DNA from: Diaphorobacter sp. HDW4B
GTDB taxonomy: Bacteria; Pseudomonadota; Gammaproteobacteria; Burkholderiales; Burkholderiaceae_C
Reading direction: 5' to 3'
Length of the DNA: 64,000 nucleotides
NCBI RefSeq assembly: GCF_011305535.1
Contig: NZ_CP049905.1
Coordinates: 1,374,001-1,438,000 of the forward strand
Shown: one piece after another, positions 1 through 64,000 of the stretch
Position numbering within the stretch: the first letter of the stretch is position 1
Layout of the letters: each line of letters opens with the position of its first letter
The notes under the pieces: model-generated
Seen by the model: only the letters and a program-made list of their open reading frames with translations
What the model was told of the DNA's origin: nothing
The model's database searches: none
Program-made: the position numbers and the translations under genes

Positions 1-79
1 TTGCTTCTCGTTTCGATCTGCACGCATCCACCCACGCGGAGGTGCTGCATCAGTTTCACTACACCCAACGAAAAGCACG

Positions 80-2032
80 ATGTCCCAATCCACACTGCTC
101 TCCCGTCGCAAGACCCTGCAAATGCTCGCTGGCATCCCCATGTTGCCGCTGGGCGCAGGCGCCTCCACAGCCTTTCTGACCGCATGCGGTGGTGGCAGCG
201 ATAGCAGCAGCGTCGCATTCAAGTCCGTGAGCTTCACCAGCATGGCCGCGCCCACGCTGGCCACGCCCGCAGCCATGGCCACCACCACCGTCGGTTCGGC
301 CCTGAAAGTGACCTTCGCTGATGACAGCACGCAGAGCTACAACCTCGCCTACCAACCGTTCTTCATCTCCGGCGACAAGGTTAGCGATGGCAAGGGCGGC
401 ACCATCCTGGCGGGCGGCTATCTCGACATCAACAACAAGCCCATCGTCGACGGCACCGTGGCAGGCAGCGAGCGCCAGTACTTCTCCGACGCACCGGACG
501 GCACATCGCTGCTGACCGTGGCCGATGCCAAGGTCGATGGCGTCAAGGGCAAGCCCGTGTTCGCGGTCGTTCAGTTTGAATACACCACTTGGGCGCAAGA
601 CGGCAAGACCGACATGTACGGCAAGCTGCCTTCGCCCATCGCCGTGCTCACGCTCGACCAGGACCAGACCACCGGCAAGCTCAGCCTCGTCAAGTACCAC
701 AACGTCGACACCTCCAAGGTGCACGGCCTGTGGATCACCTGCGGCGCCAGCCTCTCGCCATGGGGCACGCACCTGTCCAGCGAAGAGTACGAGCCCGATG
801 CCTTCAGCATCGCTTCGAACACCATGTTCAAGGCCTACTCCAAGAACCTCTACGGCGACGAAGCCAAGGCCAACCCGTACCACTACGGTCACATGCCCGA
901 AGTCACCGTCAACAAGGACGGCACCGCCTCCATCAAGAAGCATTTCTGCATGGGCCGCATCTCGCACGAACTCGTGCAAGTCATGCCCGACCAGCGCACC
1001 GCACTGATGGGTGACGACGCCACCAACAGCGCCTACTTCGTGTTCGTGGCCGACAAGGAAAAGGACCTGTCCTCCGGCACGCTGTACGCAGCCAAGGTCG
1101 GCGCGGGCTTCTCCATCGACCCCGCTGCAACCACCGCTGCGGCGCTCACCTGGATCAAGCTCGGCTCCGCCTCCAGCGCAGAAATCGAGAACCTGGCCAA
1201 CACCCTCAAGCCCACCGACATCATGACCGTGGTGAGCAAGGACCCAGCGGACACCAGCTACACAAAAATAGTCGCCAACGGCAAGACCGAGTGGATCAAG
1301 ATCAACGCCGGCATGGACAAGGCTGCCGCCTTCCTCGAAACCCACCGCTACGCCGCCTTCAAGGGCGCGAGCCTGGGCTTCACCAAGATGGAAGGCACCA
1401 CGGTCAACGCCAAGGACAAGGTGGCCTACTCTGCGCTGCAGAACTGCCAGACATCGATGGTCGCAGGCAACGCCGCCAACGTGCCGGGCAACGGCGTGTC
1501 CATCCCCAAGGCCCTGAACGCAGGCGCCGTGATGGCACTGAACCTGCGCGGCGGCCAAAAGGACACCGCTGGCGCTGCGATCAACAGCGAATGGGTGCCC
1601 GTCGACACCAAGGCACTGCTGGCCGGTGAAGACATCACCGCCGACGCCCTGGGCAACACCGGCAACCCCAACAAGATCTGCAACCCCGACAACCTCAAGT
1701 TCTCGGAAAAGATGCGCACGCTGTTCATCGGCGAAGACTCCAGCCAGCACGTGAACAACTTCCTGTGGGCCTACAACATCGACACCAAGACGCTCTCGCG
1801 CATCATGTCGATCCCCGCTGGCGGCGAATCCACCGGCCTGCACGCCGTGGACGAAATCAACGGCTGGACCTACATCATGAGCAACTTCCAGCACGCCGGT
1901 GACTGGGGCGGCATCCACGCCGTGGTCAAGGACACACTGGACCCGCTGATCAAGGCCAACTACAAGAACAAGGCCGGTGCGGCTGTGGGTTACCTGACAG
2001 GCACGCCGAAGCAGCCTTCGCTCAAGAGCTGA
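80..2032 (+). CDS. phoX: PhoX-family (DUF839) alkaline phosphatase, Tat-exported lipoprotein
   Basis: Predicted extracytoplasmic phosphatase of the PhoX/DUF839 family, 650 aa, which releases phosphate from organic phosphoesters using Ca and Fe cofactors in characterised members. The N-terminus has a twin-arginine motif (SRRKTL, residues 8-13) followed by a hydrophobic stretch and a lipobox ending LTAC (Cys36), so it is probably Tat-exported and lipidated. Family landmarks are visible: a GTHLSSEE segment near residue 230, GRISHELV near 294, and a C-terminal block with FIGEDSSQH and GGESTGLHAV. The length is normal for the family. Codon choice is strongly C/G-ending, suggesting good expression. 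A rho-independent terminator follows, so it is probably monocistronic. Only 79 bases of upstream sequence are present, and no clear PHO box was found there. Two PhoA-type phosphatases lie at 33-36 kb. Confidence 0.88.
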   Translation: MSQSTLLSRRKTLQMLAGIPMLPLGAGASTAFLTACGGGSDSSSVAFKSVSFTSMAAPTLATPAAMATTTVGSALKVTFADDSTQSYNLAYQPFFISGDKVSDGKGGTILAGGYLDINNKPIVDGTVAGSERQYFSDAPDGTSLLTVADAKVDGVKGKPVFAVVQFEYTTWAQDGKTDMYGKLPSPIAVLTLDQDQTTGKLSLVKYHNVDTSKVHGLWITCGASLSPWGTHLSSEEYEPDAFSIASNTMFKAYSKNLYGDEAKANPYHYGHMPEVTVNKDGTASIKKHFCMGRISHELVQVMPDQRTALMGDDATNSAYFVFVADKEKDLSSGTLYAAKVGAGFSIDPAATTAAALTWIKLGSASSAEIENLANTLKPTDIMTVVSKDPADTSYTKIVANGKTEWIKINAGMDKAAAFLETHRYAAFKGASLGFTKMEGTTVNAKDKVAYSALQNCQTSMVAGNAANVPGNGVSIPKALNAGAVMALNLRGGQKDTAGAAINSEWVPVDTKALLAGEDITADALGNTGNPNKICNPDNLKFSEKMRTLFIGEDSSQHVNNFLWAYNIDTKTLSRIMSIPAGGESTGLHAVDEINGWTYIMSNFQHAGDWGGIHAVVKDTLDPLIKANYKNKAGAAVGYLTGTPKQPSLKS

Positions 2033-2090
2033 TGCACTTGTGATCATTTGCAGCGCTTGACGCCATGCGCTGCGAGCATCAATCGACAAG

Positions 2091-2128
2091 AAAGGGGTGA
2101 TTGCCACAACGGGCGATCACCCCTTTTT
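2091..2128 (+). terminator. Rho-independent terminator after phoX
   Basis: Inverted repeat AAAGGGGTGAT (2091-2101) / ATCACCCCTTT (2116-2126), extended inward by TTGCC/GGGCG pairs around a short loop, then TTT on the plus strand. It lies about 60 bases after the phoX stop. The AAA on the other side means it could also act on transcripts of the convergent glycosyltransferase operon that ends at 2174. Confidence 0.8.
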
Positions 2129-2173
2129 CATTCGATCAAAGAGCGGCAATCAGCAAACAGACACGCGATGCGC

Positions 2174-3292
2174 TCACTCGATTTCGGCAGCCCTCCGGGA
2201 CTGCTTGTGCTTTCGACCTTCCATGCGCAGCACGTGCGACAGATACCGACGTCGATAAAAAGCAGGAGTGATGTGGGAGCGCCACACCGCATCCTGTGAT
2301 CGAAACGCCTGCTGAAAACGAGCGCGCTCTCTCCAGAAAGACGGCAACCCTGCCAACGCATCCTTGTAGGTTCGCCACAGCAGACCCACCCGGCCGAACA
2401 GCCCGTGTCTGGCGATCGAAAGCATGTGAGCCAACACCAGCAGCAGACCGAATCTCCAGAAAATGCTGGCGGGCAAAAGCTTCGCGTGCATCCAGATGCT
2501 GTTGCGCAGACCGTGGTATGTGATGAACGAACTCACTCCTCCGCCCGAGCTGGCCTGCCCTTCGTGCAAGGCCAGCACCTCGTTCACATAAATGGTTTGA
2601 TAACCGCCGAGCACGGCACGCAAGACGAGGTCGGTATCTTCGCAGTAGCAGAAGTAGCGCGCATCAAAGTAGTAACCCGCCACGCGATGGATGTCTTCCA
2701 GCATCGCCCTCTTGAGCAGGCAACACCCGCCCGACGGTCCCACCAGCAGGTCGTCAAGGCAGTGGCGATCTGCTGGCATCAGGCTGCGATACAACGAAAT
2801 CCCCAGCGTATCGACTTCTTGCGGCCGCGCGAGCTTGTGCATGCGTGCACCCACCATGCCTGTGCTTTCGGGCGTCCGACTGGCGCATGTGGTCATGGTG
2901 CGCACCCATTCCGGCAGCGCGACCGCGTCGCTGTTGAGCAGCAGCAACTGAGTACATTCCACATCCTCCAGCGCACGATCGATCATCAGATTGCAGCCCG
3001 CTGCAAACCCGAGGTTGCGCTCAGAACGCAGCAAGATCAACTCAACGCCATCCAGCGTCAACGCACCGACATGCGTCTGCAAAAGTTCGAAGTCCTCTTG
3101 CTGGGAGTCATTGTCGAGAATCCATATGCGACGCGGCAACATGGACCCACGACGGATGGATTCAATGCAGCGAATCGTCCGTTGGGCCGTGTTGAAGTTG
3201 ATGATCAGAACAGCCGCCGCATGCGCGACCGCCATGGGCGCAGCCTCAAAAATCGGCGCAGAGTCAACCGGCATCTCAGCGGCAGAACTCAT
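2174..3292 (-). CDS. Family 2 glycosyltransferase (rhamnosyltransferase-like)
   Basis: GT-A fold glycosyltransferase, 372 aa from the ATG at 3292. That start overlaps the stop of the upstream glycosyltransferase as ATGA, which is why it was chosen over the longer frame. Seen directly: an N-terminal nucleotide-binding strand (VLIINFNT), LDNDSQQ, and the acceptor/donor-site segment LLLNSDAV, where NSD is the usual DXD equivalent in rhamnosyltransferase-like GT2 enzymes. SGGCCLLKR and a YFCYCEDTDL motif follow, and the C-terminus is hydrophobic and basic. Such enzymes add a sugar, often rhamnose, to cell-surface glycans at the inner face of the cytoplasmic membrane. It is the last gene of a three-gene operon (8006 to 2174). 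The exact donor and acceptor cannot be read from sequence. Confidence 0.85.
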   Translation of the reverse strand: MSSAAEMPVDSAPIFEAAPMAVAHAAAVLIINFNTAQRTIRCIESIRRGSMLPRRIWILDNDSQQEDFELLQTHVGALTLDGVELILLRSERNLGFAAGCNLMIDRALEDVECTQLLLLNSDAVALPEWVRTMTTCASRTPESTGMVGARMHKLARPQEVDTLGISLYRSLMPADRHCLDDLLVGPSGGCCLLKRAMLEDIHRVAGYYFDARYFCYCEDTDLVLRAVLGGYQTIYVNEVLALHEGQASSGGGVSSFITYHGLRNSIWMHAKLLPASIFWRFGLLLVLAHMLSIARHGLFGRVGLLWRTYKDALAGLPSFWRERARFQQAFRSQDAVWRSHITPAFYRRRYLSHVLRMEGRKHKQSRRAAEIE

Positions 3293-5286
3293 GGCGTAGC
3301 CACCCATGGCGACAGATGGTAGGGCGCGGTTCTGAACAGCGCCGATGCCTGCGAGCGTGGTGGCCAGGCCAGCTCGAAGTGTGAATGCTCCCAGCTCAGA
3401 TTGGGGTTGTAGTACAGGTCTTCGCCGAGCTTCTCCGACCATCTGCGAGACCATCGGTCCGCATCACGCCTTTCATTGGCTGTCTGCGCGCCCAAGTGCC
3501 AGGCTTCATCGTGCCGACCTGCACCCAATCGCATCTCGACATCCGGCGTCCACAGGGTGCGCTGGCCCTGCTCATTGAGACGAAGGCAAAGATCAGCGAC
3601 CGCAAACCGCAAGGTCGTCCATTCGCCATCCAATCCGTTCACGCTGTCAAACAGCGTCCTGCGCACCGCGATGCAGGCCGCGGACACTGCATGAAAACTC
3701 TGGTTGAGCACCGCACGACCGAAGTAGCCCTTGAATTGGGGAGACAAACCGTAGTGCGCGGAGATCAGATCGCAGGAACCGCGCATGAACATGCCACCAT
3801 GTATCAGCATTCCCGTGCGATCGGTGAGACGCACACCTGTCACCCCGACGCGGGAACGCGCAGCGTGCGCAATCAGCCTTGGAAGCCATTCGGGGTGACG
3901 CGGGCGAATCCCTCCCCGCAGCAAAACCAGCATCTCCGTGTCCGCCGTCGCTGCAGCGGCATTCACGCGTGCGCCCATGCTGTCGCCATGACGTGCACCG
4001 AACCAACGCACACCCATTTGACTGGCTTGCTGCTCCAAGCGTCTGACGCACTCGGTGCTCAATGTCGGCGAGGCGACCCAGAACATGTCACGATCTGCTT
4101 GTCTCGAACTTGTGCGAAGACGCGCCGCGACGGAGTGCAGATCATGCATATCCGATTCGATGCAAACAATGATCGAGACGCGCGAGTCCTGCGCTCTTGC
4201 AGCAGGCAGGTACTGGTATCCGTGGCCCACGTAGCGTATGCGACCGGCTTGCCCCACCCGTTGGAGATGTGCATTGAGTGCGGCCTCTCCTGCCACCGCC
4301 GCATAGGGCTTGGCCCTCATGTTCATGGAGGTGCTGTTGCTGTGAACACGCCAGTGATAGAGCACCCGGGCAATGTGCACGATCTGTGACGGCTGCAATC
4401 GTTCCATGCAGCGCAGGGCCAGGTCATAGTCCTGAGATCCTTCTCGGCCTTCGCAAAAACGCCCCACCGAAGCAACCAGTGTTCGCCTGAAAACACCCAG
4501 ATGCGACACCAGGTTCTGAGACAGGAACAGGTCGTAGTTGAACGCCGATTTGAAATAAGGCGAAGACCGGTGGCCGTGCGCATCGATCTTGTCTTCATCC
4601 GAGTAAATGATCCCCGCGTCCGGATGCTCCAATGCAGCGCGCGCCACCCAATACAGCGCATGGGGTGCCAGCAGATCATCATGGTCCAGCAATGCAATGA
4701 ACTCACCCGTCGCGACGTCAAAGGCACTGTTCGACGCAGCACAGATATGGCCATTTTTCTCCCGCAAAACAAGCTTGATGCGAGAGTCCTGCAGTGCCAT
4801 TCGCCGCAGCAGCGCTTGCACGCCGTGGGCGGTGGAAGCATCGTCCGCGATGCACAGTTCCCAATGGGGATATATCTGCTCCTGCACCGACCTTATCGCC
4901 TGCTCCAGCCAATCGATTTGCGGGTTGAACACTGGCATCAATACCGAGATGCGCGGGTGCCGCTTCCATGTCTGCACATCGGCAGCCAGCTCTCGCCGAT
5001 CTGTCTGAAAGAGCGTGTCGTAGTGACGGCACCAACCCGCGTAGTCTTTTCCGGGCACGCCATTGATCTTTGCCCACGTGGTCTCACGCACCAGTCGGAA
5101 ACGCCAGACATAGCCTTGCCATCCCTCCGAAATCCACAATCCCGCGAGCAAACACAGCGTGCGAAACCAACCTCCTCCGAGCGAGAACGCGCAGGCGATA
5201 TCCGACAGCCAACGTCTGCCGAAGCCCTGTGGTCCTTCCTCCGCTTTGGCGCGACCTGCTTTCCAACGGGACAACGTGCGCATCAC
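3289..5286 (-). CDS. Large family 2 glycosyltransferase, two GT-A-like halves
   Basis: A 665-aa glycosyltransferase. The first GT2 domain starts near residue 113 (ISVLMPVFNP), with IADDAST near 146 and the DXD-type motif LLDHDDLL near 197, followed by YSDEDKI and the acceptor-loop segment EGSQDYDLALR. The second half (from about residue 370, SIIVCIESD) looks like a second, degenerate GT-A domain without a clear DXD. A short hydrophobic N-terminal stretch could associate it with the membrane. Double-GT2 proteins of this type build O-antigen, capsule or flagellar glycans. Translation is probably coupled at both ends: its ATG overlaps the upstream methyltransferase stop (ATGA at 5283-5286), and its stop overlaps the next start (3289-3292). 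Confidence 0.85.
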   Translation of the reverse strand: MMRTLSRWKAGRAKAEEGPQGFGRRWLSDIACAFSLGGGWFRTLCLLAGLWISEGWQGYVWRFRLVRETTWAKINGVPGKDYAGWCRHYDTLFQTDRRELAADVQTWKRHPRISVLMPVFNPQIDWLEQAIRSVQEQIYPHWELCIADDASTAHGVQALLRRMALQDSRIKLVLREKNGHICAASNSAFDVATGEFIALLDHDDLLAPHALYWVARAALEHPDAGIIYSDEDKIDAHGHRSSPYFKSAFNYDLFLSQNLVSHLGVFRRTLVASVGRFCEGREGSQDYDLALRCMERLQPSQIVHIARVLYHWRVHSNSTSMNMRAKPYAAVAGEAALNAHLQRVGQAGRIRYVGHGYQYLPAARAQDSRVSIIVCIESDMHDLHSVAARLRTSSRQADRDMFWVASPTLSTECVRRLEQQASQMGVRWFGARHGDSMGARVNAAAATADTEMLVLLRGGIRPRHPEWLPRLIAHAARSRVGVTGVRLTDRTGMLIHGGMFMRGSCDLISAHYGLSPQFKGYFGRAVLNQSFHAVSAACIAVRRTLFDSVNGLDGEWTTLRFAVADLCLRLNEQGQRTLWTPDVEMRLGAGRHDEAWHLGAQTANERRDADRWSRRWSEKLGEDLYYNPNLSWEHSHFELAWPPRSQASALFRTAPYHLSPWVATP

Positions 5287-8006
5287 TCGTCTACCGGATA
5301 GGTCTGCGCGCGCGCCACACGCTCGTCAGCCGAACCGGGCCAGCGCACGGCATCTTCAGGCAGATCGGCCACCTTGCGCGCCAGCAGAAACGACTCCAGG
5401 TAGCCATCCAGCAAGGGCATCTCGATCGATGCAAACGAGGAACTGCGCAGCGCAGGCGGGGGATACATGCGAACCGGCTGATCCATGCCGCTGCTCAACA
5501 CCTCAAACCCCATGCTCGGTCCATACAAGGCTTGCAGACCTGACTCGGAGACGCGCCAGAAGTCGTTGGGCGCTGCATGCAGTGGCCACGTGTGTGGAAC
5601 GAAGTGCATGGTCAACCCGTCTGGTCGCAGAACATGATTGATCTGTGCTGCGACGACCCAGGGCGCTTCCAGATGTTCCATCACGCTCGATGACATCACT
5701 GCGTCCACCGACCCAGGCGCAAAGTGTTCGCTCAGCGCGTGCGCATCAGCGACCAGATCCACGCCCTCGCCCGCATGGATATCGACACGCACCACTCGGC
5801 ACTCGGGCTCCAGACAATCGGCCCACTCATCCGGGTGATCGTCACCTTTTCGTCCACCCAACACGATGACTGTGCCACCGCGCTCCTTCATGAGTCTGCG
5901 AAACGTCTCCAGACAGGCAATGCTGGAGAACTCCGTCTGATCGCGCTGCATGAGGTGCTGTGGCAACGCAAGCGTCGCGCCCACCGCCACGCCCTCGTCG
6001 CATTCGACCTGCAGCTCGACGGGCTGAAATGGTGGACATGAAAGGTAGCCCGAAAAACCCATGGTGCTTGCGGCACGCTGCTGCTCAAAGTAGGTCTGCA
6101 CGTCGGGTCGCGAACGCGTCACGAGTTCTGCCACGCTTTCTCTGCACGCCAGACGAATGCACTCCACGTTCTTGTCGGGCACATGCACCCAGCCAGACAC
6201 ATACACACCATGCGCGTCACACCATAGCTGGTCCACAAAGTGCACCAATGCAGGCACCACCATGGGCGCGGGCAACTTTGTGGATGCGTCACGGACCAGC
6301 GCCTTGGCGCGCATGTCCCGCCGCGTTGCATCAAGATCCTCTCGCACCCGGTCCAGCTTCGCCTGTCGCGATGGATCAGGATGCTGCCCGACGCACAAAC
6401 TCAGCACGACATAGGCCTCGTGCATCTCGGATGGCGGCTTCGCGCTGTGCAGTGCGCAATGGAATCTGGCGATCCACGCATCAAATGCCAGATCGATATC
6501 CTGTGCAAGACACCCATCCCATACGCCATCGCACAGCGCCGACAACAATCCTTGCGAGCGCATCGAATGGCTTGCCAGGCATTCGAATACACGATCGACA
6601 AATGCGTACTGCGCCGACGCATTGAACTCCAGAGCCAACCTTGCGCCGGTGCAGGCGAACAGGCGAATATCGGGCAGCCCCTGGGGCATGGACTGCCAGA
6701 GTTCGATGGCCTGCTCCGCCTTGCCATCCATCACCAGCAGCAAGGCCCGCTCCATCCGCACAGGGCCCAGCAATGAGGAAGACTCGATGAAGCAGAACGG
6801 CCCGATGGCCACTTCACGCTCCATCCACCGCAGCGCTTGTCGCAAACCGGCATCCGCATCCACCATGCGCCCCTCCAAGCGAGCCAGCATGGCCAAGTGA
6901 TATGCCATCGGTCCGAGAAAGCTCGGCAGTTGAGTCACATAGCTTTCGAAATCCGGCAACGAAATGGCCAGTTCAAAAGTGCTTTGACGCAGAAGTCGGC
7001 GCTCGTCCAGCAATGGACGCAAAGATGGGCATTCTTCCAGCCATGCACGGGCCGCAGCGAAATCGCCGCCGTTCATCAATGCCTTGAAAAGACGGTATGC
7101 GTGCCCCATGAGCATGGGCGATGCAGGGTCTGCATTCGGGCGCTGGAATGCATCGCGCAGGTATCGCTGGTAGACAACATGCCAGGACTCCACGCCCGCC
7201 CCGCAGCGCCGACTCTCCAGCGCCTGACGCGTGCCTGCTGTGGCGACCAGTTGGCCCCCATGGCGAACCACCTCCACGCATTCGAAGCCCGCACGCAACA
7301 GCGTGAGCTTGAGCATCTCGGCCGTGTAGAGACAGCGATGCTCTCCCGGAAAAAGGCGCGAGTAGATCTCCGATGGGTGTTCATGCGGCGTGATCGAATC
7401 CGCGTCTGGCGTGCTGAAAACCGCCAGACTCAGCGCGTCGGCCAAGGCCATGCGCAGTTGGCTGGCAAAGCCGACGGGGTCGTCCACATGTTCGATCACT
7501 TCGCTCGCGAGAATGAGATCGAAGCGTCTTGCATCCTGCGCAAGCCATGGGGCATCGAGCGGGCGTGCCAGAAGCTCACCTCGCAAATCCGTCGCCAGCG
7601 ACATCGGGTAGGGCTCGAACCCCAATGCAGGAACGTTCAGCGCATGCTCCACGAAGTCCATCGAGTAACCAAGCCCGCAACCGACATCGGCAAATGCATT
7701 CAGATGCTGCGGCAGGTTCTCCATGATCATCCGCGCCATGGGCTCCACACCGGCACCCAGCTCGGCGTAGTACTTCACATAGCCCGCATCCAGTTCGCCC
7801 GCATAGGTGTTCTCGTGCACGAGCGAGAAGAGACTGCAGCATTTCTCACATCGCCAGAATGGCACCCACTCTTCATCGCCATGCAGATATCTGGCACGAA
7901 CCCATTCACTGGTTTGTGGGTGCCCGCACGATGGGCAGACATCCCCCGATGAACCCTCCGCGAACTCGATCAGCGAAGAAGCAGGGAAGTGAGCGTATGT
8001 TTGCAT
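5283..8006 (-). CDS. Fused zinc-ribbon / double SAM-methyltransferase protein of a glycan operon
   Basis: A 907-aa multidomain protein. Order: a Cys4 zinc ribbon (CPSC...CEKC, about residues 24-58); a class I SAM methyltransferase with motif I DVGCGLGYS (about 105) and a SEVIEHVDDP segment (about 170); a long helical, TPR-like region (about 300-560); a small beta-rich domain (about 600-690); and a second methyltransferase with VIVLGGRKG (about 717), SSSVMEHLEAPW and VLRPDG motifs. The first half resembles methyltransferases found with O-antigen or holdfast-type glycan genes; the second is a type-11-like domain. Likely role: methylating or capping a surface glycan made by the two downstream glycosyltransferases. 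The ATG at 8006 was chosen; a GTG three codons upstream (8015) is also possible. Neither has a strong Shine-Dalgarno. Confidence 0.75.
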   Translation of the reverse strand: MQTYAHFPASSLIEFAEGSSGDVCPSCGHPQTSEWVRARYLHGDEEWVPFWRCEKCCSLFSLVHENTYAGELDAGYVKYYAELGAGVEPMARMIMENLPQHLNAFADVGCGLGYSMDFVEHALNVPALGFEPYPMSLATDLRGELLARPLDAPWLAQDARRFDLILASEVIEHVDDPVGFASQLRMALADALSLAVFSTPDADSITPHEHPSEIYSRLFPGEHRCLYTAEMLKLTLLRAGFECVEVVRHGGQLVATAGTRQALESRRCGAGVESWHVVYQRYLRDAFQRPNADPASPMLMGHAYRLFKALMNGGDFAAARAWLEECPSLRPLLDERRLLRQSTFELAISLPDFESYVTQLPSFLGPMAYHLAMLARLEGRMVDADAGLRQALRWMEREVAIGPFCFIESSSLLGPVRMERALLLVMDGKAEQAIELWQSMPQGLPDIRLFACTGARLALEFNASAQYAFVDRVFECLASHSMRSQGLLSALCDGVWDGCLAQDIDLAFDAWIARFHCALHSAKPPSEMHEAYVVLSLCVGQHPDPSRQAKLDRVREDLDATRRDMRAKALVRDASTKLPAPMVVPALVHFVDQLWCDAHGVYVSGWVHVPDKNVECIRLACRESVAELVTRSRPDVQTYFEQQRAASTMGFSGYLSCPPFQPVELQVECDEGVAVGATLALPQHLMQRDQTEFSSIACLETFRRLMKERGGTVIVLGGRKGDDHPDEWADCLEPECRVVRVDIHAGEGVDLVADAHALSEHFAPGSVDAVMSSSVMEHLEAPWVVAAQINHVLRPDGLTMHFVPHTWPLHAAPNDFWRVSESGLQALYGPSMGFEVLSSGMDQPVRMYPPPALRSSSFASIEMPLLDGYLESFLLARKVADLPEDAVRWPGSADERVARAQTYPVDE

Positions 8007-8015
8007 GGTCGACAC

Positions 8016-8236
8016 GCGAGTCCATGGTGAGCAATTGAGTGATGACGCACGACAAGCACCTGTCCGTCGCCTACAGCCAATGCAGATGAAGAAGCGTCAA
8101 ATTATTTCATTCACGTTAAGTTACGTCTATACACGATTAGCAATCATCTGAGAGATATCAATTGCCACGGCAGCGCTTGTCGCGATGGCTTCGTTGAGTG
8201 AACTCGCGCTCTTCATATGCCATGCAGGAACGGGAA
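8016..8236. other. Intergenic region upstream of the glycan operon
   Basis: Non-coding, clearly more A+T-rich than its surroundings between about 8095 and 8165. It presumably holds the promoter of the leftward glycan operon. I could not find a convincing pair of -35/-10 hexamers, and no ORF of substance is present. Confidence 0.5.
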
Positions 8237-8270
8237 AACAAAGAAGCGGGCCGTGGCCCGCTTCTTTGTT
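8237..8270 (-). terminator. Strong terminator closing the CsgG-type operon
   Basis: A perfect 16-bp inverted repeat, AACAAAGAAGCGGGCC (8237-8252) and its complement (8255-8270), separated by GT; in RNA the loop would open to about four bases. The flanking AACAAA/TTTGTT gives a U-rich tail on either strand. It lies 52 bases after the stop of the zinc-ribbon gene at 8322 and separates that operon from the promoter region of the glycan operon. Confidence 0.85.
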
Positions 8271-8321
8271 GTTTTGAGAATGGCTGAAATCGTGAGATCG
8301 TGAAATCGGCGTTCGGTCAGT

Positions 8322-8567
8322 TCATTTGCCAGAGAACAGAAAATACGCCACCACCAACGCGACCACTGCAACGATCAGGCGCGCAATCCACGGCGTCACC
8401 AGCCAAGCGCCGAGCGCCAGCAAACCCGTGCTCCAGACCTTCGGCGATTGCAGCGCGCCGCCCTTTTCGTCAGCCGATGCGGGCCTGAGCGGATAGCCGC
8501 AGGAGGGACAGGACGCCGCCTGCGTAGAGACCATGTGACCGCATTCGGGGCATTTCATCAGTGCCAT
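8322..8567 (-). CDS. Small zinc-ribbon membrane protein, last gene of the CsgG-type operon
   Basis: An 81-aa protein. It has an N-terminal double-CXXC zinc ribbon (CPEC at residues 6-9, CPSC at about 19-22), a short charged linker, and one or two C-terminal hydrophobic segments (from about residue 46). The start lies 2 bases after the upstream OmpA-family stop, so it is almost certainly co-transcribed and translationally coupled. Zinc-ribbon plus membrane-helix proteins are widespread and mostly uncharacterised. Its presence at the end of a secretion operon suggests a housekeeping or regulatory role at the inner membrane, which is inference only. A terminator follows at 8237-8270. Confidence 0.8.
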   Translation of the reverse strand: MALMKCPECGHMVSTQAASCPSCGYPLRPASADEKGGALQSPKVWSTGLLALGAWLVTPWIARLIVAVVALVVAYFLFSGK

Positions 8568-8569
8568 GT

Positions 8570-9259
8570 TCAGCCTCCTTGTGGGGGTGCCACTTCGATC
8601 AGTATCTGCACTCTGCGGTTGAGCTGTCGGCCTTCCGGGTTGTCTTTGCCATCGGGCGTGAGATTCGGTGCCACGGGCTCCCTGCGCCCCAGCCCTTGCG
8701 TGGCAGGATGGCGGCCCGTGCGCGTTTCCAGCGCCTTGGCCACAGACGCCGCGCGGCGCTCCGAAAGTCGGTCGTTGTAGGCGTCACTGCCCTTGCCATC
8801 GGTATGCCCACGCACCAGCAAAGGCGCGTTGGGATAGCTCTTGATCAGCTCGGCCGCCTTGTCCAGAGAAGGTGCCGCATCCACGCGCAGTTCATGTTTG
8901 TCGAAGTCGAACAGCACGTCGGCAGGCAGATCGATGGAGATCGCCTTGGCCGGTGTCGGCTGTGCCTTCAATTCGATGAGCAATTCGCGCGTGCGCTCAA
9001 GGCGCTCGGGCGGCACCTCGGCTTCGCGCAGCAGCGTGCTCGGCGTGTCGGCAGATTTCAAACCGGTCTGCGGACTGCTGCTGACCAAGCCACCGCCCGT
9101 GCCTTGAGGTGACAGCCTGGTCTCGGGCGCACCGGTCACGCGCTCCAGTCGAGTTTCTTCGCCGGACAGTTTTCTGTCGGAGCGAATCACATCGCGGGCC
9201 GACGCTGCAGAGCTCGCCATCGCAGCACAGACCATCGCGAGCCACAGCGATGATTTCAA
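8570..9259 (-). CDS. OmpA-family outer-membrane/peptidoglycan-binding protein
   Basis: About 229 aa. A signal peptide (KSSLWLAMVCAAMASSAASA) precedes a linker and a C-terminal OmpA/MotB-type peptidoglycan-binding domain. Signature parts seen: LFDFDKHEL, LVRGHTDGKGS, YNDRLSERRAASV and LGRREPVAPN, in the standard order. The start is ambiguous. A TTG at 9259 sits 8 bases after GGGAG and gives a compact signal peptide; GTG 9268 or TTG 9274 would only add residues. The likely role is anchoring an envelope machine or surface structure to peptidoglycan. It sits in the CsgG-type operon, between a lipoprotein gene (about 20 bases upstream) and the zinc-ribbon gene, so it probably serves that system. 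Confidence 0.88.
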   Translation of the reverse strand: MKSSLWLAMVCAAMASSAASARDVIRSDRKLSGEETRLERVTGAPETRLSPQGTGGGLVSSSPQTGLKSADTPSTLLREAEVPPERLERTRELLIELKAQPTPAKAISIDLPADVLFDFDKHELRVDAAPSLDKAAELIKSYPNAPLLVRGHTDGKGSDAYNDRLSERRAASVAKALETRTGRHPATQGLGRREPVAPNLTPDGKDNPEGRQLNRRVQILIEVAPPQGG

Positions 9260-9279
9260 AACATGCACTCCCAAACCCG

Positions 9280-9930
9280 TCAGCCCCCCGCAAGAGGCAG
9301 GTCCACACTGAAGCCCGGTGCGACGATGTTGTCGTCCGTATTGCTCTCGTTGAACACCAGTCGCAGCTTGCGCGCCGATGCCGGAACCGCGCCCATGAAA
9401 ACCAGTTGACCGTTCAGCATCTCGCCCTCGCGGATGATGAGATCGCGGTTGTTGGTGGGCCGCTTGATCTGCAGGCGCGAACCCGATTCGTCTTCCAGAT
9501 AGGTATCCAGCAGCGCCAGCATGGTCGAACTGGTGATGCGATTGGCAAACGAGATGCTCACATCCAGCACCGTCGCATCGGTGCCGATCTCGATGCCCTT
9601 GACCCGAACCGTGACGCCCGCCGCTGCCACGCCCTGCACGTTCAGTGGAAGCTTGCGCGGGGCAGCAAGAGACTGCGGCGCGGGAGCGGACTCCACGGTC
9701 GCCGCCGGAGCTGCGGGTGCCGCAGCGGCTGGCGCTGGCGCAGGCACGGGAGCGGGCGCAGGACTCGGTGCTGCGGGTGGATTGGTGCCAGCGCTTGGCT
9801 GCGAGCCCGCGGGCTTTTCATTGCATGCCGCCAGCAAAACAGCCACGGCCAACACACTTGCACTTGCTGCCATGCCGAAGCGCCCTCGCACACCATTTGC
9901 GTCGACCTGTGCACGCTTTTCTACATTCAT
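9280..9930 (-). CDS. Proline-rich lipoprotein of the CsgG-type operon
   Basis: A 216-aa exported lipoprotein. A long basic n-region and hydrophobic core end in the lipobox LLAAC (Cys36), followed by an alanine/proline-rich linker (about residues 40-80). The globular beta-rich domain has TVRVKGIEIG, DVSISFAN and LRLVFNES segments and recalls DUF4352-like immunoglobulin-fold domains, though this is not a firm match. The ATG at 9930 has a GAGGA Shine-Dalgarno 9-10 bases upstream. It is probably anchored in the outer membrane. The exact function is unknown; by position it is an accessory or stator component of the secretion locus. Confidence 0.8.
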   Translation of the reverse strand: MNVEKRAQVDANGVRGRFGMAASASVLAVAVLLAACNEKPAGSQPSAGTNPPAAPSPAPAPVPAPAPAAAAPAAPAATVESAPAPQSLAAPRKLPLNVQGVAAAGVTVRVKGIEIGTDATVLDVSISFANRITSSTMLALLDTYLEDESGSRLQIKRPTNNRDLIIREGEMLNGQLVFMGAVPASARKLRLVFNESNTDDNIVAPGFSVDLPLAGG

Positions 9931-9981
9931 TGTTCTGATTCCTCGCTATTCAAATTGATGCGCATGCGCCGCGCCTTGCGC

Positions 9982-10368
9982 TCAACGAATCGTGATGCTG
10001 TTGATCTGCGAAGGCTTGGACTTCTTGCCGCTTCCGTTGTCTTCGGGGCACTCGACTTCCTTCACATCACCGGTGTTGTGCCCCTGCACGATCACCGTGC
10101 GCCCCTTGAGGCTCGCCGCATTGACATCCACGCTGTTGACCGACACCGATCCGCCATTCGCGCAACGCACGCCGGATACGGAGTTGTTGGTCACCTCGAT
10201 GCGGTTGCCACCTTGCGATGTCTCGGCCTTCGCGCGCTGAGCAGCACTCGCCTCTGCGGCAGCCCCGGAGGCTTGCGCCGATGCGCCATGGCTGAACATC
10301 GCCATCAACAGCGATGCGCCAGCCAACCGAAGTCGGCCGCGTCTATCCTTGATTTCAAAATGGGCCAT
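9982..10368 (-). CDS. Small exported repeat protein, candidate minor subunit
   Basis: A 128-aa exported protein. The ATG at 10368 was chosen because AAGGAGGA lies 10 bases upstream; the in-frame ATG at 10377 is only 1 base from it. A signal peptide (ASLLMAMFSHGASAQA) precedes a beta-rich segment repeating the asparagine/serine/valine pattern of the giant repeat protein: NRIEVTNNSV, SVNSVDVNAASLKGR, VIVQGHNTGDV and a terminal INSITIR. Unlike the giant protein it has two cysteines (VRCANGG, VECPED) that could form a disulphide. It plausibly caps, nucleates or anchors a fibre made of the repeat, in the way CsgB relates to CsgA; that analogy is inference from shared repeats and gene context. Confidence 0.72.
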   Translation of the reverse strand: MAHFEIKDRRGRLRLAGASLLMAMFSHGASAQASGAAAEASAAQRAKAETSQGGNRIEVTNNSVSGVRCANGGSVSVNSVDVNAASLKGRTVIVQGHNTGDVKEVECPEDNGSGKKSKPSQINSITIR

Positions 10369-10405
10369 GTCATTCATTCCTCCTTCAAGACCATTCAAAA
10401 CGCAC

Positions 10406-11191
10406 TCAGGGAGCGCGCTGCACAGGAACACCCGGCAGGGTCGATCCCGGCACCGTTGACCCAGGAGCGGAAGCCTTGGGCGCAGCAGGTTGCGGCACGC
10501 CGGGTAACCCGCGTTCCGGCGTCACCGTGAGGCTTCCAACACTGCCCCCCGCATCGGCAGCACCATCCAGCGAACCTTCACGCCGAATGCGCTCCTGCAA
10601 CTGGCCCGCAAACCGCTCTGCCAGAGCCACCTCCTCCACCGCCATTTCATCGCCCAGTTCATTGATCATCGAAAGCACATTGGGCTGGGTCGCGCCACCC
10701 GGCTGCGACATGCGCTGCACCAAGCGGGCATAGCCCATGGCCTTGACGTTGTCCTTGGGCACCCCGATGCCCTTGCGGTTCATCTCGGACAAGCGCTGCA
10801 TGGCCAGCGGATCGCCACGCACCGCCGCCATCAGATACCAGCGGTAAGCCTGCCCCATGTCGCCCAGACCACTTCGCGGATTGCGATAAGCATCCCCCAC
10901 GAAAGACAGCAACTGCGGGTTCTGCGTGGTGACGGCCTCGCGTTTGAGACGCTCCAGCTCGTTGCGATACAGCGGCGCCTGACAACCCAACGCGGCCACG
11001 CCACGTTCCATCGCCTCGTTGCAGTCTTCGACAAAGCGCGCGGCAGTCGTCGCGCTCACCGGATTGGCCGCAGCGGGCGCTGTCGCCGGAGCATGCTGCG
11101 CATGCGCACTCCATTGCACACCAAGGACAGCCGCCAGCACTGCCGCATTTCTGGCGGTCGATCTGCAGACGGTTCGCCAGCGCGGCATCAT
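10406..11191 (-). CDS. Sel1/TPR-like repeat exported protein
   Basis: A 261-aa protein with an N-terminal signal peptide (AAVLAAVLGVQWSAHA). Its helical centre has Sel1-like repeat features (SFVGDAYRNPRSGLGD, AYRWYLMAAVRGDPLAM and GIGVPKDNVKAMGYARL). A proline/alanine-rich C-terminal tail has repeated PGSTVPGSTLPG segments. The start at 11191 overlaps the stop of the CsgG-family gene (ATGATG over TGA), so translation is coupled. Sel1 proteins usually scaffold protein complexes; in the periplasm this one could act as an adaptor or chaperone for the secretion pore. It does not look like CsgE or CsgF by eye. Confidence 0.78.
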   Translation of the reverse strand: MMPRWRTVCRSTARNAAVLAAVLGVQWSAHAQHAPATAPAAANPVSATTAARFVEDCNEAMERGVAALGCQAPLYRNELERLKREAVTTQNPQLLSFVGDAYRNPRSGLGDMGQAYRWYLMAAVRGDPLAMQRLSEMNRKGIGVPKDNVKAMGYARLVQRMSQPGGATQPNVLSMINELGDEMAVEEVALAERFAGQLQERIRREGSLDGAADAGGSVGSLTVTPERGLPGVPQPAAPKASAPGSTVPGSTLPGVPVQRAP

Positions 11192-12342
11192 GAGCCCACC
11201 TTTTCGTTGGCCGCCATGGGTTGATCCAGATTCGCGGCTCTGGGCTGCACCAGCGTGCCATCCCATGCCATCGGCACGCCGAAGAACAGCGGCTCAAAGC
11301 CCTTCCACTTCATCACATCGACAGGCCCAAGGTCCGAGTAACGTTCGTTGTAGACCTTCTGCAGCGCCTGTTGCGTCGCATCGTCGAGCTTTTGCGTGAC
11401 CTCCACCGGCTCGCCATATTTGCGCAGGCTGACCTGGATGAGGCCCATCTTGAGTTCCGGCGTCAACGACTCGTAGGCGCGGCTCATGTTGCCGACCACC
11501 ACCGGGTCGGGCTTGCCGCCCGGAATGCAGCGCCAATACGGCGTGTTCGTGGCCTTGCCGATCAGTTCCAGCACGCTCAGATCCACCAACGTGCGGATGG
11601 CCGAATGCCGCCCCTGCAGATACTTGCCTTCCAATTTGAAGCCGAAGGCGTCGCCGTAGAAGCCAACGCTCGCGTTGTCTTCGGAGCCGAAGTTGAGCAC
11701 CTTGACGACGTTGGATGCCTGGATCTGCGGCACCATCTGCTGCGTGGAAAAGCTCACCAGATTCAGATCGAGCGCCAGCGCCGAATAGATCGCCGTGCGC
11801 TTGCGATCACCACCTAGTTCCACCTTGCCCCTGCCGCCACCAAATCCAACGCTGAGCGAGTTGGAGCGTCCCGCGCCGGCAATCGCCCGGTCGAATTCCG
11901 TCAATGCACCCGTGATCAGAAAGTCAGGCATGGTGACGCCGAACTTCGCACCGAGCTGCGCTTGCGACACCAGATAGTCCGGGTGATAAGGCACGTACAC
12001 GATGCGAGCGCCAATGCGATTGACCGCCGTGCGCACCATCTCCGTGATGTCGCCCGGAATCTCCGCGCCCGCCAGCGGGCTGGAAAGATTGGTGGCATCC
12101 ATGATGTTGCGCGTCTGCATGTAGATGACCGGATCACCGTCCTTGTAGATGTCCAGCATGCGTCCAAAGCGCCCCAGCGATTCCGCATAGGGGCTCAGAT
12201 TGGACACCGGCAGCAGCTTGTCCGCCTCTCTCTCCTGCATCAGAGTCTTCGCATCCTTGAGTGCGTTCTCGGTCGATGCACATCCCACCAAAGAGGCAGC
12301 AGCCACCACAAGGGCCGCACGCCGAAAGATTGTTTTGTTCAT
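11188..12342 (-). CDS. CsgG/HfaB-family outer-membrane secretion lipoprotein
   Basis: A 384-aa lipoprotein of the CsgG family, which forms the nonameric outer-membrane channel that secretes curli subunits; HfaB is the holdfast-anchor homologue. The start MNKTIFRR at 12342 gives a short signal peptide and lipobox LVGC (Cys21). Family features: IPGDITEMVRTAVNR, a predicted core strand FLITGALTEF (142-150), a glycine-rich stretch (SVGFGGGRGKVELGG) as in the transmembrane hairpin region, then LDLNLVSFST (about 191-200), which matches the AVNLRVVNVSTGEI-type block of CsgG. A GFKLEGKYLQGRHSAI segment follows, then a helical C-terminus. It is about 100 residues longer than E. coli CsgG because of a C-terminal extension. 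It lies between the 152-aa exported protein and the Sel1 protein. The assignment rests on motif order and not on an alignment. Confidence 0.85.
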   Translation of the reverse strand: MNKTIFRRAALVVAAASLVGCASTENALKDAKTLMQEREADKLLPVSNLSPYAESLGRFGRMLDIYKDGDPVIYMQTRNIMDATNLSSPLAGAEIPGDITEMVRTAVNRIGARIVYVPYHPDYLVSQAQLGAKFGVTMPDFLITGALTEFDRAIAGAGRSNSLSVGFGGGRGKVELGGDRKRTAIYSALALDLNLVSFSTQQMVPQIQASNVVKVLNFGSEDNASVGFYGDAFGFKLEGKYLQGRHSAIRTLVDLSVLELIGKATNTPYWRCIPGGKPDPVVVGNMSRAYESLTPELKMGLIQVSLRKYGEPVEVTQKLDDATQQALQKVYNERYSDLGPVDVMKWKGFEPLFFGVPMAWDGTLVQPRAANLDQPMAANEKVGS

Positions 12343-12407
12343 GTTGCTTGTCAGAGTTGCCGCCCGGAAGGCGCGAGGGGTTGGACGGCCACGCGGGCCC
12401 TCCGTGT

Positions 12408-12866
12408 TCAGCGTGGCGTGTTCAGCACAGTGATGTTTTCGACACCCTTGCCTTCGACGTACAGCGTGACGGTGCCGTTCACATTGCCCTGGATCGTCGG
12501 ACTGGCAATGCGCAAGGTGCCGTCGGCTGCGCGCTGGACGTCGGAGTAACTGGTGCGAATCACGATGTTCTGCTGGTTGTCGGGCAGCTTCAGCGTGCCG
12601 TCCGGCTGAACCAATGCACTCTGGTCCACCACCTTGTTGCTCGCAATGGCGTAGTTGACGCGCGATCTGGCGCTGACCGACTGGAACACGCTCTCGGTGA
12701 CTTTCACGCCGGATTGCGACATGTCCTTGTAGGCACCGAGTTGTTCGCTGTAGTTCAGCATCTGCGCATTCGCGCCGAAGCTGCACAACACCAGCAAGCC
12801 ACTCAGGCCCAGCACGCGCGCGCTTTGGCGCGCCGCACTTCTCGATGTCAGGGGTTGGTTTTTCAT
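12408..12866 (-). CDS. Exported 152-aa protein of unknown function, CsgG-operon accessory
   Basis: A 152-aa protein with a clear signal peptide (VLGLSGLLVLCSFGANAQ). The mature part contains repeated beta-prone segments (SVSARSRVNYAIASNKVV, LKLPDNQQNIVIR, NVNGTVTLYVEG and GVENITVLNT). AAAGGA lies just upstream of the ATG. It sits between the giant repeat protein and the CsgG-family pore, where curli and holdfast loci carry accessory or minor-subunit genes (csgE, csgF or hfaA). I see no convincing CsgE or CsgF signature. The ending, alternating hydrophobic residues with Asn and Thr, would suit assembly onto a beta-fibre. Function unknown. Confidence 0.7.
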   Translation of the reverse strand: MKNQPLTSRSAARQSARVLGLSGLLVLCSFGANAQMLNYSEQLGAYKDMSQSGVKVTESVFQSVSARSRVNYAIASNKVVDQSALVQPDGTLKLPDNQQNIVIRTSYSDVQRAADGTLRIASPTIQGNVNGTVTLYVEGKGVENITVLNTPR

Positions 12867-12921
12867 GGCCTTTCCTTTCTTCTTCCAGTTGTGCTCATCC
12901 GGATTCGAAATGAGCGTCGCC

Positions 12922-15900
12922 TCAATTGCTGACGATGTTGAATGCCGGCACCACGGTGACGGAGTTGTTCACCACGCCGACCGATGGCGTCGCGTACGTG
13001 TAGCCGGGGTTGGCCGCGTAGGCCATGTTGCCGACTACACCGGCCGACCCCACGATCGCGCCACCGATGTTGCGAACACTGCCGGAGGTAATGCCCGCAG
13101 CAGCAGCCGTGCGCGTGCCCACGATGGCCACCATGCCGGTGATCACGCCGTGGTTGATCACGGAATTGGAGGTTCCGCCCGCCGCCGCACTGCCGTTGTT
13201 GCCAGCGATCACCACGCTGCCGGTCATGAGCCCGCGATTGACCAGCGAGTTGACGGTGCCTCCCATCGTCGCGCTGCCGCGGTTCGCCGCGATCAGCACC
13301 TGCCCGGTGAGCTGCCCCTTGTTGTCCACGCTGTTGACCGTGCCGCCACCTGTGGCGCTGCCGTGGTTGCCCACCAGCGTGATGCTCGCGCCGGTGATGC
13401 TGCCGGAGTTGTCCACGCTGTTGACGGTGCCGCCGCGCTGTGTGCTGCCCCCGTTGCCGATGATGGATATCTGACTGCCCTTGATGGAGCCGCTGCCCGT
13501 CACACTGTTGATAGTGCCGCCACCTTGCGTGCTGCCCTGATTGCCGAGAATCGCAATCTGCGCGCCAGCGATGCTGCCACCCACGTTCACGCTGTTGGCC
13601 GTGCCATTGTTCGCAGAGCCGGTGTTGCCCAGAATGGTGATGCTGCTGCCCGAAATCTGGCCGCTTCCGGTCACGCTGTTGATCACGCCGTTGTTGGTGG
13701 CCGAGCCCTGATTGCCGATCACCGCAATCTGGCTGCCACGCACGCCGCCATCCACATCCACGCTGTTGGCCTTGGCGCTGCGTGCGCTGCCGCGATTGGT
13801 CGCCACCGTGACGGACGAGCCCGTGATGCGCGCACCTTGCTTGGTGCGCACGCTGTTGATGAGCGCTTCCTCGCCGCCGGTCTGCGCGCTGCCCTGATTG
13901 GCCATGATCTGCACCGTGGCGTTCTCGATGGTGCCATCGGCATGCACGCTGTTGGTCAGCGCCATCCTGTCGTCATCCGCGCGCGTCTCGCCCGCCGTGT
14001 TGGCAAGCAACGTGGCATTCAGACGGCTCATGCTTCCGGAACCGGACTGCGTGATGCTGTTGGCCGATGCCAGCCCCTTGGTCGCGGTGACGTTGCTCGC
14101 CGTATTGCCGATGAGCTGCAGGCTCGCATTGCGCATGGCCGACAACACTTGAATCGCATTGGCGTTGGCGTGACCGACCCCTTTGTCGAACACCGCGTGA
14201 CCCAGCACGGTGTCTTCATCGCCCGCACTTCGGACGCTGGACGCCGTGTTGCCGATGAGGGTCGCCGTGCTCGCTTCCAGACTGCCGCGACCATTGATCG
14301 ACAAGGCATTCGCGTTGATGCGACCACCCTCCGCATTGAGACTGCGCACCGTGTTGCCGACGATCTGCAAGGGCGTGTTCGACAGGCGCGTCGAGCTTTC
14401 TCCATCGATGTACAGGCTGTTGGCCGCGAGGATGCCGTTGCTCTTGGAGCCCGCACCGGCGACCTGCGATGCACCGCCCGATGCACGCACGTCATCGGCC
14501 TTGTTCGCGAGAATGCTCACCGCGCTGTTCTGCACGCGCGCACCACGATAGGCCGCCAGCGCATTCACCAGTGCCGTGCCGCCATCCACATGCACCTGAC
14601 GTGCGGTGTTCATGCTGATGAGCCAGGGCGACGATTGATCGATCTTCGCATTGGAATTGAGCACCAGCGCATTGGCAGCAGCGCGCGCATTGCTTTCGCT
14701 GCGCGCCAAGCCCGCGACCGCCGACGAAGACTTGGCTGCCGAACTCATGTCGCGTGCCGTGTTGCCGATCATCGAGCCCGATGCGGAAAGCTGCGAGTCG
14801 CTCTCCTTGCCACGCTCGACGGACACGCTGTTGCCCATCAGAATGCCGCCCTTCGCGGTCAGCCCATGCGCCTCGTTGTTGGCAAAGTTGACGCTGCTGG
14901 CGTCCAGCTTTGAGCCACTCACGGACAGCGTGTTGGCCATTGCAGTGGACTGCTGACTGGCGGAGTACAGCAGGCTGCCACCGGCTTGCCCCGAGAAGCC
15001 CGTCGAGCTCACTTGCGAAGCACGGTTGTTCATCAAGGTGACGGTCGATTTCTCCACCTGGCCCTCGCTCACCGCCACCGAATTCACCGCGGCAAAACCG
15101 CCGGAGCCCGTCACCGTACGGCCTTCGTTGCCCTGCAATTGCAGTGTGGATTTCTGCAGCGTGGACTCCTTGTCCAACGCGACCGTGTTGCTCAGTGCCC
15201 GGCCATTCTTTTCGAAGGAGCCGACCAGCCCCATGCCGATGGAGCCAGAACCGCCAGCTGTGCGCACCTGCTCCGACACATTGCGATCGAGATGAATGCT
15301 TCCGCCTTGCACCGTCGAGCCATCAAGCCAGATGCTGTTGGCCGATGCGCCACCGCCCGTGGCCACCACGTCCGTGGCGCGATTGTTGGACAGTGAATGC
15401 AGCGGCGACTCATTGAGTTGCCCCTTCTGCACCGAGATCGCATTCGCCAGCGCCGAAGCCGAGATGCGCACATCGGCCAACGCGCCGCCCAGCAGGCTGC
15501 CTTCGCCACCGAATGCCTGCACGTTGGTGGCCTGATTCTTCTGCAGGTTCGCGTCGTAGCCCGCGCCACCCGTGAGTTGGTGGTCGGTGAAGCTGATGCT
15601 GTTGGCCAGCGCACTGCCGCCCGTGGACGTCATCTGCGTGGCCTTGTTGTCGGACAGATTCAGGCGCGCCGCCTGCAACTCGCTGTTCGACACGGCCACC
15701 GTGTTGGCCGCCGCAACGCCCGTGAGATTGACCTCGGCCAGCATGCCGCGACCCAACCCCGCACTGCCGCCACCGGCGCGAATCGCTTGCGCCTGATTGT
15801 TCGAACTTTGAATCTGCGAATCACGCAACTTGCTGCGCGACGCCGTCAGCGCATTGGCCAGCGCCGCGCCGCCCATGGAGACCACATCGTCGGCCTGGTT

Positions 15901-16494
15901 CTGCACCATCGACACCCGCGCTTCATGGGCTTCGGTGGCGTCCAGCAAAACGCTGTTGGCGGTTGCCCGGCCAGGCAACTGCAATGACCCCGTGCCCAGC
16001 AGCACCGAAGCCTTGGCACCGAAGGCATTCACCTGCGATGCCTTGTTGTTCATGACCAGCAGCCGGCTCGATGTGAGCGGCTTGCTGCCTTCCCCGCTGG
16101 CGACCATGATCACGTTCGCCGTGGCGGCACCGCCCAGCGCGTTGACCAATCCAGTCACCTGATTTCGAAGTACCTGCGCCTGCGAGTCGCGCATGTGAAT
16201 GGCCGCAATGCCCACACTGTTGGCTTGTGCGGTTCCGGCCAGATCGATGCTCATCCCGACATTGGCGAGCGCCGATCCCTTGCCACCGGACGAGATGACC
16301 GGTCCCTGAGATTTGTTGCCCTGCACCTGCACCTGGGAGTTGCCATTCATTTCCGTGCCGGCACTGTTCTTGTGCCAACCCAGCCCCGTCAGCATGGACT
16401 CCTGCGCACTCGCGTATTGCGTGACCGAAACCATGGCCGCCCCCAGCACGCCCAATGCAAACCAATGCGGTGGAGATGTTCGTGACTTGTGCAC
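12922..16494 (-). CDS. Giant exported repeat protein, predicted beta-solenoid adhesin or amyloid-like fibre subunit
   Basis: An 1190-aa protein with an N-terminal signal peptide (FALGVLGAAMVSVTQYASAQ); the start is GTG at 16494 with AAGGGA upstream. Almost the whole mature protein is repetitive. Up to about residue 870, units of roughly 35-45 aa follow the pattern A-N-[ST]-V...S.L..S.L.L..N.A..V.A.GG.A.AN. After that, regular units of 28-30 aa follow the pattern NSV....I.G..I.I.GN.GSA..GG. I found no cysteine and very few tryptophans. Such Asn/Gly/Ser/Val ladders are typical of secreted beta-solenoids and curli-like amyloids. No autotransporter barrel, LPXTG motif or type I secretion signal was seen, so export through the adjacent CsgG-type pore is the natural inference. 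The DNA repeats are diverged, so the array is old. Confidence 0.82.
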   Translation of the reverse strand: MHKSRTSPPHWFALGVLGAAMVSVTQYASAQESMLTGLGWHKNSAGTEMNGNSQVQVQGNKSQGPVISSGGKGSALANVGMSIDLAGTAQANSVGIAAIHMRDSQAQVLRNQVTGLVNALGGAATANVIMVASGEGSKPLTSSRLLVMNNKASQVNAFGAKASVLLGTGSLQLPGRATANSVLLDATEAHEARVSMVQNQADDVVSMGGAALANALTASRSKLRDSQIQSSNNQAQAIRAGGGSAGLGRGMLAEVNLTGVAAANTVAVSNSELQAARLNLSDNKATQMTSTGGSALANSISFTDHQLTGGAGYDANLQKNQATNVQAFGGEGSLLGGALADVRISASALANAISVQKGQLNESPLHSLSNNRATDVVATGGGASANSIWLDGSTVQGGSIHLDRNVSEQVRTAGGSGSIGMGLVGSFEKNGRALSNTVALDKESTLQKSTLQLQGNEGRTVTGSGGFAAVNSVAVSEGQVEKSTVTLMNNRASQVSSTGFSGQAGGSLLYSASQQSTAMANTLSVSGSKLDASSVNFANNEAHGLTAKGGILMGNSVSVERGKESDSQLSASGSMIGNTARDMSSAAKSSSAVAGLARSESNARAAANALVLNSNAKIDQSSPWLISMNTARQVHVDGGTALVNALAAYRGARVQNSAVSILANKADDVRASGGASQVAGAGSKSNGILAANSLYIDGESSTRLSNTPLQIVGNTVRSLNAEGGRINANALSINGRGSLEASTATLIGNTASSVRSAGDEDTVLGHAVFDKGVGHANANAIQVLSAMRNASLQLIGNTASNVTATKGLASANSITQSGSGSMSRLNATLLANTAGETRADDDRMALTNSVHADGTIENATVQIMANQGSAQTGGEEALINSVRTKQGARITGSSVTVATNRGSARSAKANSVDVDGGVRGSQIAVIGNQGSATNNGVINSVTGSGQISGSSITILGNTGSANNGTANSVNVGGSIAGAQIAILGNQGSTQGGGTINSVTGSGSIKGSQISIIGNGGSTQRGGTVNSVDNSGSITGASITLVGNHGSATGGGTVNSVDNKGQLTGQVLIAANRGSATMGGTVNSLVNRGLMTGSVVIAGNNGSAAAGGTSNSVINHGVITGMVAIVGTRTAAAAGITSGSVRNIGGAIVGSAGVVGNMAYAANPGYTYATPSVGVVNNSVTVVPAFNIVSN

Positions 16495-16548
16495 TCAAAG
16501 TCCCTTCGTGGAAAACTTCACGGAGCCGCTCGGCATGGAGCGACGGAG

Positions 16549-16586
16549 AACTTGCAGCAGCGGCCAACACGCCGCTCCTGCAAGTT
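16549..16586 (-). promoter_or_regulatory. Intercistronic hairpin between minor and giant repeat genes
   Basis: AACTTGCAG (16549-16557) pairs with CTGCAAGTT (16578-16586), and AGCGGC (16559-16564) pairs with GCCGCT (16571-16576), with one 1x1 mismatch and a six-base loop. It lies 20 bases after the stop of the small repeat gene and 55 bases before the giant gene's start. No T-run follows on the minus strand, so it looks like an mRNA-stabilising or processing hairpin that would raise the small gene's mRNA relative to the giant one. Confidence 0.6.
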
Positions 16587-16605
16587 CTGGCTACAGCTCA
16601 GTCAC

Positions 16606-16965
16606 TCAGTTGATGTTCACCGAGTTGACGTTGGCCGTACCACCGATGGCCTTGATGTTGGTGGCTTCGTTGTCCGAAACCGTGATGTGGGAGTCAGTGA
16701 TCTTGGAGCCGGTGATGTTCACCGAGTTGACGTTGGCAAGGCCTTCCATCGAAATCTCGGCCACTTTGATGCCGACCTTGCCGCCACCGGCCGTCACGTC
16801 GGTTGCCTTGTTGCGAGAAACGGTGATGGTGCTGTTCTTGATTTCCGAACCGGCCGAGCCCTTGCCCGAAAACAGGCCAGGAATCGAGATGTTTCCGCTC
16901 TGTGCAAATGCGGAGCCACAGGTAAGAGCCAAAAGGGCAACTGCGGTGGTAGCAATCTTTCGCAT
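16606..16965 (-). CDS. Small exported two-repeat protein, first gene of the CsgG-type operon
   Basis: A 119-aa protein with a signal peptide (IATTAVALLALTCGSAFA). ATG 16965 is preferred over 16971 because AAAGGA is 8 bases upstream. The mature protein holds two copies of the giant protein's unit: KNSTITVSRNKATDVTAGGG then ANVNSVNITGSKITDSHIT...NEATNIKAIGG, ending NVNSVNIN. It is therefore a minimal version of the large repeat protein, cysteine-free after cleavage. As first gene after an A+T-rich promoter region and followed by a hairpin, it may be the most abundant product of the operon and could be the main polymerising subunit, with the giant protein as scaffold or adhesin. That role is inferred. 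Confidence 0.78.
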   Translation of the reverse strand: MRKIATTAVALLALTCGSAFAQSGNISIPGLFSGKGSAGSEIKNSTITVSRNKATDVTAGGGKVGIKVAEISMEGLANVNSVNITGSKITDSHITVSDNEATNIKAIGGTANVNSVNIN

Positions 16966-16971
16966 ATTCAT

Positions 16972-17404
16972 GATCCTTTGAAAGTTGAGATTGAACTGAA
17001 AAGCAGCCTCACACGGCTAGCGAATGGATTCTCAACGTCAACCGAATTCACGAACGTAAAAAAAAGTTCCTTTCGACCTGATTCAACGGGATATTGTCAT
17101 AAATGCACTTCATCGAGAGAAAATCATCCATAGCCGTCACAATCACACCCAAAGAAGCTTAACAATCAATCACTTACAACCACTAACACGCCTTACTCGA
17201 TGATCCCATTGAAAGATGATGTATGAATTCAAAACAGTTCATAACATATTCGAATGCAAAAATACTTGACACTGAATAGAACCGGAACAATTGACATCCG
17301 CATAAGCAAATAATCAAAGTGAATATCCCAACAATTGATATCCTTTGAATTTTTTGATCTATAGAGATATTCACAATATCGTCACAAAAATCCCTCAGTC
17401 ACTC
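16972..17404. promoter_or_regulatory. Long A+T-rich divergent regulatory region
   Basis: About 430 bases without a credible gene, strikingly A+T-rich compared with the rest of the window. It separates the leftward CsgG-type operon from a rightward lipoprotein gene. On the plus strand two TTGACA hexamers (17266-17271 and 17291-17296) could serve as -35 elements, but no good -10 follows at 17 bases. A+T-rich leaders are typical of H-NS/MvaT-silenced or strongly regulated surface-structure operons. A 63-codon frame on the minus strand (17183-17374) has no ribosome-binding site or recognisable product and was not called. Confidence 0.5.
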
Positions 17405-18013
17405 ATGAAAATCGCTTTTTTCGCTCCACTGATAATCGCGCTCACAGCCTGCACACCTGAATCCCATCCCTTCGGATCACAGAGCATTTCCTACCCCGGC
17501 GACGAACAGATTTCGTCGGCATTGGAAGCGCAGCTCGTGAACGATCCTCACAGCGCGGCGGCCCGTGAACTGATTCAGTCATTGGGTGGCGACAAGGGGA
17601 AACTGCGCTACACCATCCATCGCGTGATTTCTCGCGGCGGGGGCAGCTTCGAGGCGCACTACGATGCCGTGCTGGTGATGGGTCAGCCGGGCGAACAAAG
17701 CTTGCAGGCCTTGTATGCGCGCATGATTCCCGACGACGAGAAAGCCAAGCTGCCCGATGCCAGTCTTGCCGCCTATTCGGGTTGGCTCAACAAGCATGCG
17801 GAGACCCTGAAAAAGAACTCTGCGCAACAGGCACAGGGGCAGGCCTTGAGCGACACACTGGCATCGCTCACCAAGTGCTATGGCGAGGCCAAGCCTGGCT
17901 CGGAAGTGGTGGTCATGAATGGACTGGGCGCGCTGCTGTTGCCCGAGCGCAGAGGCCTGTATGCGGAAAAACTGGCGATGCCAAACACCGAGATTCGTTG
18001 CCTTCCCGCCTGA
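17405..18013 (+). CDS. Lipoprotein of unknown function
   Basis: A 202-aa lipoprotein. The start at 17405 gives a short signal peptide with lipobox LTAC (Cys16); an upstream in-frame ATG (17345) would bury it. The mature part is soluble and mixed alpha/beta, with segments such as FEAHYDAVLVMG and MNGLGALLLPERRGLYAEKL, and two further cysteines near the end (TKCYGEA, IRCLPA). No family was recognised. It is divergent from the CsgG-type operon, sharing the A+T-rich region, and may be co-regulated with it. It converges on uvrD with only 49 bases between stops and no clear terminator. Confidence 0.75.
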   Translation: MKIAFFAPLIIALTACTPESHPFGSQSISYPGDEQISSALEAQLVNDPHSAAARELIQSLGGDKGKLRYTIHRVISRGGGSFEAHYDAVLVMGQPGEQSLQALYARMIPDDEKAKLPDASLAAYSGWLNKHAETLKKNSAQQAQGQALSDTLASLTKCYGEAKPGSEVVVMNGLGALLLPERRGLYAEKLAMPNTEIRCLPA

Positions 18014-18062
18014 AGATCCCGCATGCGTTCGCTCGACACGGCGACCGCATGTGGCCTGTTGG

Positions 18063-20549
18063 CTATTCGACGATGGTCAGCTTGGCCACCGACAACGCCA
18101 GCCACTTCGTGCCGTGCCGAGGGAAGTTCACCTGCGCGCGCGCATCGTCGCCCGTGCCTTCGATGGCGAGCACCTTGCCTTCGCCGAACTTGTTGTGGAA
18201 CACCGCCGTGCCCGCCTTGAGGCCGTGCGACGATTCGCTCTTTTGCTTGGGCACGGGTGGGCTGGCGAAGACGTCGGGCTTGAAACCCGAGCCATAGCCA
18301 CTGCCGCTTCCTGAACGCGAACCAGCGCGGCCTGCAAATCCACCGGAGGCATCGGGCGAGTAGGTGCCGAAGGCGGATTGCTTGGGCGTGATCCACTTGA
18401 GCGCGCTCTCGGGGAGTTCGTCAAAAAATCGGCTCTTGATGTGATAACGCGTCTGGCCATGCAGCATGCGGGTCTGCGAATGGCTCAGGTACAGGCGCTT
18501 TCTCGCACGCGTGATTGCCACGTACATCAGGCGGCGTTCTTCTTCCAGACCATCACGGTCGCTCATCGCGTTTTCGTGCGGGAACAGGCCCTCTTCCATG
18601 CCGCCAATGAAGACGCCATCGAACTCCAGGCCCTTGCTTGCGTGCACGGTCATGAGTTGCACGGCATCTTGCCCGGCTTGCGCTTGGTTGTCGCCCGCTT
18701 CCAATGCGGCGTGCGTGAGGAATGCGGCCAGTGGCGAAAGCGTTTCGCCCGTGTCCACATCAACCACGCCCTTGGGTGAATCCTGGGGCGCATCGTTCAA
18801 CGGCTCGTTCAACAAAGGTCGATCCGGATCGATGCCTTCGCTGACCGGGCTCTGCGTGAGCGTCATGCCCTGCTCGTCGATCGGCAGCGCCACTGCGTCG
18901 CGGCCAAAGCCTTCCTGCGTGACGAAGCTCTCGGCGGCGTTGACCAGTTCTTCCAGATTCTCGATGCGATCCGCGCCTTCTTTTTCGTTGCGGTAATGCT
19001 CGATGAGGCCGCTCGATTCAAGCATCTGGCTGATGATGCCGCGCAGATTGAGGCCATGTGTCTGTTCACGCAGCACGTCGAGCATGGCAACGAATGCACC
19101 GAGATTCGCACCGGCTTTTCCGGGCACGGCACTCACCGCATCGTGCAGCGAACATCCCGCCGAAGGCGCCGCATCCTGCAGCGTTTCCACCGTGCGCGCA
19201 CCGATGCCGCGTGGCGGGAAATTCACCACGCGCATGAAGCTGGTGTCGTCGTTGGGATTTTCGAGAAGACGCAGATACGCGAGCGCGTGCTTGATTTCCG
19301 CACGCTCAAAGAAGCGAAGACCGCCGTACACGCGATACGGAACGGACGCGTTGAACAGCGCCGATTCGATCACGCGCGACTGCGCATTGCTGCGGTACAG
19401 AATGGCGATCTCGCGGCGCTCGAAGCCATCGTTCTTCACCAGTTGCTTGATCTCATCGACCATCCACTGCGCTTCGGCCAGATCGGTGTTGGACTCGTAG
19501 ACGCGCACCGGCTCGCCGGGGCCTTGCGTGGTGCGCAGATTCTTTCCGAGACGTCGGCTGTTGTGCGAGATGAGCTCGTTGGCCGAGTCCAGAATATTGC
19601 TGTAGGAGCGATAGTTCTGCTCCAACTTGATCTGATGCTTGACGTCGAACTCGCGCACGAAGTCGGCCATGTTGCCCACGCGTGCGCCGCGAAACGCGTA
19701 GATGCTCTGGTCATCGTCGCCCACGGCAATCACGCTGCCGCTGGTGCGCAGTTGGCCGCCGACCGTGTCGCCCGCCATCTGCTTGAGCCATGCGTACTGC
19801 AGGCGATTGGTGTCCTGAAACTCATCGACCAGAATGTGCTGGAAGCGGCGCTGGTAATGCTCACGCACGGGATCGTTGTCGCGCAGCAGTTCGAACGAAC
19901 GCAGCATCAGCTCACCGAAATCCACCACGCCTTCGCGCTGGCATTGGTCTTCATAGAACTGATAGAGCTCGACCTTCTTGCGGCTGTCGACATCATGCGT
20001 GGGCACGTCGCCGGGGCGCATGCCCTCTTCCTTGCAGTTGGCGATGAAGTACACCAGTTGCTTGGGCGGAAAGCGCTCCTCGTCCACATTGAGCTGCTTG
20101 CACAGGCGCTTGACGGCCGAGAGCTGATCCTGCATGTCGAGGATCTGAAAACTCTGCGGCAGACCCGCCAGTTTGTGGTGCGCGCGCAGGAGGCGATTGC
20201 ACAACCCGTGGAAGGTGCCGATCCACATGCCGCGCACGTTCACCGGCAGCATGGCCGACAGACGCGCGATCATTTCCTTGGCGGCCTTGTTCGTGAAGGT
20301 CACGGCCAGAATGCCGCCCGGTGTGGCATAGCCGTTTTGCAGCAGCCAGGCGATGCGCGTGGTGAGCACGCGGGTCTTGCCCGATCCGGCACCGGCCAGA
20401 ATCAGCGCATGCCCCTGCGGCAACGTGACCGCCGCCAGTTGCTCATCATTGAGCCCTTGCAGAAGCGGCGACGACGCTACGCGGGCACCGTCCTGCGATT
20501 CGTTGAAAAGGCCTGCGGGCGGCGCGGAAAACATGTCTTGTGGAACCAT
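18063..20549 (-). CDS. uvrD: ATP-dependent DNA helicase UvrD/PcrA
   Basis: Superfamily 1A 3'-5' DNA helicase for nucleotide-excision and mismatch repair, 828 aa from ATG 20549. Helicase motifs in order: LNDEQLAAV (Q motif), Walker A GAGSGKT, TFTNKAAKEM (Ia), VDEFQDTN (II), GDDDQSIYAFRGA (III), LEQNYRS (IV), QLMTVHASKGLEFD (V) and EEERRLMYVAITRARKRL (VI). A glycine/serine-rich linker (about residue 730) leads to a C-terminal Tudor-like domain (GTAVFHNKFGEGKVLAIEG), as in other UvrD proteins that bind RNA polymerase. Longer in-frame starts exist up to 20654, but homologues begin near this methionine. Confidence 0.95.
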   Translation of the reverse strand: MVPQDMFSAPPAGLFNESQDGARVASSPLLQGLNDEQLAAVTLPQGHALILAGAGSGKTRVLTTRIAWLLQNGYATPGGILAVTFTNKAAKEMIARLSAMLPVNVRGMWIGTFHGLCNRLLRAHHKLAGLPQSFQILDMQDQLSAVKRLCKQLNVDEERFPPKQLVYFIANCKEEGMRPGDVPTHDVDSRKKVELYQFYEDQCQREGVVDFGELMLRSFELLRDNDPVREHYQRRFQHILVDEFQDTNRLQYAWLKQMAGDTVGGQLRTSGSVIAVGDDDQSIYAFRGARVGNMADFVREFDVKHQIKLEQNYRSYSNILDSANELISHNSRRLGKNLRTTQGPGEPVRVYESNTDLAEAQWMVDEIKQLVKNDGFERREIAILYRSNAQSRVIESALFNASVPYRVYGGLRFFERAEIKHALAYLRLLENPNDDTSFMRVVNFPPRGIGARTVETLQDAAPSAGCSLHDAVSAVPGKAGANLGAFVAMLDVLREQTHGLNLRGIISQMLESSGLIEHYRNEKEGADRIENLEELVNAAESFVTQEGFGRDAVALPIDEQGMTLTQSPVSEGIDPDRPLLNEPLNDAPQDSPKGVVDVDTGETLSPLAAFLTHAALEAGDNQAQAGQDAVQLMTVHASKGLEFDGVFIGGMEEGLFPHENAMSDRDGLEEERRLMYVAITRARKRLYLSHSQTRMLHGQTRYHIKSRFFDELPESALKWITPKQSAFGTYSPDASGGFAGRAGSRSGSGSGYGSGFKPDVFASPPVPKQKSESSHGLKAGTAVFHNKFGEGKVLAIEGTGDDARAQVNFPRHGTKWLALSVAKLTIVE

Positions 20550-20667
20550 GCCTCCATTGTAGAAAGCTCCATGAGGCTCCCGCTTTTCAGGGACAAGAAC
20601 GCGCGGCAATAGCCCTGCGCTCATGTGCGACATTCCAACGCCGCACAAATCCATCTAGAATCAATCA

Positions 20668-20698
20668 CCGGGCCCAAGATTTCTTGGCCCGGTTTTTT
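20668..20698 (+). terminator. Terminator-like hairpin in the guaC leader
   Basis: CCGGGCCCAAGA (20668-20679) pairs with TCTTGGCCCGG (20682-20692), with one C bulged, followed by six T on the plus strand. No plus-strand gene precedes it, because uvrD runs the other way. It therefore lies in the 5' leader of guaC, 90 bases before the start codon. A TAGAAT hexamer at 20656-20661 could be the -10 of a transcript beginning just before it. It could be an attenuator, a small-RNA terminator or a 5'-stabilising hairpin. Confidence 0.6.
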
Positions 20699-20787
20699 GT
20701 GCCCGCACGAAACGTGTCGCGTGTCACAAATACCGGTTGCCAGACCAAGCGCCCAATTCTGAAATGAACTGTTAGGAGCTTGGACTC

Positions 20788-21765
20788 ATGGAAATCTTTG
20801 ACTACGACAACATCCTGCTTTTGCCCCGCAAGTGCCGCGTGGAAAGCCGCTCGGAATGCGATGCCAGCGTGGAACTCGGTGGCCACACCTTCCGCCTCCC
20901 CGCCGTGCCTGCCAACATGAAGACCGTGGTGGATGAAAACATCTGCACATGGCTCGCGCAGAACGGCTATTTCTACGTGATGCACCGCTTCGATCTGGAC
21001 AATGTCCAGTTCACCAAGGACATGCACGCCAAGGGCTGCTTTGCCTCGATCTCGCTGGGCGTCAAGCAGCCCGACTACGACACCGTCGACGAATTCGTGG
21101 GCGAAGGCATCACGCCCGAGTACATCACCATCGACATCGCCCACGGCCATGCCGACAGCGTGAAGAACATGATCGGCTACTTGAAGGAAAAGCTGCCCAA
21201 GTCCTTCGTGATCGCAGGCAACGTGGGCACGCCCGAAGCCGTGATCGATCTCGAAAACTGGGGCGCCGACGCCACCAAGGTCGGCATCGGCCCAGGCAAG
21301 GTCTGCATCACCAAGCTCAAGACCGGCTTCGGCACGGGCGGCTGGCAACTCTCTGCGCTCAAGTGGTGCGCGCGTGTGGCCACCAAGCCCATCATTGCCG
21401 ACGGCGGCATCCGCAGCCACGGCGACATCGCCAAGAGCATCCGCTTTGGCGCCAGCATGGTGATGATCGGCTCGCTGTTTGCAGGCCACGAAGAATCGCC
21501 GGGCAAGACCGTCGAGGAAAACGGCCAGCGCTTCAAGGAATACTACGGCTCGGCATCCGACTTCAACAAGGGCGAGTACAAGCACGTCGAAGGCAAGCGC
21601 ATTCTCGAACCGGTGAAGGGCAACCTTGCCAACACGCTGATCGAGATGGAGCAGGACGTGCAATCGTCGATCAGCTACGCGGGCGGCAAGAAGCTCATGG
21701 ACATCCGCAAGGTGAACTACGTGATCCTCGGCGGCGACAACGCTGGCGAACATCTGCTCATGTGA
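20788..21765 (+). CDS. guaC: GMP reductase
   Basis: Converts GMP to IMP with NADPH (purine salvage and interconversion), 325 aa, cytoplasmic, IMPDH/GMPR family TIM barrel. Seen: N-terminal [13 protein letters not shown], the flavin-free nucleotide-binding loop, the catalytic-cysteine loop GPGKVCITK, and GADGG-type [15 protein letters not shown]. It lacks the CBS pair found in IMP dehydrogenase, and the length fits GuaC of the short type. GGAGCT precedes the ATG. It is the only gene between uvrD and the tRNA-Lys pair, with its own leader containing a terminator-like hairpin. Confidence 0.95.
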
Positions 21766-21866
21766 ACGTGACGATTTTCGGGGCCGCCACAACAAGAAAG
21801 TTGTGACAGCAGCGCGAAATTTCTTGAAGAATTTCCGCTTTTTCCGAGAGCGCTCACAATTTGGTG

Positions 21867-21872
21867 CATAAT
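21867..21872 (+). promoter_or_regulatory. Candidate -10 element for tRNA-Lys copy 1
   Basis: CATAAT, 35 bases upstream of the tRNA and followed by a G+C-rich discriminator (AGCGGCTTCGG), as expected for a stringently controlled stable-RNA promoter. The -35 hexamer is not clear. Confidence 0.5.
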
Positions 21873-21901
21873 AGCGGCTTCGGCAAAATGCTGAACGCTA
21901 A

Positions 21902-21977
21902 GGGCTCTTAGCTCAGTTGGTAGAGCAGCGGACTCTTAATCCGTTGGTCGAGTGTTCGAATCACTCAGGGCCCACCA
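21902..21977 (+). tRNA. tRNA-Lys (anticodon CTT), copy 1
   Basis: A 76-base cloverleaf including encoded CCA. The acceptor stem GGGCTCT pairs with AGGGCCC; the D-arm is TAGCTCAGTTGGTAGAG; the anticodon stem GCGGA/TCCGT encloses the loop CTCTTAA with anticodon CTT (reads AAG, Lys). The T-arm carries GTTCGAATC. It is identical to the second copy at 22151. Confidence 0.96.
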
Positions 21978-21984
21978 AACAAAG

Positions 21985-22020
21985 AAACCCGCTGCAACTT
22001 CACGGTTGCAGCGGGTTTTC
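21985..22020 (+). terminator. Terminator of tRNA-Lys copy 1
   Basis: AAACCCGCTGCAAC (21985-21998) and its complement (22005-22018) around a six-base loop, followed by a short T/C-rich tail. Eight bases after the tRNA CCA end. Confidence 0.88.
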
Positions 22021-22105
22021 TCTTCAAGCACAGCGTTCACTTCCGTCGAAAACCCTCTGATGTCGATTGAATTTTTGCTTTTTCTGCAGACTTCATTTTT
22101 CGATG

Positions 22106-22111
22106 TATAAT
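22106..22111 (+). promoter_or_regulatory. Candidate -10 element for tRNA-Lys copy 2
   Basis: A perfect TATAAT, 39 bases before the tRNA, followed by the G+C-rich discriminator CGAGGCTTCGG. That discriminator resembles the one before copy 1, suggesting the two units arose by duplication of a whole promoter-tRNA-terminator module. Confidence 0.6.
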
Positions 22112-22150
22112 TCGAGGCTTCGGTTTTCAGACATTGTTTGATCACCAGAA

Positions 22151-22226
22151 GGGCTCTTAGCTCAGTTGGTAGAGCAGCGGACTCTTAATCCGTTGGTCGA
22201 GTGTTCGAATCACTCAGGGCCCACCA
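22151..22226 (+). tRNA. tRNA-Lys (anticodon CTT), copy 2
   Basis: All 76 bases match the copy at 21902, including the CTT anticodon and encoded CCA. It has its own -10 (22106-22111) and its own terminator (22235-22268). No integrase or attachment-site duplication was seen beside it. Confidence 0.96.
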
Positions 22227-22234
22227 AAACAGCG

Positions 22235-22268
22235 ACGCGCTGCAATCTCACGGTTGCAGCGCGTTTTC
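22235..22268 (+). terminator. Terminator of tRNA-Lys copy 2
   Basis: ACGCGCTGCAA (22235-22245) pairs with TTGCAGCGCGT (22254-22264), then TTT. It is clearly related to the terminator of copy 1 (shared GCTGCAA..CTCACGGTTGCAGCG core) but has diverged in both arms with compensating changes. Confidence 0.85.
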
Positions 22269-22302
22269 GCTTGTGCGGTGCATACACCATCCTTGACCGC
22301 CG

Positions 22303-22315
22303 ATTGTTCAACAAT
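22303..22315. promoter_or_regulatory. Palindromic operator-like site upstream of the Bug receptor
   Basis: ATTGTT-C-AACAAT, a perfect 6-bp inverted repeat with a one-base centre, 83 bases upstream of the receptor start. TTGT...ACAA palindromes of this size are typical of GntR/FadR-type repressors that control carboxylic-acid uptake genes. No regulator gene is adjacent. Confidence 0.45.
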
Positions 22316-22397
22316 ACTCAAGGATTTCCCCATTGGCACAGTCCACTCCTCGTGCGCCAATCGGAGCTTTGTCTTTTTTGCTCAAAACTCCAGCGAC

Positions 22398-23366
22398 ATG
22401 CGCACTCACCACTCGATCCTCTCCTCCCTCACGCTGGCTGCGAGCCTGGCGCTCGGCTCCTTCGCGGCACACGCGGCCGACTATCCGACCAAACCCGTCG
22501 AACTGATCGCCTCGGCTGCCGCAGGCGGCGGCACGGATAACATGGCGCGTGCCTTCACCGAAGCGGCGCGCAAGCATTTCCCGCAGCCCATCGTCGTGGT
22601 GAACCGCCCCGGCGCGGCCAGCTCGATCGGATTCACCGAAGTCGCCAACGCCAAGCCCGATGGCTACAAGCTCGGCATCATCACCGTGAATCTGGCGATT
22701 CTTCCCGCGCTCAATCTGACCAAGGTGACGGTCGAGGACTACATCTACATCGCGCGCCTGAACAATGACCCGTCCGCCATCACCGTGCGTGCGGATGCGC
22801 CGTGGAAGACCATCGAAGAATTCCTCGCCGAGGCACGCAAGAACCCCGGCAAGCTGCAGGTGGGCAACGCGGGCATCGGCGATGCGTGGCACGTGGCCGC
22901 ACTCGCGCTCGAAGAAAAGACCAAGACCAGCTTCAACCATGTGCCTTATCAAGGCGGCAATCCCGCCGTGCTGAGCCTGCTCGGCGGACATGTGGATGCC
23001 GTCACCGTGAGCCCCGGCGAAGTCGCGCAACACGTGGCCGCAGGCAAGCTGCGCATGCTTGCCGTGATGGCCGATCAACGCATGCCCGGCGTGTTTGCGC
23101 AGACACCGACCTTCAAGGAACGCGGCATCGACCTGACCGTGGGTGCATGGCGCGGCCTGGTCGCACCAAAGGGCACGCCGGACGTCGTCGTGAAGACGCT
23201 CAAGGAAATGGCGCGCAAAGCGGGCAATGAAGCGAGCTTCCGCGAAACGCTGGAGAAAACCAACCTCGGCTGGTCGTACGGCGAAGGCGATGTGTTCCTC
23301 AAGCAGATCCTCGGCGACCGCGAAATGTTCAAGGGCATCCTCGCCAAGCTCGACATCAACAAGTAA
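22398..23366 (+). CDS. Bug-family tripartite tricarboxylate transporter substrate-binding protein
   Basis: Periplasmic solute receptor of the Bug/TctC family, 322 aa. Signal peptide (LTLAASLALGSFAAHA), then the family opening YPTKPVELIASAAAGGGTDNMAR. VNRPGAASSIGFTEVANAKPDGY and the ligand-site YQGGNPAVLSLLGGHVDA follow, all in the usual order. The start at 22398 is chosen for the signal peptide; the longer frame runs back into the tRNA terminator. Bug receptors bind carboxylates, dicarboxylates or amides and are very abundant in Comamonadaceae and Bordetella; the ligand cannot be told from sequence. No TctA/TctB membrane genes are nearby. The next gene begins 4 bases downstream. Confidence 0.92.
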   Translation: MRTHHSILSSLTLAASLALGSFAAHAADYPTKPVELIASAAAGGGTDNMARAFTEAARKHFPQPIVVVNRPGAASSIGFTEVANAKPDGYKLGIITVNLAILPALNLTKVTVEDYIYIARLNNDPSAITVRADAPWKTIEEFLAEARKNPGKLQVGNAGIGDAWHVAALALEEKTKTSFNHVPYQGGNPAVLSLLGGHVDAVTVSPGEVAQHVAAGKLRMLAVMADQRMPGVFAQTPTFKERGIDLTVGAWRGLVAPKGTPDVVVKTLKEMARKAGNEASFRETLEKTNLGWSYGEGDVFLKQILGDREMFKGILAKLDINK

Positions 23367-23370
23367 GCCC

Positions 23371-24252
23371 ATGGCCGTGAACATGACCAATCAGGCCCAG
23401 CGCATGCAGGACATGCTTGCGCGCGGCGAAATGCTGCAGGCCCCCGGCGCGCCCGACGTGCTGACCGCGCGCCTTGTCGAACACGCGGGCTTCAACGCCA
23501 TCTACATGACCGGCTTCGGTGCCACCGCCAGCACGCTGGGCGTGCCCGACATCGGCCTGATGACGCAGACCGAAATGCTCACCCAAGCCCGCAACATGGT
23601 GCGCGTGACCAACGTGCCCATCATTGCCGACGCCGATGCGGGCTACGGCGGCATCAGCAACATCGAGCGCACAGTGGTGGAGTACGCCAACTCGGGCGTC
23701 GCTGCGATTCATCTGGAAGACCAGGTGGCCCCCAAGCGCTGCGGGCAGATGGCTGGCATTCGCCTGCTGAGCCGTGGCGAGAGCGTCAAGCGATTGAAGG
23801 CCGCCGTGCAAGTGCGCGGAAATCATCCGCTGCAGATCATCGGCCGCACCGACGCGCTCGGCGTGGACGGCATCGACGCCGCCATCGATCGCGCCAAGGC
23901 TTATCAGGATGCGGGCGTGGATCTCGCGTTTGTCGATGGTGTGAAGACCATCGCCCAAGTCGAGCAGATCGCCACGCGCCTTGAAGGCCTCAAGGTGATC
24001 TCCATCGTCGAAGGCAACGAGACCACGGCACTCAACGTGGACCAACTGCGCGGCATGGGCTTTTCCGTCGTGCTGTATGCGGTGACCACCTTGTTTGCTG
24101 CGGCGAAGACTTCGCTCGACGTGCTGCAGAACCTCAAGCAATCCGGCACCACCCAGGCCGATACGCAGAAGATGATGAACTACATGGATTTCGTGAAGAT
24201 CGTCGGCATCGACAAGTACCAGAAGCTGGACGAGGAGTTTGGCGGCGAGTGA
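23371..24252 (+). CDS. Isocitrate lyase/PEP mutase-family enzyme (oxaloacetate decarboxylase-like)
   Basis: A 293-aa TIM-barrel enzyme of the ICL/PEPM superfamily. Seen: GAPDVLTARLVEHAGF, YMTGFGATAS, the metal-binding DADAGYGG, and HLEDQVAPKRCG (active-site Cys loop KRCG in place of the KKCGH of isocitrate lyases), then IIGRTDA and FVDGVK. Members include 2-methylisocitrate lyase, oxaloacetate decarboxylase, dimethylmalate lyase and carboxyphosphonoenolpyruvate mutase. The exact substrate cannot be assigned, but a C-C lyase or decarboxylase acting on a short alpha-substituted dicarboxylate is likely. It is co-transcribed with the Bug receptor, suggesting uptake and breakdown of one carboxylate. 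Confidence 0.88.
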   Translation: MAVNMTNQAQRMQDMLARGEMLQAPGAPDVLTARLVEHAGFNAIYMTGFGATASTLGVPDIGLMTQTEMLTQARNMVRVTNVPIIADADAGYGGISNIERTVVEYANSGVAAIHLEDQVAPKRCGQMAGIRLLSRGESVKRLKAAVQVRGNHPLQIIGRTDALGVDGIDAAIDRAKAYQDAGVDLAFVDGVKTIAQVEQIATRLEGLKVISIVEGNETTALNVDQLRGMGFSVVLYAVTTLFAAAKTSLDVLQNLKQSGTTQADTQKMMNYMDFVKIVGIDKYQKLDEEFGGE

Positions 24253-24413
24253 TGTCAGGCACGCATTGATTCCTGTCGTGAAAACAGACCGGCCTGAGGC
24301 AAGCAGCGAAAAGCCATTGCATAAAATCCACTGACATGGAAGCTGCGGCAAACAAGAGGGTCCAGACCCGCAGCTTCGCTTCAGTCCGGTCCAACAATCC
24401 AAGGGAGGGAATC

Positions 24414-24977
24414 GTGCCTTTATTGAACCTGTCCTGCGTGAACTGTTCAGCGCCATTGCAGATCACGGATGACGTGGATAGATTCGCCTGCTCGTATTGC
24501 GGATCGTCCCAGATGGTGGAGCGCAAAGGTGGCACGGTCACACTTCGCCGCATGGAAAGTGCCATTCATGCCGTGCAGCGCGGCACGGATCGAACCGCTG
24601 CCGAACTGGCCATTCCTCGCCTCACGAACGAGCTGAATCAATTGACCGCACGGCGCACTGAAGCGATTGCCTCGGAAAAGGAAACACTTCAGCGCGCACG
24701 CAGTGGTCGAAAATCGCTCACCATACTGACGCTCGTTGTCGTGTTCTTCGGGGGACTGATGCTGATAGGCTCGGCAACAGTTCGCCCCGCGATTCAAGTG
24801 TTCTTGAACATCCTCTGGTACATCGCCGTCATTGCCATTCCAGTGTTCGTGTTCAAGACCGTCAAGATGCCCCGCAGCTCTTCAAAAAGCGTCGTTTCGG
24901 ACATCGATATGCAGATTGCCAGAGTGGAAGAACATCTCAAGGCCAATCGCAGGATTCTTGACGAACTTCCCGGTTGA
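24414..24977 (+). CDS. Zinc-ribbon, two-helix membrane protein of unknown function
   Basis: A 187-aa protein. A Cys4 ribbon (CVNC ... CSYC, about residues 8-29) is followed by a charged helical region likely to form a coiled coil (about 45-95), two hydrophobic segments (LTILTLVVVFFGGLMLIG and ILWYIAVIAIPVFVF), and a charged C-terminal helix. GTG 24414 was chosen because AGGGAGGGA lies immediately upstream; an in-frame ATG at 24336 would add 26 residues with no good Shine-Dalgarno. No characterised family was recognised. It stands alone before the gltD terminator. Confidence 0.7.
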   Translation: MPLLNLSCVNCSAPLQITDDVDRFACSYCGSSQMVERKGGTVTLRRMESAIHAVQRGTDRTAAELAIPRLTNELNQLTARRTEAIASEKETLQRARSGRKSLTILTLVVVFFGGLMLIGSATVRPAIQVFLNILWYIAVIAIPVFVFKTVKMPRSSSKSVVSDIDMQIARVEEHLKANRRILDELPG

Positions 24978-24991
24978 ATCCGGCATCAAAA

Positions 24992-25023
24992 AAGCGCCTT
25001 GATCGTTACCGATCAAGGCGCTT
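24992..25023. terminator. Bidirectional terminator between convergent genes
   Basis: AAGCGCCTTGATCG (24992-25005) and its perfect complement (25010-25023) around a TTAC loop. A-rich on the left, it gives a U-tail to leftward gltD transcripts. It also serves the plus-strand zinc-ribbon gene that ends at 24977. Confidence 0.88.
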
Positions 25024-25051
25024 CGCGCAATCAACCCCGTGAGTCAGGATG

Positions 25052-26530
25052 TCAGCGTGGCAGTTCGCTGATACCCATCAGGAACTCGTCCACCGAGCGT
25101 GCAGCCTGACGGCCTTCGCGGATCGCCCACACGACGAGCGACTGGCCACGGCGCATGTCGCCGGCGGCGAACACCTTGTCCACGCTGGTGGCGTAGCCGC
25201 CCATGAAATCGGTGCTGGCGCGTGCGTTGCCGCGAGCATCCTTGTCCACGCCGAAGGCTTCGAGCACGGCGGCGACCGGGCTCACAAAGCCCATGGCCAG
25301 CAGCACCAGATCGGCCTTCAGGACTTGTTCGGTGCCGGGCACTTCGGTGAGCTTGCCGTCCTTCATTTCGATGCGGACCGTCTTGAGCGCGGTGACCTTG
25401 CCCTTCTCGCCGATGAATTCCTTGGTGGCGATGGCGAACTCGCGCTCGCAACCTTCTTCGTGGCTCGACGAAGTGCGCAGCTTGGTGGGCCAGTACGGCC
25501 AGACCAGCGGCTTGTTTTCCTGCTCGGGCGGCATCGGCATCAGCTCGAACTGCGTGACGCTGGCAGCGCCGTGGCGGTTCGATGTACCCACGCAGTCGGA
25601 GCCCGTGTCGCCGCCACCGATCACGATGACATGCTTGCCATCGGCGCGGATCTGGCCCTTGAGCTTGTCGCCAGCGTTGATCTTGTTTTGCTGCGGCAGG
25701 AATTCCATCGCGAAATGGATGCCGTCGAGGTCGCGGCCCGGCACGGGCAGGTCACGCGACTGCTCTGCGCCGCCGGTCAGCAGCACGGCGTCGAATTCCT
25801 TTTGCAATTGCTCGGGCGTGACGGTTTCCTTGGCCCAGTTGGTGACCTTGGAGTCCTTGCCCAGACCATCCTTGGCCGCGCCAACAAACACACTGGTGCG
25901 GATCTTCACGCCTTCGGCAACGAGCTGTTCGGCGCGCTTGTCGATGTGCGACTTTTCCATCTTGAAGTCTGGAATGCCGTAGCGCAGCAGGCCGCCGATG
26001 CGGTCGTTCTTCTCGAACAGCGTCACGTCATGACCGACGCGGGCGAGCTGCTGAGCCGCAGCCATGCCGGCAGGGCCTGCGCCGATGACGGCGACCTTCT
26101 TGCCGGTCTTGACCTTGGCGGGCATGGGCTTGACCCAGCCTTCTTCCCAGGCGCGGTCGATGATGGCGTGCTCGATCGACTTGATGCCGATGGGGTCGTC
26201 GTTGATGTTCAGCGTGCAGGCTGCTTCGCACGGTGCGGGGCAGATGCGGCCGGTGAATTCCGGGAAGTTGTTGGTGCTGTGCAGCACCGTGATCGCGCTC
26301 TTCCAGTCCTGGTGATAGACGAGATCGTTGAAGTCCGGAATGATGTTGTTGACCGGGCAGCCGTTGTTGCAGAACGGCGTGCCGCAATCCATGCAGCGCG
26401 CGCCCTGGATCTTGGCCTGCTCGTCATTGAGCGCAATGACGAATTCCTTGTAGTTCTTCAGGCGCTTGTCGACGGGCTCGTAGCCCTCGTCGATGCGCTC
26501 GTATTCCATGAAGCCTGTGGTCTTTCCCAT
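25052..26530 (-). CDS. gltD: Glutamate synthase (NADPH) small subunit
   Basis: Beta subunit of GOGAT, 492 aa. It carries the NADPH and FAD sites and passes electrons through Fe-S clusters to the large subunit. Seen: N-terminal [4Fe-4S] ligands in [14 protein letters not shown], a Rossmann FAD site [25 protein letters not shown], the NADP site [16 protein letters not shown], and a C-terminal [15 protein letters not shown]. The length is normal. It lies downstream of gltB, 104 bases away. That gap contains three tandem copies of a GCGAAGAA-like octamer (26575-26598) and a weak GCGCG hairpin, but no terminator, so the pair is probably one operon. Confidence 0.97.
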
Positions 26531-26634
26531 GATCGTGGTGTCCTAAAAATTTATGAATTCGAGTGCTTGGTATTGCGAAGAAGCGAAGAAGCGAAGGACA
26601 AGCGCGCTGTACGCGCCTGTCATTGATCTTTTTT

Positions 26635-31368
<4,734 letters not shown>

Positions 31369-31452
31369 GGCGCTCTTCCTCAATTTATCGCGGGGAATGC
31401 AAGAGTAGTGCAATGCAACATATGGACGCAAGCATTTTAATTGGGGTCAGAA

Positions 31453-31480
31453 CACCAAATTAAAATTCACTATTTTGGTG
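31453..31480. repeat. REP-like hairpin between RAYT gene and gltB
   Basis: CACCAAA (31453-31459) and TTTGGTG (31474-31480) form a stem. The stretch TTGGGGTCAG directly before it (31441-31450) resembles the GGGGTCAG motif found beside REP-associated tyrosine transposases in betaproteobacteria. It lies 72 bases beyond the stop of the transposase gene. Only one half-decayed copy was seen. Confidence 0.5.
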
Positions 31481-31551
31481 CATTGAAATTAGGGACATAT
31501 CAAATTCAGCAGCAATAAGCCCTTTCACATCAACCACTTCTCAGAGATTTT

Positions 31552-32250
31552 TCACTCTTCCGTTTTGGCGTTCGAAGGCCGTCCTACGCGCGCCTTGACC
31601 ACCCGGCGCGCGGTCGACTGTTGCAAAGACGCCAGAAAATCTGCATCGCCCAACGCCCAACCATTGAGCGCGCTGTCGGTGATCGCCATCTGCTCGGCAC
31701 GTCCGATGCCCTCTCGCACCATCACCGCATAGGCCTCGTCCCGCGCAAAAGGCGTGTTGCCCAATGCCCAGTAAAGCGGATGCGGCGTGATCAGCCGATC
31801 CGAGCGCAGGCCGATGTAATGCCCGTGGCTGGACCAGCGAAAGTCCGCCGGATCGTTGCACAGCCCATCGCGCACCGGGTTCAAATCGAGATACACCATG
31901 CACGGGAGCAGATACCGCTCAGCCTGCACCAGCGTGTTGCGATAACGCCCTTCCCACAGCGTGCCCGAGCGCCCATGCCGCTGGTTGAAATACCGCACAT
32001 AGCGCCGCCCGACGGCCTGCATCATCAACGTGATGCCGCGCTCGGTCTGCGGCGTGGCGAGCAGGTGGAAGTGATTGTCCATCAGCACATAGGCGTGAAC
32101 CGCCACTTGCTGCTCGCGCGCGTATTCGCACAGCAGCCCCCACATCATTTCCCGGTCCGCCGCATCAAAGAAGATCGGCTGACGATTGTTCCCGCGCTGG
32201 ATCACATGATGCGGGTAACCGGGGAGCGTGAGGCGAGGAAGTCGGGCCAT
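31552..32250 (-). CDS. REP-associated tyrosine transposase (Y1/IS200-like)
   Basis: A 232-aa HUH single-strand transposase domain protein of the RAYT group. Seen: the N-terminal RLTLPGYPHHVIQRGNNRQ, typical of this family; the HUH motif in LMDNHFHLLATP; a downstream tyrosine in GRRYVRYFNQRHGRSGTLWEGRY; and YLDLNPVRDGL. The start at 32250 fits the family; a longer frame exists. RAYTs are domesticated, single-copy genes thought to mobilise REP hairpins and do not transpose themselves. It appears intact. It lies on the same strand as gltB and the phosphatase genes, without target-site duplications that I could see. Confidence 0.9.
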   Translation of the reverse strand: MARLPRLTLPGYPHHVIQRGNNRQPIFFDAADREMMWGLLCEYAREQQVAVHAYVLMDNHFHLLATPQTERGITLMMQAVGRRYVRYFNQRHGRSGTLWEGRYRNTLVQAERYLLPCMVYLDLNPVRDGLCNDPADFRWSSHGHYIGLRSDRLITPHPLYWALGNTPFARDEAYAVMVREGIGRAEQMAITDSALNGWALGDADFLASLQQSTARRVVKARVGRPSNAKTEE

Positions 32251-32341
32251 GAAAGTGGAGAACGGTGGATGCTGAGGGTGATGATAGCCCTCGCAACACA
32301 CCCTTCCTGCACTTCGGCCCTCCATCCGCCCTCCATCCGCC

Positions 32342-33088
32342 TCAATCCAGCAGATCGGAATAGTCGCCGCGTTCAAAGTCCTTGGTCGCCAGCCAAGGCT
32401 GCGCCAGCGGCAAGGGCAGACGCTTGGCAGTGATCACGATGCGCTCCATGCCATGGGCGTCCTTGCGCTCCACGCGCTGCGCAAACTGGTTCGCCACGTC
32501 CCAATCGATCAGTGTCGTCTGCTCCCCGGCAACGCTGCGGTAGCGCTGCAAGCCGTTGACGGGCTTGCCCACGCGCTCCATGTTCTGCAGCGATGCGGGC
32601 GGCACGATCCAGTAGACGTTCTCGAACGAGCCACCAAAACCCACGTTGCCATGGTGCGCCTCGTCGACCGAAATCACACGTTTGAGCTTGGCCAGCACGG
32701 CTTCGACGCTCACCTTGCCATCCTCTGCACGCTTGATGAACAGCGGCGCGCCGCGCGCCTCGTCGTGTGCATGTCCAGCATGCGGACCATGCGCGTGCTC
32801 ATGCCCATGGCTGTTGCTGTGCTGGAGCGCCTCGGGCAACTCGCGCTCGATCCAAAGCTGCGCGCTGCGCCGGTACACGCGGTTGGTGTAGACACTGCTG
32901 CGCTGCACGCCATCGCTGCCGATGCTCATGGCTTCATAGGTGATGCGAAGATCGATTTGCGGGGCGGACTGGATGCGCTGCGTTGCCGTCAGCATGACTG
33001 GCTCGGCGGCCACAGATGCAATCGGCGCCACCCACATGGCTGCGGTGCCACAGATTGCAAGGGTCTGAACAAACTTCTTCATGATCAT
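32342..33088 (-). CDS. Histidine-rich exported protein in the alkaline phosphatase operon
   Basis: A 248-aa protein with a signal peptide (VQTLAICGTAAMWVAPIASVAA). The start at 33088 is chosen for it; a GTG at 33178 overlapping the upstream stop is less likely. Mature protein: beta-rich, with a histidine cluster at about residues 95-115 (HGHEHAHGPHAGHAHDE) typical of Zn/Ni/Co binding. A second part has FENVYWIVPP and ERIVITAKRLPLPL. No known family was recognised. It lies 87 bases after the second alkaline phosphatase, an enzyme class needing two Zn and one Mg, so it could supply or buffer metal in the periplasm; that is inference. Confidence 0.7.
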   Translation of the reverse strand: MIMKKFVQTLAICGTAAMWVAPIASVAAEPVMLTATQRIQSAPQIDLRITYEAMSIGSDGVQRSSVYTNRVYRRSAQLWIERELPEALQHSNSHGHEHAHGPHAGHAHDEARGAPLFIKRAEDGKVSVEAVLAKLKRVISVDEAHHGNVGFGGSFENVYWIVPPASLQNMERVGKPVNGLQRYRSVAGEQTTLIDWDVANQFAQRVERKDAHGMERIVITAKRLPLPLAQPWLATKDFERGDYSDLLD

Positions 33089-33174
33089 CCGATATCCGAT
33101 TCCCAAATGCCGATGTGAACCGCCGCTGCTGCTCCCCTCTCCTTTTGCAAGAACGAGGACAGCAGCCCAGTGCA

Positions 33175-34698
33175 TCACAGTCCTGCAGCTTCCTTCACCT
33201 TGGAAAATACCTTGGTGTTGTCTACCGTTCCCTTGAAGATCTTCGCGCCCGCGCCACCGGCAAACAACATCACGTCACCGCCGCCGTGGGTCTCCGATCC
33301 GGGCGTGCCGAGGTTGATGCCAACTTCCTGAAGATAGTTGTCATCGGTGGTGTCGACCGCAGTGATGTCTTCGCGCGAGGCGCCACGTGCGGGAGCGATC
33401 CAGGGCTTGTTGCCGTCTTCCGCATTCACCTTGCTCGCAGCCGAGTCGTTCGGTCGGCCACCGTTGCCGAACACCAGCGTGGTGTACGGCTTGCCATCCT
33501 GCGCCTTGGCGATGTCGCCGCTCTGGTAGTCCTTGACCTTGCCAAGAATCGGATTGCCGATCTTCGAATAACCGTTGAACACCATGTTGTGATCGTGATC
33601 CGCAGTCACCACGATCAGCGTGTTCTTCAGCCCCGGATCTTTCTTTTCCATATAGGCCATTGCGGTTTCGATGGCATGGTCCAGAGCCAGCGTGTCTTCC
33701 AGCGCACGCTTGGCATTCGTGCCGTGCAACGCGTGGTCGATGCGGCCACCCTCCACCATCAGGAAGAAGCCCTTGTTGTTGCGCGAGAGCACATCCAGCG
33801 CCTTGCTCGTCATGTCGGCGAGGCTGGGCTCGTCCAGCTTCTGCTTCACGCGATCAAGCTCGTAGGCCATCTCGCTTTGCGTGAACAGGCCAAGCAGCTT
33901 GTTGGTGGACGTGGCGTTCAGCGACGCCAGCTCGCTGCCCTTGCTCACATAGGTGTAGCCCTTGGCCTTCATCATCTCGACCAGATTGGCGTCATCGCTG
34001 CGTTTGCTGCTCGGGTTGACCGACTTGGGCAGATAGTTGCGTTGACCGCCACCCATCAACACATCCACACCATCCCCCAGACGCGTGTTGTACCTGGCAT
34101 GCCCCGGCACGGACTGCTCGGCAATCGTGTTGTAGCCGTTGCGATTGCAGATGTGCGCATATGTGGCTGCTGGCGTTGCGTGGCCCACGCGCGTGGTCGA
34201 AACAGCGCCCACGGCGCGCCCCTGCGCCTTGGCCAGTTCCAGCAGCGTAACCGCCGGTTGGCCGTTGCTTGTCGCACAAGTCGAATCTTCTCCATTGATG
34301 TACTGCTTGCCATCCGCCGCATAGGCAGTGGTTTCCGCAGACATGGAGATGACTTCGTTGTTCATCTTCACGCCCGTCATGTACGCCGCCATGGACGGCG
34401 CGCTGTCGGTCGTCTGACCATCGCGCGAGAAGGTCTTCACGCGTGCGGCGAATGGCAGCGACTGCATGGCAAGCTTCGCACGCTCGCTGCTGACAAGCGA
34501 GCCTGGCGCTTGTGCCAACTGCTTCTCGCCCTTGTAGATGCGCGCCGCAGTCACGGTGACCGGCCCCATGCCATCGCCCAGGAAGAAGATCACATTCTTG
34601 GCCTCGCCAGCCGCATTGGCTGCGACAGACGACAGCAGTGCGAGCGATCCGGCAAGCACTGCTGCGAGAGAGTTCTTGCGATTGAATTTCGGGTGCAT
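33175..34698 (-). CDS. phoA: Alkaline phosphatase, PhoA family (periplasmic)
   Basis: A 507-aa periplasmic phosphomonoesterase with a signal peptide (AAVLAGSLALLSSVAANA). Family motifs: NVIFFLGDGMG (metal-1 Asp), the nucleophile segment TTDSAPSMAAYMTG with the catalytic Ser in DSA, GGRIDHALHGTNA, VTADHDHNM and a C-terminal SETHGGGDVMLFAGG with the metal His. AAGGA sits 7 bases before the ATG. It is the second of two tandem paralogues and begins 38 bases after the stop of the first, so it probably shares that gene's promoter and PHO box. Confidence 0.93.
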   Translation of the reverse strand: MHPKFNRKNSLAAVLAGSLALLSSVAANAAGEAKNVIFFLGDGMGPVTVTAARIYKGEKQLAQAPGSLVSSERAKLAMQSLPFAARVKTFSRDGQTTDSAPSMAAYMTGVKMNNEVISMSAETTAYAADGKQYINGEDSTCATSNGQPAVTLLELAKAQGRAVGAVSTTRVGHATPAATYAHICNRNGYNTIAEQSVPGHARYNTRLGDGVDVLMGGGQRNYLPKSVNPSSKRSDDANLVEMMKAKGYTYVSKGSELASLNATSTNKLLGLFTQSEMAYELDRVKQKLDEPSLADMTSKALDVLSRNNKGFFLMVEGGRIDHALHGTNAKRALEDTLALDHAIETAMAYMEKKDPGLKNTLIVVTADHDHNMVFNGYSKIGNPILGKVKDYQSGDIAKAQDGKPYTTLVFGNGGRPNDSAASKVNAEDGNKPWIAPARGASREDITAVDTTDDNYLQEVGINLGTPGSETHGGGDVMLFAGGAGAKIFKGTVDNTKVFSKVKEAAGL

Positions 34699-34736
34699 TT
34701 TGTATTCCTTGCGTGTTCTGATTCAGAAGTTCGGCA

Positions 34737-36155
34737 TCACAGATTGATGCTCTTCTTGATGAGCTTGAACACGTCGGTGTTCTCGATCACACCCGAGAAG
34801 GAATCGGCACCGGCCCCCTGCGCGCCCAGAAAAACATCGGCTCCGCCATGGGTCTCGGTGGCCAGCGGCACCACCGCTTCCTGCAGATAGTCGCGGCTCT
34901 CAAGCGACGCCTCGTTGATGGCAGCGCGAGCCGCCGGGCGGTTCGGTCCGTTGCCGAAGCCCAGAATGGTGTACGGATTGCCGCCAACGTCCGTGGACGC
35001 CTTGCCATCCACGTAGTTCTTCACCAGCCCCAGAATGCCGGGCTTGCCGGCTTCCGTCTTGCCGGTACGCTGCGCATAACCGTTGAGATGCATGGTGTGG
35101 TCGTGATCGGCCGTCACCACCACCAGCGTGTTCTTCAGTCCGGGATCGAGCTTTTCCATTTTCGCCAAAGCGGCCTTGATGGCATCGTCGAACGCCACGG
35201 TATCCTGCAGTGCACGGCGCGCGTTGGTGGCATGAAGCGCGTGGTCGATACGACCACCCTCCACCATCAGGAAGAAATTTTTCTTCTTGGCCGCAAGCAC
35301 ATCGATGGCCTTGCCCGTCATTTCGGCGAGGCTCGGCTCCTTGCTCGCATCGCGATCCAGGTCGTAGGCCATGTGATCCTTGGTGAACAGGCCCACCACT
35401 TTGCTGCCATCCACCGGAAGCTTGTCGAAGTCGGCCTTGCTGGCGGCAACGCTGTACTTCTGCGCCTTCAACTCGGTCATCAGGTTGCGGGCATCGTTGC
35501 GCTTGCCACCATCGGCCTTGGGGGTGAAGTAGCTGGAGCCACCACCAAAGATGACATCCACGCCATCCCCCAGCGCCGCGTTGTAGCCCTTGCCTGCGGG
35601 CACCAGCGCTGCGGCAATGGTGTTTTCCGCATCACGATGGCAGACGTGCGAATAGGTTGCGGCAGGCGTGGCATGCGTGATGCGCGTCGTGCTGACCACG
35701 CCCGTGCCATAACCCGCAGCCTTCATTTGCTCCAGCAACGTCGGCACCGCTTTGCCATTGGTGGTGGGGCAGGTGCTGTCGAAATTCGTGTGATAAGGCT
35801 TGCCGCTCGCGTCGGTGGCCTTGGTGTCGGCCGTCATGGAGATGACTTCGTTGTTCATCTTCACACCAGTCATGTAGGCTGCCATCGACGGCGCGCTGTC
35901 CGTGACTTGCGCGTCATTGGAGTAGGTGTGAACGAACGCGGTTTCGGGGAGCTTGTCCATGGTGAGCTCACCGTCTTCCCCGACGCTGTAAATGCGCGCG
36001 GCGGTCAGGGTCGTGATGCCCATGCCATCACCCAGAAAGAACAGCACGTTCTTCTTCGTGTCGCTCTCGGGATGAACAATGCCGCCACCACCACCGCAGG
36101 CGCTCAACAGCACGGCGCTGCAGGTCAGCGCACTGCACAGCAATTTCCGATTCAT
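34737..36155 (-). CDS. Alkaline phosphatase, PhoA family (lipoprotein form)
   Basis: A 472-aa PhoA-family enzyme with a lipobox (LLSAC, Cys20) followed by a glycine linker, so it is probably membrane-anchored. Seen: NVLFFLGDGMG, TDSAPSMAAYMTGVKMNNEV with the nucleophile Ser, GGRIDHALHATNARRAL, VVTADHDHTMHLNGY and a C-terminal TETHGGADVFLGAQGAG. ATG 36155 has GGAGGG 7 bases upstream and is preferred to the longer frame. It is paralogous to the next gene. First gene of a likely three-gene phosphate-starvation operon, with a candidate PHO box at 36199-36216. Confidence 0.93.
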   Translation of the reverse strand: MNRKLLCSALTCSAVLLSACGGGGGIVHPESDTKKNVLFFLGDGMGITTLTAARIYSVGEDGELTMDKLPETAFVHTYSNDAQVTDSAPSMAAYMTGVKMNNEVISMTADTKATDASGKPYHTNFDSTCPTTNGKAVPTLLEQMKAAGYGTGVVSTTRITHATPAATYSHVCHRDAENTIAAALVPAGKGYNAALGDGVDVIFGGGSSYFTPKADGGKRNDARNLMTELKAQKYSVAASKADFDKLPVDGSKVVGLFTKDHMAYDLDRDASKEPSLAEMTGKAIDVLAAKKKNFFLMVEGGRIDHALHATNARRALQDTVAFDDAIKAALAKMEKLDPGLKNTLVVVTADHDHTMHLNGYAQRTGKTEAGKPGILGLVKNYVDGKASTDVGGNPYTILGFGNGPNRPAARAAINEASLESRDYLQEAVVPLATETHGGADVFLGAQGAGADSFSGVIENTDVFKLIKKSINL

Positions 36156-36198
36156 TCGAATTCCCTCCAAGTTGAGCGAGTCACTTTAGAGAGAGCCA

Positions 36199-36216
36199 GT
36201 GACCAGTCTGTGACAG
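36199..36216 (-). promoter_or_regulatory. Candidate PHO box for the alkaline phosphatase operon
   Basis: On the minus strand CTGTCAC-AGAC-TGGTCAC: two 7-base direct repeats with the 4-base spacer of PhoB sites (consensus CTGTCAT-N4-CTGTCAY). The first copy matches nearly perfectly and the second at 5 of 7. It ends 43 bases before the phosphatase start. A TCTAAA-like -10 lies about 8-10 bases downstream, the usual spacing for PhoB-activated promoters. Confidence 0.7.
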
Positions 36217-36262
36217 TCACCGTTGCAGGAACAGGGTCAGCCAGCAGCCCCCTTCGGCAGGA

Positions 36263-37186
36263 TCATTCCGGGCTGACGACGCTCGCTGGCAATTGCGCGA
36301 AGCGATGTGCCATCGAATCCTGCAGACCGAACTCCTTGAGGATCGCCGCCAGGCGCTCTGCCGCGCTGCGCTTTTTCTGACCGGTGTAGCGCGCCAGAAT
36401 CAGCTCGTTTTTCATGCTGTGTTCCCAGCCGACCAGCTCGGTCACGGTGACTTGGTAGCCGCTGGCTTCCAGATACAGGCAACGCAGCACGTTGGTGATC
36501 TGACTGCCCAATTCGCGCGTGTGGATGGGGTGCCGCCAGAGTTCCGCAAGTGGCGTGCGCGTAAGCTGCAGCGCCTTGCCTTGGCGAAGGCAGGCGGCCA
36601 CTTCGGCCTGACAGCAGGGCACGAGCACCATAGCCTTGGCCTTCTTTTCCAGACCGAATGCAATGGCGTCGTCGGTCGCGGTATCGCAGGCATGCAGTGC
36701 GGTGATCACATCGATCTGCTCGGGCAATTCCTGCGACTGCGTGGATGCGGCGACCGAAAGGTTGAAGAACTTCATGCGCCCGAACGTCAGTTGCTTGGCC
36801 AACTCGCGCGAGCGCTCCACCAGTTCCGCGCGCCATTCGATGCCATAGATTTCGCCGCGACCGAGTTGCTTGAAGAACAGGTCATAGAGGATGAAGCCCA
36901 GATACGACTTGCCCGCACCGTGGTCCGCCAGCGTGGGTGCGTGATCGTTGGCCGCCAGTTCGGTCAACAGTGGTTCGATGAACTGATAGAGGTGATAGAC
37001 CTGCTTGAGCTTGCGACGCGAATCCTGATTCAACTGGCCTTCGCGCGTGAGAATGTGCAGTTCCTTGAGGAGCTCGATCGACTGGCCCGGACGCAGTTCG
37101 GCGAGCACCGCAGCCTTGGCGGCTTCGGCTTTGCTGGCATGCTTTTGCACGTCGGGCGCGTGTGGATTCTTTTGCTTGGTCGCCAT
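36263..37186 (-). CDS. SAM-dependent methyltransferase, METTL25/GSTCD-like
   Basis: A 307-aa class I methyltransferase. Motif I ADHGAGKSYLGFILYDL (about residue 93), GIEWRAELVERSRELA, VITALHACDTATDDAI and a VPCCQAEV segment are typical of the methyltransferase-32 type found in GSTCD and METTL25-like proteins. Substrates of bacterial members are unknown; an RNA or protein target is plausible. A basic, alanine/lysine-rich N-terminus precedes the domain. It begins 5 bases after the DUF1415 stop, so the two form an operon. Confidence 0.82.
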   Translation of the reverse strand: MATKQKNPHAPDVQKHASKAEAAKAAVLAELRPGQSIELLKELHILTREGQLNQDSRRKLKQVYHLYQFIEPLLTELAANDHAPTLADHGAGKSYLGFILYDLFFKQLGRGEIYGIEWRAELVERSRELAKQLTFGRMKFFNLSVAASTQSQELPEQIDVITALHACDTATDDAIAFGLEKKAKAMVLVPCCQAEVAACLRQGKALQLTRTPLAELWRHPIHTRELGSQITNVLRCLYLEASGYQVTVTELVGWEHSMKNELILARYTGQKKRSAAERLAAILKEFGLQDSMAHRFAQLPASVVSPE

Positions 37187-37191
37187 GCTCG

Positions 37192-37821
37192 TCACGCCTT
37201 TGTCTGCTGTTGCTGCATATGCGGGCAGGCATGCGCGCCGACGTCGAGCGCATCCCAACCTGACTTGCCCAGCTTCTCCAGCACGTCGATATTGCGCTCG
37301 AAGATTTCTTCGGCTTCGGGGAACGCTTCCACCGCGTTGTCGATGCTGTCTTCGCGCAGCAGATGCAGCGTGGGATAAGGCGTGCGGTTCGTGCAGTTGC
37401 TCACGTCGTCCACATCGGTGCCGTCGAACTGGAACTGCGGATGGAACGAAGCCACCTGCAGAATGCCGCCAAGATCGAGCGCTTCGACCATGTCGTCGGC
37501 CAGCTCCAGAAAATCGTTGAAGTCCAGAAAATCCTCAAGACAGTCCGGCGCCATCAACAAGGTGGTGTCGCGCTTTTCTGCAGAGATTTCGGCGAGTGCT
37601 TCGAGCTCGCGGTGCAGGTCTTCCGCCAAGGCGCGCGCATCCGTGGCGTGGCTCACGACGTAGTGGATCTGCCCCTTCACATGCACGCCCTTCGCGAACG
37701 GGCACAGATTCAGACCGATCACGGCCTTTTCAAGCCAGTTGACGGTGTCGGCGACGACCTGGCTGTCGCGCGCGGCCAAGGCGGAATCTGTGGAAGGCGT
37801 TGAGTGGTTCTCTTCGGACAT
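37192..37821 (-). CDS. DUF1415 family protein
   Basis: A 209-aa cytoplasmic protein of the conserved DUF1415 family. Seen: TVNWLEKAVIGLNLCPFAKGV near the start, which is the family hallmark, then DFLDFNDFLELADDM, ASFHPQFQFDG and SNCTNRTPYPTLHLLREDS. The function is unknown. The invariant Cys-Pro-Phe and the His/Asp-rich segments could bind a metal. ATG 37821 fits family lengths. It is upstream of, and probably co-transcribed with, the methyltransferase gene. Confidence 0.88.
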   Translation of the reverse strand: MSEENHSTPSTDSALAARDSQVVADTVNWLEKAVIGLNLCPFAKGVHVKGQIHYVVSHATDARALAEDLHRELEALAEISAEKRDTTLLMAPDCLEDFLDFNDFLELADDMVEALDLGGILQVASFHPQFQFDGTDVDDVSNCTNRTPYPTLHLLREDSIDNAVEAFPEAEEIFERNIDVLEKLGKSGWDALDVGAHACPHMQQQQTKA

Positions 37822-37910
37822 GTATGCAATTCGTGGGGACTCAAGGGGCAGTATTTTAGGCCCCTGCCTTTTTTGCACCCGCTGGCGGGTCTTGCACTCG
37901 CCCTTGCGCG

Positions 37911-39110
37911 TCAGGCGTTGAGCAATCGCTCGCCCGTCAGGCGCTCATGTTCGCGGCCTGCATAACGGTCGGTCATGCCCGCGATGAAGTCCGCCACCAC
38001 GCGGGCGCGCTTGAGCACATCGCCCGCCTGCGCTTGCGAAGCCTGTGCAGCGGGCATCTCGGAGGGCTTCTCGAAATAGATCGCAAACAGTTCCTTGACC
38101 ACCTGCTGCGCGTGCACCATGGTGCTCATCACCTGCGCATGGCGATACAGCTCGCGAAACAAAAACTGCTTGAGCGCCAGAGATTCGGAGCGCATCGCGT
38201 CGGAGAAATGCACCAGCGAAGGCCCATTGCGCACATCGTCCACCGTACGCGGTGCATGCTCGGCGATGGCTTGCGATGTCGCTTGAATCACGTCGTACAC
38301 CTGATCACTGAGCATGCGGCGAATGGCTTCGTTGAGCAGCCGGCGCTGGCCGGATTCGGCCTGCAGTTGTGGATAGTCCGCCAAGGTCTGCAAGCGATAG
38401 CGCTCGAACAGCGGCACGGAACACAGCTGCTCCATGCTGATGAGCCCCGAGCGCACACCGTCATCCACATCGTGCGCGTTGTAGGCGATCTCATCGGCGA
38501 GGTTGCACAGCTGCGCTTCGAGACTCGGCTGCCAGCCGCGCAGAAAGCGCTCGCCCACACCATGCGGCTCGCGCTGCTCGATCAGCTCCGCATTGCGCCG
38601 CGAGCAATGCTTGAGAATGCCTTCGCGCGTCTCGAACGTGAGGTTGATGCCGTCGTAATCCGGATAGCGCTCTTCCAGCATATCGACCACGCGCAGGCTC
38701 TGCAGGTTGTGCTCGAAGCCGCCGTAGTCCTTCATGCATTCGTTGAGCGCATCCTGTCCTGCATGGCCAAACGGCGTGTGCCCCAGGTCGTGCGCCAGAC
38801 AGATGGCTTCGACCAGATCTTCGTTAAGCCACAACGAGCGCGCAATCGAACGACCGAGCTGCGCCACTTCCAGCGAATGCGTGAGCCGCGTACGGAACAG
38901 ATCACCTTCGTGGTTCAGAAAAACCTGCGTCTTGTAGACCAACCGCCGAAACGCCGTGGAGTGCACGATGCGATCGCGATCGCGCTGGAACTCGGAGCGC
39001 GTTGGCGCGGGCGGCTGAGGAAAGCGACGCCCGCGGCTTTGATCGGAATGACAAGCATAGGAAGCGAGAACAGAATGCGTTGTCGTAGCGTTTGTCGGCA
39101 TCACGTTCAA
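37911..39110 (-). CDS. dgt: Deoxyguanosinetriphosphate triphosphohydrolase-like protein
   Basis: A 399-aa HD-domain dNTPase that hydrolyses dGTP to deoxyguanosine and triphosphate. Seen: FQRDRDRIVHSTAFRRL, RTRLTHSLEVAQLGRSIAR, the metal-binding HD in AICLAHDLGHTPFGHAGQ, then LCNLADEIAYNAHDVDDG. MPTNA at 39101 is an alternative start three codons in. It follows aroB on the same strand, with about 60 bases between the genes, as is common in Burkholderiales. Confidence 0.93.
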   Translation of the reverse strand: MNVMPTNATTTHSVLASYACHSDQSRGRRFPQPPAPTRSEFQRDRDRIVHSTAFRRLVYKTQVFLNHEGDLFRTRLTHSLEVAQLGRSIARSLWLNEDLVEAICLAHDLGHTPFGHAGQDALNECMKDYGGFEHNLQSLRVVDMLEERYPDYDGINLTFETREGILKHCSRRNAELIEQREPHGVGERFLRGWQPSLEAQLCNLADEIAYNAHDVDDGVRSGLISMEQLCSVPLFERYRLQTLADYPQLQAESGQRRLLNEAIRRMLSDQVYDVIQATSQAIAEHAPRTVDDVRNGPSLVHFSDAMRSESLALKQFLFRELYRHAQVMSTMVHAQQVVKELFAIYFEKPSEMPAAQASQAQAGDVLKRARVVADFIAGMTDRYAGREHERLTGERLLNA

Positions 39111-39170
39111 CTCGTCGCTCCTTGGCAGCTTGTCACTCGACCTGTTCAGTACCCAATGCTCAATCGTTGT

Positions 39171-40307
39171 TCAGTCGCAGTTGGCGTCGATCACTTCACG
39201 AACTAGCGCATCCGGCGCGGGTCGCATGATGGCCTTGCCGGGCCCGTCGATCAGCACAAAGCGAATCTCGCCCGCTTCCGATTTCTTGTCGATGCGCATC
39301 AGTTTCAGATAACGACCTGCGTTGTCGTCGGCATCAATGCGCGGACCGCGCACCGGCAGCCCCGCGCGCTCGATCAGGCGACGCAGACGCAGCACAAAGG
39401 CCTCATCCACCAGACCAAGTCGCTTGGACAACTCCGCTGCCATCACCATCCCGGCCGCAACGCCTTCGCCATGCAGCCACGCACCATAACCCATGCCTGC
39501 TTCAATCGCATGACCAAAGGTGTGGCCGAAATTCAGAATCGCACGCAGCCCGGACTCGCGCTCGTCTTGGCTCACCACCCAGGCCTTGATCTCGCAACTG
39601 CGCTTGACCGCATGCGCAAGCGCCGCACGGTCGCGCTGCAGCAAGGCGTCCATGTTCTCTTCGAGCCAAGAGAAAAACTCCATGTCGTAGATCGGCCCGT
39701 ACTTGATGATCTCGCCAATCCCCGCCGCCAACTCGCGCGCAGGCAAGGTGTCAAGCGTATCCAGATCGCACACCACCAACTGCGGCTGGTAGAAAGCGCC
39801 GATCATGTTCTTGCCCAGCGGATGGTTGATGGCCGTCTTGCCGCCCACGGAAGAATCCACCTGCGAAAGCAGCGTCGTCGGCACCTGCACAAAAGGCACG
39901 CCGCGCATGTAGCTGGCAGCAGCAAAGCCTGTCATATCGCCGATGACGCCACCACCGAGCGCAAACAACACGGCTTTGCGGTCAGCGCCATTTTCGAGCA
40001 GCGCGTCGAAGATCTTCTGCAATGTTTGCCAGGTCTTGTACTCCTCGCCATCGGGGAGAACGACCGTGTGCACGTTCTTGTAATGCGAAGCAATCGACTG
40101 CTTGAGCTTGTCCGCATACAAAGGCGCAACCGTCTCATTGGTCACGATGAATGCCGACGTCGCTTTGGGCAAAGCCGGGTTGCCGTTCAACCCTTCCAGT
40201 AGATGCCCACCGATTTGAATCGGATAGCTGCGATCACCCAAGTCAATATCGACCTGCGAAAACGCATGAGATGAGGAAATGTTGGAGTGCACGGTGGGAC
40301 TGGACAT
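39171..40307 (-). CDS. aroB: 3-dehydroquinate synthase
   Basis: Second step of the shikimate pathway: DAHP to 3-dehydroquinate, NAD- and Zn-dependent, 378 aa. Seen: the NAD-site segments [21 protein letters not shown] and [51 protein letters not shown], then [12 protein letters not shown] and HGEGVAAGM with the Zn-binding His residues. The start at 40307 gives the standard length. In most betaproteobacteria aroK lies directly upstream, after pilQ; here an Ig-domain lipoprotein is found there. Confidence 0.96.
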
Positions 40308-40387
40308 GGAGAAAGTGTAAGCGACATCAATTGCCTTGGTTATTGCAAACGTTCTCGCTTTCGAACTCCAAGGCTCTTCAGAAACAA

Positions 40388-40417
40388 CAAAGCCCCAAGG
40401 AATCCCTTGAGGCTTTG
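40388..40417 (-). terminator. Terminator after the Ig-domain lipoprotein
   Basis: CAAAGCCCCAAGG (40388-40400) pairs with CCTTGAGGCTTTG (40405-40417) with a single mismatch. On the minus strand it is followed by a T-rich TTGTTGTTTC. It lies 57 bases after the lipoprotein stop and 80 bases before the aroB start, separating the two transcription units. Confidence 0.8.
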
Positions 40418-40473
40418 CTTGATTCCACCGAATGGGCTGCTTGTGCAACCCTATGGAGCCTACACCAGCCTTA

Positions 40474-42042
40474 TCAAGGCCCAGTTGTAGTAGTGCCTGT
40501 ACCTGTTGTTGGCGGTGTAACGATTGCAGGGCAATTCGTCACATTGACCGTTACCTTGCGTGTGCTTGTCAAAGTAGTACCCTGAGTCGCTGTAACAACA
40601 TAGGTGTACTGATTGCATGCAATACCGTTCCCTACCGCTGTAGGCGATGTGGGAGTACCCGAAAGCACACCCGAATTGCCCGATGCATTCATCGTCAACC
40701 AACCTGCTGGCTGCACGGTCCAGGTAATGGCCTTGGTTGGATCACCACCGGTTGCCGAGAACGCGTAGACGTATTGAGCACCGCTGGTCGCATCCGGAAG
40801 CGCGCAAGCTGTTGAGAGATCGGAGGAGCAGCCGCTCAGTGTGATATTCAAAGGCGTGTATGTCGGAGTTCCACCCACTGTCATCGTCACATTCTGTGTG
40901 GCAGTCTTGCCTATAGCGTCAGTGACGGTCAGCACAAACTTGTATGTGCCAGTGACATTGGCAGACGGGACACCAGAAATCAAACCAGTACTGCTCAACG
41001 ACAACCCAGGAGGCAGAGCGCCGGAACTGGACCATGTATATGGCGCATTACCACCAGTGGCGCTCAGGACGAAACTATATGGTGTGGCAAGCGTTGCATC
41101 GTCGATTGGGGTTGTCGAAATGGTCAGCGGGTTGGATGATGCCACTTCTGCATTGGCCGTGACAATCAAAAGTGAGGAAATGGGATCCTGAATACCGTTG
41201 GCCACATTGTTATCCGCGCGGTCCGTCACAGCCTCAAGCAGGATCGGACCTGCATTTGCGCCACTTCGAAGTGCAAATGTGCCGACGCCACCGATGCTCG
41301 AAATCTGCAAGACGCTACCTACTTGAGTTCCCCACGACAGCTTGGCACCGGTGGCCGCAGCGGTCGTTGGACGAATGCTGAGTTGCAAGTTGGCGGCTGT
41401 TGGGTTGGCGATAGCCTGATTGGCATCATCAAAGATGTTTGCCTGAACTGCCACACTGCTTGGCAGATTGCTTGCATTCAGTTGCGTACCAAGAGTCACA
41501 CCGGCTTGCGCACGCTGGGTGACCCAAGCGGCCTTACCAGTTGCTGCACCAACCGTGATGTCTACGCTGGCAGCATATTGTTTCTTGTCACGCGGATCGG
41601 TGACCGTGCATGTAACGCGCGCCGTACCTGCTTGCGTACCTGCGTGAAAGTGGAAAGAGTTTCCACCCGAGTTGGAGCCCAAGGTGACGGAACGATATGC
41701 GTTTGGGACACCGTCTGTTTCGTGTGATGGATTTCCGTCCAAATAGTACAAGGCCCCAGAATCCAGCCCTGCTGCAGTGTTGCAAGCAAAAATATCTTCT
41801 CCTCCTGGAATGGGCTTTCCTCCAGACTCCGCACTCACATAAAGAGTGGTTGTGTATTGAGCATAGGCCCCTGTAGCAGGACCATTCTGTCCTGGATTGG
41901 CATTCAGAGGCAATTGCGTCTTGTCAGCTCGCAGCGTGATGCTGTACTGCTGAGCAGATTCGCCACCGCTGCCGCCCCCACCACCACAGGCAACAAGCGT
42001 CGCCGCGACCAGCAGCGACGACAGTCTAAAAATTGTTTTCAT
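40474..42042 (-). CDS. Ig-like domain surface lipoprotein downstream of pilQ
   Basis: A 522-aa lipoprotein. Signal peptide and lipobox LVAC (Cys19), then a Gly/Ser linker. The N-terminal half is beta-rich, with cysteines in [10 protein letters not shown] and [11 protein letters not shown]. At least one He_PIG/putative-Ig domain is clear ([18 protein letters not shown]...[18 protein letters not shown]); a second, weaker one contains [13 protein letters not shown]...VLSGTPTS. The tail is Thr/Gly/Pro-rich. ATG 42042 has AAGG 8 bases upstream. Its start is only 17 bases after the pilQ stop, so it may be read with pilMNOPQ. Its DNA looks less G+C-rich than aroB/dgt, consistent with an insertion. 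Function unknown; adhesin-like or pilus-associated is possible. Confidence 0.78.
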
Positions 42043-42059
42043 CTCATTCACCTTACAAA

Positions 42060-44204
42060 TTAACGGACTGGTCCACGATCAGAAATTACCTTTGGTGTGA
42101 TGAACACCAAAACCTCATTTTTGGTCGATTGGCGAGATCGGTTCTTGAAAAGATTGCCCAGCACCGGTACATCGCTCAAGAACGGGACCCTATTCTCTTG
42201 GTTTGTTTCTTCCATGGTGAAGATACCGCCAATCACCACCGTACCACCGTTCTCCACCAAAACCTGCGTTTTCACATGCTTGGTGTCGATGGCAACGCCT
42301 TGAGTCGTTGTCTCACCCCGGCTATCTTTGTTGACATCCAAATCAAGAATGATATTGCCCTCTGGAGTGATCTGCGGTGTCACCTCCAACTTCAGAACGG
42401 CCTTCTTGAAGGAAATCGTCGTTGCGCCATTGGGCGCTGTGATCGAGTATGGGTACTCCGTACCTTGTTCAATCAACGCCTTGGTTTGATCAGCAGTAAT
42501 CAAGCGCGGGCTCGACACAATCTTGCCCTGACCGTCCGCCTCCATGGCAGAGAGTTCCAAAGTCAGAAAGCGATTGGCTGCTGAATTGAAAATCGACAAG
42601 GCGAAATTGCCAAATGCGGATGCGTTGGCCAAAGATGCAGGCAAATTCACGAAATTGCTGTCAGAGGAATAGCTGGTACCAGTAAGACCGGCTGCTGCAT
42701 TTGCGTTGGCAGCACTGGAGCCCATTGCCACACGGTTTCCGCCGCCAATGCTGTACCCTCCATCTCCGCCATTTTGAGCACGAAGATCGCCACCACCGAG
42801 CTTCACACCCAATGCACGACCGAACGTATCACGCGCTTCGACGATGCGTGCCTCAATCAACACTTGACGCACTGGCACATCCAGATTCATCAGAAGTTGG
42901 CGTACTTCCTCCAGCTTACTGGGAGTGTCGGTAACGAACAATTGATTGGTGCGAGGCTCTGCAATTGCGTGACCACGAGCTGTCAGAAAACGCGACCCAC
43001 TGCTGCCGCCTCCGCCCCCACCAGCGTTCGTCGTGAGTTGGGCCAACATGTCAGAGGCTTTAGCATAATTCAGTTGATACGCTTGAGTCCGCAATGGCTC
43101 CAACTTCTCAATGGCCTGAGCTGCCTCGAAATCCTTCTTCGTCCGCTCATCAATCTCATCCTTCGGCGCAACCCACAGCACCGTTCCAGACTTGCGCATG
43201 CCTAGGCCCTTGGCATCCATGATGATCTGCAATGCTTGGTCCCACGGCACATCCTTCAAACGGAGTGTCAGTGATCCAGTCACGGTATCAGACGTCACAA
43301 TATTGAAATTGGTGAAATCCGCGATCACCTGAAGCAGGGAACGCACTTCGATATTCTGGAAATTCAGCGACAGCTTTTCACCGGTGTATCCAGGACCTTG
43401 GGACAACTTGCTCAGGTCCACCTTTTTCTGGCGCACTTCGATGACGAACTGGTTGTCGCTCTGGTAGGCACTGTGCGTCCACTCACCCACCGAATCGATC
43501 ACCATCTTCACGCGCTCGCCGTCTTGCGAGCTGCTGATCATCTGAACGGGCGTACCGAAGTCAGACACATCCAGTCGACGACGCAGGCCTTCTGGCAGCG
43601 ACGAACGCATGAATTCAACCACCAGAGATTTGTTCTGTTGCTTGATGTCCACGCCGACCTGGCTGTTCGTCAAACCGACAACGATACGACCCGCCCCATC
43701 GGCACCGCGACGGAAATCAACATCCTTAAGAGGCTGGGCGTCTCTATTGTGGTCTTCTGCAAACTTGGTTGCCACGGGCATTGGAACCGATGCGTTGCCA
43801 CCCACCGCGCCCAATATCACCAGCAAGCTGTTGCCTTGAATCTCCGCCGAATAAGTGGTCGCCTGCTTCAGGTTGATGACCACGCGCGAGCGCGATGCGC
43901 CTTGAGCAATGTTCGCCGACTTGAGATTGCCCTGATTGATTTCAATGGCACTTTTGCCTGTGCCATTGGAGACATCCGGAAAATCCAACGCAATCCGCGC
44001 CGGCGACTGAACAACAAATCCGGCCGGGACCTCGGCCAGCGGCTCCGAAAGATCAATCCGCACCACCTCCGCGCCGCTTTGCGTGAAGCCCGAAACCGAT
44101 TGAATGACGCCGCCTGCGTGAGCGAATGTCGTGCCGAACATCGCAACGATTGCGATGCTCGCCGTCCCAAGCATCTCTCGAAGATTCATTTTTCTGTTGA
44201 TCAT
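42060..44204 (-). CDS. pilQ: Type IV pilus outer-membrane secretin PilQ
   Basis: A 714-aa secretin forming the outer-membrane pore for type IV pili. Signal peptide, then two AMIN peptidoglycan-binding domains (VVRIDLSEPL...RIALDFPDV about residues 35-80; VGLTNSQVGV...LVVEFM about 170-200). An STN/N0 domain (LSLNFQNIEVRSLLQVIADF, about 275) follows, then an N1 domain interrupted by a glycine/serine run, and the secretin core (VRQVLIEARIVEARDTFGRALG, VSSPRLITADQTKALIEQGTEYPY, VPFLSDVPVLGNLFKN). Translation is coupled to pilP through an ATGA overlap. Confidence 0.97.
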   Translation of the reverse strand: MINRKMNLREMLGTASIAIVAMFGTTFAHAGGVIQSVSGFTQSGAEVVRIDLSEPLAEVPAGFVVQSPARIALDFPDVSNGTGKSAIEINQGNLKSANIAQGASRSRVVINLKQATTYSAEIQGNSLLVILGAVGGNASVPMPVATKFAEDHNRDAQPLKDVDFRRGADGAGRIVVGLTNSQVGVDIKQQNKSLVVEFMRSSLPEGLRRRLDVSDFGTPVQMISSSQDGERVKMVIDSVGEWTHSAYQSDNQFVIEVRQKKVDLSKLSQGPGYTGEKLSLNFQNIEVRSLLQVIADFTNFNIVTSDTVTGSLTLRLKDVPWDQALQIIMDAKGLGMRKSGTVLWVAPKDEIDERTKKDFEAAQAIEKLEPLRTQAYQLNYAKASDMLAQLTTNAGGGGGGSSGSRFLTARGHAIAEPRTNQLFVTDTPSKLEEVRQLLMNLDVPVRQVLIEARIVEARDTFGRALGVKLGGGDLRAQNGGDGGYSIGGGNRVAMGSSAANANAAAGLTGTSYSSDSNFVNLPASLANASAFGNFALSIFNSAANRFLTLELSAMEADGQGKIVSSPRLITADQTKALIEQGTEYPYSITAPNGATTISFKKAVLKLEVTPQITPEGNIILDLDVNKDSRGETTTQGVAIDTKHVKTQVLVENGGTVVIGGIFTMEETNQENRVPFLSDVPVLGNLFKNRSRQSTKNEVLVFITPKVISDRGPVR

Positions 44205-44755
44205 TTCTTTCCCTCTGGACCTTCCTGCAGGTCAAGCGTTGCTGGACGTTCGATCCAATCGCCAGATGGATCCTGGACAATTTCTCTCAACTGAACACTG
44301 GTTTCCGAGACCTTGGTCACTAAACCGTAGTTCTGCCCCAGATGATTTCCAACCCGTACCTGATACAGCAGCTTGTCGACCCGAATCAGGGCAATGGGCA
44401 CACCGTTCTTGTTCATGCTGCCCACCATATGGATGGCGTCCAGCGGATACGACTCCAAAGGCTCCTTGCGACGCGCCAGCTCAGGCGTTATCAAGGCGGA
44501 GTTGACAGACGAAGCGTTCGAATCACGCTTCAACGCCTGCGTCAACCGCATGGCTTCAAACGGATCCAATGCGCTGTCCAGCCCATACTCTGCCGGCACG
44601 AATTGCTTGGGCTCCTCAATCGGCGCAATCTTGGGTTTGATCGTGGTACGCAACTCGGCCATCCACGTCCGCAGTTCATTTTCGTCATCCGACGCGCAGC
44701 CTGACAGCAAGGCCAAGCCGCACAACAACAATGCTAAAGATGCGTGCTGCTTCAT
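44201..44755 (-). CDS. pilP: Type IV pilus lipoprotein PilP
   Basis: A 184-aa inner-membrane lipoprotein (lipobox LLSGC, Cys20) that links the PilN/PilO complex to PilQ. Its C-terminal beta domain contains RVDKLLYQVRVGNHLGQNYG and VQLREIVQDPSGDWIER, the PilP hallmark that binds the PilQ N0 domain. The start overlaps the pilO stop (ATGA, 44752-44755) and its stop overlaps the pilQ start. Confidence 0.95.
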   Translation of the reverse strand: MKQHASLALLLCGLALLSGCASDDENELRTWMAELRTTIKPKIAPIEEPKQFVPAEYGLDSALDPFEAMRLTQALKRDSNASSVNSALITPELARRKEPLESYPLDAIHMVGSMNKNGVPIALIRVDKLLYQVRVGNHLGQNYGLVTKVSETSVQLREIVQDPSGDWIERPATLDLQEGPEGKK

Positions 44756-45435
44756 TTCTTTTTCCTCGCAGCTTCGGCTTTTTTCTGCTCCGCGATTTCA
44801 TCCTGATCGAGATAGCGGAAGGTCTTCGCCGTGGCATCCATGGCCAGTGTTCCACTGCCATCCTTCGAGTTCACTGGCGTGATCGAAAGATTGTTCAAGG
44901 TCACGATTCGCGAGAGGTTGGCAATGTCGGAAGCAAACGAGCCTATATCAGGATACTTGCCAGTCACACGTACCGTGATCGGCAATTCTGCGTAGTAATC
45001 CTTGGCAATCACTTGGCCGGGGCGGAAGGTTTCAAACTGCAAACTGCGTCCCAGCCCCGCTTGATTGATATCGGAGAGCAACGCAGACATTTCGGACTTA
45101 CTAGGCAGCTGCTTTTCCAACTGCGTCACGTACTGCTGAACCTGTTCACGTTGCTTCTTCAACGCTTCGAGGCTCACCGCCTTGGTCAGCTTCTGTGTGT
45201 ACTCATCACGCAGAGTCACCTCTTTGGCCTGCTCCGCCTTCAATTGATCTTCGTAGTCCTGCAGCCAAAAATACCAAGCGACACCCACAACTGCTGCTGT
45301 GATGAATACACACAGCAATATCTTGGGCAGGATTGGCCATTGCGTAGGGTCTTTCGGGTCCAGATTGGAAAACTGCCGCTGCAGTTTCGCCTGAACCTGT
45401 GCCATATCGAACTTTGGAGTGCGCTTACTTGCCAT
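44752..45435 (-). CDS. pilO: Type IV pilus inner-membrane protein PilO
   Basis: A 227-aa bitopic protein. It has a short cytoplasmic N-terminus, one membrane helix (ILLCVFITAAVVGVAWYFWL), then a coiled coil (about 60-115) and a ferredoxin-like C-terminal domain (QFETFRPGQVIAKDYYAELPITVRVTGKY). It pairs with PilN in the pilus alignment complex. ATG 45435 is the likely start, overlapping the end of pilN by 11 bases. Confidence 0.95.
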   Translation of the reverse strand: MASKRTPKFDMAQVQAKLQRQFSNLDPKDPTQWPILPKILLCVFITAAVVGVAWYFWLQDYEDQLKAEQAKEVTLRDEYTQKLTKAVSLEALKKQREQVQQYVTQLEKQLPSKSEMSALLSDINQAGLGRSLQFETFRPGQVIAKDYYAELPITVRVTGKYPDIGSFASDIANLSRIVTLNNLSITPVNSKDGSGTLAMDATAKTFRYLDQDEIAEQKKAEAARKKK

Positions 45436-46051
45436 TCGCAGCTCCCTTCTTCTCTGCCTTTTGAGCAGCATCCGCTTCCTTCTTGAGGTCGGAACTGCGC
45501 ATCAATTGGAATCGCATCTTGAACGACGCAACACGTCTCACGTCCTTGGGAGACAGGGTTGCGTTGGCTGCCACAATCTCCAACAGTTCCGGCTTGGCAA
45601 ACCAAGGCGTGTTGCTTGACAGATTGCGCAGCAACTCCGACACCCGCTCGTTGGACTGCGCCATACCCTGCATTTCGACGACCTGATTGGTCTGCTTGAC
45701 ACCAGTGATGTAAATGCCATCCGGCAGTTGCGCAGCCAACTCCTTCAACATATAGACGGGCAAATTGCGGTCAGCCTGTAGGTCTTCCACCGCTTTCTGG
45801 CGAGCTCGCAAAGCAGCGATTTCTCCCTCGATATTCGCAATTTCCTTGATCTGTTCGTCCAGCGCCTTGATCTCCTGCTGCAAAAACGCATTGCGCGCTT
45901 GCTGAGTCTCGATCTGGTTCTGATACCACATATACACCGCGCCCGCGATGAGCACGCCCAAAACGGCCGCCATGAACATGGTGACCTGAAACGCCTCTTT
46001 CCGGCGTTTTCTGGCAGCTTCTCTGTGAGGAAGCAGGTTAATCAATATCAC
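45425..46051 (-). CDS. pilN: Type IV pilus inner-membrane protein PilN
   Basis: A 208-aa protein. It begins with the conserved cytoplasmic ILINLLPHRE motif that docks into PilM, so the GTG at 46051 (overlapping the pilM stop as GTGA) is the start. One membrane helix follows (MFMAAVLGVLIAGAVYMWY), then a coiled coil and a periplasmic ferredoxin-like domain (LPDGIYITGVKQTNQVVEMQG). It partners PilO. Confidence 0.95.
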   Translation of the reverse strand: MILINLLPHREAARKRRKEAFQVTMFMAAVLGVLIAGAVYMWYQNQIETQQARNAFLQQEIKALDEQIKEIANIEGEIAALRARQKAVEDLQADRNLPVYMLKELAAQLPDGIYITGVKQTNQVVEMQGMAQSNERVSELLRNLSSNTPWFAKPELLEIVAANATLSPKDVRRVASFKMRFQLMRSSDLKKEADAAQKAEKKGAANGK

Positions 46052-47118
46052 TGCAGAAACCTCCGCATCGCCAACCCACACGAAGTGAGATATGTCGGCG
46101 CCTCTCGTACCATTTTCTTGAGTCGAACGGAGCCCGATATCTCCATTCCGTCAAAAGGATTGACGGTGGAGCACGCAAAGCCCGTGTTCTTTGTCACGGA
46201 TTCCGTCAGACCAGCCAAAGGCGCAGAGCCACCGGCCAGCATGATGTGATCGACGCGGTTGTATGGGGTGCTGGTGAAGAAGAACTGGAGTGCGCGGGCC
46301 ACTTCCTGCGACAGGCTGTCCACGAAGGGACGCTGCACAGCGGAGTTGTAGTCTTCGGGCAAATCGCCACTGCGCTTCTTCGATTCGGCTTCTTCCTGCG
46401 AGAAACCATATTGGCGCACGATCAACTGGGTGAGCTGCGACCCGCCAAAAGCCTGATCGCGGTCATACAGCACTTCATCGTTGCGCAGCACTTGCATGCT
46501 GGTGGTCATGGCACCGATTTCGAACAGAGCGACAACGGCGTCCTTGCCCTTGTTCGGCAGTGCTTCCACGAGACGGTTGGCGGCCATGCGCGATGCGTTG
46601 GACTCGATATCGACCACCACAGCCTTCAGGCCTGCTGCTTCTGCCAGGCCTTGACGATCCTGCACCTTTTCCTTGCGGGATGCAGCAATCAGCACATCGA
46701 TATCGTCAGGAGCGGACTTGTTGGGGCCGACCACGCAGAAGTCGAGACTCACCTCATCGAGCGAGAACGGAATGTATTGATTCGCCTCCGACTCGACCTG
46801 AATTTCCATTTCCTGTTCGCTCAGGCCACCGGGCAGCGTGATGCGCTTGGTGATCACGGCCGAAGACGGCAAAGCCAGGGCCACTTGCTTGGTCCTGGTG
46901 CCGCTTTTTTTCACGAGGCGCTTGATGGCCTCCGCGACTTCTTCAAATTTCTCGATGTTTCCATCGACGATCCAGCCGCGCTCCAATTGTTCCATTGCGC
47001 AACGTTCGAGCACGTACGCACCGGCCTTGTCGCGACCCAATTCCACGAGCTTGACACTGGACGAGCTGATGTCTATCCCAAGCAATGGGGCAGACTGCCT
47101 ACCAAAAAGTGACCCCAT
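46048..47118 (-). CDS. pilM: Type IV pilus actin-like assembly protein PilM
   Basis: A 356-aa cytoplasmic actin-fold ATPase that binds the PilN tail. Seen: the phosphate-1 loop LLGIDISSSSVKLVEL, GGLSEQEMEIQVESEANQYI, VALFEIGAMTTSMQV (phosphate 2), and the adenosine-loop HIMLAGGSAPLAGL. The start MGSLFGRQ at 47118 matches other PilM proteins. First gene of pilMNOPQ, divergent from mrcA as in most betaproteobacteria. Confidence 0.96.
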   Translation of the reverse strand: MGSLFGRQSAPLLGIDISSSSVKLVELGRDKAGAYVLERCAMEQLERGWIVDGNIEKFEEVAEAIKRLVKKSGTRTKQVALALPSSAVITKRITLPGGLSEQEMEIQVESEANQYIPFSLDEVSLDFCVVGPNKSAPDDIDVLIAASRKEKVQDRQGLAEAAGLKAVVVDIESNASRMAANRLVEALPNKGKDAVVALFEIGAMTTSMQVLRNDEVLYDRDQAFGGSQLTQLIVRQYGFSQEEAESKKRSGDLPEDYNSAVQRPFVDSLSQEVARALQFFFTSTPYNRVDHIMLAGGSAPLAGLTESVTKNTGFACSTVNPFDGMEISGSVRLKKMVREAPTYLTSCGLAMRRFLQ

Positions 47119-47341
47119 TGTTATCAAGATCGCCTCCCAAATTTTTGCGCTGATTGAGCGCAACAAAACTTAACACTTCACATGAATGCTATCAGTAAGG
47201 TTGTTATCCAGCAAAGAGTTTTGGACATTTCGGCACCATACGCCGTTGTCAAAAGCAGACGCTCTCTTCCGTCATCTTTCCCTGTAGAGACCGATAAATT
47301 CGATCAACACATGATGAAACGCCAAGCGGCGGGACAGTTTT

Positions 47342-47347
47342 TATAAT
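47342..47347 (+). promoter_or_regulatory. Candidate -10 element for mrcA
   Basis: A perfect TATAAT 24 bases before the mrcA start codon, in the 250-base divergent region between pilM and mrcA. The -35 region is not recognisable. On the opposite strand a TTGACA at 47252-47247 could serve pilM. Confidence 0.5.
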
Positions 47348-47370
47348 GCACCGCTAGCATTTGGACCCCT

Positions 47371-49761
47371 ATGCCCCGTACTGAAACATCACCACCCTCC
47401 CCTTCAACGCCCCCGAAGCCCCGTCGCTCGATCCTGTCGTGGATCACGAGAGGCATTGTCTGGCTCTTCGGCGTTGCAGCGGCCTGCGTGGTTGCCGGAG
47501 TCATCGTGGTCTCCATCGGCCTTGCCATGGCGTACCCCAATCTGCCGGACATCTCCCAACTGGCTGACTATCGACCCAAGCTTCCCCTAAGAGTCTACTC
47601 ACAGGAGGGCGCTCTGCTGGGCGAATTCGGGGAAGAGCGCCGGAATTTGACGCCAATCAACGAAATTCCGGATGTGATGAAAAATGCGGTCCTCGCCATC
47701 GAAGATTCGCGTTTCTTTGAGCACGGCGGGGTTGACTACAAGGGCATGGTGCGCGCCGCGCTGGCGAACCTCGGCAAGGTCAAGAGCCAGGGGGCATCCA
47801 CGATCACCATGCAGGTGGCGCGAAACGTCTACCTCTCGTCGGAGAAGACCTTCACCCGCAAGATCTACGAAATTCTGCTGACCTTCAAGCTCGAGCATCT
47901 GCTGACCAAGAACCAGATCCTCGAGATCTACATGAACCAGATCTATCTGGGAAATCGCGCCTACGGGTTCTCGGCAGCGAGCGAAGCCTATTTCGGCAAG
48001 CCGCTCAAGTCGATCACCATCGCCGAAGCCGCCATGCTGGCGGGCCTGCCCAAGGCGCCATCGGCCTATAACCCGATCGCCAACCCCAAGCGCGCCCGCA
48101 TGCGCCAGCTCTACATCATCGAGCGCATGCAGGAGAACGGCTACATCACGGCTGCGCAGGCCGCCGACGCCAAGAAGGAAGACCTGAAACTGCGCTCCGG
48201 CACCGACGACACCCGCGTGCACGCGGAATATGTCGCGGAAATGGTGCGCCAGATGATCTTTGCGCAGTACGGCAACGAGGCCTACACGCGCGGTCTGAAC
48301 GTCTACACGACGCTCAATGCGGGCGACCAGGAGACTGCCTACACCGCCCTGCGCAAGGGCATCATGGACTACGAACGCCGCCAGCACTACCGCGGCCCCG
48401 AGCGCTTTGTCGACCTGCCCAAGGACTCGGCCGAAGCCGAAGACATGCTGGACGACGCCCTTGCCAACCATCCCGACAACGGCAATGTGCTGGCCGCCGT
48501 CGTGCTCGAAGCCTCGGCCAAGAAGGTGGTCGTGGCCCGCGCCAATGGTGAGGCGATCACCATCACCGGCGATGGTCTGAAGCCCGTTCAGTCCGGCCTC
48601 AGCGACAAGGCTCCGCCCAACATCAAGCTGCGCCGTGGCGCGATCGTGCGCATCATTCAGGTCCCCAAGCAGGGCTGGGAAATCACGCAGTTGCCCGAAG
48701 TCGAAGGCGCGTTCGTGTCGGCCGATCCGCGCACCGGCGCGATCAAGGCGCTGGTCGGCGGTTTCGACTTCGACAAGAACAAGTTCAACCACGTGACCCA
48801 GGCCTGGCGTCAGCCGGGTTCGAGCTTCAAGCCGTTCATCTACTCGGCGGCGCTGGAAAAAGGCTTCTCGCCTTCCACGGTCGTCAATGACGCACCGCTG
48901 TTCTTCAGTGCCGGCGTGACCGGCGGTCAGCCATGGGAGCCCAAGAATTACGACGGCAAGTACGATGGTCCGATGACCATGCGCACCGCTCTGGCACGCT
49001 CCAAGAACGTGGTGTCCATCCGCATTCTGCAGGCCACTGGCACCAAGTTCACTCAGAACTGGGTGACCCGTTTCGGATTCGATGCCGACAAGCATCCGCC
49101 CTACCTGACCATGGCGCTCGGTGCAGGCTCCGTCACCCCCATGCAGATGGTGACCGCTTACTCCGTGTTCGCCAACGGCGGCTATCGCGTCAATCCCTAC
49201 CTGATCGCCCGCGTCACAGACCATCGCGGCCATGTGCTCTCCGAGGTGCCGCCGCCGTCGCTTGCCGACATGGATCGCGCCATCGATGCGCGCAACGCCT
49301 TCATCACCAACAGCCTGCTGCAGGAAGTGGCACGCTCGGGCACCGCAGCCAAAGCGCAGGCAACGCTCAAGCGCCCCGATATCTACGGCAAGACCGGCAC
49401 CACCAACGACGCCTTCGATGCATGGTTTGGTGGCTTCCAGCCGACCATTGCGGCCATCACCTGGATCGGCTACGACACCCCGCGCAATCTGGGCAGCCGT
49501 GAAACCGGCGGCGGTCTGAGCCTGCCGATCTGGATCAGCTACATGGAACGTGCGCTCAAGGGCGTGCCCGTGTCCGAGCCGACGGTTCCACCTGGGGTCG
49601 TGAATGTGGGCGGGGAGTGGTATTACGAGGAGTACGCGCGCAGCGGCGGCGTCTCGAGCCTGGGAGTGGACAACTCGTCGGCAGGTGCCTCCAGCACAGC
49701 ACCATCTGCGCCTCCACCGAGCGAAGAGCGCAACAAGATTCTGGACCTGTTCAGAAACTGA
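47371..49761 (+). CDS. mrcA: Penicillin-binding protein 1A
   Basis: A 796-aa bifunctional peptidoglycan synthase. Proline-rich cytoplasmic tail, one membrane helix (about 33-55), and a GT51 transglycosylase domain with the catalytic AIEDSRFFEHGGVD (about 107-120) and QGASTITMQVARN. An OB-like insert follows, then a transpeptidase domain with the active-site serine in RQPGSSFKPFIY, an SRSKN-type motif as ARSKNVV, and KTGTTNDAFDAWF (KTG box). The C-terminal tail is Ser/Ala/Pro-rich. Divergent from pilM. A terminator follows at 49783. Confidence 0.96.
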   Translation: MPRTETSPPSPSTPPKPRRSILSWITRGIVWLFGVAAACVVAGVIVVSIGLAMAYPNLPDISQLADYRPKLPLRVYSQEGALLGEFGEERRNLTPINEIPDVMKNAVLAIEDSRFFEHGGVDYKGMVRAALANLGKVKSQGASTITMQVARNVYLSSEKTFTRKIYEILLTFKLEHLLTKNQILEIYMNQIYLGNRAYGFSAASEAYFGKPLKSITIAEAAMLAGLPKAPSAYNPIANPKRARMRQLYIIERMQENGYITAAQAADAKKEDLKLRSGTDDTRVHAEYVAEMVRQMIFAQYGNEAYTRGLNVYTTLNAGDQETAYTALRKGIMDYERRQHYRGPERFVDLPKDSAEAEDMLDDALANHPDNGNVLAAVVLEASAKKVVVARANGEAITITGDGLKPVQSGLSDKAPPNIKLRRGAIVRIIQVPKQGWEITQLPEVEGAFVSADPRTGAIKALVGGFDFDKNKFNHVTQAWRQPGSSFKPFIYSAALEKGFSPSTVVNDAPLFFSAGVTGGQPWEPKNYDGKYDGPMTMRTALARSKNVVSIRILQATGTKFTQNWVTRFGFDADKHPPYLTMALGAGSVTPMQMVTAYSVFANGGYRVNPYLIARVTDHRGHVLSEVPPPSLADMDRAIDARNAFITNSLLQEVARSGTAAKAQATLKRPDIYGKTGTTNDAFDAWFGGFQPTIAAITWIGYDTPRNLGSRETGGGLSLPIWISYMERALKGVPVSEPTVPPGVVNVGGEWYYEEYARSGGVSSLGVDNSSAGASSTAPSAPPPSEERNKILDLFRN

Positions 49762-49782
49762 TCCGACTCAAGCGCGCAAACC

Positions 49783-49817
49783 AAAGGCAGCGTCCCTCCC
49801 AAGGGCGCTGCCTTTTT
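49783..49817. terminator. Terminator between mrcA and cyaY
   Basis: AAAGGCAGCG (49783-49792) pairs with CGCTGCCTTT (49806-49815), with inner CCCT/AGGG pairs, then TT. It serves mrcA, and its A-rich left side can also serve the convergent cyaY. Confidence 0.85.
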
Positions 49818-49828
49818 GCTTGAGCCGA

Positions 49829-50158
49829 TCAGGCTTGAAACGTCAACGACATCCCGGATTGCGCGCTCGCGTCGCGGCTCAGCTCGGCGAAGAATTCCGC
49901 TCCACCCTTGGTGTCACGCCACACCGAGCCGTCGAACTTGTAGTGATAACCACCGCTTTGCGCGGCCATCCACACCTCGTGCAGCGGCTTCTGCAGATTG
50001 ATGACGATCTGGCTACGGTTGGCAAAAGTGATGGTCACCATGCCGCCGGAACGCTGGCTGTCCAGGTCCGCGTCGGTGGTTTCGTTGATTTCGTCGCAGC
50101 GCTGCTCAATTGCCATCAGCAGTTTTTCGGCGCGATCCATGAATTCGATGTCAGTCAT
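49829..50158 (-). CDS. cyaY: Frataxin-like iron protein CyaY
   Basis: A 109-aa bacterial frataxin, an iron-binding modulator of Fe-S cluster assembly. The acidic first helix ([13 protein letters not shown]...[14 protein letters not shown]), then [25 protein letters not shown] and the end [26 protein letters not shown] are all characteristic. ATG 50158 gives the normal length. Divergent from lptM with only 12 bases between starts, so their promoters must overlap or lie inside each other's genes. Confidence 0.95.
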
Positions 50159-50170
50159 TACAATTCGATT

Positions 50171-50413
50171 ATGTTGAAGTCTTCCCAAATTCTATTCAGG
50201 TCGATTGCCCTCGGCGGGATTGCGGTAGTCCTGCTGGGTTGCGGGCAGCGCGGACCGCTGTATTTGCCGACCGAACCAGCCGCCGCCAACCGGGCCACAT
50301 TGCCGCAGACACTGGACCCGACTCGCAGCTCCACCACCAAGGACGCCGCTCCTGCAGCTTCTGCACCGGCCCCTGCAGCCGCCCCCAACTCCCCTGCCAG
50401 CGCTGCTCGCTGA
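50171..50413 (+). CDS. lptM: LPS-assembly lipoprotein LptM (YifL-like)
   Basis: An 80-aa lipoprotein: signal peptide, lipobox LLGC (Cys24), then the defining motif GQRGPLYLP just after it, and an Ala/Pro/Thr-rich disordered tail. LptM binds and matures the LptD/LptE LPS translocon in E. coli. It is usually followed by lysA in betaproteobacteria; here an MBL-fold gene follows 75 bases later. Confidence 0.88.
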
Positions 50414-50488
50414 CTGCCGTCTTGATTTCAATCAATACGAAAATTTGATTTTGCGCATAAATTGTTGCTTTCGATACGAAACAGCAAC

Positions 50489-51307
50489 ATGTCACTGGAA
50501 CCCGTCGAACTCTACCGAGACAAGCGCCATATCTGCCTGATGTTTGCAGACCTCATCGAAGAGGACGGCGCCGCAGTGCAAGCGAATCAATTCCTGATTG
50601 TCGATGGGGACACCGGAGCGATCATCGATCCGGGCGGCAACCTCGCCTTCAACGAGCTGTTCATGGGAATGACCAAGTACTTCCCGCCGAACCGCCTGTC
50701 CTACCTGATCGCCTCCCACGCCGACCCGGACATCATCGCCTCGCTCGACCGCTGGATGACCAGCACCAAGGCGCAGCTCGTGATCTCCCGCATCTGGGAG
50801 CGCTTCGCCCCCCACTTCACCAAAGTCGGCAAGACCGAAAACCGCGTGATCGGCGTGCCCGACCAAGGCGCTCATCTGCCCCTCGGCCAGACCGAACTGG
50901 TGCTGCTGCCCGCGCACTTCATGCACGCGGAAGGCAATTTCCACTTCTACGACCCGATCAGCAAGATCCTGTTCAGTGGTGATCTGGGCGTCTCGATGAC
51001 TTCGGGCGCTGAAGCGCGCAAGCCGATCACCGATCTGGCTGCCCACCTGCCGCGCATGGAGGGCTTCCACCGTCGCTACATGGTCTCCAACAAGATTCTG
51101 CGCCTGTGGACCAACATGGCCCGCCAGCTCGACGTGGACATGATCGTGCCGCAACACGGCTCGCCCATCATGGGCAAGAAGGCCATTCAGGACTTCTACA
51201 ACTGGCTCGATGGCCTGAACTGCGGCATCGACCTGTTCGACGACCGCAACTACCAGTTCCCGACCGGCAAGATCGATCCCGTAGCGCGCAAGTACGTCGC
51301 AGCCTGA
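50489..51307 (+). CDS. MBL-fold / ODP (oxygen-binding di-iron) domain protein
   Basis: A 272-aa metallo-beta-lactamase-fold protein like the ODP domain of flavodiiron proteins. Seen: FLIVDGDTGAIIDPGG; the first metal motif SHADPDII (H-x-D-P-D, as in ODP and unlike HxHxDH); HFMHAEGNFHFYDP; FSGDLG; and VPQHGSPI. There is no flavodoxin or rubredoxin domain, so electrons must come from a partner. Related stand-alone ODP proteins bind O2 or NO at a di-iron site and can act as sensors or reductases; its role here is unknown. ATG 50489 was chosen over an upstream TTG. Confidence 0.85.
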   Translation: MSLEPVELYRDKRHICLMFADLIEEDGAAVQANQFLIVDGDTGAIIDPGGNLAFNELFMGMTKYFPPNRLSYLIASHADPDIIASLDRWMTSTKAQLVISRIWERFAPHFTKVGKTENRVIGVPDQGAHLPLGQTELVLLPAHFMHAEGNFHFYDPISKILFSGDLGVSMTSGAEARKPITDLAAHLPRMEGFHRRYMVSNKILRLWTNMARQLDVDMIVPQHGSPIMGKKAIQDFYNWLDGLNCGIDLFDDRNYQFPTGKIDPVARKYVAA

Positions 51308-51332
51308 TTCACCCCAGTCCCGCACGGAAAAC

Positions 51333-51362
51333 CGCCTTGATGCACGCATCAGGCGTTTTTTT
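51333..51362 (+). terminator. Terminator after the ODP gene
   Basis: CGCCTTGATG / CATCAGGCG stem with one bulged base and a CACG loop, followed by seven T. It overlaps the last codons of the convergent msrQ gene (51349). Confidence 0.8.
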
Positions 51363-52002
51363 GTTTGCTTCTGCCTGCAAACCTCTTCCAGGTACGAGCA
51401 AGCAGCAGAGTCGCGATGATCGCGGCATAGACCAGCACTTCGTTGAAGTTGTTCTTGCCCGCCCGCATCCAGAAGAAATGCAGCAAGGCCAGTCCTGCGA
51501 TCAGATAGATGCTGCGATGCAGCATCTGCCAGCGCCTGGCACCCATGGCCTTGAGGATGCGCTTGGGCGACGTCACCGCCAGCGCCGTGAGCAAAACGAA
51601 CGCCAGAAAACCCACCAGAATGAACGGCCGTTTGGCGATATCGCGCGCCAGTTCATCCAGCTCGAAACCCATGTCCAGCCACGCGTAACCCAGAAGATGC
51701 AACACGGCGTAGAAAAACACGAACAGCCCCAGCATGCGACGAAATCGTGCGAGTGAAGGCGTGTTGATCCACTGTCGCAACGGGGTGACGGCCAACACCA
51801 TGCACAGCATGCGCAGCGTCCAATCGCCCGTCGAACGAATCAGCGCCTCGGCGGGATTGGCACCAAGCAGGTCGTTGAACGCCGCGTAGATCAGCCAGGC
51901 GAACGGCAGCAGACAGAGAACAAACACCAGCGGCTTCGCGGCCTTCTGGCGCAGCAGGCTCTCCAGTGCATTGACGCGCGGGCGCTGCGTGAGGACTGCC
52001 AC
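51349..52002 (-). CDS. msrQ: Heme-binding membrane subunit MsrQ
   Basis: A 217-aa inner-membrane b-type cytochrome that passes quinol/flavin electrons to MsrP, which repairs oxidised methionines in the periplasm. About six hydrophobic helices. Conserved histidines appear in FFYAVLHLLGYAWLD and LHRSIYLIAGLALLHFFW, and TGDWTLRMLCMVLAVTPLR is typical of MsrQ/ferric-reductase-like proteins. It begins 5 bases after msrP ends, forming an operon. Confidence 0.95.
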   Translation of the reverse strand: MAVLTQRPRVNALESLLRQKAAKPLVFVLCLLPFAWLIYAAFNDLLGANPAEALIRSTGDWTLRMLCMVLAVTPLRQWINTPSLARFRRMLGLFVFFYAVLHLLGYAWLDMGFELDELARDIAKRPFILVGFLAFVLLTALAVTSPKRILKAMGARRWQMLHRSIYLIAGLALLHFFWMRAGKNNFNEVLVYAAIIATLLLARTWKRFAGRSKQKNA

Positions 52003-52007
52003 GTGCT

Positions 52008-52997
52008 TCAGTAGAACTTCTTCAGATCCATGCCCGCGTAGAGCTGGCCGACCTGCGCCTCGTAGCCGTTGAACATCAACGTCTTGCGCTTCTTGGCAAA
52101 CAGGCCGTCTTCGCCAATGCGACGCTCGGTGGCCTGGCTCCAGCGCGGGTGATCCACCTCGGGGTTCACATTGGAATAGAAGCCGTATTCATTCTTGGCC
52201 GCCTTGTTCCAGGCCGTTCCCGGCTCCTTGTCGGTCAGCACGATCTTCACGATACTCTTTGCGCTCTTGAAACCGTACTTCCATGGCACGACCAGACGCA
52301 CAGGCGCGCCGTTCTGGTTGGGCAGCACCTCGCCATACATACCGAAGGACAGCAGCGTCAGCGGATGCATGGCCTCGTCGAGCCGCAGTCCTTCCGTGTA
52401 CGGCCAATCGAGCACGCGCGAGCCCACGAAAGGCATGGTCGCCTTGTCGGCCAGCGTGACGAATTCCACATATTTGGCCGCCGATGTGGGATCGACCCGC
52501 TTGAGCAGTTCGGAGAGCGAGTAGCCGATCCACGGAATCACCATCGACCAGCCTTCCACGCAGCGCAAGCGGTACACGCGCTCTTCCTGCGCGCTGAGCT
52601 TGAGCAGCTCTTCGATGTCGAAGGTTTTCGGCTTGGCGACCAGTCCCGTTACCTCCACCTTCCACGGTTTGGTGCGCAAGGTGCCGGCATTGCGTGCCGG
52701 ATCGGCCTTGTCCGTGCCGAACTCGTAGAAGTTGTTGTAGGTGCTGGCGTCCTTGTAGGCGGTGATCTTCTCCATCGTGACGGCACCTGCCACCGCGGAG
52801 CGCGTGGACGGCAAGGCCGTCAGCTTGCCTGCGGGGGTGTAGCCCGCCGACTGGGCAAAAGCACCGGGCGCAGCACCCAACGCACCCGCCGCCAGTCCTT
52901 GCAAAAGAAAACGCCGCCGCTGTTCATACACAGCGCGCGGCGTGATGTCGGATCGGTCAGAATGAATGAAACCGCTGTCTTGGGTACGAATCAACAT
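52008..52997 (-). CDS. msrP: Protein-methionine-sulfoxide reductase catalytic subunit MsrP
   Basis: A 329-aa periplasmic molybdoenzyme of the sulfite-oxidase fold. It has a Tat signal ([18 protein letters not shown]). The Mo-pterin domain has the ligand cysteine in [53 protein letters not shown], and the ending [16 protein letters not shown]. It reduces methionine-R- and S-sulfoxides with electrons from MsrQ. Upstream on the same strand lies the cytochrome c maturation pair. Confidence 0.96.
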
Positions 52998-53066
52998 GAT
53001 GGATGCCTTTGCGCAGGAAGTTGCAGGCTACGACAAAAGCATCCACTGTGGAGTCAGCCAACTGCC

Positions 53067-54398
53067 TCAAAGTTCACCGTAGCTGTGCAATCCGCTCAGG
53101 AACATATTGACGCCGAGGAAAGCGAACGTAGTGACCGCCAGACCCACGAGGGCCCACCAGGCCGACATCGTGCCGCGCAGGCCCTTCATCAATCGCATGT
53201 GCAACCAGGCCGCGTAGTTCAGCCAGACGATCAGCGCCCAGGTTTCCTTCGGGTCCCAGCTCCAGTAGCCACCCCAGGCTTCTGCCGCCCAGAGCGCACC
53301 CAGCACGGTCGCGATCGTGAAGAACGCAAAGCCGACGGCAATCGCCTTGTACATCACGTCGTCCAGCACTTCGAGTGCGGGAAGGCGTTCCGCGATCCTG
53401 CGGCGCGCAAGCAGAATGCCCGCGACGATCAGCGCCGAGACGCCGAAATAGATCATCCAGTAGGAGCTGCCCGTCTGCTGCGTCTGACGGAACGCAAGTG
53501 GCTCGAAGCACAGCGCCACGCCCAGCAACCACAGCGGCGCGAGCTTGTACCACTTGGTTTCGGTGGCCTGCTGCTTGATCAGGTAGGCAAACGCCACCAT
53601 GGCCGAGAGCGCGAAGGTGCCGTAGCCGACGAAGTTGGCTGGCACGTGCAGCTTCATCCACCAGCTTTTGAGCGCCGGAACCAAGGGCTGGATCTGATGC
53701 GCATCACGCGCCACGCTGTACCAGAGCAGAAAGCCCACAGCCGCGCTCACCACCAGCATGACGAAACCGCCCAAAGCGCGAGTCTTGTACTGCGACTCGA
53801 AATACAGATAGAACAGCGCCGTCATCCAGCAGAACAGCACGAACACCTCGTACAGATTGCTGACGGGGATGTGTCCAATGTCGGGGCCGATCTGGTAGCT
53901 CTCGTACCAGCGCACCATGGTGCCGATCAGCGCCATCGTGACCGCCGCCCAAGCCAGACGCGAGCCCAGCTTCATCAGTGTTTCGCCCTCGCCCTTCACG
54001 AACATGCCGACCCAGTAGAACACCGTGCTGATGAAGCACAGCATGCTCATCCACAGAATGGCCGACTGGCTGGAGATGAAATATTTGAGCAAAAAGACCT
54101 TGTCGGCACGCGCCAGATCGCCCGCACCGTCATTCTGATAGAGGCCAATCGCGCCCAGCGCCACCGCCGTCACCACCAGCATCAGCGTCGCCAGCGGTCG
54201 CCAGAACCAGCCCAGCCAGATCGTGCTGGGAATCGCGCCGATCAGAATGCCCTTTTCGTACACGTCCATCGCATGACCGTAGCGTTGCAGCGTGAACAAC
54301 CCGCCCGCGATCACGAGCGCGGCGAACACCCAGTCAAACCAGTTGCGCCGAGAAAAATACCCCTCGTTCAGGGTCATCGTGGTGGTTGCGGTGTTCAT
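53067..54398 (-). CDS. ccsA: Cytochrome c biogenesis protein CcsA/ResC
   Basis: A 443-aa polytopic membrane protein of the system II cytochrome c maturation machinery; with ResB it carries heme to the periplasm and attaches it. The tryptophan-rich WWD-type motif WGGYWSWDPKETWALIVWL (about 365) and conserved histidines (WMKLHVPANFVGYG, AAWLHMRLMKG) are the heme-handling signature. Its start overlaps the ResB stop (ATGA at 54395-54398). Confidence 0.93.
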   Translation of the reverse strand: MNTATTTMTLNEGYFSRRNWFDWVFAALVIAGGLFTLQRYGHAMDVYEKGILIGAIPSTIWLGWFWRPLATLMLVVTAVALGAIGLYQNDGAGDLARADKVFLLKYFISSQSAILWMSMLCFISTVFYWVGMFVKGEGETLMKLGSRLAWAAVTMALIGTMVRWYESYQIGPDIGHIPVSNLYEVFVLFCWMTALFYLYFESQYKTRALGGFVMLVVSAAVGFLLWYSVARDAHQIQPLVPALKSWWMKLHVPANFVGYGTFALSAMVAFAYLIKQQATETKWYKLAPLWLLGVALCFEPLAFRQTQQTGSSYWMIYFGVSALIVAGILLARRRIAERLPALEVLDDVMYKAIAVGFAFFTIATVLGALWAAEAWGGYWSWDPKETWALIVWLNYAAWLHMRLMKGLRGTMSAWWALVGLAVTTFAFLGVNMFLSGLHSYGEL

Positions 54399-56557
54399 GC
54401 TGCCTTACCTCCGGGGTCACGCGCGACCCCCAATAATTTTCCGCTCAATTGCTCGAACTCTTTGTCTCCGTCCAGAGTCTTGCGATTCGTGGACAAGGCC
54501 ATTGTGGCCTTCGATCCATTGCCCTCACCCGATTGAGCGGGTGCGAACCAGATCCAGATTCTGCGCTCTCGCACGTAAAGCATGGCGAACACGCCCAGAA
54601 TCAACAATGCGCAACCGAGGTATACGATGTTGCGACCGGGCGCACGCGCTACCTGGAACACGCTGGCCTGCACCTGCTCGAAGTTCTTGAGTTCGAAGAA
54701 CACCGGTGCGGGATAGAGCTGCACGTCGCTCAAGGTGAGCACGGCCTGTGTCATGAAGTTCTGTGTTTTTTCGTCAGGCGACATGGCCTTGAGCCCCGCC
54801 TTTTCGCGCGAAACCTGAGCCAGCTCGTACAGCACGCCGTTGAGAATGCGCACCAGCACCTCGCCCGCACGGGCACGCTCGGCCTCGGGCACATTCGCCT
54901 CGATGAAGTCGGAGACCGCCTGCAAACCCACCTGCTTTTGGTCGTTCTTCATGTCGCCTTCGGCAAACAGCGTGAGCGCACGCAGCGCGGATTGCTCCAG
55001 TTGCGCCGCCAACTCGGGGCGCTTGTCGTCCAGCGCCATCTTGGCGTAGCGCTTGACCGCATCTTCACGCAGGGCCGGATTCGACAGCGCCTCGCGCAGA
55101 TGCAGGAAGCCGTCAATACCGCCTTCCGGATCGACCGGCACGCGCAAGTATCGGAACGGCTCAGCCGGAGTTTCGCGCACGCCCAGCAGATAGACCGGCT
55201 GACCGTCGCCCGTGTCCACGGGCAGCATGTAATTGACGAACTCGCGCGCCTGACCGGAGGCGTCGCGCAGCTTGTAGGTGATGCTCGGGCCCACGTTGCG
55301 CAGATCGCGCTTGGTGGAGCTCTTGTTGCCCGCGCCGAGACGCGATTCGATGGAGTGCTTCAAGTCGACCTTGCGCACATCGACTTCCGAGCCGCCCGCG
55401 CCACTCAGGTTTTCCACGTTCAGCACGCGCAGCGCGGTGAATTCCAGCGTCGCGGGATGACCGCCGATATCGTTGGCCGGCAGCTTCTGCGAGCCGCCGA
55501 TCTCGCCATTGACCAGGAAGGGCTTGATGCCTTGCTGGAACGAGCGCGCCTGCAACTGCACCTTGGAGCCGCCGTCGTCGAAGCTCGACTGGTAAATCTC
55601 GATGCCCTTGTAGCTCGCAGGATGGTTCACCTCCACACGCGCATCCTTCTTCTCGCCGGTTTCCTTGTCGTGGATGACGATCTCGCTGGCGAACAGCTTG
55701 GGCATGCCGGTGGAGTAATACTCGACGATGAACTTCTTGAGCTCGATGGCGAATGGCAGCTCCTGCAGCAGCACGCCGTCCGACTGATTCAGGATCGCCG
55801 TGCTCGACTGCGTGCCCTCGGCCACCAGCAGGTTGCCGCGGAAGGTCGGGTTGCGGTCGGAGAGACGGTGTTCGGAAGCCACTTCGGAGATCAGCCCGCC
55901 GCCTGCGTAGGGCGATTTGCCACCCAGCAGCATCTGCGCGCGCACGATGAGATCGCCGTCGAACAACCCACCCAGACAGATCAGCACGATGGAGGTATGC
56001 GCTGCGATATAGCCGATCTTGTTGGCCGCGCCCGCCTTCGCTGCCAGCATCCAGCCCGTACCGGGACCGGCCGCCGTGTCGCGCTGCTGGAGTTTGACCT
56101 TCCAGCCGCCGGAAACCAGCAACTTGCCCAGCCGCTGCGCCTCGTCAGCCGGTGCGCCCGCCAGTTCCGCCTGCGCCTTGTGATGGAAGGCGTTCAGGCT
56201 TTTTTCGCGAATGTTTTCCTTGTAGTTGCGAATGTCGGCCAGGTACTTGGGCGCGTGCCTTGAAATGCACAACGAGGTGCTCACCACCAGAAACGCCAGA
56301 ATCAGCAGAAACCACCAGGCGCTGTAGACCGCATTGAGCTTGAGCGACAGAAACAGGTCTGCCCAGAACGGCCCGAACTGATTCACATAGTTCACCGCAG
56401 GCTCGTGCTGCTTGAGCACGGTGCCGATCACCGAGGCGATGCAGATCACTGTGAGCAGTGAAATGGCAAATCGCATCGACGCCAGCAGTTCGGTCAGAGA
56501 TCGCCCGTTCGGAGAGCTGGTTGACGCGTTGGAGGCGTCTAGGGTGGCGTCGGACAT
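54395..56557 (-). CDS. resB: Cytochrome c biogenesis protein ResB/Ccs1
   Basis: A 720-aa membrane protein of system II. N-terminal helices (MRFAISLLTVICIASVIGTVLKQHEP, with the conserved GTVLKQ..P), more helices near 70 and 175, and a large periplasmic domain (about 195-620). The last helix is near 645 (NIVYLGCALLILGVFAMLYVRERRIWIW). ATG 56557 gives MSDATLD and the usual length. The following ccsA overlaps by four bases. A terminator for the preceding cytochrome gene lies just upstream, so this pair has its own promoter within about 20-60 bases or depends on read-through. Confidence 0.93.
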   Translation of the reverse strand: MSDATLDASNASTSSPNGRSLTELLASMRFAISLLTVICIASVIGTVLKQHEPAVNYVNQFGPFWADLFLSLKLNAVYSAWWFLLILAFLVVSTSLCISRHAPKYLADIRNYKENIREKSLNAFHHKAQAELAGAPADEAQRLGKLLVSGGWKVKLQQRDTAAGPGTGWMLAAKAGAANKIGYIAAHTSIVLICLGGLFDGDLIVRAQMLLGGKSPYAGGGLISEVASEHRLSDRNPTFRGNLLVAEGTQSSTAILNQSDGVLLQELPFAIELKKFIVEYYSTGMPKLFASEIVIHDKETGEKKDARVEVNHPASYKGIEIYQSSFDDGGSKVQLQARSFQQGIKPFLVNGEIGGSQKLPANDIGGHPATLEFTALRVLNVENLSGAGGSEVDVRKVDLKHSIESRLGAGNKSSTKRDLRNVGPSITYKLRDASGQAREFVNYMLPVDTGDGQPVYLLGVRETPAEPFRYLRVPVDPEGGIDGFLHLREALSNPALREDAVKRYAKMALDDKRPELAAQLEQSALRALTLFAEGDMKNDQKQVGLQAVSDFIEANVPEAERARAGEVLVRILNGVLYELAQVSREKAGLKAMSPDEKTQNFMTQAVLTLSDVQLYPAPVFFELKNFEQVQASVFQVARAPGRNIVYLGCALLILGVFAMLYVRERRIWIWFAPAQSGEGNGSKATMALSTNRKTLDGDKEFEQLSGKLLGVARDPGGKAA

Positions 56558-56578
56558 GGAAACTAGAGCGAAAAAAGA

Positions 56579-56617
56579 AAAAGGGCGGCCCATCCATCAA
56601 GATGCGCCCGCCCTTTT
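56579..56617 (-). terminator. Terminator after cytochrome c4
   Basis: AAAAGGGCGG (56579-56588) pairs with CCGCCCTTTT (56608-56617), with inner CATC/GATG pairs; on the minus strand it is followed by a long T-rich tail. It lies 68 bases after the cytochrome c4 stop. Confidence 0.85.
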
Positions 56618-56684
56618 GGGTGTGATTATCGGCGGATGGTTCCCTCAATATGCCTTGGGAACCCGGAATTGGCCTTGAAATACT

Positions 56685-57314
56685 TTAACGCAGACCGGCA
56701 ATGTAATCAGCAACCGCCTTGATTTCACGGTCATTCATTTTGGAAACTTCCTGCGTCATGATCGTGTTGTTTCCACGCTTTCCATCACGGAAATCGGTGA
56801 TCTGCTTGACGGTGTAATCCGCATGCTGACCGCCCAGACGCGGGTATTGCGACGGAATGCCAGCGCCGTTCGGGCTGTGGCACCCGGCGCAGGCCGCAAT
56901 ATTGCGGTCCTGAATACCGCCGCGGTAGATTTTCTCGCCCAACGCGACCAGCTCCTTGTCCTTGGAGAAGCCATTCTTGGCCTTCTTGGACGCCAGCCAC
57001 CAGGACACATTGCGCATGTCATCGTCGGACAACATGGCCGCCATGCCCTTCATCACCGGGTCATTGCGCTTGCCGGACTTGAATTCCTGCAATTGCTTGA
57101 CCAGATACTCCGGATGCTGCTGTGCCAGCACGGGATTGGCAGCAATGGCGGAATTGCCATCGGCTGCGTGACAAGCCACGCAAACCGCGAAACTGGCCTC
57201 GCCTTTGGCAAGATCAGGCTTGGGCGCTTTCGCTGCGGATTCACCTGCAGCCAATGAAGGAACAGCGGTCGCTGCGACCGCAAAAGCCATCAACAAAGAG
57301 GCAAGCAACTTCAT
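56685..57314 (-). CDS. Cytochrome c4-type diheme cytochrome
   Basis: A 209-aa exported diheme cytochrome c. Signal peptide (LLASLLMAFAVAATAVPSLA). Two heme sites: CVACH (about residue 45) and CAGCH (about 143), each followed by a distal methionine segment (DPVMKGMAAMLSDDDM; NTIMTQEVSKMNDREI). This two-fold structure is that of cytochrome c4, an electron donor to terminal oxidases. Its maturation would use the adjacent ResB/CcsA pair. Divergent from engB. Confidence 0.94.
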   Translation of the reverse strand: MKLLASLLMAFAVAATAVPSLAAGESAAKAPKPDLAKGEASFAVCVACHAADGNSAIAANPVLAQQHPEYLVKQLQEFKSGKRNDPVMKGMAAMLSDDDMRNVSWWLASKKAKNGFSKDKELVALGEKIYRGGIQDRNIAACAGCHSPNGAGIPSQYPRLGGQHADYTVKQITDFRDGKRGNNTIMTQEVSKMNDREIKAVADYIAGLR

Positions 57315-57398
57315 ATCGAGGGTTCTTTTCTTATGAGTGCAAAACCTCGCCATTCTACAATGGGGGGCTTTTCGCGCCATCCCTTGGAAACCCGATAT

Positions 57399-58136
57399 AT
57401 GTCAACAAATCAGCAAGTGTCTATGCTTGACGCTTCAAAATCAGAACCCGACGCAAAGACGGCAATGGGATGGATGCACACCGCGCGCTTCTTCACCACA
57501 GCCGCTCAGCTTGATCAATTGCCTGAAGTCAGCGTCCCCGAAATCGCCTTCGTGGGCCGCTCCAACGCGGGCAAATCCACCTGCATCAACACCCTCACGC
57601 AGCAAAAGCAACTGGCCTTCGCCTCGAAGAAACCGGGCCGCACGCAGCACATCAACCTGTTTTCGCTTGGCAGGCAAGGCGTGACCGACGCCGTGCTGGC
57701 CGACTTGCCCGGTTACGGCTACGCAGCCGTCTCGCGCTCCGACAAGCAGCGCTGGCAGCGCGTGATGCTCAACTACCTGGTCAGCCGCGAGAGCCTCACC
57801 GGCATCGTGCTGCTGTGCGACCCGCGTCTGGGCCTCACGGAGCTTGACGAAGCCCTGCTCGAAGCCGTGCGCCCACGCGTGGAAGCAGGCCTCAAGTTTC
57901 TGGTGATTCTGACCAAGGCCGACAAGCTCACCCGCAGCGAACAGGCCAAGGTGCTGTCCATCACCAAGCTGAACGCTGGCGGCGGCGAAGTGCGCCTGTT
58001 CTCGGCGCTCAAGAAGCAAGGCGTGGACGATGTAGCCAAACTGCTGTGGCAATGGGCGCATCCGCCGGTAGGCGAACAGGCTGCGCCTGCGGCAGAACCT
58101 GACAGCCTCGATGACGAACCGCCGTCGGAAGATTGA
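57399..58136 (+). CDS. engB: Ribosome-biogenesis GTPase EngB (YihA/YsxC)
   Basis: A 245-aa TRAFAC GTPase needed for 50S assembly. G motifs: GRSNAGKST (G1, about 57), KPGRTQ (G2), DLPGYGYA (G3), LTKADK (G4) and FSALKKQG (G5). C-terminal acidic Ala/Pro-rich tail. Start choices are 57399 and 57423 in frame, with a longer frame from 57333; 57399 is preferred on length. Divergent from cytochrome c4, a conserved pairing in Burkholderiales. Confidence 0.94.
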   Translation: MSTNQQVSMLDASKSEPDAKTAMGWMHTARFFTTAAQLDQLPEVSVPEIAFVGRSNAGKSTCINTLTQQKQLAFASKKPGRTQHINLFSLGRQGVTDAVLADLPGYGYAAVSRSDKQRWQRVMLNYLVSRESLTGIVLLCDPRLGLTELDEALLEAVRPRVEAGLKFLVILTKADKLTRSEQAKVLSITKLNAGGGEVRLFSALKKQGVDDVAKLLWQWAHPPVGEQAAPAAEPDSLDDEPPSED

Positions 58137-58157
58137 GGCACAGCTTCCCAAAAAACC

Positions 58158-58193
58158 AAAGAGCAGCGGACTCAAAATCCGCTGCTCTTTTTT
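58158..58193. terminator. Bidirectional terminator between engB and the acyltransferase pair
   Basis: AAAGAGCAGCGGA (58158-58170) and its exact complement (58178-58190) around CTCAAAA, followed by TTT on the plus strand and preceded by an A-run that gives a U-tail on the minus strand. Confidence 0.9.
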
Positions 58194-58198
58194 CATGT

Positions 58199-59071
58199 TC
58201 AGTACAACGACGCCTCGCCCTCGGGCCGTGTCTTGAAACGCTTGTGCACCCAGTAATACTGCTCGGGCATCTTCATGATGGCGGCCTGCAATTCCCGGTT
58301 CATGCGCGCCGTATCGGCCACATGGTCGTCCGTCGGGAAATTCTCCCAAGCAGGAGTGAGATGTGCGACGTAGCCCGTCGGCGTCATCTCGTTGTAGAGG
58401 GCGACCACCTTGGCCTTGCCCAGCCGCGCAAAGCGTGACAGCGACGGAATCGTGGCCGTGTTCTGCACCGCAAAGAAGGGCACGAAGACCGAGTCGTTCT
58501 TGCCATAGTCCATGTCGGGCAGCAAGTACAGAAGCCCGCCCTTGCGCACGCAGGAAATGATGGGCTTCACGCCATCTGCCCGGTTGAGCATGCGTACATG
58601 ACCAAAGCGCTGGCGACCCGCCATGAACCAGGCGTCCAGCACCGGGTCCGGGTTGGTGGCGAAGATCGAAGTGAACTCACGCGTGGTGTTCAGCGGCAAC
58701 GCCAGCCCACCCGCGTCCATGCTGTAGAAATGCGGCGCGAACACGATGGTCGGCGTGTCGCCCTCGATTTCATGCACCGCACCTTCGAGCTTCACGCGGC
58801 TGCGCACCAGCTCCTCGGAACCAAACCACAGCCAGCTGCGGTCCAGAAAAGTCTGGCAGAACACCTCGAACGTCTTCTTGGCCAAGGCCTTGCGATCGGC
58901 CCCGGGCATGTCCGGAAAGCACAGTTCCAGATTGCGCAGCGCGATCTTGCGACGCTTGCCTGCAACCACAAAGGCAACACGCCCGATGAAAGCGCCCAGC
59001 CCGCGCAGCATGGGCAGCGGCAGCTTGGCCAGCACATGCATGGCCCCAACACCCAGTTGGCTCCAGCTCAT
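58199..59071 (-). CDS. LpxL/HtrB-family lipid A acyltransferase (second of pair)
   Basis: A 290-aa inner-membrane late acyltransferase. Catalytic HX4D motif in FAPHFYSMDAGG, then LLPDMDYGKNDSVFVPFF and the C-terminal EQYYWVHKRFKTRPEGE, all hallmarks of the LpxL family. ATG 59071 overlaps the stop of the paralogue upstream (ATGA). Probably adds a secondary acyl chain to lipid A; which position cannot be decided. Confidence 0.9.
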   Translation of the reverse strand: MSWSQLGVGAMHVLAKLPLPMLRGLGAFIGRVAFVVAGKRRKIALRNLELCFPDMPGADRKALAKKTFEVFCQTFLDRSWLWFGSEELVRSRVKLEGAVHEIEGDTPTIVFAPHFYSMDAGGLALPLNTTREFTSIFATNPDPVLDAWFMAGRQRFGHVRMLNRADGVKPIISCVRKGGLLYLLPDMDYGKNDSVFVPFFAVQNTATIPSLSRFARLGKAKVVALYNEMTPTGYVAHLTPAWENFPTDDHVADTARMNRELQAAIMKMPEQYYWVHKRFKTRPEGEASLY

Positions 59072-59934
59072 GCCTTGTCCCCTTCCGCAGAAGGAGACAT
59101 CTGGGGGTCGACGCGCGGTTGCTTGTAGCGGCCATAGCCCCACAGGTATTGCTCAGGGCACTGGCGAATCGTGCGCTCCATGGCGAGGTTGATTTCCTGC
59201 ACGGCGACGTCGAGTTCAGGCGACAACGGTGCTTCCAACGCCTCGAAGTACAGCTTGAAACCGCGCCCCCAGGACAGTCGCTCGCAACGGGCGACGATCA
59301 CCGTCGCCCCAGTCTGCAAGGCCAGACGCGCCGCCAGCGTCATCGTGTAGGCATCACGCCCGAAGAAGGGCGACCACACGCCCAGCCCCTGCGGCGGCAC
59401 CTGATCCGGCAGCAACCCCACCGCCGAGCCCTTGCGCAGCGCCTTGATCATCTGGCGCACGCCCGCCAGCGTGGTCGGCACGGCCTGAGCACCGGGGCGA
59501 TTGCGCGCCGTCTCCAGAATCTCCGCCAGCCACGCCTGACGCGCGGGTCGATACAGCATCGTGATGTCGCCATACTTCGCCGACCAGCGCTGAGCAGCGG
59601 CATGCACCGACAGCTCGAAGCAGCCCAGATGCGGCGTGAGAAACACAATGCCCTTGCCCAACGCGTAGGCGCGATCGACCACTTCGGCATTGATGACCGT
59701 GCATTTCGGCAGCGATTGGCCCAGCCAGATGCGCGGCGTCTCGAACACCATGCGGCCTGCGTGCCCGACGGCCGAGTTCACCTGACCGAACGAGTAACCT
59801 GCCTGCCGGGCATTCTCGACAAAGCGCCTGCGATAGGTGGGCGACAGCGCAAAAGTCACCCAGCCCATGACGCCCCCCGCAAAGTGAAGCAGGCCTATTG
59901 GCAGCACGGATAAAAGACGAAAGAATGAATGCAT
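59068..59934 (-). CDS. LpxL/HtrB-family lipid A acyltransferase (first of pair)
   Basis: A 288-aa acyltransferase. N-terminal membrane segment, HX4E catalytic motif in LTPHLGCFELSVHA, VGLLPDQVPPQGLGVWSPFFG, and the ending PEQYLWGYGRYKQPR. Start MHSFFRLL at 59934. It is translationally coupled to the paralogue downstream. A tandem LpxL pair divergent from metK is common in Comamonadaceae and related families. Confidence 0.9.
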   Translation of the reverse strand: MHSFFRLLSVLPIGLLHFAGGVMGWVTFALSPTYRRRFVENARQAGYSFGQVNSAVGHAGRMVFETPRIWLGQSLPKCTVINAEVVDRAYALGKGIVFLTPHLGCFELSVHAAAQRWSAKYGDITMLYRPARQAWLAEILETARNRPGAQAVPTTLAGVRQMIKALRKGSAVGLLPDQVPPQGLGVWSPFFGRDAYTMTLAARLALQTGATVIVARCERLSWGRGFKLYFEALEAPLSPELDVAVQEINLAMERTIRQCPEQYLWGYGRYKQPRVDPQMSPSAEGDKA

Positions 59935-60013
59935 TAGAATATGAGCTGTCGCTGAGTTAAATGAGCAACTTGCAGAGCGACGTAAAACAAATCTGCTAAA
60001 GCGTTCGCCAAGG

Positions 60014-60058
60014 CTTCTATTGCAGCTTGGGCAACGCCCCAAAAGCTGAACAAAGGAG
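60014..60058 (+). promoter_or_regulatory. metK leader structure that can hide the ribosome-binding site
   Basis: A hairpin, CAGCTT (60023-60028) with AAGCTG (60043-60048) and inner GGGC/GCCC, lies just before the AAAGGAG ribosome-binding site (60052-60058). CTTCT at 60014-60018 can pair with AGGAG (60054-60058) around that hairpin. Such a fold would block metK translation and could respond to S-adenosylmethionine. I cannot match it to a known SAM riboswitch class from memory. Confidence 0.4.
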
Positions 60059-60066
60059 TTTATTCA

Positions 60067-61251
60067 ATGGCGAGCGACTTTCTCTTCACGTCAGAGTCCG
60101 TATCCGAAGGCCACCCCGACAAGGTAGCCGATCAGATCTCCGACGCAATTCTCGATGCTATTTTCGCGCAAGACCCGCACAGCCGCGTGGCAGCCGAAAC
60201 ACTGACCAACACTGGTCTGGTGGTATTGGCTGGTGAAATCACCACCGGCGCCAACGTGGACTACATCCAGGTGGCCCGCGACACCATCAAGCGCATCGGC
60301 TACGACAACACCGAGTATGGCATCGACTACAAGGGTTGCGCCGTGCTCGTGGCCTACGACAAGCAAAGCCAGGACATCGCACAGGGCGTGGACGCCGCCA
60401 GCGACGACCAACTGAACATCGGCGCTGGCGACCAGGGCCTGATGTTCGGCTACGCCTGCGACGAAACGCCCGAGCTGATGCCCGCGCCGATCTACTACGC
60501 ACACCGTCTGGTCGAGCGTCAGGCACAGTTGCGCAAGGACGGCCGTCTGCCCTTCCTGCGCCCCGACGCCAAGAGCCAGGTGACGATGCGCTATGTGGAC
60601 GGCAAGCCCCACAGCATCGACACCGTGGTGCTGTCCACCCAGCACAGCCCCGACCAGTCCGAGTCGGCCACGAAGATGAAGGCATCGTTCACCGAAGCCA
60701 TCATCGAAGAAATCATCAAGCCCGTTCTGCCCAAGGAATGGCTGCTGGACACCAAGTACCTGATCAACCCGACAGGTCGCTTCGTCGTCGGCGGTCCTCA
60801 GGGCGACTGCGGCCTGACCGGTCGCAAGATCATCGTCGACACCTACGGCGGTGCCTGCCCTCATGGCGGCGGTGCGTTCTCCGGCAAGGATCCAACGAAG
60901 GTGGACCGCTCCGCAGCCTACGCCGCACGCTATGTGGCGAAGAACGTGGTGGCCGCAGGTCTGGCGCGTCAGTGCCAGGTGCAAGTGGCCTACGCGATTG
61001 GCGTGGCGCGTCCGATGAACATCACCGTGTACACCGAAGGCACGGGCGTGATTCCTGATTCGGAAATCGCCAAGATCGTCGCAGCCAATTTCGACCTGCG
61101 TCCACGCGGCATCATCGAAATGCTGGATCTGCGTCGCCCGATCTACCAGAAGACCGCCGCCTACGGCCACTTCGGTCGTGAAGAGCCCGAGTTCACCTGG
61201 GAAAAGACTGACAAGATCGCCGCGCTGCGCGCCGCTGCTGGCCTGAAGTAA
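60067..61251 (+). CDS. metK: S-adenosylmethionine synthetase
   Basis: Makes S-adenosylmethionine from methionine and ATP; 394 aa, cytoplasmic tetramer. Motifs: [20 protein letters not shown] (ATP site), [12 protein letters not shown] (hexapeptide), [21 protein letters not shown], and [19 protein letters not shown] (P-loop-like). AAAGGAG lies 8 bases before the ATG. Leader with a potential SD-sequestering structure. A terminator follows at 61273. Confidence 0.98.
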
Positions 61252-61272
61252 TCTCAGCCCACGCCAGACAAG

Positions 61273-61302
61273 AAAGCCAGATCCTCGATCTGGCTTTTTT
61301 TC
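61273..61302 (+). terminator. Terminator after metK
   Basis: AAAGCCAGATC (61273-61283) and its complement (61287-61297) around CTC, followed by a run of eight T beginning inside the stem. Confidence 0.92.
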
Positions 61303-61431
61303 ATCTCATGGGAAAGCGGGCCACTGTCATTCTTTGCCTACGAGCATTGTCAGTGTCTGCCCACTGCCCCTCTCGCTGGCGCGCCCTAAGCTGGCAGCAT
61401 TCCAATCCATTTCCTGTCAAAGGACGTTGCA

Positions 61432-61605
61432 ATGCTCAAGTGGGCCATCATTTTTGCCATCGTTTCCCTGGTAGCCGGCGTGTTTGGCTTCACGGGTGTC
61501 GCGGCTGGAGCCGCCAGCATCGCCAAGGTGCTGTTCTTCATCTTCCTCGTGATCGCCGTGATCTTCATCGTGCTGGCCGTTCTGGGGATTGGCGCAGTCA
61601 CCTGA
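61432..61605 (+). CDS. UPF0391 (DUF1328) small membrane protein
   Basis: A 57-aa peptide with two hydrophobic helices: [20 protein letters not shown], then a GAASIAK turn and [20 protein letters not shown]. This is the recognisable YtjA/UPF0391 pattern, widespread in proteobacteria and often induced by envelope or general stress; the molecular role is unknown. AAAGGA lies 8-9 bases upstream of the ATG. The gene is short but intact, and it converges on the NrtR gene with 8 bases between stops. Confidence 0.88.
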
Positions 61606-61613
61606 TCAACTGA

Positions 61614-62333
61614 TCACAGCCCGCGCTCCAGCAGGGACAGGCTGCGGCGAAACTCCGGGCGCAGCCGGTACAGTTGCGCTGGCCTGTGCGCCCCGCCGCT
61701 GCGCATCGCACCTGGAACGGCTTCGAGCATGTCCAGCTCGTCCATCTTGCGGCGAAAGCTCACCTTGTTGACCGCCTCGCCAAGCACCACCTCGTAGGTC
61801 TGCTGCAGTTGTGGCAGCGTGAATTCCGGGCCGCACAGAAACACCGGCAGCGACGAATAAAGGCTCTTGCTGCGCACCCGTGCCATGGCCGCCTCCACGA
61901 TGCGCGCATGATCGAAAGGCAGCTGCGGCAAGGCGCTCACATCGCACAACTGCAGTTGCGCCGCACGATCCACGTCTTGCGCCAAGGCTGCCTGCAATTC
62001 CTCATGCGACACCAACGCGCAATACGTCACCGCAATCGACCAGCCACGCGGATCGCGCGCCAGCCCCGAGAACGTCGCCAATTGCTCCAGATATGGGCTG
62101 GCGATGCCCACCTTCTCCTTGAGCACCCGCGCCGCGCTCTCCTGCGTGTCGGCATCCTCATCCGCATGCACAAACCCGCCGGGCAGCGCCCACGCTCCCG
62201 CAAACGGCGCCTGCTCGCGCCTGAGCAGCAGTACCTGCAACGCGGACTCCTTCAAGCTCAGCAGCACCACGTCCACCGTGCAAACGATGGGCGTTGGCGT
62301 TCTGTGCTCTTTCATGGCGGGATATTCTGTCAA
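61614..62333 (-). CDS. nrtR: NrtR-type Nudix-related transcriptional regulator of NAD metabolism
   Basis: About 240 aa. N-terminal Nudix fold (TVDVVLLSLKESALQVLLLRR, WALPGGFVHADEDAD) and C-terminal winged helix (LPQLQQTYEVVLGEAVNKVSFRRKMDELDML, RPAQLYRL). The Nudix box is degenerate: RVLKEK stands where REUXEE is required, losing two of three catalytic acidic residues. This fits NrtR, which binds ADP-ribose as effector and represses NAD genes. It is divergent from pncA-pncB, its expected targets. The start is taken at MKTGLTEY; MKEHRTPT (ten codons in) and a longer frame from 62369 are alternatives. Confidence 0.83.
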   Translation of the reverse strand: MTEYPAMKEHRTPTPIVCTVDVVLLSLKESALQVLLLRREQAPFAGAWALPGGFVHADEDADTQESAARVLKEKVGIASPYLEQLATFSGLARDPRGWSIAVTYCALVSHEELQAALAQDVDRAAQLQLCDVSALPQLPFDHARIVEAAMARVRSKSLYSSLPVFLCGPEFTLPQLQQTYEVVLGEAVNKVSFRRKMDELDMLEAVPGAMRSGGAHRPAQLYRLRPEFRRSLSLLERGL

Positions 62334-62448
62334 ACCAGTTTTCATCGAGTTCATTGCAATATAAAACAAACTCTAGCTGATCCATCGCCATGTGCCAAGC
62401 TCATCATGCGAACCCCGAATCTTGTCGCTCGCATGCTTTCACAGGCCT

Positions 62449-62478
62449 TAACATTGTTAGTTGCAAAATTGAATTAAC
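62449..62478. promoter_or_regulatory. Candidate NrtR operator in the nrtR-pncA intergenic region
   Basis: Two overlapping palindromes: TAACA-T-TGTTA (62449-62459, perfect) and GTTAgTT-N9-AAtTAAC (62456-62478, imperfect). They lie 47-76 bases before the pncA start in the divergent region. Length and symmetry fit a winged-helix dimer site such as NrtR's; other TetR- or MarR-type readers are possible. Confidence 0.45.
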
Positions 62479-62524
62479 AGGTTTAGACTGAACCCATCAA
62501 GCAACCCTCTGGAGGTTTTCATCC

Positions 62525-63391
62525 ATGTCCGGCAACACCAGCAGCACGCAACTCCTCATCATCGATCCGCAGAACGACTTCTGCGATCTGCCCGACCACT
62601 GGTGCCCCATGGATCCGCGCAGCGGAGCGCATGTGCTGCCCGCCCTGCCGGTCAAGGGCGCGCATGCCGACATGCAGCGCCTCGCGCAATTCATCCGCAA
62701 GCATGAAGCGCAGATCGACCACATCACCGTCACGCTCGATTCGCACCAGCGCTACGACGTGGCGCACCCCAGCTTCTGGCGCAAGGGGGATGGCTCGGAT
62801 GTGCAGCCCTTCACGCCGATTCTGGCCAGAGAAGTGCGCGCCGGAACTTACGCGCCACGCGACCCGCGCGCGCTCGAACGCGTGCTGCAGTACATGGACA
62901 CGCTGGAATCCCAAGGCCGCTACGTACTGATGGTCTGGCCCGTGCACTGCGTGATCGGCAGTTGGGGCCATGGCGTGCACGCCGACGTGCATGCGGCCTG
63001 CGATGACTGGCAGGTCAAGCGCCGCACGGCCGTGCACAACGTCTTCAAGGGAATGAACCCATGGACCGAGCACTACAGCGCCATTCGCGCCGAAGTGCCC
63101 GATCAGGAAGACCCCGAAACCGACGTGAACGACCGCCTGCTGCGCGAACTGGTGAAGGCCGACCGGCTCATCATCGCCGGTGAAGCCAGCAGCCACTGCG
63201 TGCGCTCGACCGTGGAAGACATCGTGAACTATCTACCCAAGCTCTCGCCCGAATGGACACCCTCGCGCGTCGTGCTGCTGACCGACTGCACGAGCCCCGT
63301 GGGCGGCTTCGAGCAAGAGCAGGCGGCGTTTCTCGAAGCCATGCACACTCGGGGCGTGCAGTTGGCACAATCCTCCGATCTGGCCCTCTGA
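62525..63391 (+). CDS. pncA: Nicotinamidase (isochorismatase-like cysteine hydrolase)
   Basis: A 288-aa enzyme, expected to turn nicotinamide into nicotinate for NAD salvage. Catalytic triad Asp14 (IIDPQND), Lys175 (NVFKGMNP) and Cys225 (ASSHCVRS). Metal ligands Asp72 and His74 (LDSHQR), and the WPVHCV motif (138-143) are those of PncA. About 75 residues longer than E. coli PncA, resembling the longer bacterial/eukaryotic type. GGAGG lies 11-15 bases before the ATG. Followed by pncB 38 bases later, and divergent from the NrtR-type regulator. Confidence 0.9.
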   Translation: MSGNTSSTQLLIIDPQNDFCDLPDHWCPMDPRSGAHVLPALPVKGAHADMQRLAQFIRKHEAQIDHITVTLDSHQRYDVAHPSFWRKGDGSDVQPFTPILAREVRAGTYAPRDPRALERVLQYMDTLESQGRYVLMVWPVHCVIGSWGHGVHADVHAACDDWQVKRRTAVHNVFKGMNPWTEHYSAIRAEVPDQEDPETDVNDRLLRELVKADRLIIAGEASSHCVRSTVEDIVNYLPKLSPEWTPSRVVLLTDCTSPVGGFEQEQAAFLEAMHTRGVQLAQSSDLAL

Positions 63392-63429
63392 ATTTTTCGT
63401 CGGCGTTCAAACAAGAATCGACACACACC

Positions 63430-64000
63430 ATGCGCATTCAAGACAAGCCCGTCATCACCAGTCTGCTGGACACCGACCTCTACAAATTCACCATGTGGCA
63501 GGCGCTGCTGCACCGGCATCCGCAGACACAGGTCGAATACCGCTTCGTGTGCCGCAACCGGCCCGAGTACCCGCTGACCGAGCTGCTCGATGAAGTGAAC
63601 GCCGAACTCGACGCGCTGTGCAGCCTGCGCTTTGCGAAAGACGAGCTCGAATACATCGGCTCGCTGCGTTTCATGCGCAGCGACTTCATCGACTTTCTGC
63701 GCATCTTCCAGTTCCAGCGCAACTTCATCCGCGCCTGGGCCGAAGGCGAAACGCTGAACATCGTCGCCACCGGCCCGCAGGTGCATGTGATGGCGTTCGA
63801 GATCTTCGTGCTCGCCATCGTCAACGAGCTGTATTTCCGCCGCGCCGATCAGGCCGCTGCCATCGCAGAAGGCCGCAAGCGACTGGCCGACAAGATCACG
63901 CATGTGCAGGCGCTCGCCAAAGAAGCCAAGCCGCTGCGCAACCCGTTCGAGCTGTTCGACTTCGGCGTGCGCCGCCGCTTCAGCGGTCCATGGCAACGCG
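63430..64000 (+). CDS. pncB: Nicotinate phosphoribosyltransferase, 5' part (runs off the window)
   Basis: The first 190 codons of PncB, open to the window edge. The enzyme converts nicotinate, PRPP and ATP to nicotinate mononucleotide. Seen: ITSLLDTDLYKFTMWQA (family N-terminus), VEYRFVCRN, LRFMRSDFIDFLRIFQF, VHVMAFEIFVLAIVNELYF, and FELFDFGVRRRFSG with the active-site Arg/Lys region beginning. It directly follows pncA in a salvage operon. Confidence 0.95.
   Translation, partial: MRIQDKPVITSLLDTDLYKFTMWQALLHRHPQTQVEYRFVCRNRPEYPLTELLDEVNAELDALCSLRFAKDELEYIGSLRFMRSDFIDFLRIFQFQRNFIRAWAEGETLNIVATGPQVHVMAFEIFVLAIVNELYFRRADQAAAIAEGRKRLADKITHVQALAKEAKPLRNPFELFDFGVRRRFSGPWQR

What the first reader, a model, noticed from the sequence alone, without database searches (positions are those of the whole stretch)
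8322..16965. Curli-like (CsgG-family) secretion operon with an unfamiliar accessory set
Seen: nine same-strand genes encode a CsgG-type lipoprotein, three exported proteins sharing one Asn/Ser/Val/Gly repeat, an exported 152-aa protein, a Sel1 protein, a lipoprotein, an OmpA protein and a zinc-ribbon membrane protein. Spacing is short throughout, and a perfect hairpin terminator closes the set. Known: CsgG pores export curli and the HfaB homologue serves the holdfast anchor; these loci usually carry csgE/csgF or hfaA/hfaD. I see none of csgE, csgF, csgD or fap genes. Inference: a distinct nucleation-secretion fibre system whose main cargo is a very large repeat protein.
Basis: partly seen in the sequence, partly recalled or inferred. 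Interest (0 to 1): 0.85.

Follow-up and report, generated by a model that had tools for sequence, protein, structure and literature searches.

The report
Curli-like export operon, not curli
A fixed nine-gene set in bacteria of the Comamonadaceae looks like a machine that pushes repeat-built, probably sticky proteins through a curli-type pore onto the cell surface, but its cargo and helper proteins match none of the known curli or holdfast parts tested.

Summary
Nine minus-strand genes (16965 to 8322) form a compact unit closed by a perfect 16-bp hairpin. Of 34 named relatives, 28 have all nine in the same order; five others are cut by contig ends. The 384-aa lipoprotein fails Pfam CsgG alone, but its profile matches E. 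coli CsgG (E 4e-7) and the top 25 PDB fold hits are CsgG. It adds a peptidoglycan-binding-like tail beyond the HfaB model. The three repeat proteins are one family: the 121-aa protein is one ~85-aa double unit, the 1190-aa protein about nine plus about ten 28-aa units (predicted beta-solenoid), the third a two-cysteine version. In 299 family genomes, repeat protein and close pore occur in the same 15. CsgE, CsgF, curlin, HfaA and HfaD were not found in the genome. Sister loci, one in this genome, pair a longer CsgG/PG-binding/DUF4384 pore with other repeat cargoes and a small exported partner, in some distant families too. Best reading: a wall-anchored CsgG-type secreton for solenoid surface proteins. 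Fibre, amyloid and adhesion are not shown.

The parts
16606..16965 (-). A: exported repeat protein, 119 aa (121 aa from 16971); mature part is one ~85-aa double repeat unit without Cys
16547..16588 (-). Strong intercistronic stem-loop between A and B (11 + 6 bp)
   Evidence: none of 60 dinucleotide shuffles as stable; 13 of 18 orthologous gaps tested have z < -1.6
12922..16494 (-). B: exported 1190-aa repeat protein, about 9 double units (~85 aa) then about 10 single 28-aa units; predicted beta-solenoid
12408..12866 (-). C: small exported protein (152 aa) directly upstream of the pore gene; no known family
11188..12342 (-). D: lipoprotein pore, CsgG fold, with C-terminal peptidoglycan-binding-like domain (about residues 298-340)
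10406..11191 (-). E: exported Sel1-repeat protein, 261 aa
   Evidence: Sel1 5.8e-6, below its cut-off
9982..10377 (-). F: exported repeat protein, 131 aa, two-unit version of the A repeat with two conserved Cys
9280..9930 (-). G: lipoprotein, 216 aa, Pro/Ala-rich stretch then a conserved domain of no known family
   Evidence: lipobox pattern in 28 of 30 orthologue models
8570..9274 (-). H: exported OmpA-domain protein, 234 aa
   Evidence: PF00691 1.4e-15
8322..8567 (-). I: zinc-ribbon protein with one C-terminal membrane segment (read by eye), 81 aa
   Evidence: four-Cys motif in 28 of 28
8237..8270 (.). Perfect 16-bp hairpin terminator closing the operon

Best explanation
The operon encodes an outer-membrane secreton of the CsgG superfamily and its own cargo. 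A, B, F and C enter the periplasm through Sec signal peptides. D, a lipoprotein, assembles as a CsgG-type ring in the outer membrane and holds the cell wall with its peptidoglycan-binding-like tail; H (OmpA) and perhaps G and E brace or gate it. A, B and F pass through D unfolded and fold outside into a beta-solenoid built from the same repeat: A is the short, probably abundant unit, B a rare concatemer that spans or nucleates, F a cysteine-bearing cap or anchor. C is the dedicated partner of the pore, in the place of CsgF/HfaA. The product is most likely an adhesive surface filament or coat. Shown here: gene set, conservation, co-occurrence, profile match and predicted CsgG fold of D, the tail domain by homology, shared repeat in A/B/F, predicted solenoid of B. 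Inferred: export through D, order of assembly, roles of C, E, G, H, I, surface location, adhesion.
For: D profile against E. coli K-12 CsgG: 92.7% probability, E 4.2e-7. Foldseek of the D model: the best 25 PDB hits are all CsgG chains, 3.8e-12 to 5.5e-7, then FlgT. HfaB model in 38 of 46 aligned members at E<=0.01, best 2.8e-7. PG_binding_1 in 13 of 46 at E<=0.1, directly behind the CsgG part; the 45%-identical relative L057 has it at 302-340, E 0.004, under its cut-off. Nine genes in one order and strand in 28 of 34 loci. Repeat protein A in 15 of 299 family genomes, the same 15 that hold the close pore, 3.6 to 4.5 kb away on the same contig. A, B and F share the repeat. B model pLDDT 80, pTM 0.79, nearly all strand. 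Hairpin after A. Sister loci pair other CsgG/PG-binding pores with other repeat cargoes.
Against: D alone does not hit Pfam CsgG at E<=1, and reaches HfaB with only 22 bits of a 300-bit cut-off. The tight D profile without the distant relatives gives CsgG only 13%. The D model is of middling confidence (pLDDT 72) and the outer halves of its long strands are weak, about 49-67; TM-scores to CsgG are 0.29-0.36 by query and 0.46-0.64 by target. C is not detectably related to CsgF, CsgE or to the small partner of the sister loci. A is not related to curlin. B's solenoid has no significant PDB match (none at E<=0.001). Four of eight other-family loci of the order that I checked (L060, L061, L062, L067) showed no repeat cargo by my two patterns. 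No expression, secretion or surface data exist here.
Confidence: 0.68

Rival explanations
1. A holdfast-anchor-like (HfaABD-like) apparatus: D, A/B and C do not make a free fibre but tether an exopolysaccharide to the outer membrane, as HfaB with HfaA and HfaD does in Caulobacter.
For: D is nearest HfaB among NCBIfam models (38 of 46 members); C sits directly before the pore gene as hfaA does before hfaB (gene order recalled); HfaA and HfaD need HfaB to reach the outer membrane and all three anchor holdfast (PMC6707917, passages read).
Against: HfaA and HfaD models find nothing over cut-off in this genome while Caulobacter rings; no operon protein hits them. The HfaB model is 264 long and ends before D's tail domain. 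Holdfast polysaccharide genes were not searched for.
Confidence: 0.2
2. A periplasm-to-wall structural complex rather than a secretion system: D, H and G bind peptidoglycan and the solenoid proteins stay in the envelope as spacers or an inner coat.
For: D's tail and H look wall-binding; G is a lipoprotein; FlgT, a flagellar periplasmic ring protein that does not secrete (role recalled), is the next fold hit after CsgG.
Against: The D model has three long strands of 24-27 residues where CsgG has its membrane hairpins (CsgG anatomy recalled), and the best 25 fold hits are CsgG before FlgT; a 1190-aa solenoid would be longer than the periplasm is wide (general knowledge).
Confidence: 0.1
3. True curli with diverged subunits: the repeats are curlin repeats changed beyond recognition and C is CsgF.
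For: CsgG-type pore; short exported repeat subunits; curli operons vary widely and two curli systems were reported in Burkholderiales (PMC3521004, passages read).
Against: No curlin, CsgE or CsgF in the genome; A against CsgA 3% and C against CsgF 0.3%; units of 28 and 85 aa with NxA...GG...ANSV instead of the curlin motif.
Confidence: 0.02

Closest known systems
HfaB / HfaABD holdfast anchor (Caulobacter)
   Same: CsgG-family lipoprotein pore encoded with exported partners; HfaB is the nearest NCBIfam model
   Different: No HfaA or HfaD here; pore has an extra peptidoglycan-binding-like tail; cargo is an 85/28-aa repeat family; Sel1, OmpA and zinc-ribbon genes are part of the unit
Curli / type VIII secretion (CsgG, CsgE, CsgF, CsgA, CsgB)
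   Same: Pore fold and profile; repeat cargo with signal peptides and a small partner gene
   Different: No CsgE, CsgF or curlin; cargo repeat unrelated; cargo up to 1190 aa here and up to 1235 aa in relatives, while curlin homologues were reported up to 529 aa (PMC3521004, passage read)
CsgG + PG_binding_1 + DUF4384 lipoproteins with small exported partner and repeat cargo (sister loci found here, unnamed)
   Same: Homologous pore over its CsgG and PG-binding parts; same order of cargo, small exported protein, pore, Sel1; one copy in this genome
   Different: Pores of about 500-600 aa with DUF4384 near the end; other cargo repeats; small partner ends in a VxGDxVNxC-type motif and is not detectably related to C
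Beta-helix adhesins (EtpA, pertactin, antigen 43, PfbA)
   Same: B is predicted as a long beta-solenoid; these are among its five best, non-significant fold neighbours (E 0.02-0.08)
   Different: Those use two-partner, autotransporter or cell-wall sorting export (recalled); B lies beside a CsgG-type pore

Membership tests
CsgG superfamily pore | CsgG fold: periplasmic alpha/beta domain with two membrane beta-hairpins | tested here: met
   Foldseek best 25 PDB hits all CsgG; three long strands modelled, outer halves of low confidence
CsgG superfamily pore | Sequence match to Pfam CsgG by the protein itself | tested here: not met
   No hit at E<=1; 5 of 46 members match at E<=0.1, best 0.0011
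CsgG superfamily pore | Profile match to a CsgG sequence | tested here: met
   92.7%, E 4.2e-7 with the wide 46-row profile; 13% with the tight 19-row one
CsgG superfamily pore | Lipoprotein signal | tested here: met
   Gly20-Cys21 invariant in 19 of 19 aligned
CsgG superfamily pore | Nonameric outer-membrane ring that exports protein | not testable with these tools
   Needs biochemistry or cryo-EM
Curli (type VIII) system | Curlin-repeat subunits | tested here: not met
   Curlin_rpt not found in the genome at E<=1; A against CsgA 3%
Curli (type VIII) system | CsgE and CsgF | tested here: not met
   Some alphaproteobacterial curli lack csgE and csgF (PMC3521004, passage), so this alone is not decisive
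Curli (type VIII) system | Amyloid fibre | not testable with these tools
   -
HfaABD holdfast anchor | HfaB equivalog score (cut-off 300 bits) | tested here: not met
   22 bits
HfaABD holdfast anchor | HfaA and HfaD present | tested here: not met
   Best E 0.56 and 0.39 in the genome, neither in the operon; Caulobacter rings in both searches
HfaABD holdfast anchor | Holdfast polysaccharide genes | not tested
   -

The most novel reading that the evidence does not exclude
A secretion class of its own spread over Pseudomonadota: CsgG-family pores fixed to the cell wall by a built-in peptidoglycan-binding domain, each with a small exported partner and a fast-changing tandem-repeat solenoid cargo, separate from curli and holdfast; the nine-gene operon is its most elaborate form, exporting a 1190-aa solenoid through a curli-type pore.
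Probability: 0.5. Interest if true: 0.82.

Novelty: new variant of a known kind. Interest (0 to 1): 0.66.

Why it matters
CsgG pores are known from two experimentally studied settings, curli and holdfast anchoring (recalled; holdfast). A strictly conserved third setting, with a wall-binding pore and cargo that looks like a beta-helix adhesin rather than curlin, would show that this pore is a general route for surface proteins, and would ask how a 1190-aa solenoid passes a channel known for small unfolded subunits. CsgG is also used as a sequencing nanopore (recalled), so new, naturally fused CsgG variants have practical interest. Named isolates with the locus exist, so deletion tests are possible.

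Tried and rejected
Pfam and NCBIfam scans of single proteins: weak unrelated hits for A, B, C, F (G8, SKI, beta-lactamase and the like) taken as chance. PDB sequence searches with profiles of A, B and C: nothing usable; the best hit for C (synthetic PPR protein, 2.5e-5) has no matched stretch passing on its own. PDB search with the D profile gave eight hits, all weak: three COA6 chains first (0.26-0.28, taken as chance), CsgG at 0.86 and 1.0, and three proteins of the peptidoglycan-binding kind at 0.34-1.6 over the tail region (what the matched part of two of them is, is recalled): a hint, not proof.

Homology of C with the sister partner, and of A with the sister cargo: rejected by profile comparison, only a short motif or the signal peptide aligned. 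The sister partner does match the small proteins of distant families (96.7%, E 3.7e-10).

CsgG-domain genes elsewhere in this genome: two score over the Pfam cut-off; I looked at the reading frames around both on one strand and saw no curli-like genes (by eye, no family scan). Upstream region of A in 11 loci: no clear shared regulatory site. A hit to the A profile in one other genome of the class has stop codons in it and E 0.004; left out. L057 was the only relative of the locus outside the family that I saw; its family in the held set gave one genome.

Intercistronic hairpins: with simple mononucleotide shuffles of the whole gap the z-scores were weaker and ran from -5.7 to +2.1; with dinucleotide shuffles and a 60-nt window 13 of 18 A-B gaps pass z < -1.6, five do not (18 chosen of the 32 orthologous gaps). 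Gaps after C pass too (10 of 21), those after B (2 of 13), E (3 of 13) and F (2 of 11) mostly do not, so A is not the only gene followed by one.
Full report
THE LOCUS. The minus strand carries nine genes, here called A to I, from 16965/16971 down to 8322. Eight (A to H) begin with an export signal, read by eye; D and G are lipoproteins by their lipobox, and I is a zinc ribbon with one membrane segment. The genes are closely packed (gaps from -4 to 111 nt) and end in a perfect 16-bp hairpin at 8237-8270.

CONSERVATION. A scan of the GTDB genome collection with D alone, which reaches close relatives only, gave 34 relatives out of 41 candidate stretches, in Acidovorax, Ottowia, Diaphorobacter, Xenophilus, Pseudacidovorax, Xylophilus, Variovorax, Brachymonas and relatives without a genus name. 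In 28 of the 34 all nine genes lie in the same order on one strand; in one of these 28, L024, E is split over two frames and H runs on past its usual end. Of the other six, L035, L040, L047, L049 and L055 are cut by a contig end; L044 has A to H and no recognisable I. The window's own genus in the held set includes a genome (G474) whose contig length, 4,948,189, equals that of the Diaphorobacter aerolatus chromosome, so the host is a Comamonadaceae bacterium close to that species (inference).

CO-OCCURRENCE. Close relatives of D (63-100% identity) are in 15 of 299 sampled genomes of the family, this one included; 45 more genomes have only a distant relative of D. The repeat protein A is in 15 of 299, and they are the same 15, with A 3.6 to 4.5 kb from D on the same contig. 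The other 284 have neither A nor the close pore. In a class-wide draw of 369 genomes nothing but this genome and one weak hit with stop codons matched A at E<=0.01. One divergent copy was seen outside the family: L057 (genome G016) has an OmpA gene, an A-like gene (32% identity), a C-like gene (25%), D (44-45%) and a DUF2807 protein; B and E to G were not found there by BLAST at 1e-3. Presence in 8 of 141 genera sampled suggests gain and loss as a block.

THE PORE. D alone does not hit Pfam CsgG at E<=1 and reaches the NCBIfam HfaB model with 22 bits, E 7e-5, far below that model's cut-off of 300. Among the 46 aligned members the HfaB model matches 38 (E<=0.01, best 2.8e-7) and Pfam CsgG 5 (E<=0.1, best 0.0011). 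The 46-row profile matches E. coli K-12 CsgG with 92.7% probability, E 4.2e-7, over 125 columns; the tight 19-row profile gives 13%. The AlphaFold2 model (pLDDT 72, pTM 0.66) has an alpha/beta part, three strands of 24-27 residues where CsgG has its membrane hairpins, and a helical tail. Its best 25 PDB hits are all CsgG (3.8e-12 to 5.5e-7), followed by FlgT at 2e-4.

THE TAIL. Behind the stretch that matches HfaB (up to residue 262 of D, position 258 of 264 in the model) D has about 120 more residues. In distant relatives this place is a PG_binding_1 domain over its cut-off (three of four long relatives, 1.6e-5 to 1.1e-9; 13 of 46 members at E<=0.1), and the 45%-identical L057 pore has it at 302-340 with E 0.004, below cut-off. 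In the window's own D it is inferred from the alignment, since no Pfam hit is seen there. The tail is modelled with high confidence (block pLDDT 87-94 from 251 to 360).

THE CARGO FAMILY. A's mature part is one ~85-aa double unit with the pattern NxA...GG...ANVNSVNI. B is about nine such double units (each ~50 + ~36 aa) followed by about ten 28-aa single units and a C-terminal end; unit numbers are counted by eye, where Gly positions autocorrelate best at 85 and 28. A's profile finds eight separate stretches in B in this genome. F is a two-unit version with two Cys in 28 of 29 orthologues and three in one, related to A by profile (97%, 4e-11). Mature A has no Cys in 34 of 34; B has none in 32 of 33 models. 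A and B also share a stretch right behind the signal peptide (A PGL...GSAGSE, B TGL...NSAGTE, read), a candidate targeting signal like the N-terminal one of curlin (the latter recalled). AlphaFold2 of B with 25 orthologues, itself included, gives a repeat structure of strands, pLDDT 80, pTM 0.79; no PDB match reaches E 0.001, and the five nearest are EtpA, a GH110 enzyme, PfbA, pertactin and antigen 43 at 0.02-0.08. A is not related to CsgA by profile.

THE PARTNERS. C is conserved (42-68% identity in the 17 family members aligned with it), matches nothing in Pfam above cut-off (three weak families among 19 members, best 0.0027), and is unlike CsgF and CsgE. The whole genome gave nothing over cut-off for CsgE, CsgF, curlin, HfaA and HfaD, with controls that ring.

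EXPRESSION HINT. A 42-nt stem-loop (11 + 6 bp) lies between A and B; its stability is not reached by any of 60 dinucleotide shuffles, and 13 of 18 orthologous A-B gaps tested have z < -1.6, with unlike sequences. The gaps after C show the same (10 of 21); those after B, E and F mostly do not (2 of 13, 3 of 13, 2 of 11). Such hairpins can raise the level of the upstream message (general knowledge), which would make A the abundant subunit. This is inference.

A SISTER SYSTEM. The pore search also gave 56 distant matches in the family. I fetched 22 of these 56 neighbourhoods, mostly the better-scoring ones, one of them in this genome (L058, G000:C1:5032000-5051500). By BLAST with the L058 proteins, L058 itself counted, 22 of 22 have a Sel1-type gene downstream and 21 of 22 a small exported protein upstream. 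A repeat protein with at least three (Q/N)N(hydrophobic)(A/S)(S/T)N units lies further upstream in 21 of 22; no shuffled control was made for this pattern; in the 22nd, L059, I read such repeats by eye. Of three pores of this kind scanned, two from the order at large and L058, all carry PG_binding_1 and DUF4384; a fourth, L064, has DUF4384 only. Eight other-family loci of the order were checked the same way (L060, L061, L062, L064, L065, L067, L068, L069): four (L064, L065, L068, L069) have a QSG-type repeat protein near the pore, four have none by my patterns, and six have an OmpA gene in the stretch. L070 was not examined for this. In a phylum draw 17 of 299 genomes have such pores at E<=1e-15, 12 of them outside the order. 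I fetched 10 loci from these 12: six (L154-L159) have repeat cargo and a small exported partner upstream and an OmpA gene downstream; L160 ends at the pore, L161 showed nothing that passed my filter, L162 has OmpA downstream and L163 OmpA upstream without the partner motif. The small partners of the near and distant groups are homologous (96.7%, 3.7e-10), but C of the nine-gene operon is not detectably so, nor are the cargoes. So the pore class is shared, the place of the partner is shared, and the cargo differs.

LITERATURE. For PMC6707917 I read passages found by term: HfaB is CsgG-like and HfaA/HfaD need it to reach the outer membrane. For PMC3521004 I read passages: Pfam CsgG finds many proteins outside curli loci and the authors call them likely paralogues of a larger family; curlin homologues reach 529 aa; two curli systems were in Burkholderiales. 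Searches for CsgG with DUF4384, with curli-like and Comamonadaceae, with Acidovorax and curli, and with peptidoglycan-binding domain, Sel1 and outer membrane found no paper; a looser search with genus names found three papers, none of which holds CsgG. HfaB with CsgG found four papers (listing only except PMC6707917); with HfaD one; the curli-systems search 22, of which 12 were listed. The held library lacks most subscription journals, so this is not proof that the locus is undescribed.

VERDICT. The finding is real and its core reading, a CsgG-family operon that is neither curli nor holdfast by the parts tested, stands. It is a new variant of a known kind. Fibre, amyloid and adhesion remain untested.

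Noticed in passing
L058 (G000:C1:5032000-5051500), pore 8446-10206, partner 10373-10801, cargo 10872-11465, Sel1 7071-8345: A second, four-gene CsgG-like/PG-binding/DUF4384 locus in the same genome, with a different repeat cargo ending in a Cys-rich tail.
   Followed up: partly
L154-L159, L162, L065, L069: In other families the same pore class stands beside tandem-repeat exported proteins of other kinds (QIQGNT..., QNQSGLLN...) and a small exported protein ending in a V.GDVIN.C-like motif; a ~100-aa downstream protein with a CWQ motif recurs in L154-L159 and L162.
   Followed up: partly
L057:8563-9285: The divergent copy outside the family has a DUF2807 (putative adhesin head) protein directly after the pore gene, instead of the Sel1 gene.
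   Followed up: no
L024:11035-12026 and 12483-14495: In Diaphorobacter aerolatus the Sel1 gene E is split over two frames and the OmpA gene H runs on past its usual end; sequence error or real frameshift not decided.
   Followed up: no
window 21902-21974 and 22151-22223: Two tRNA genes with identical scores close together, outside the finding.
   Followed up: no
L071:9712-10569 and L072:9702-10805: Two other CsgG-domain proteins in this genome that do score over the Pfam CsgG cut-off, without curli-like genes seen beside them on the strand looked at.
   Followed up: partly
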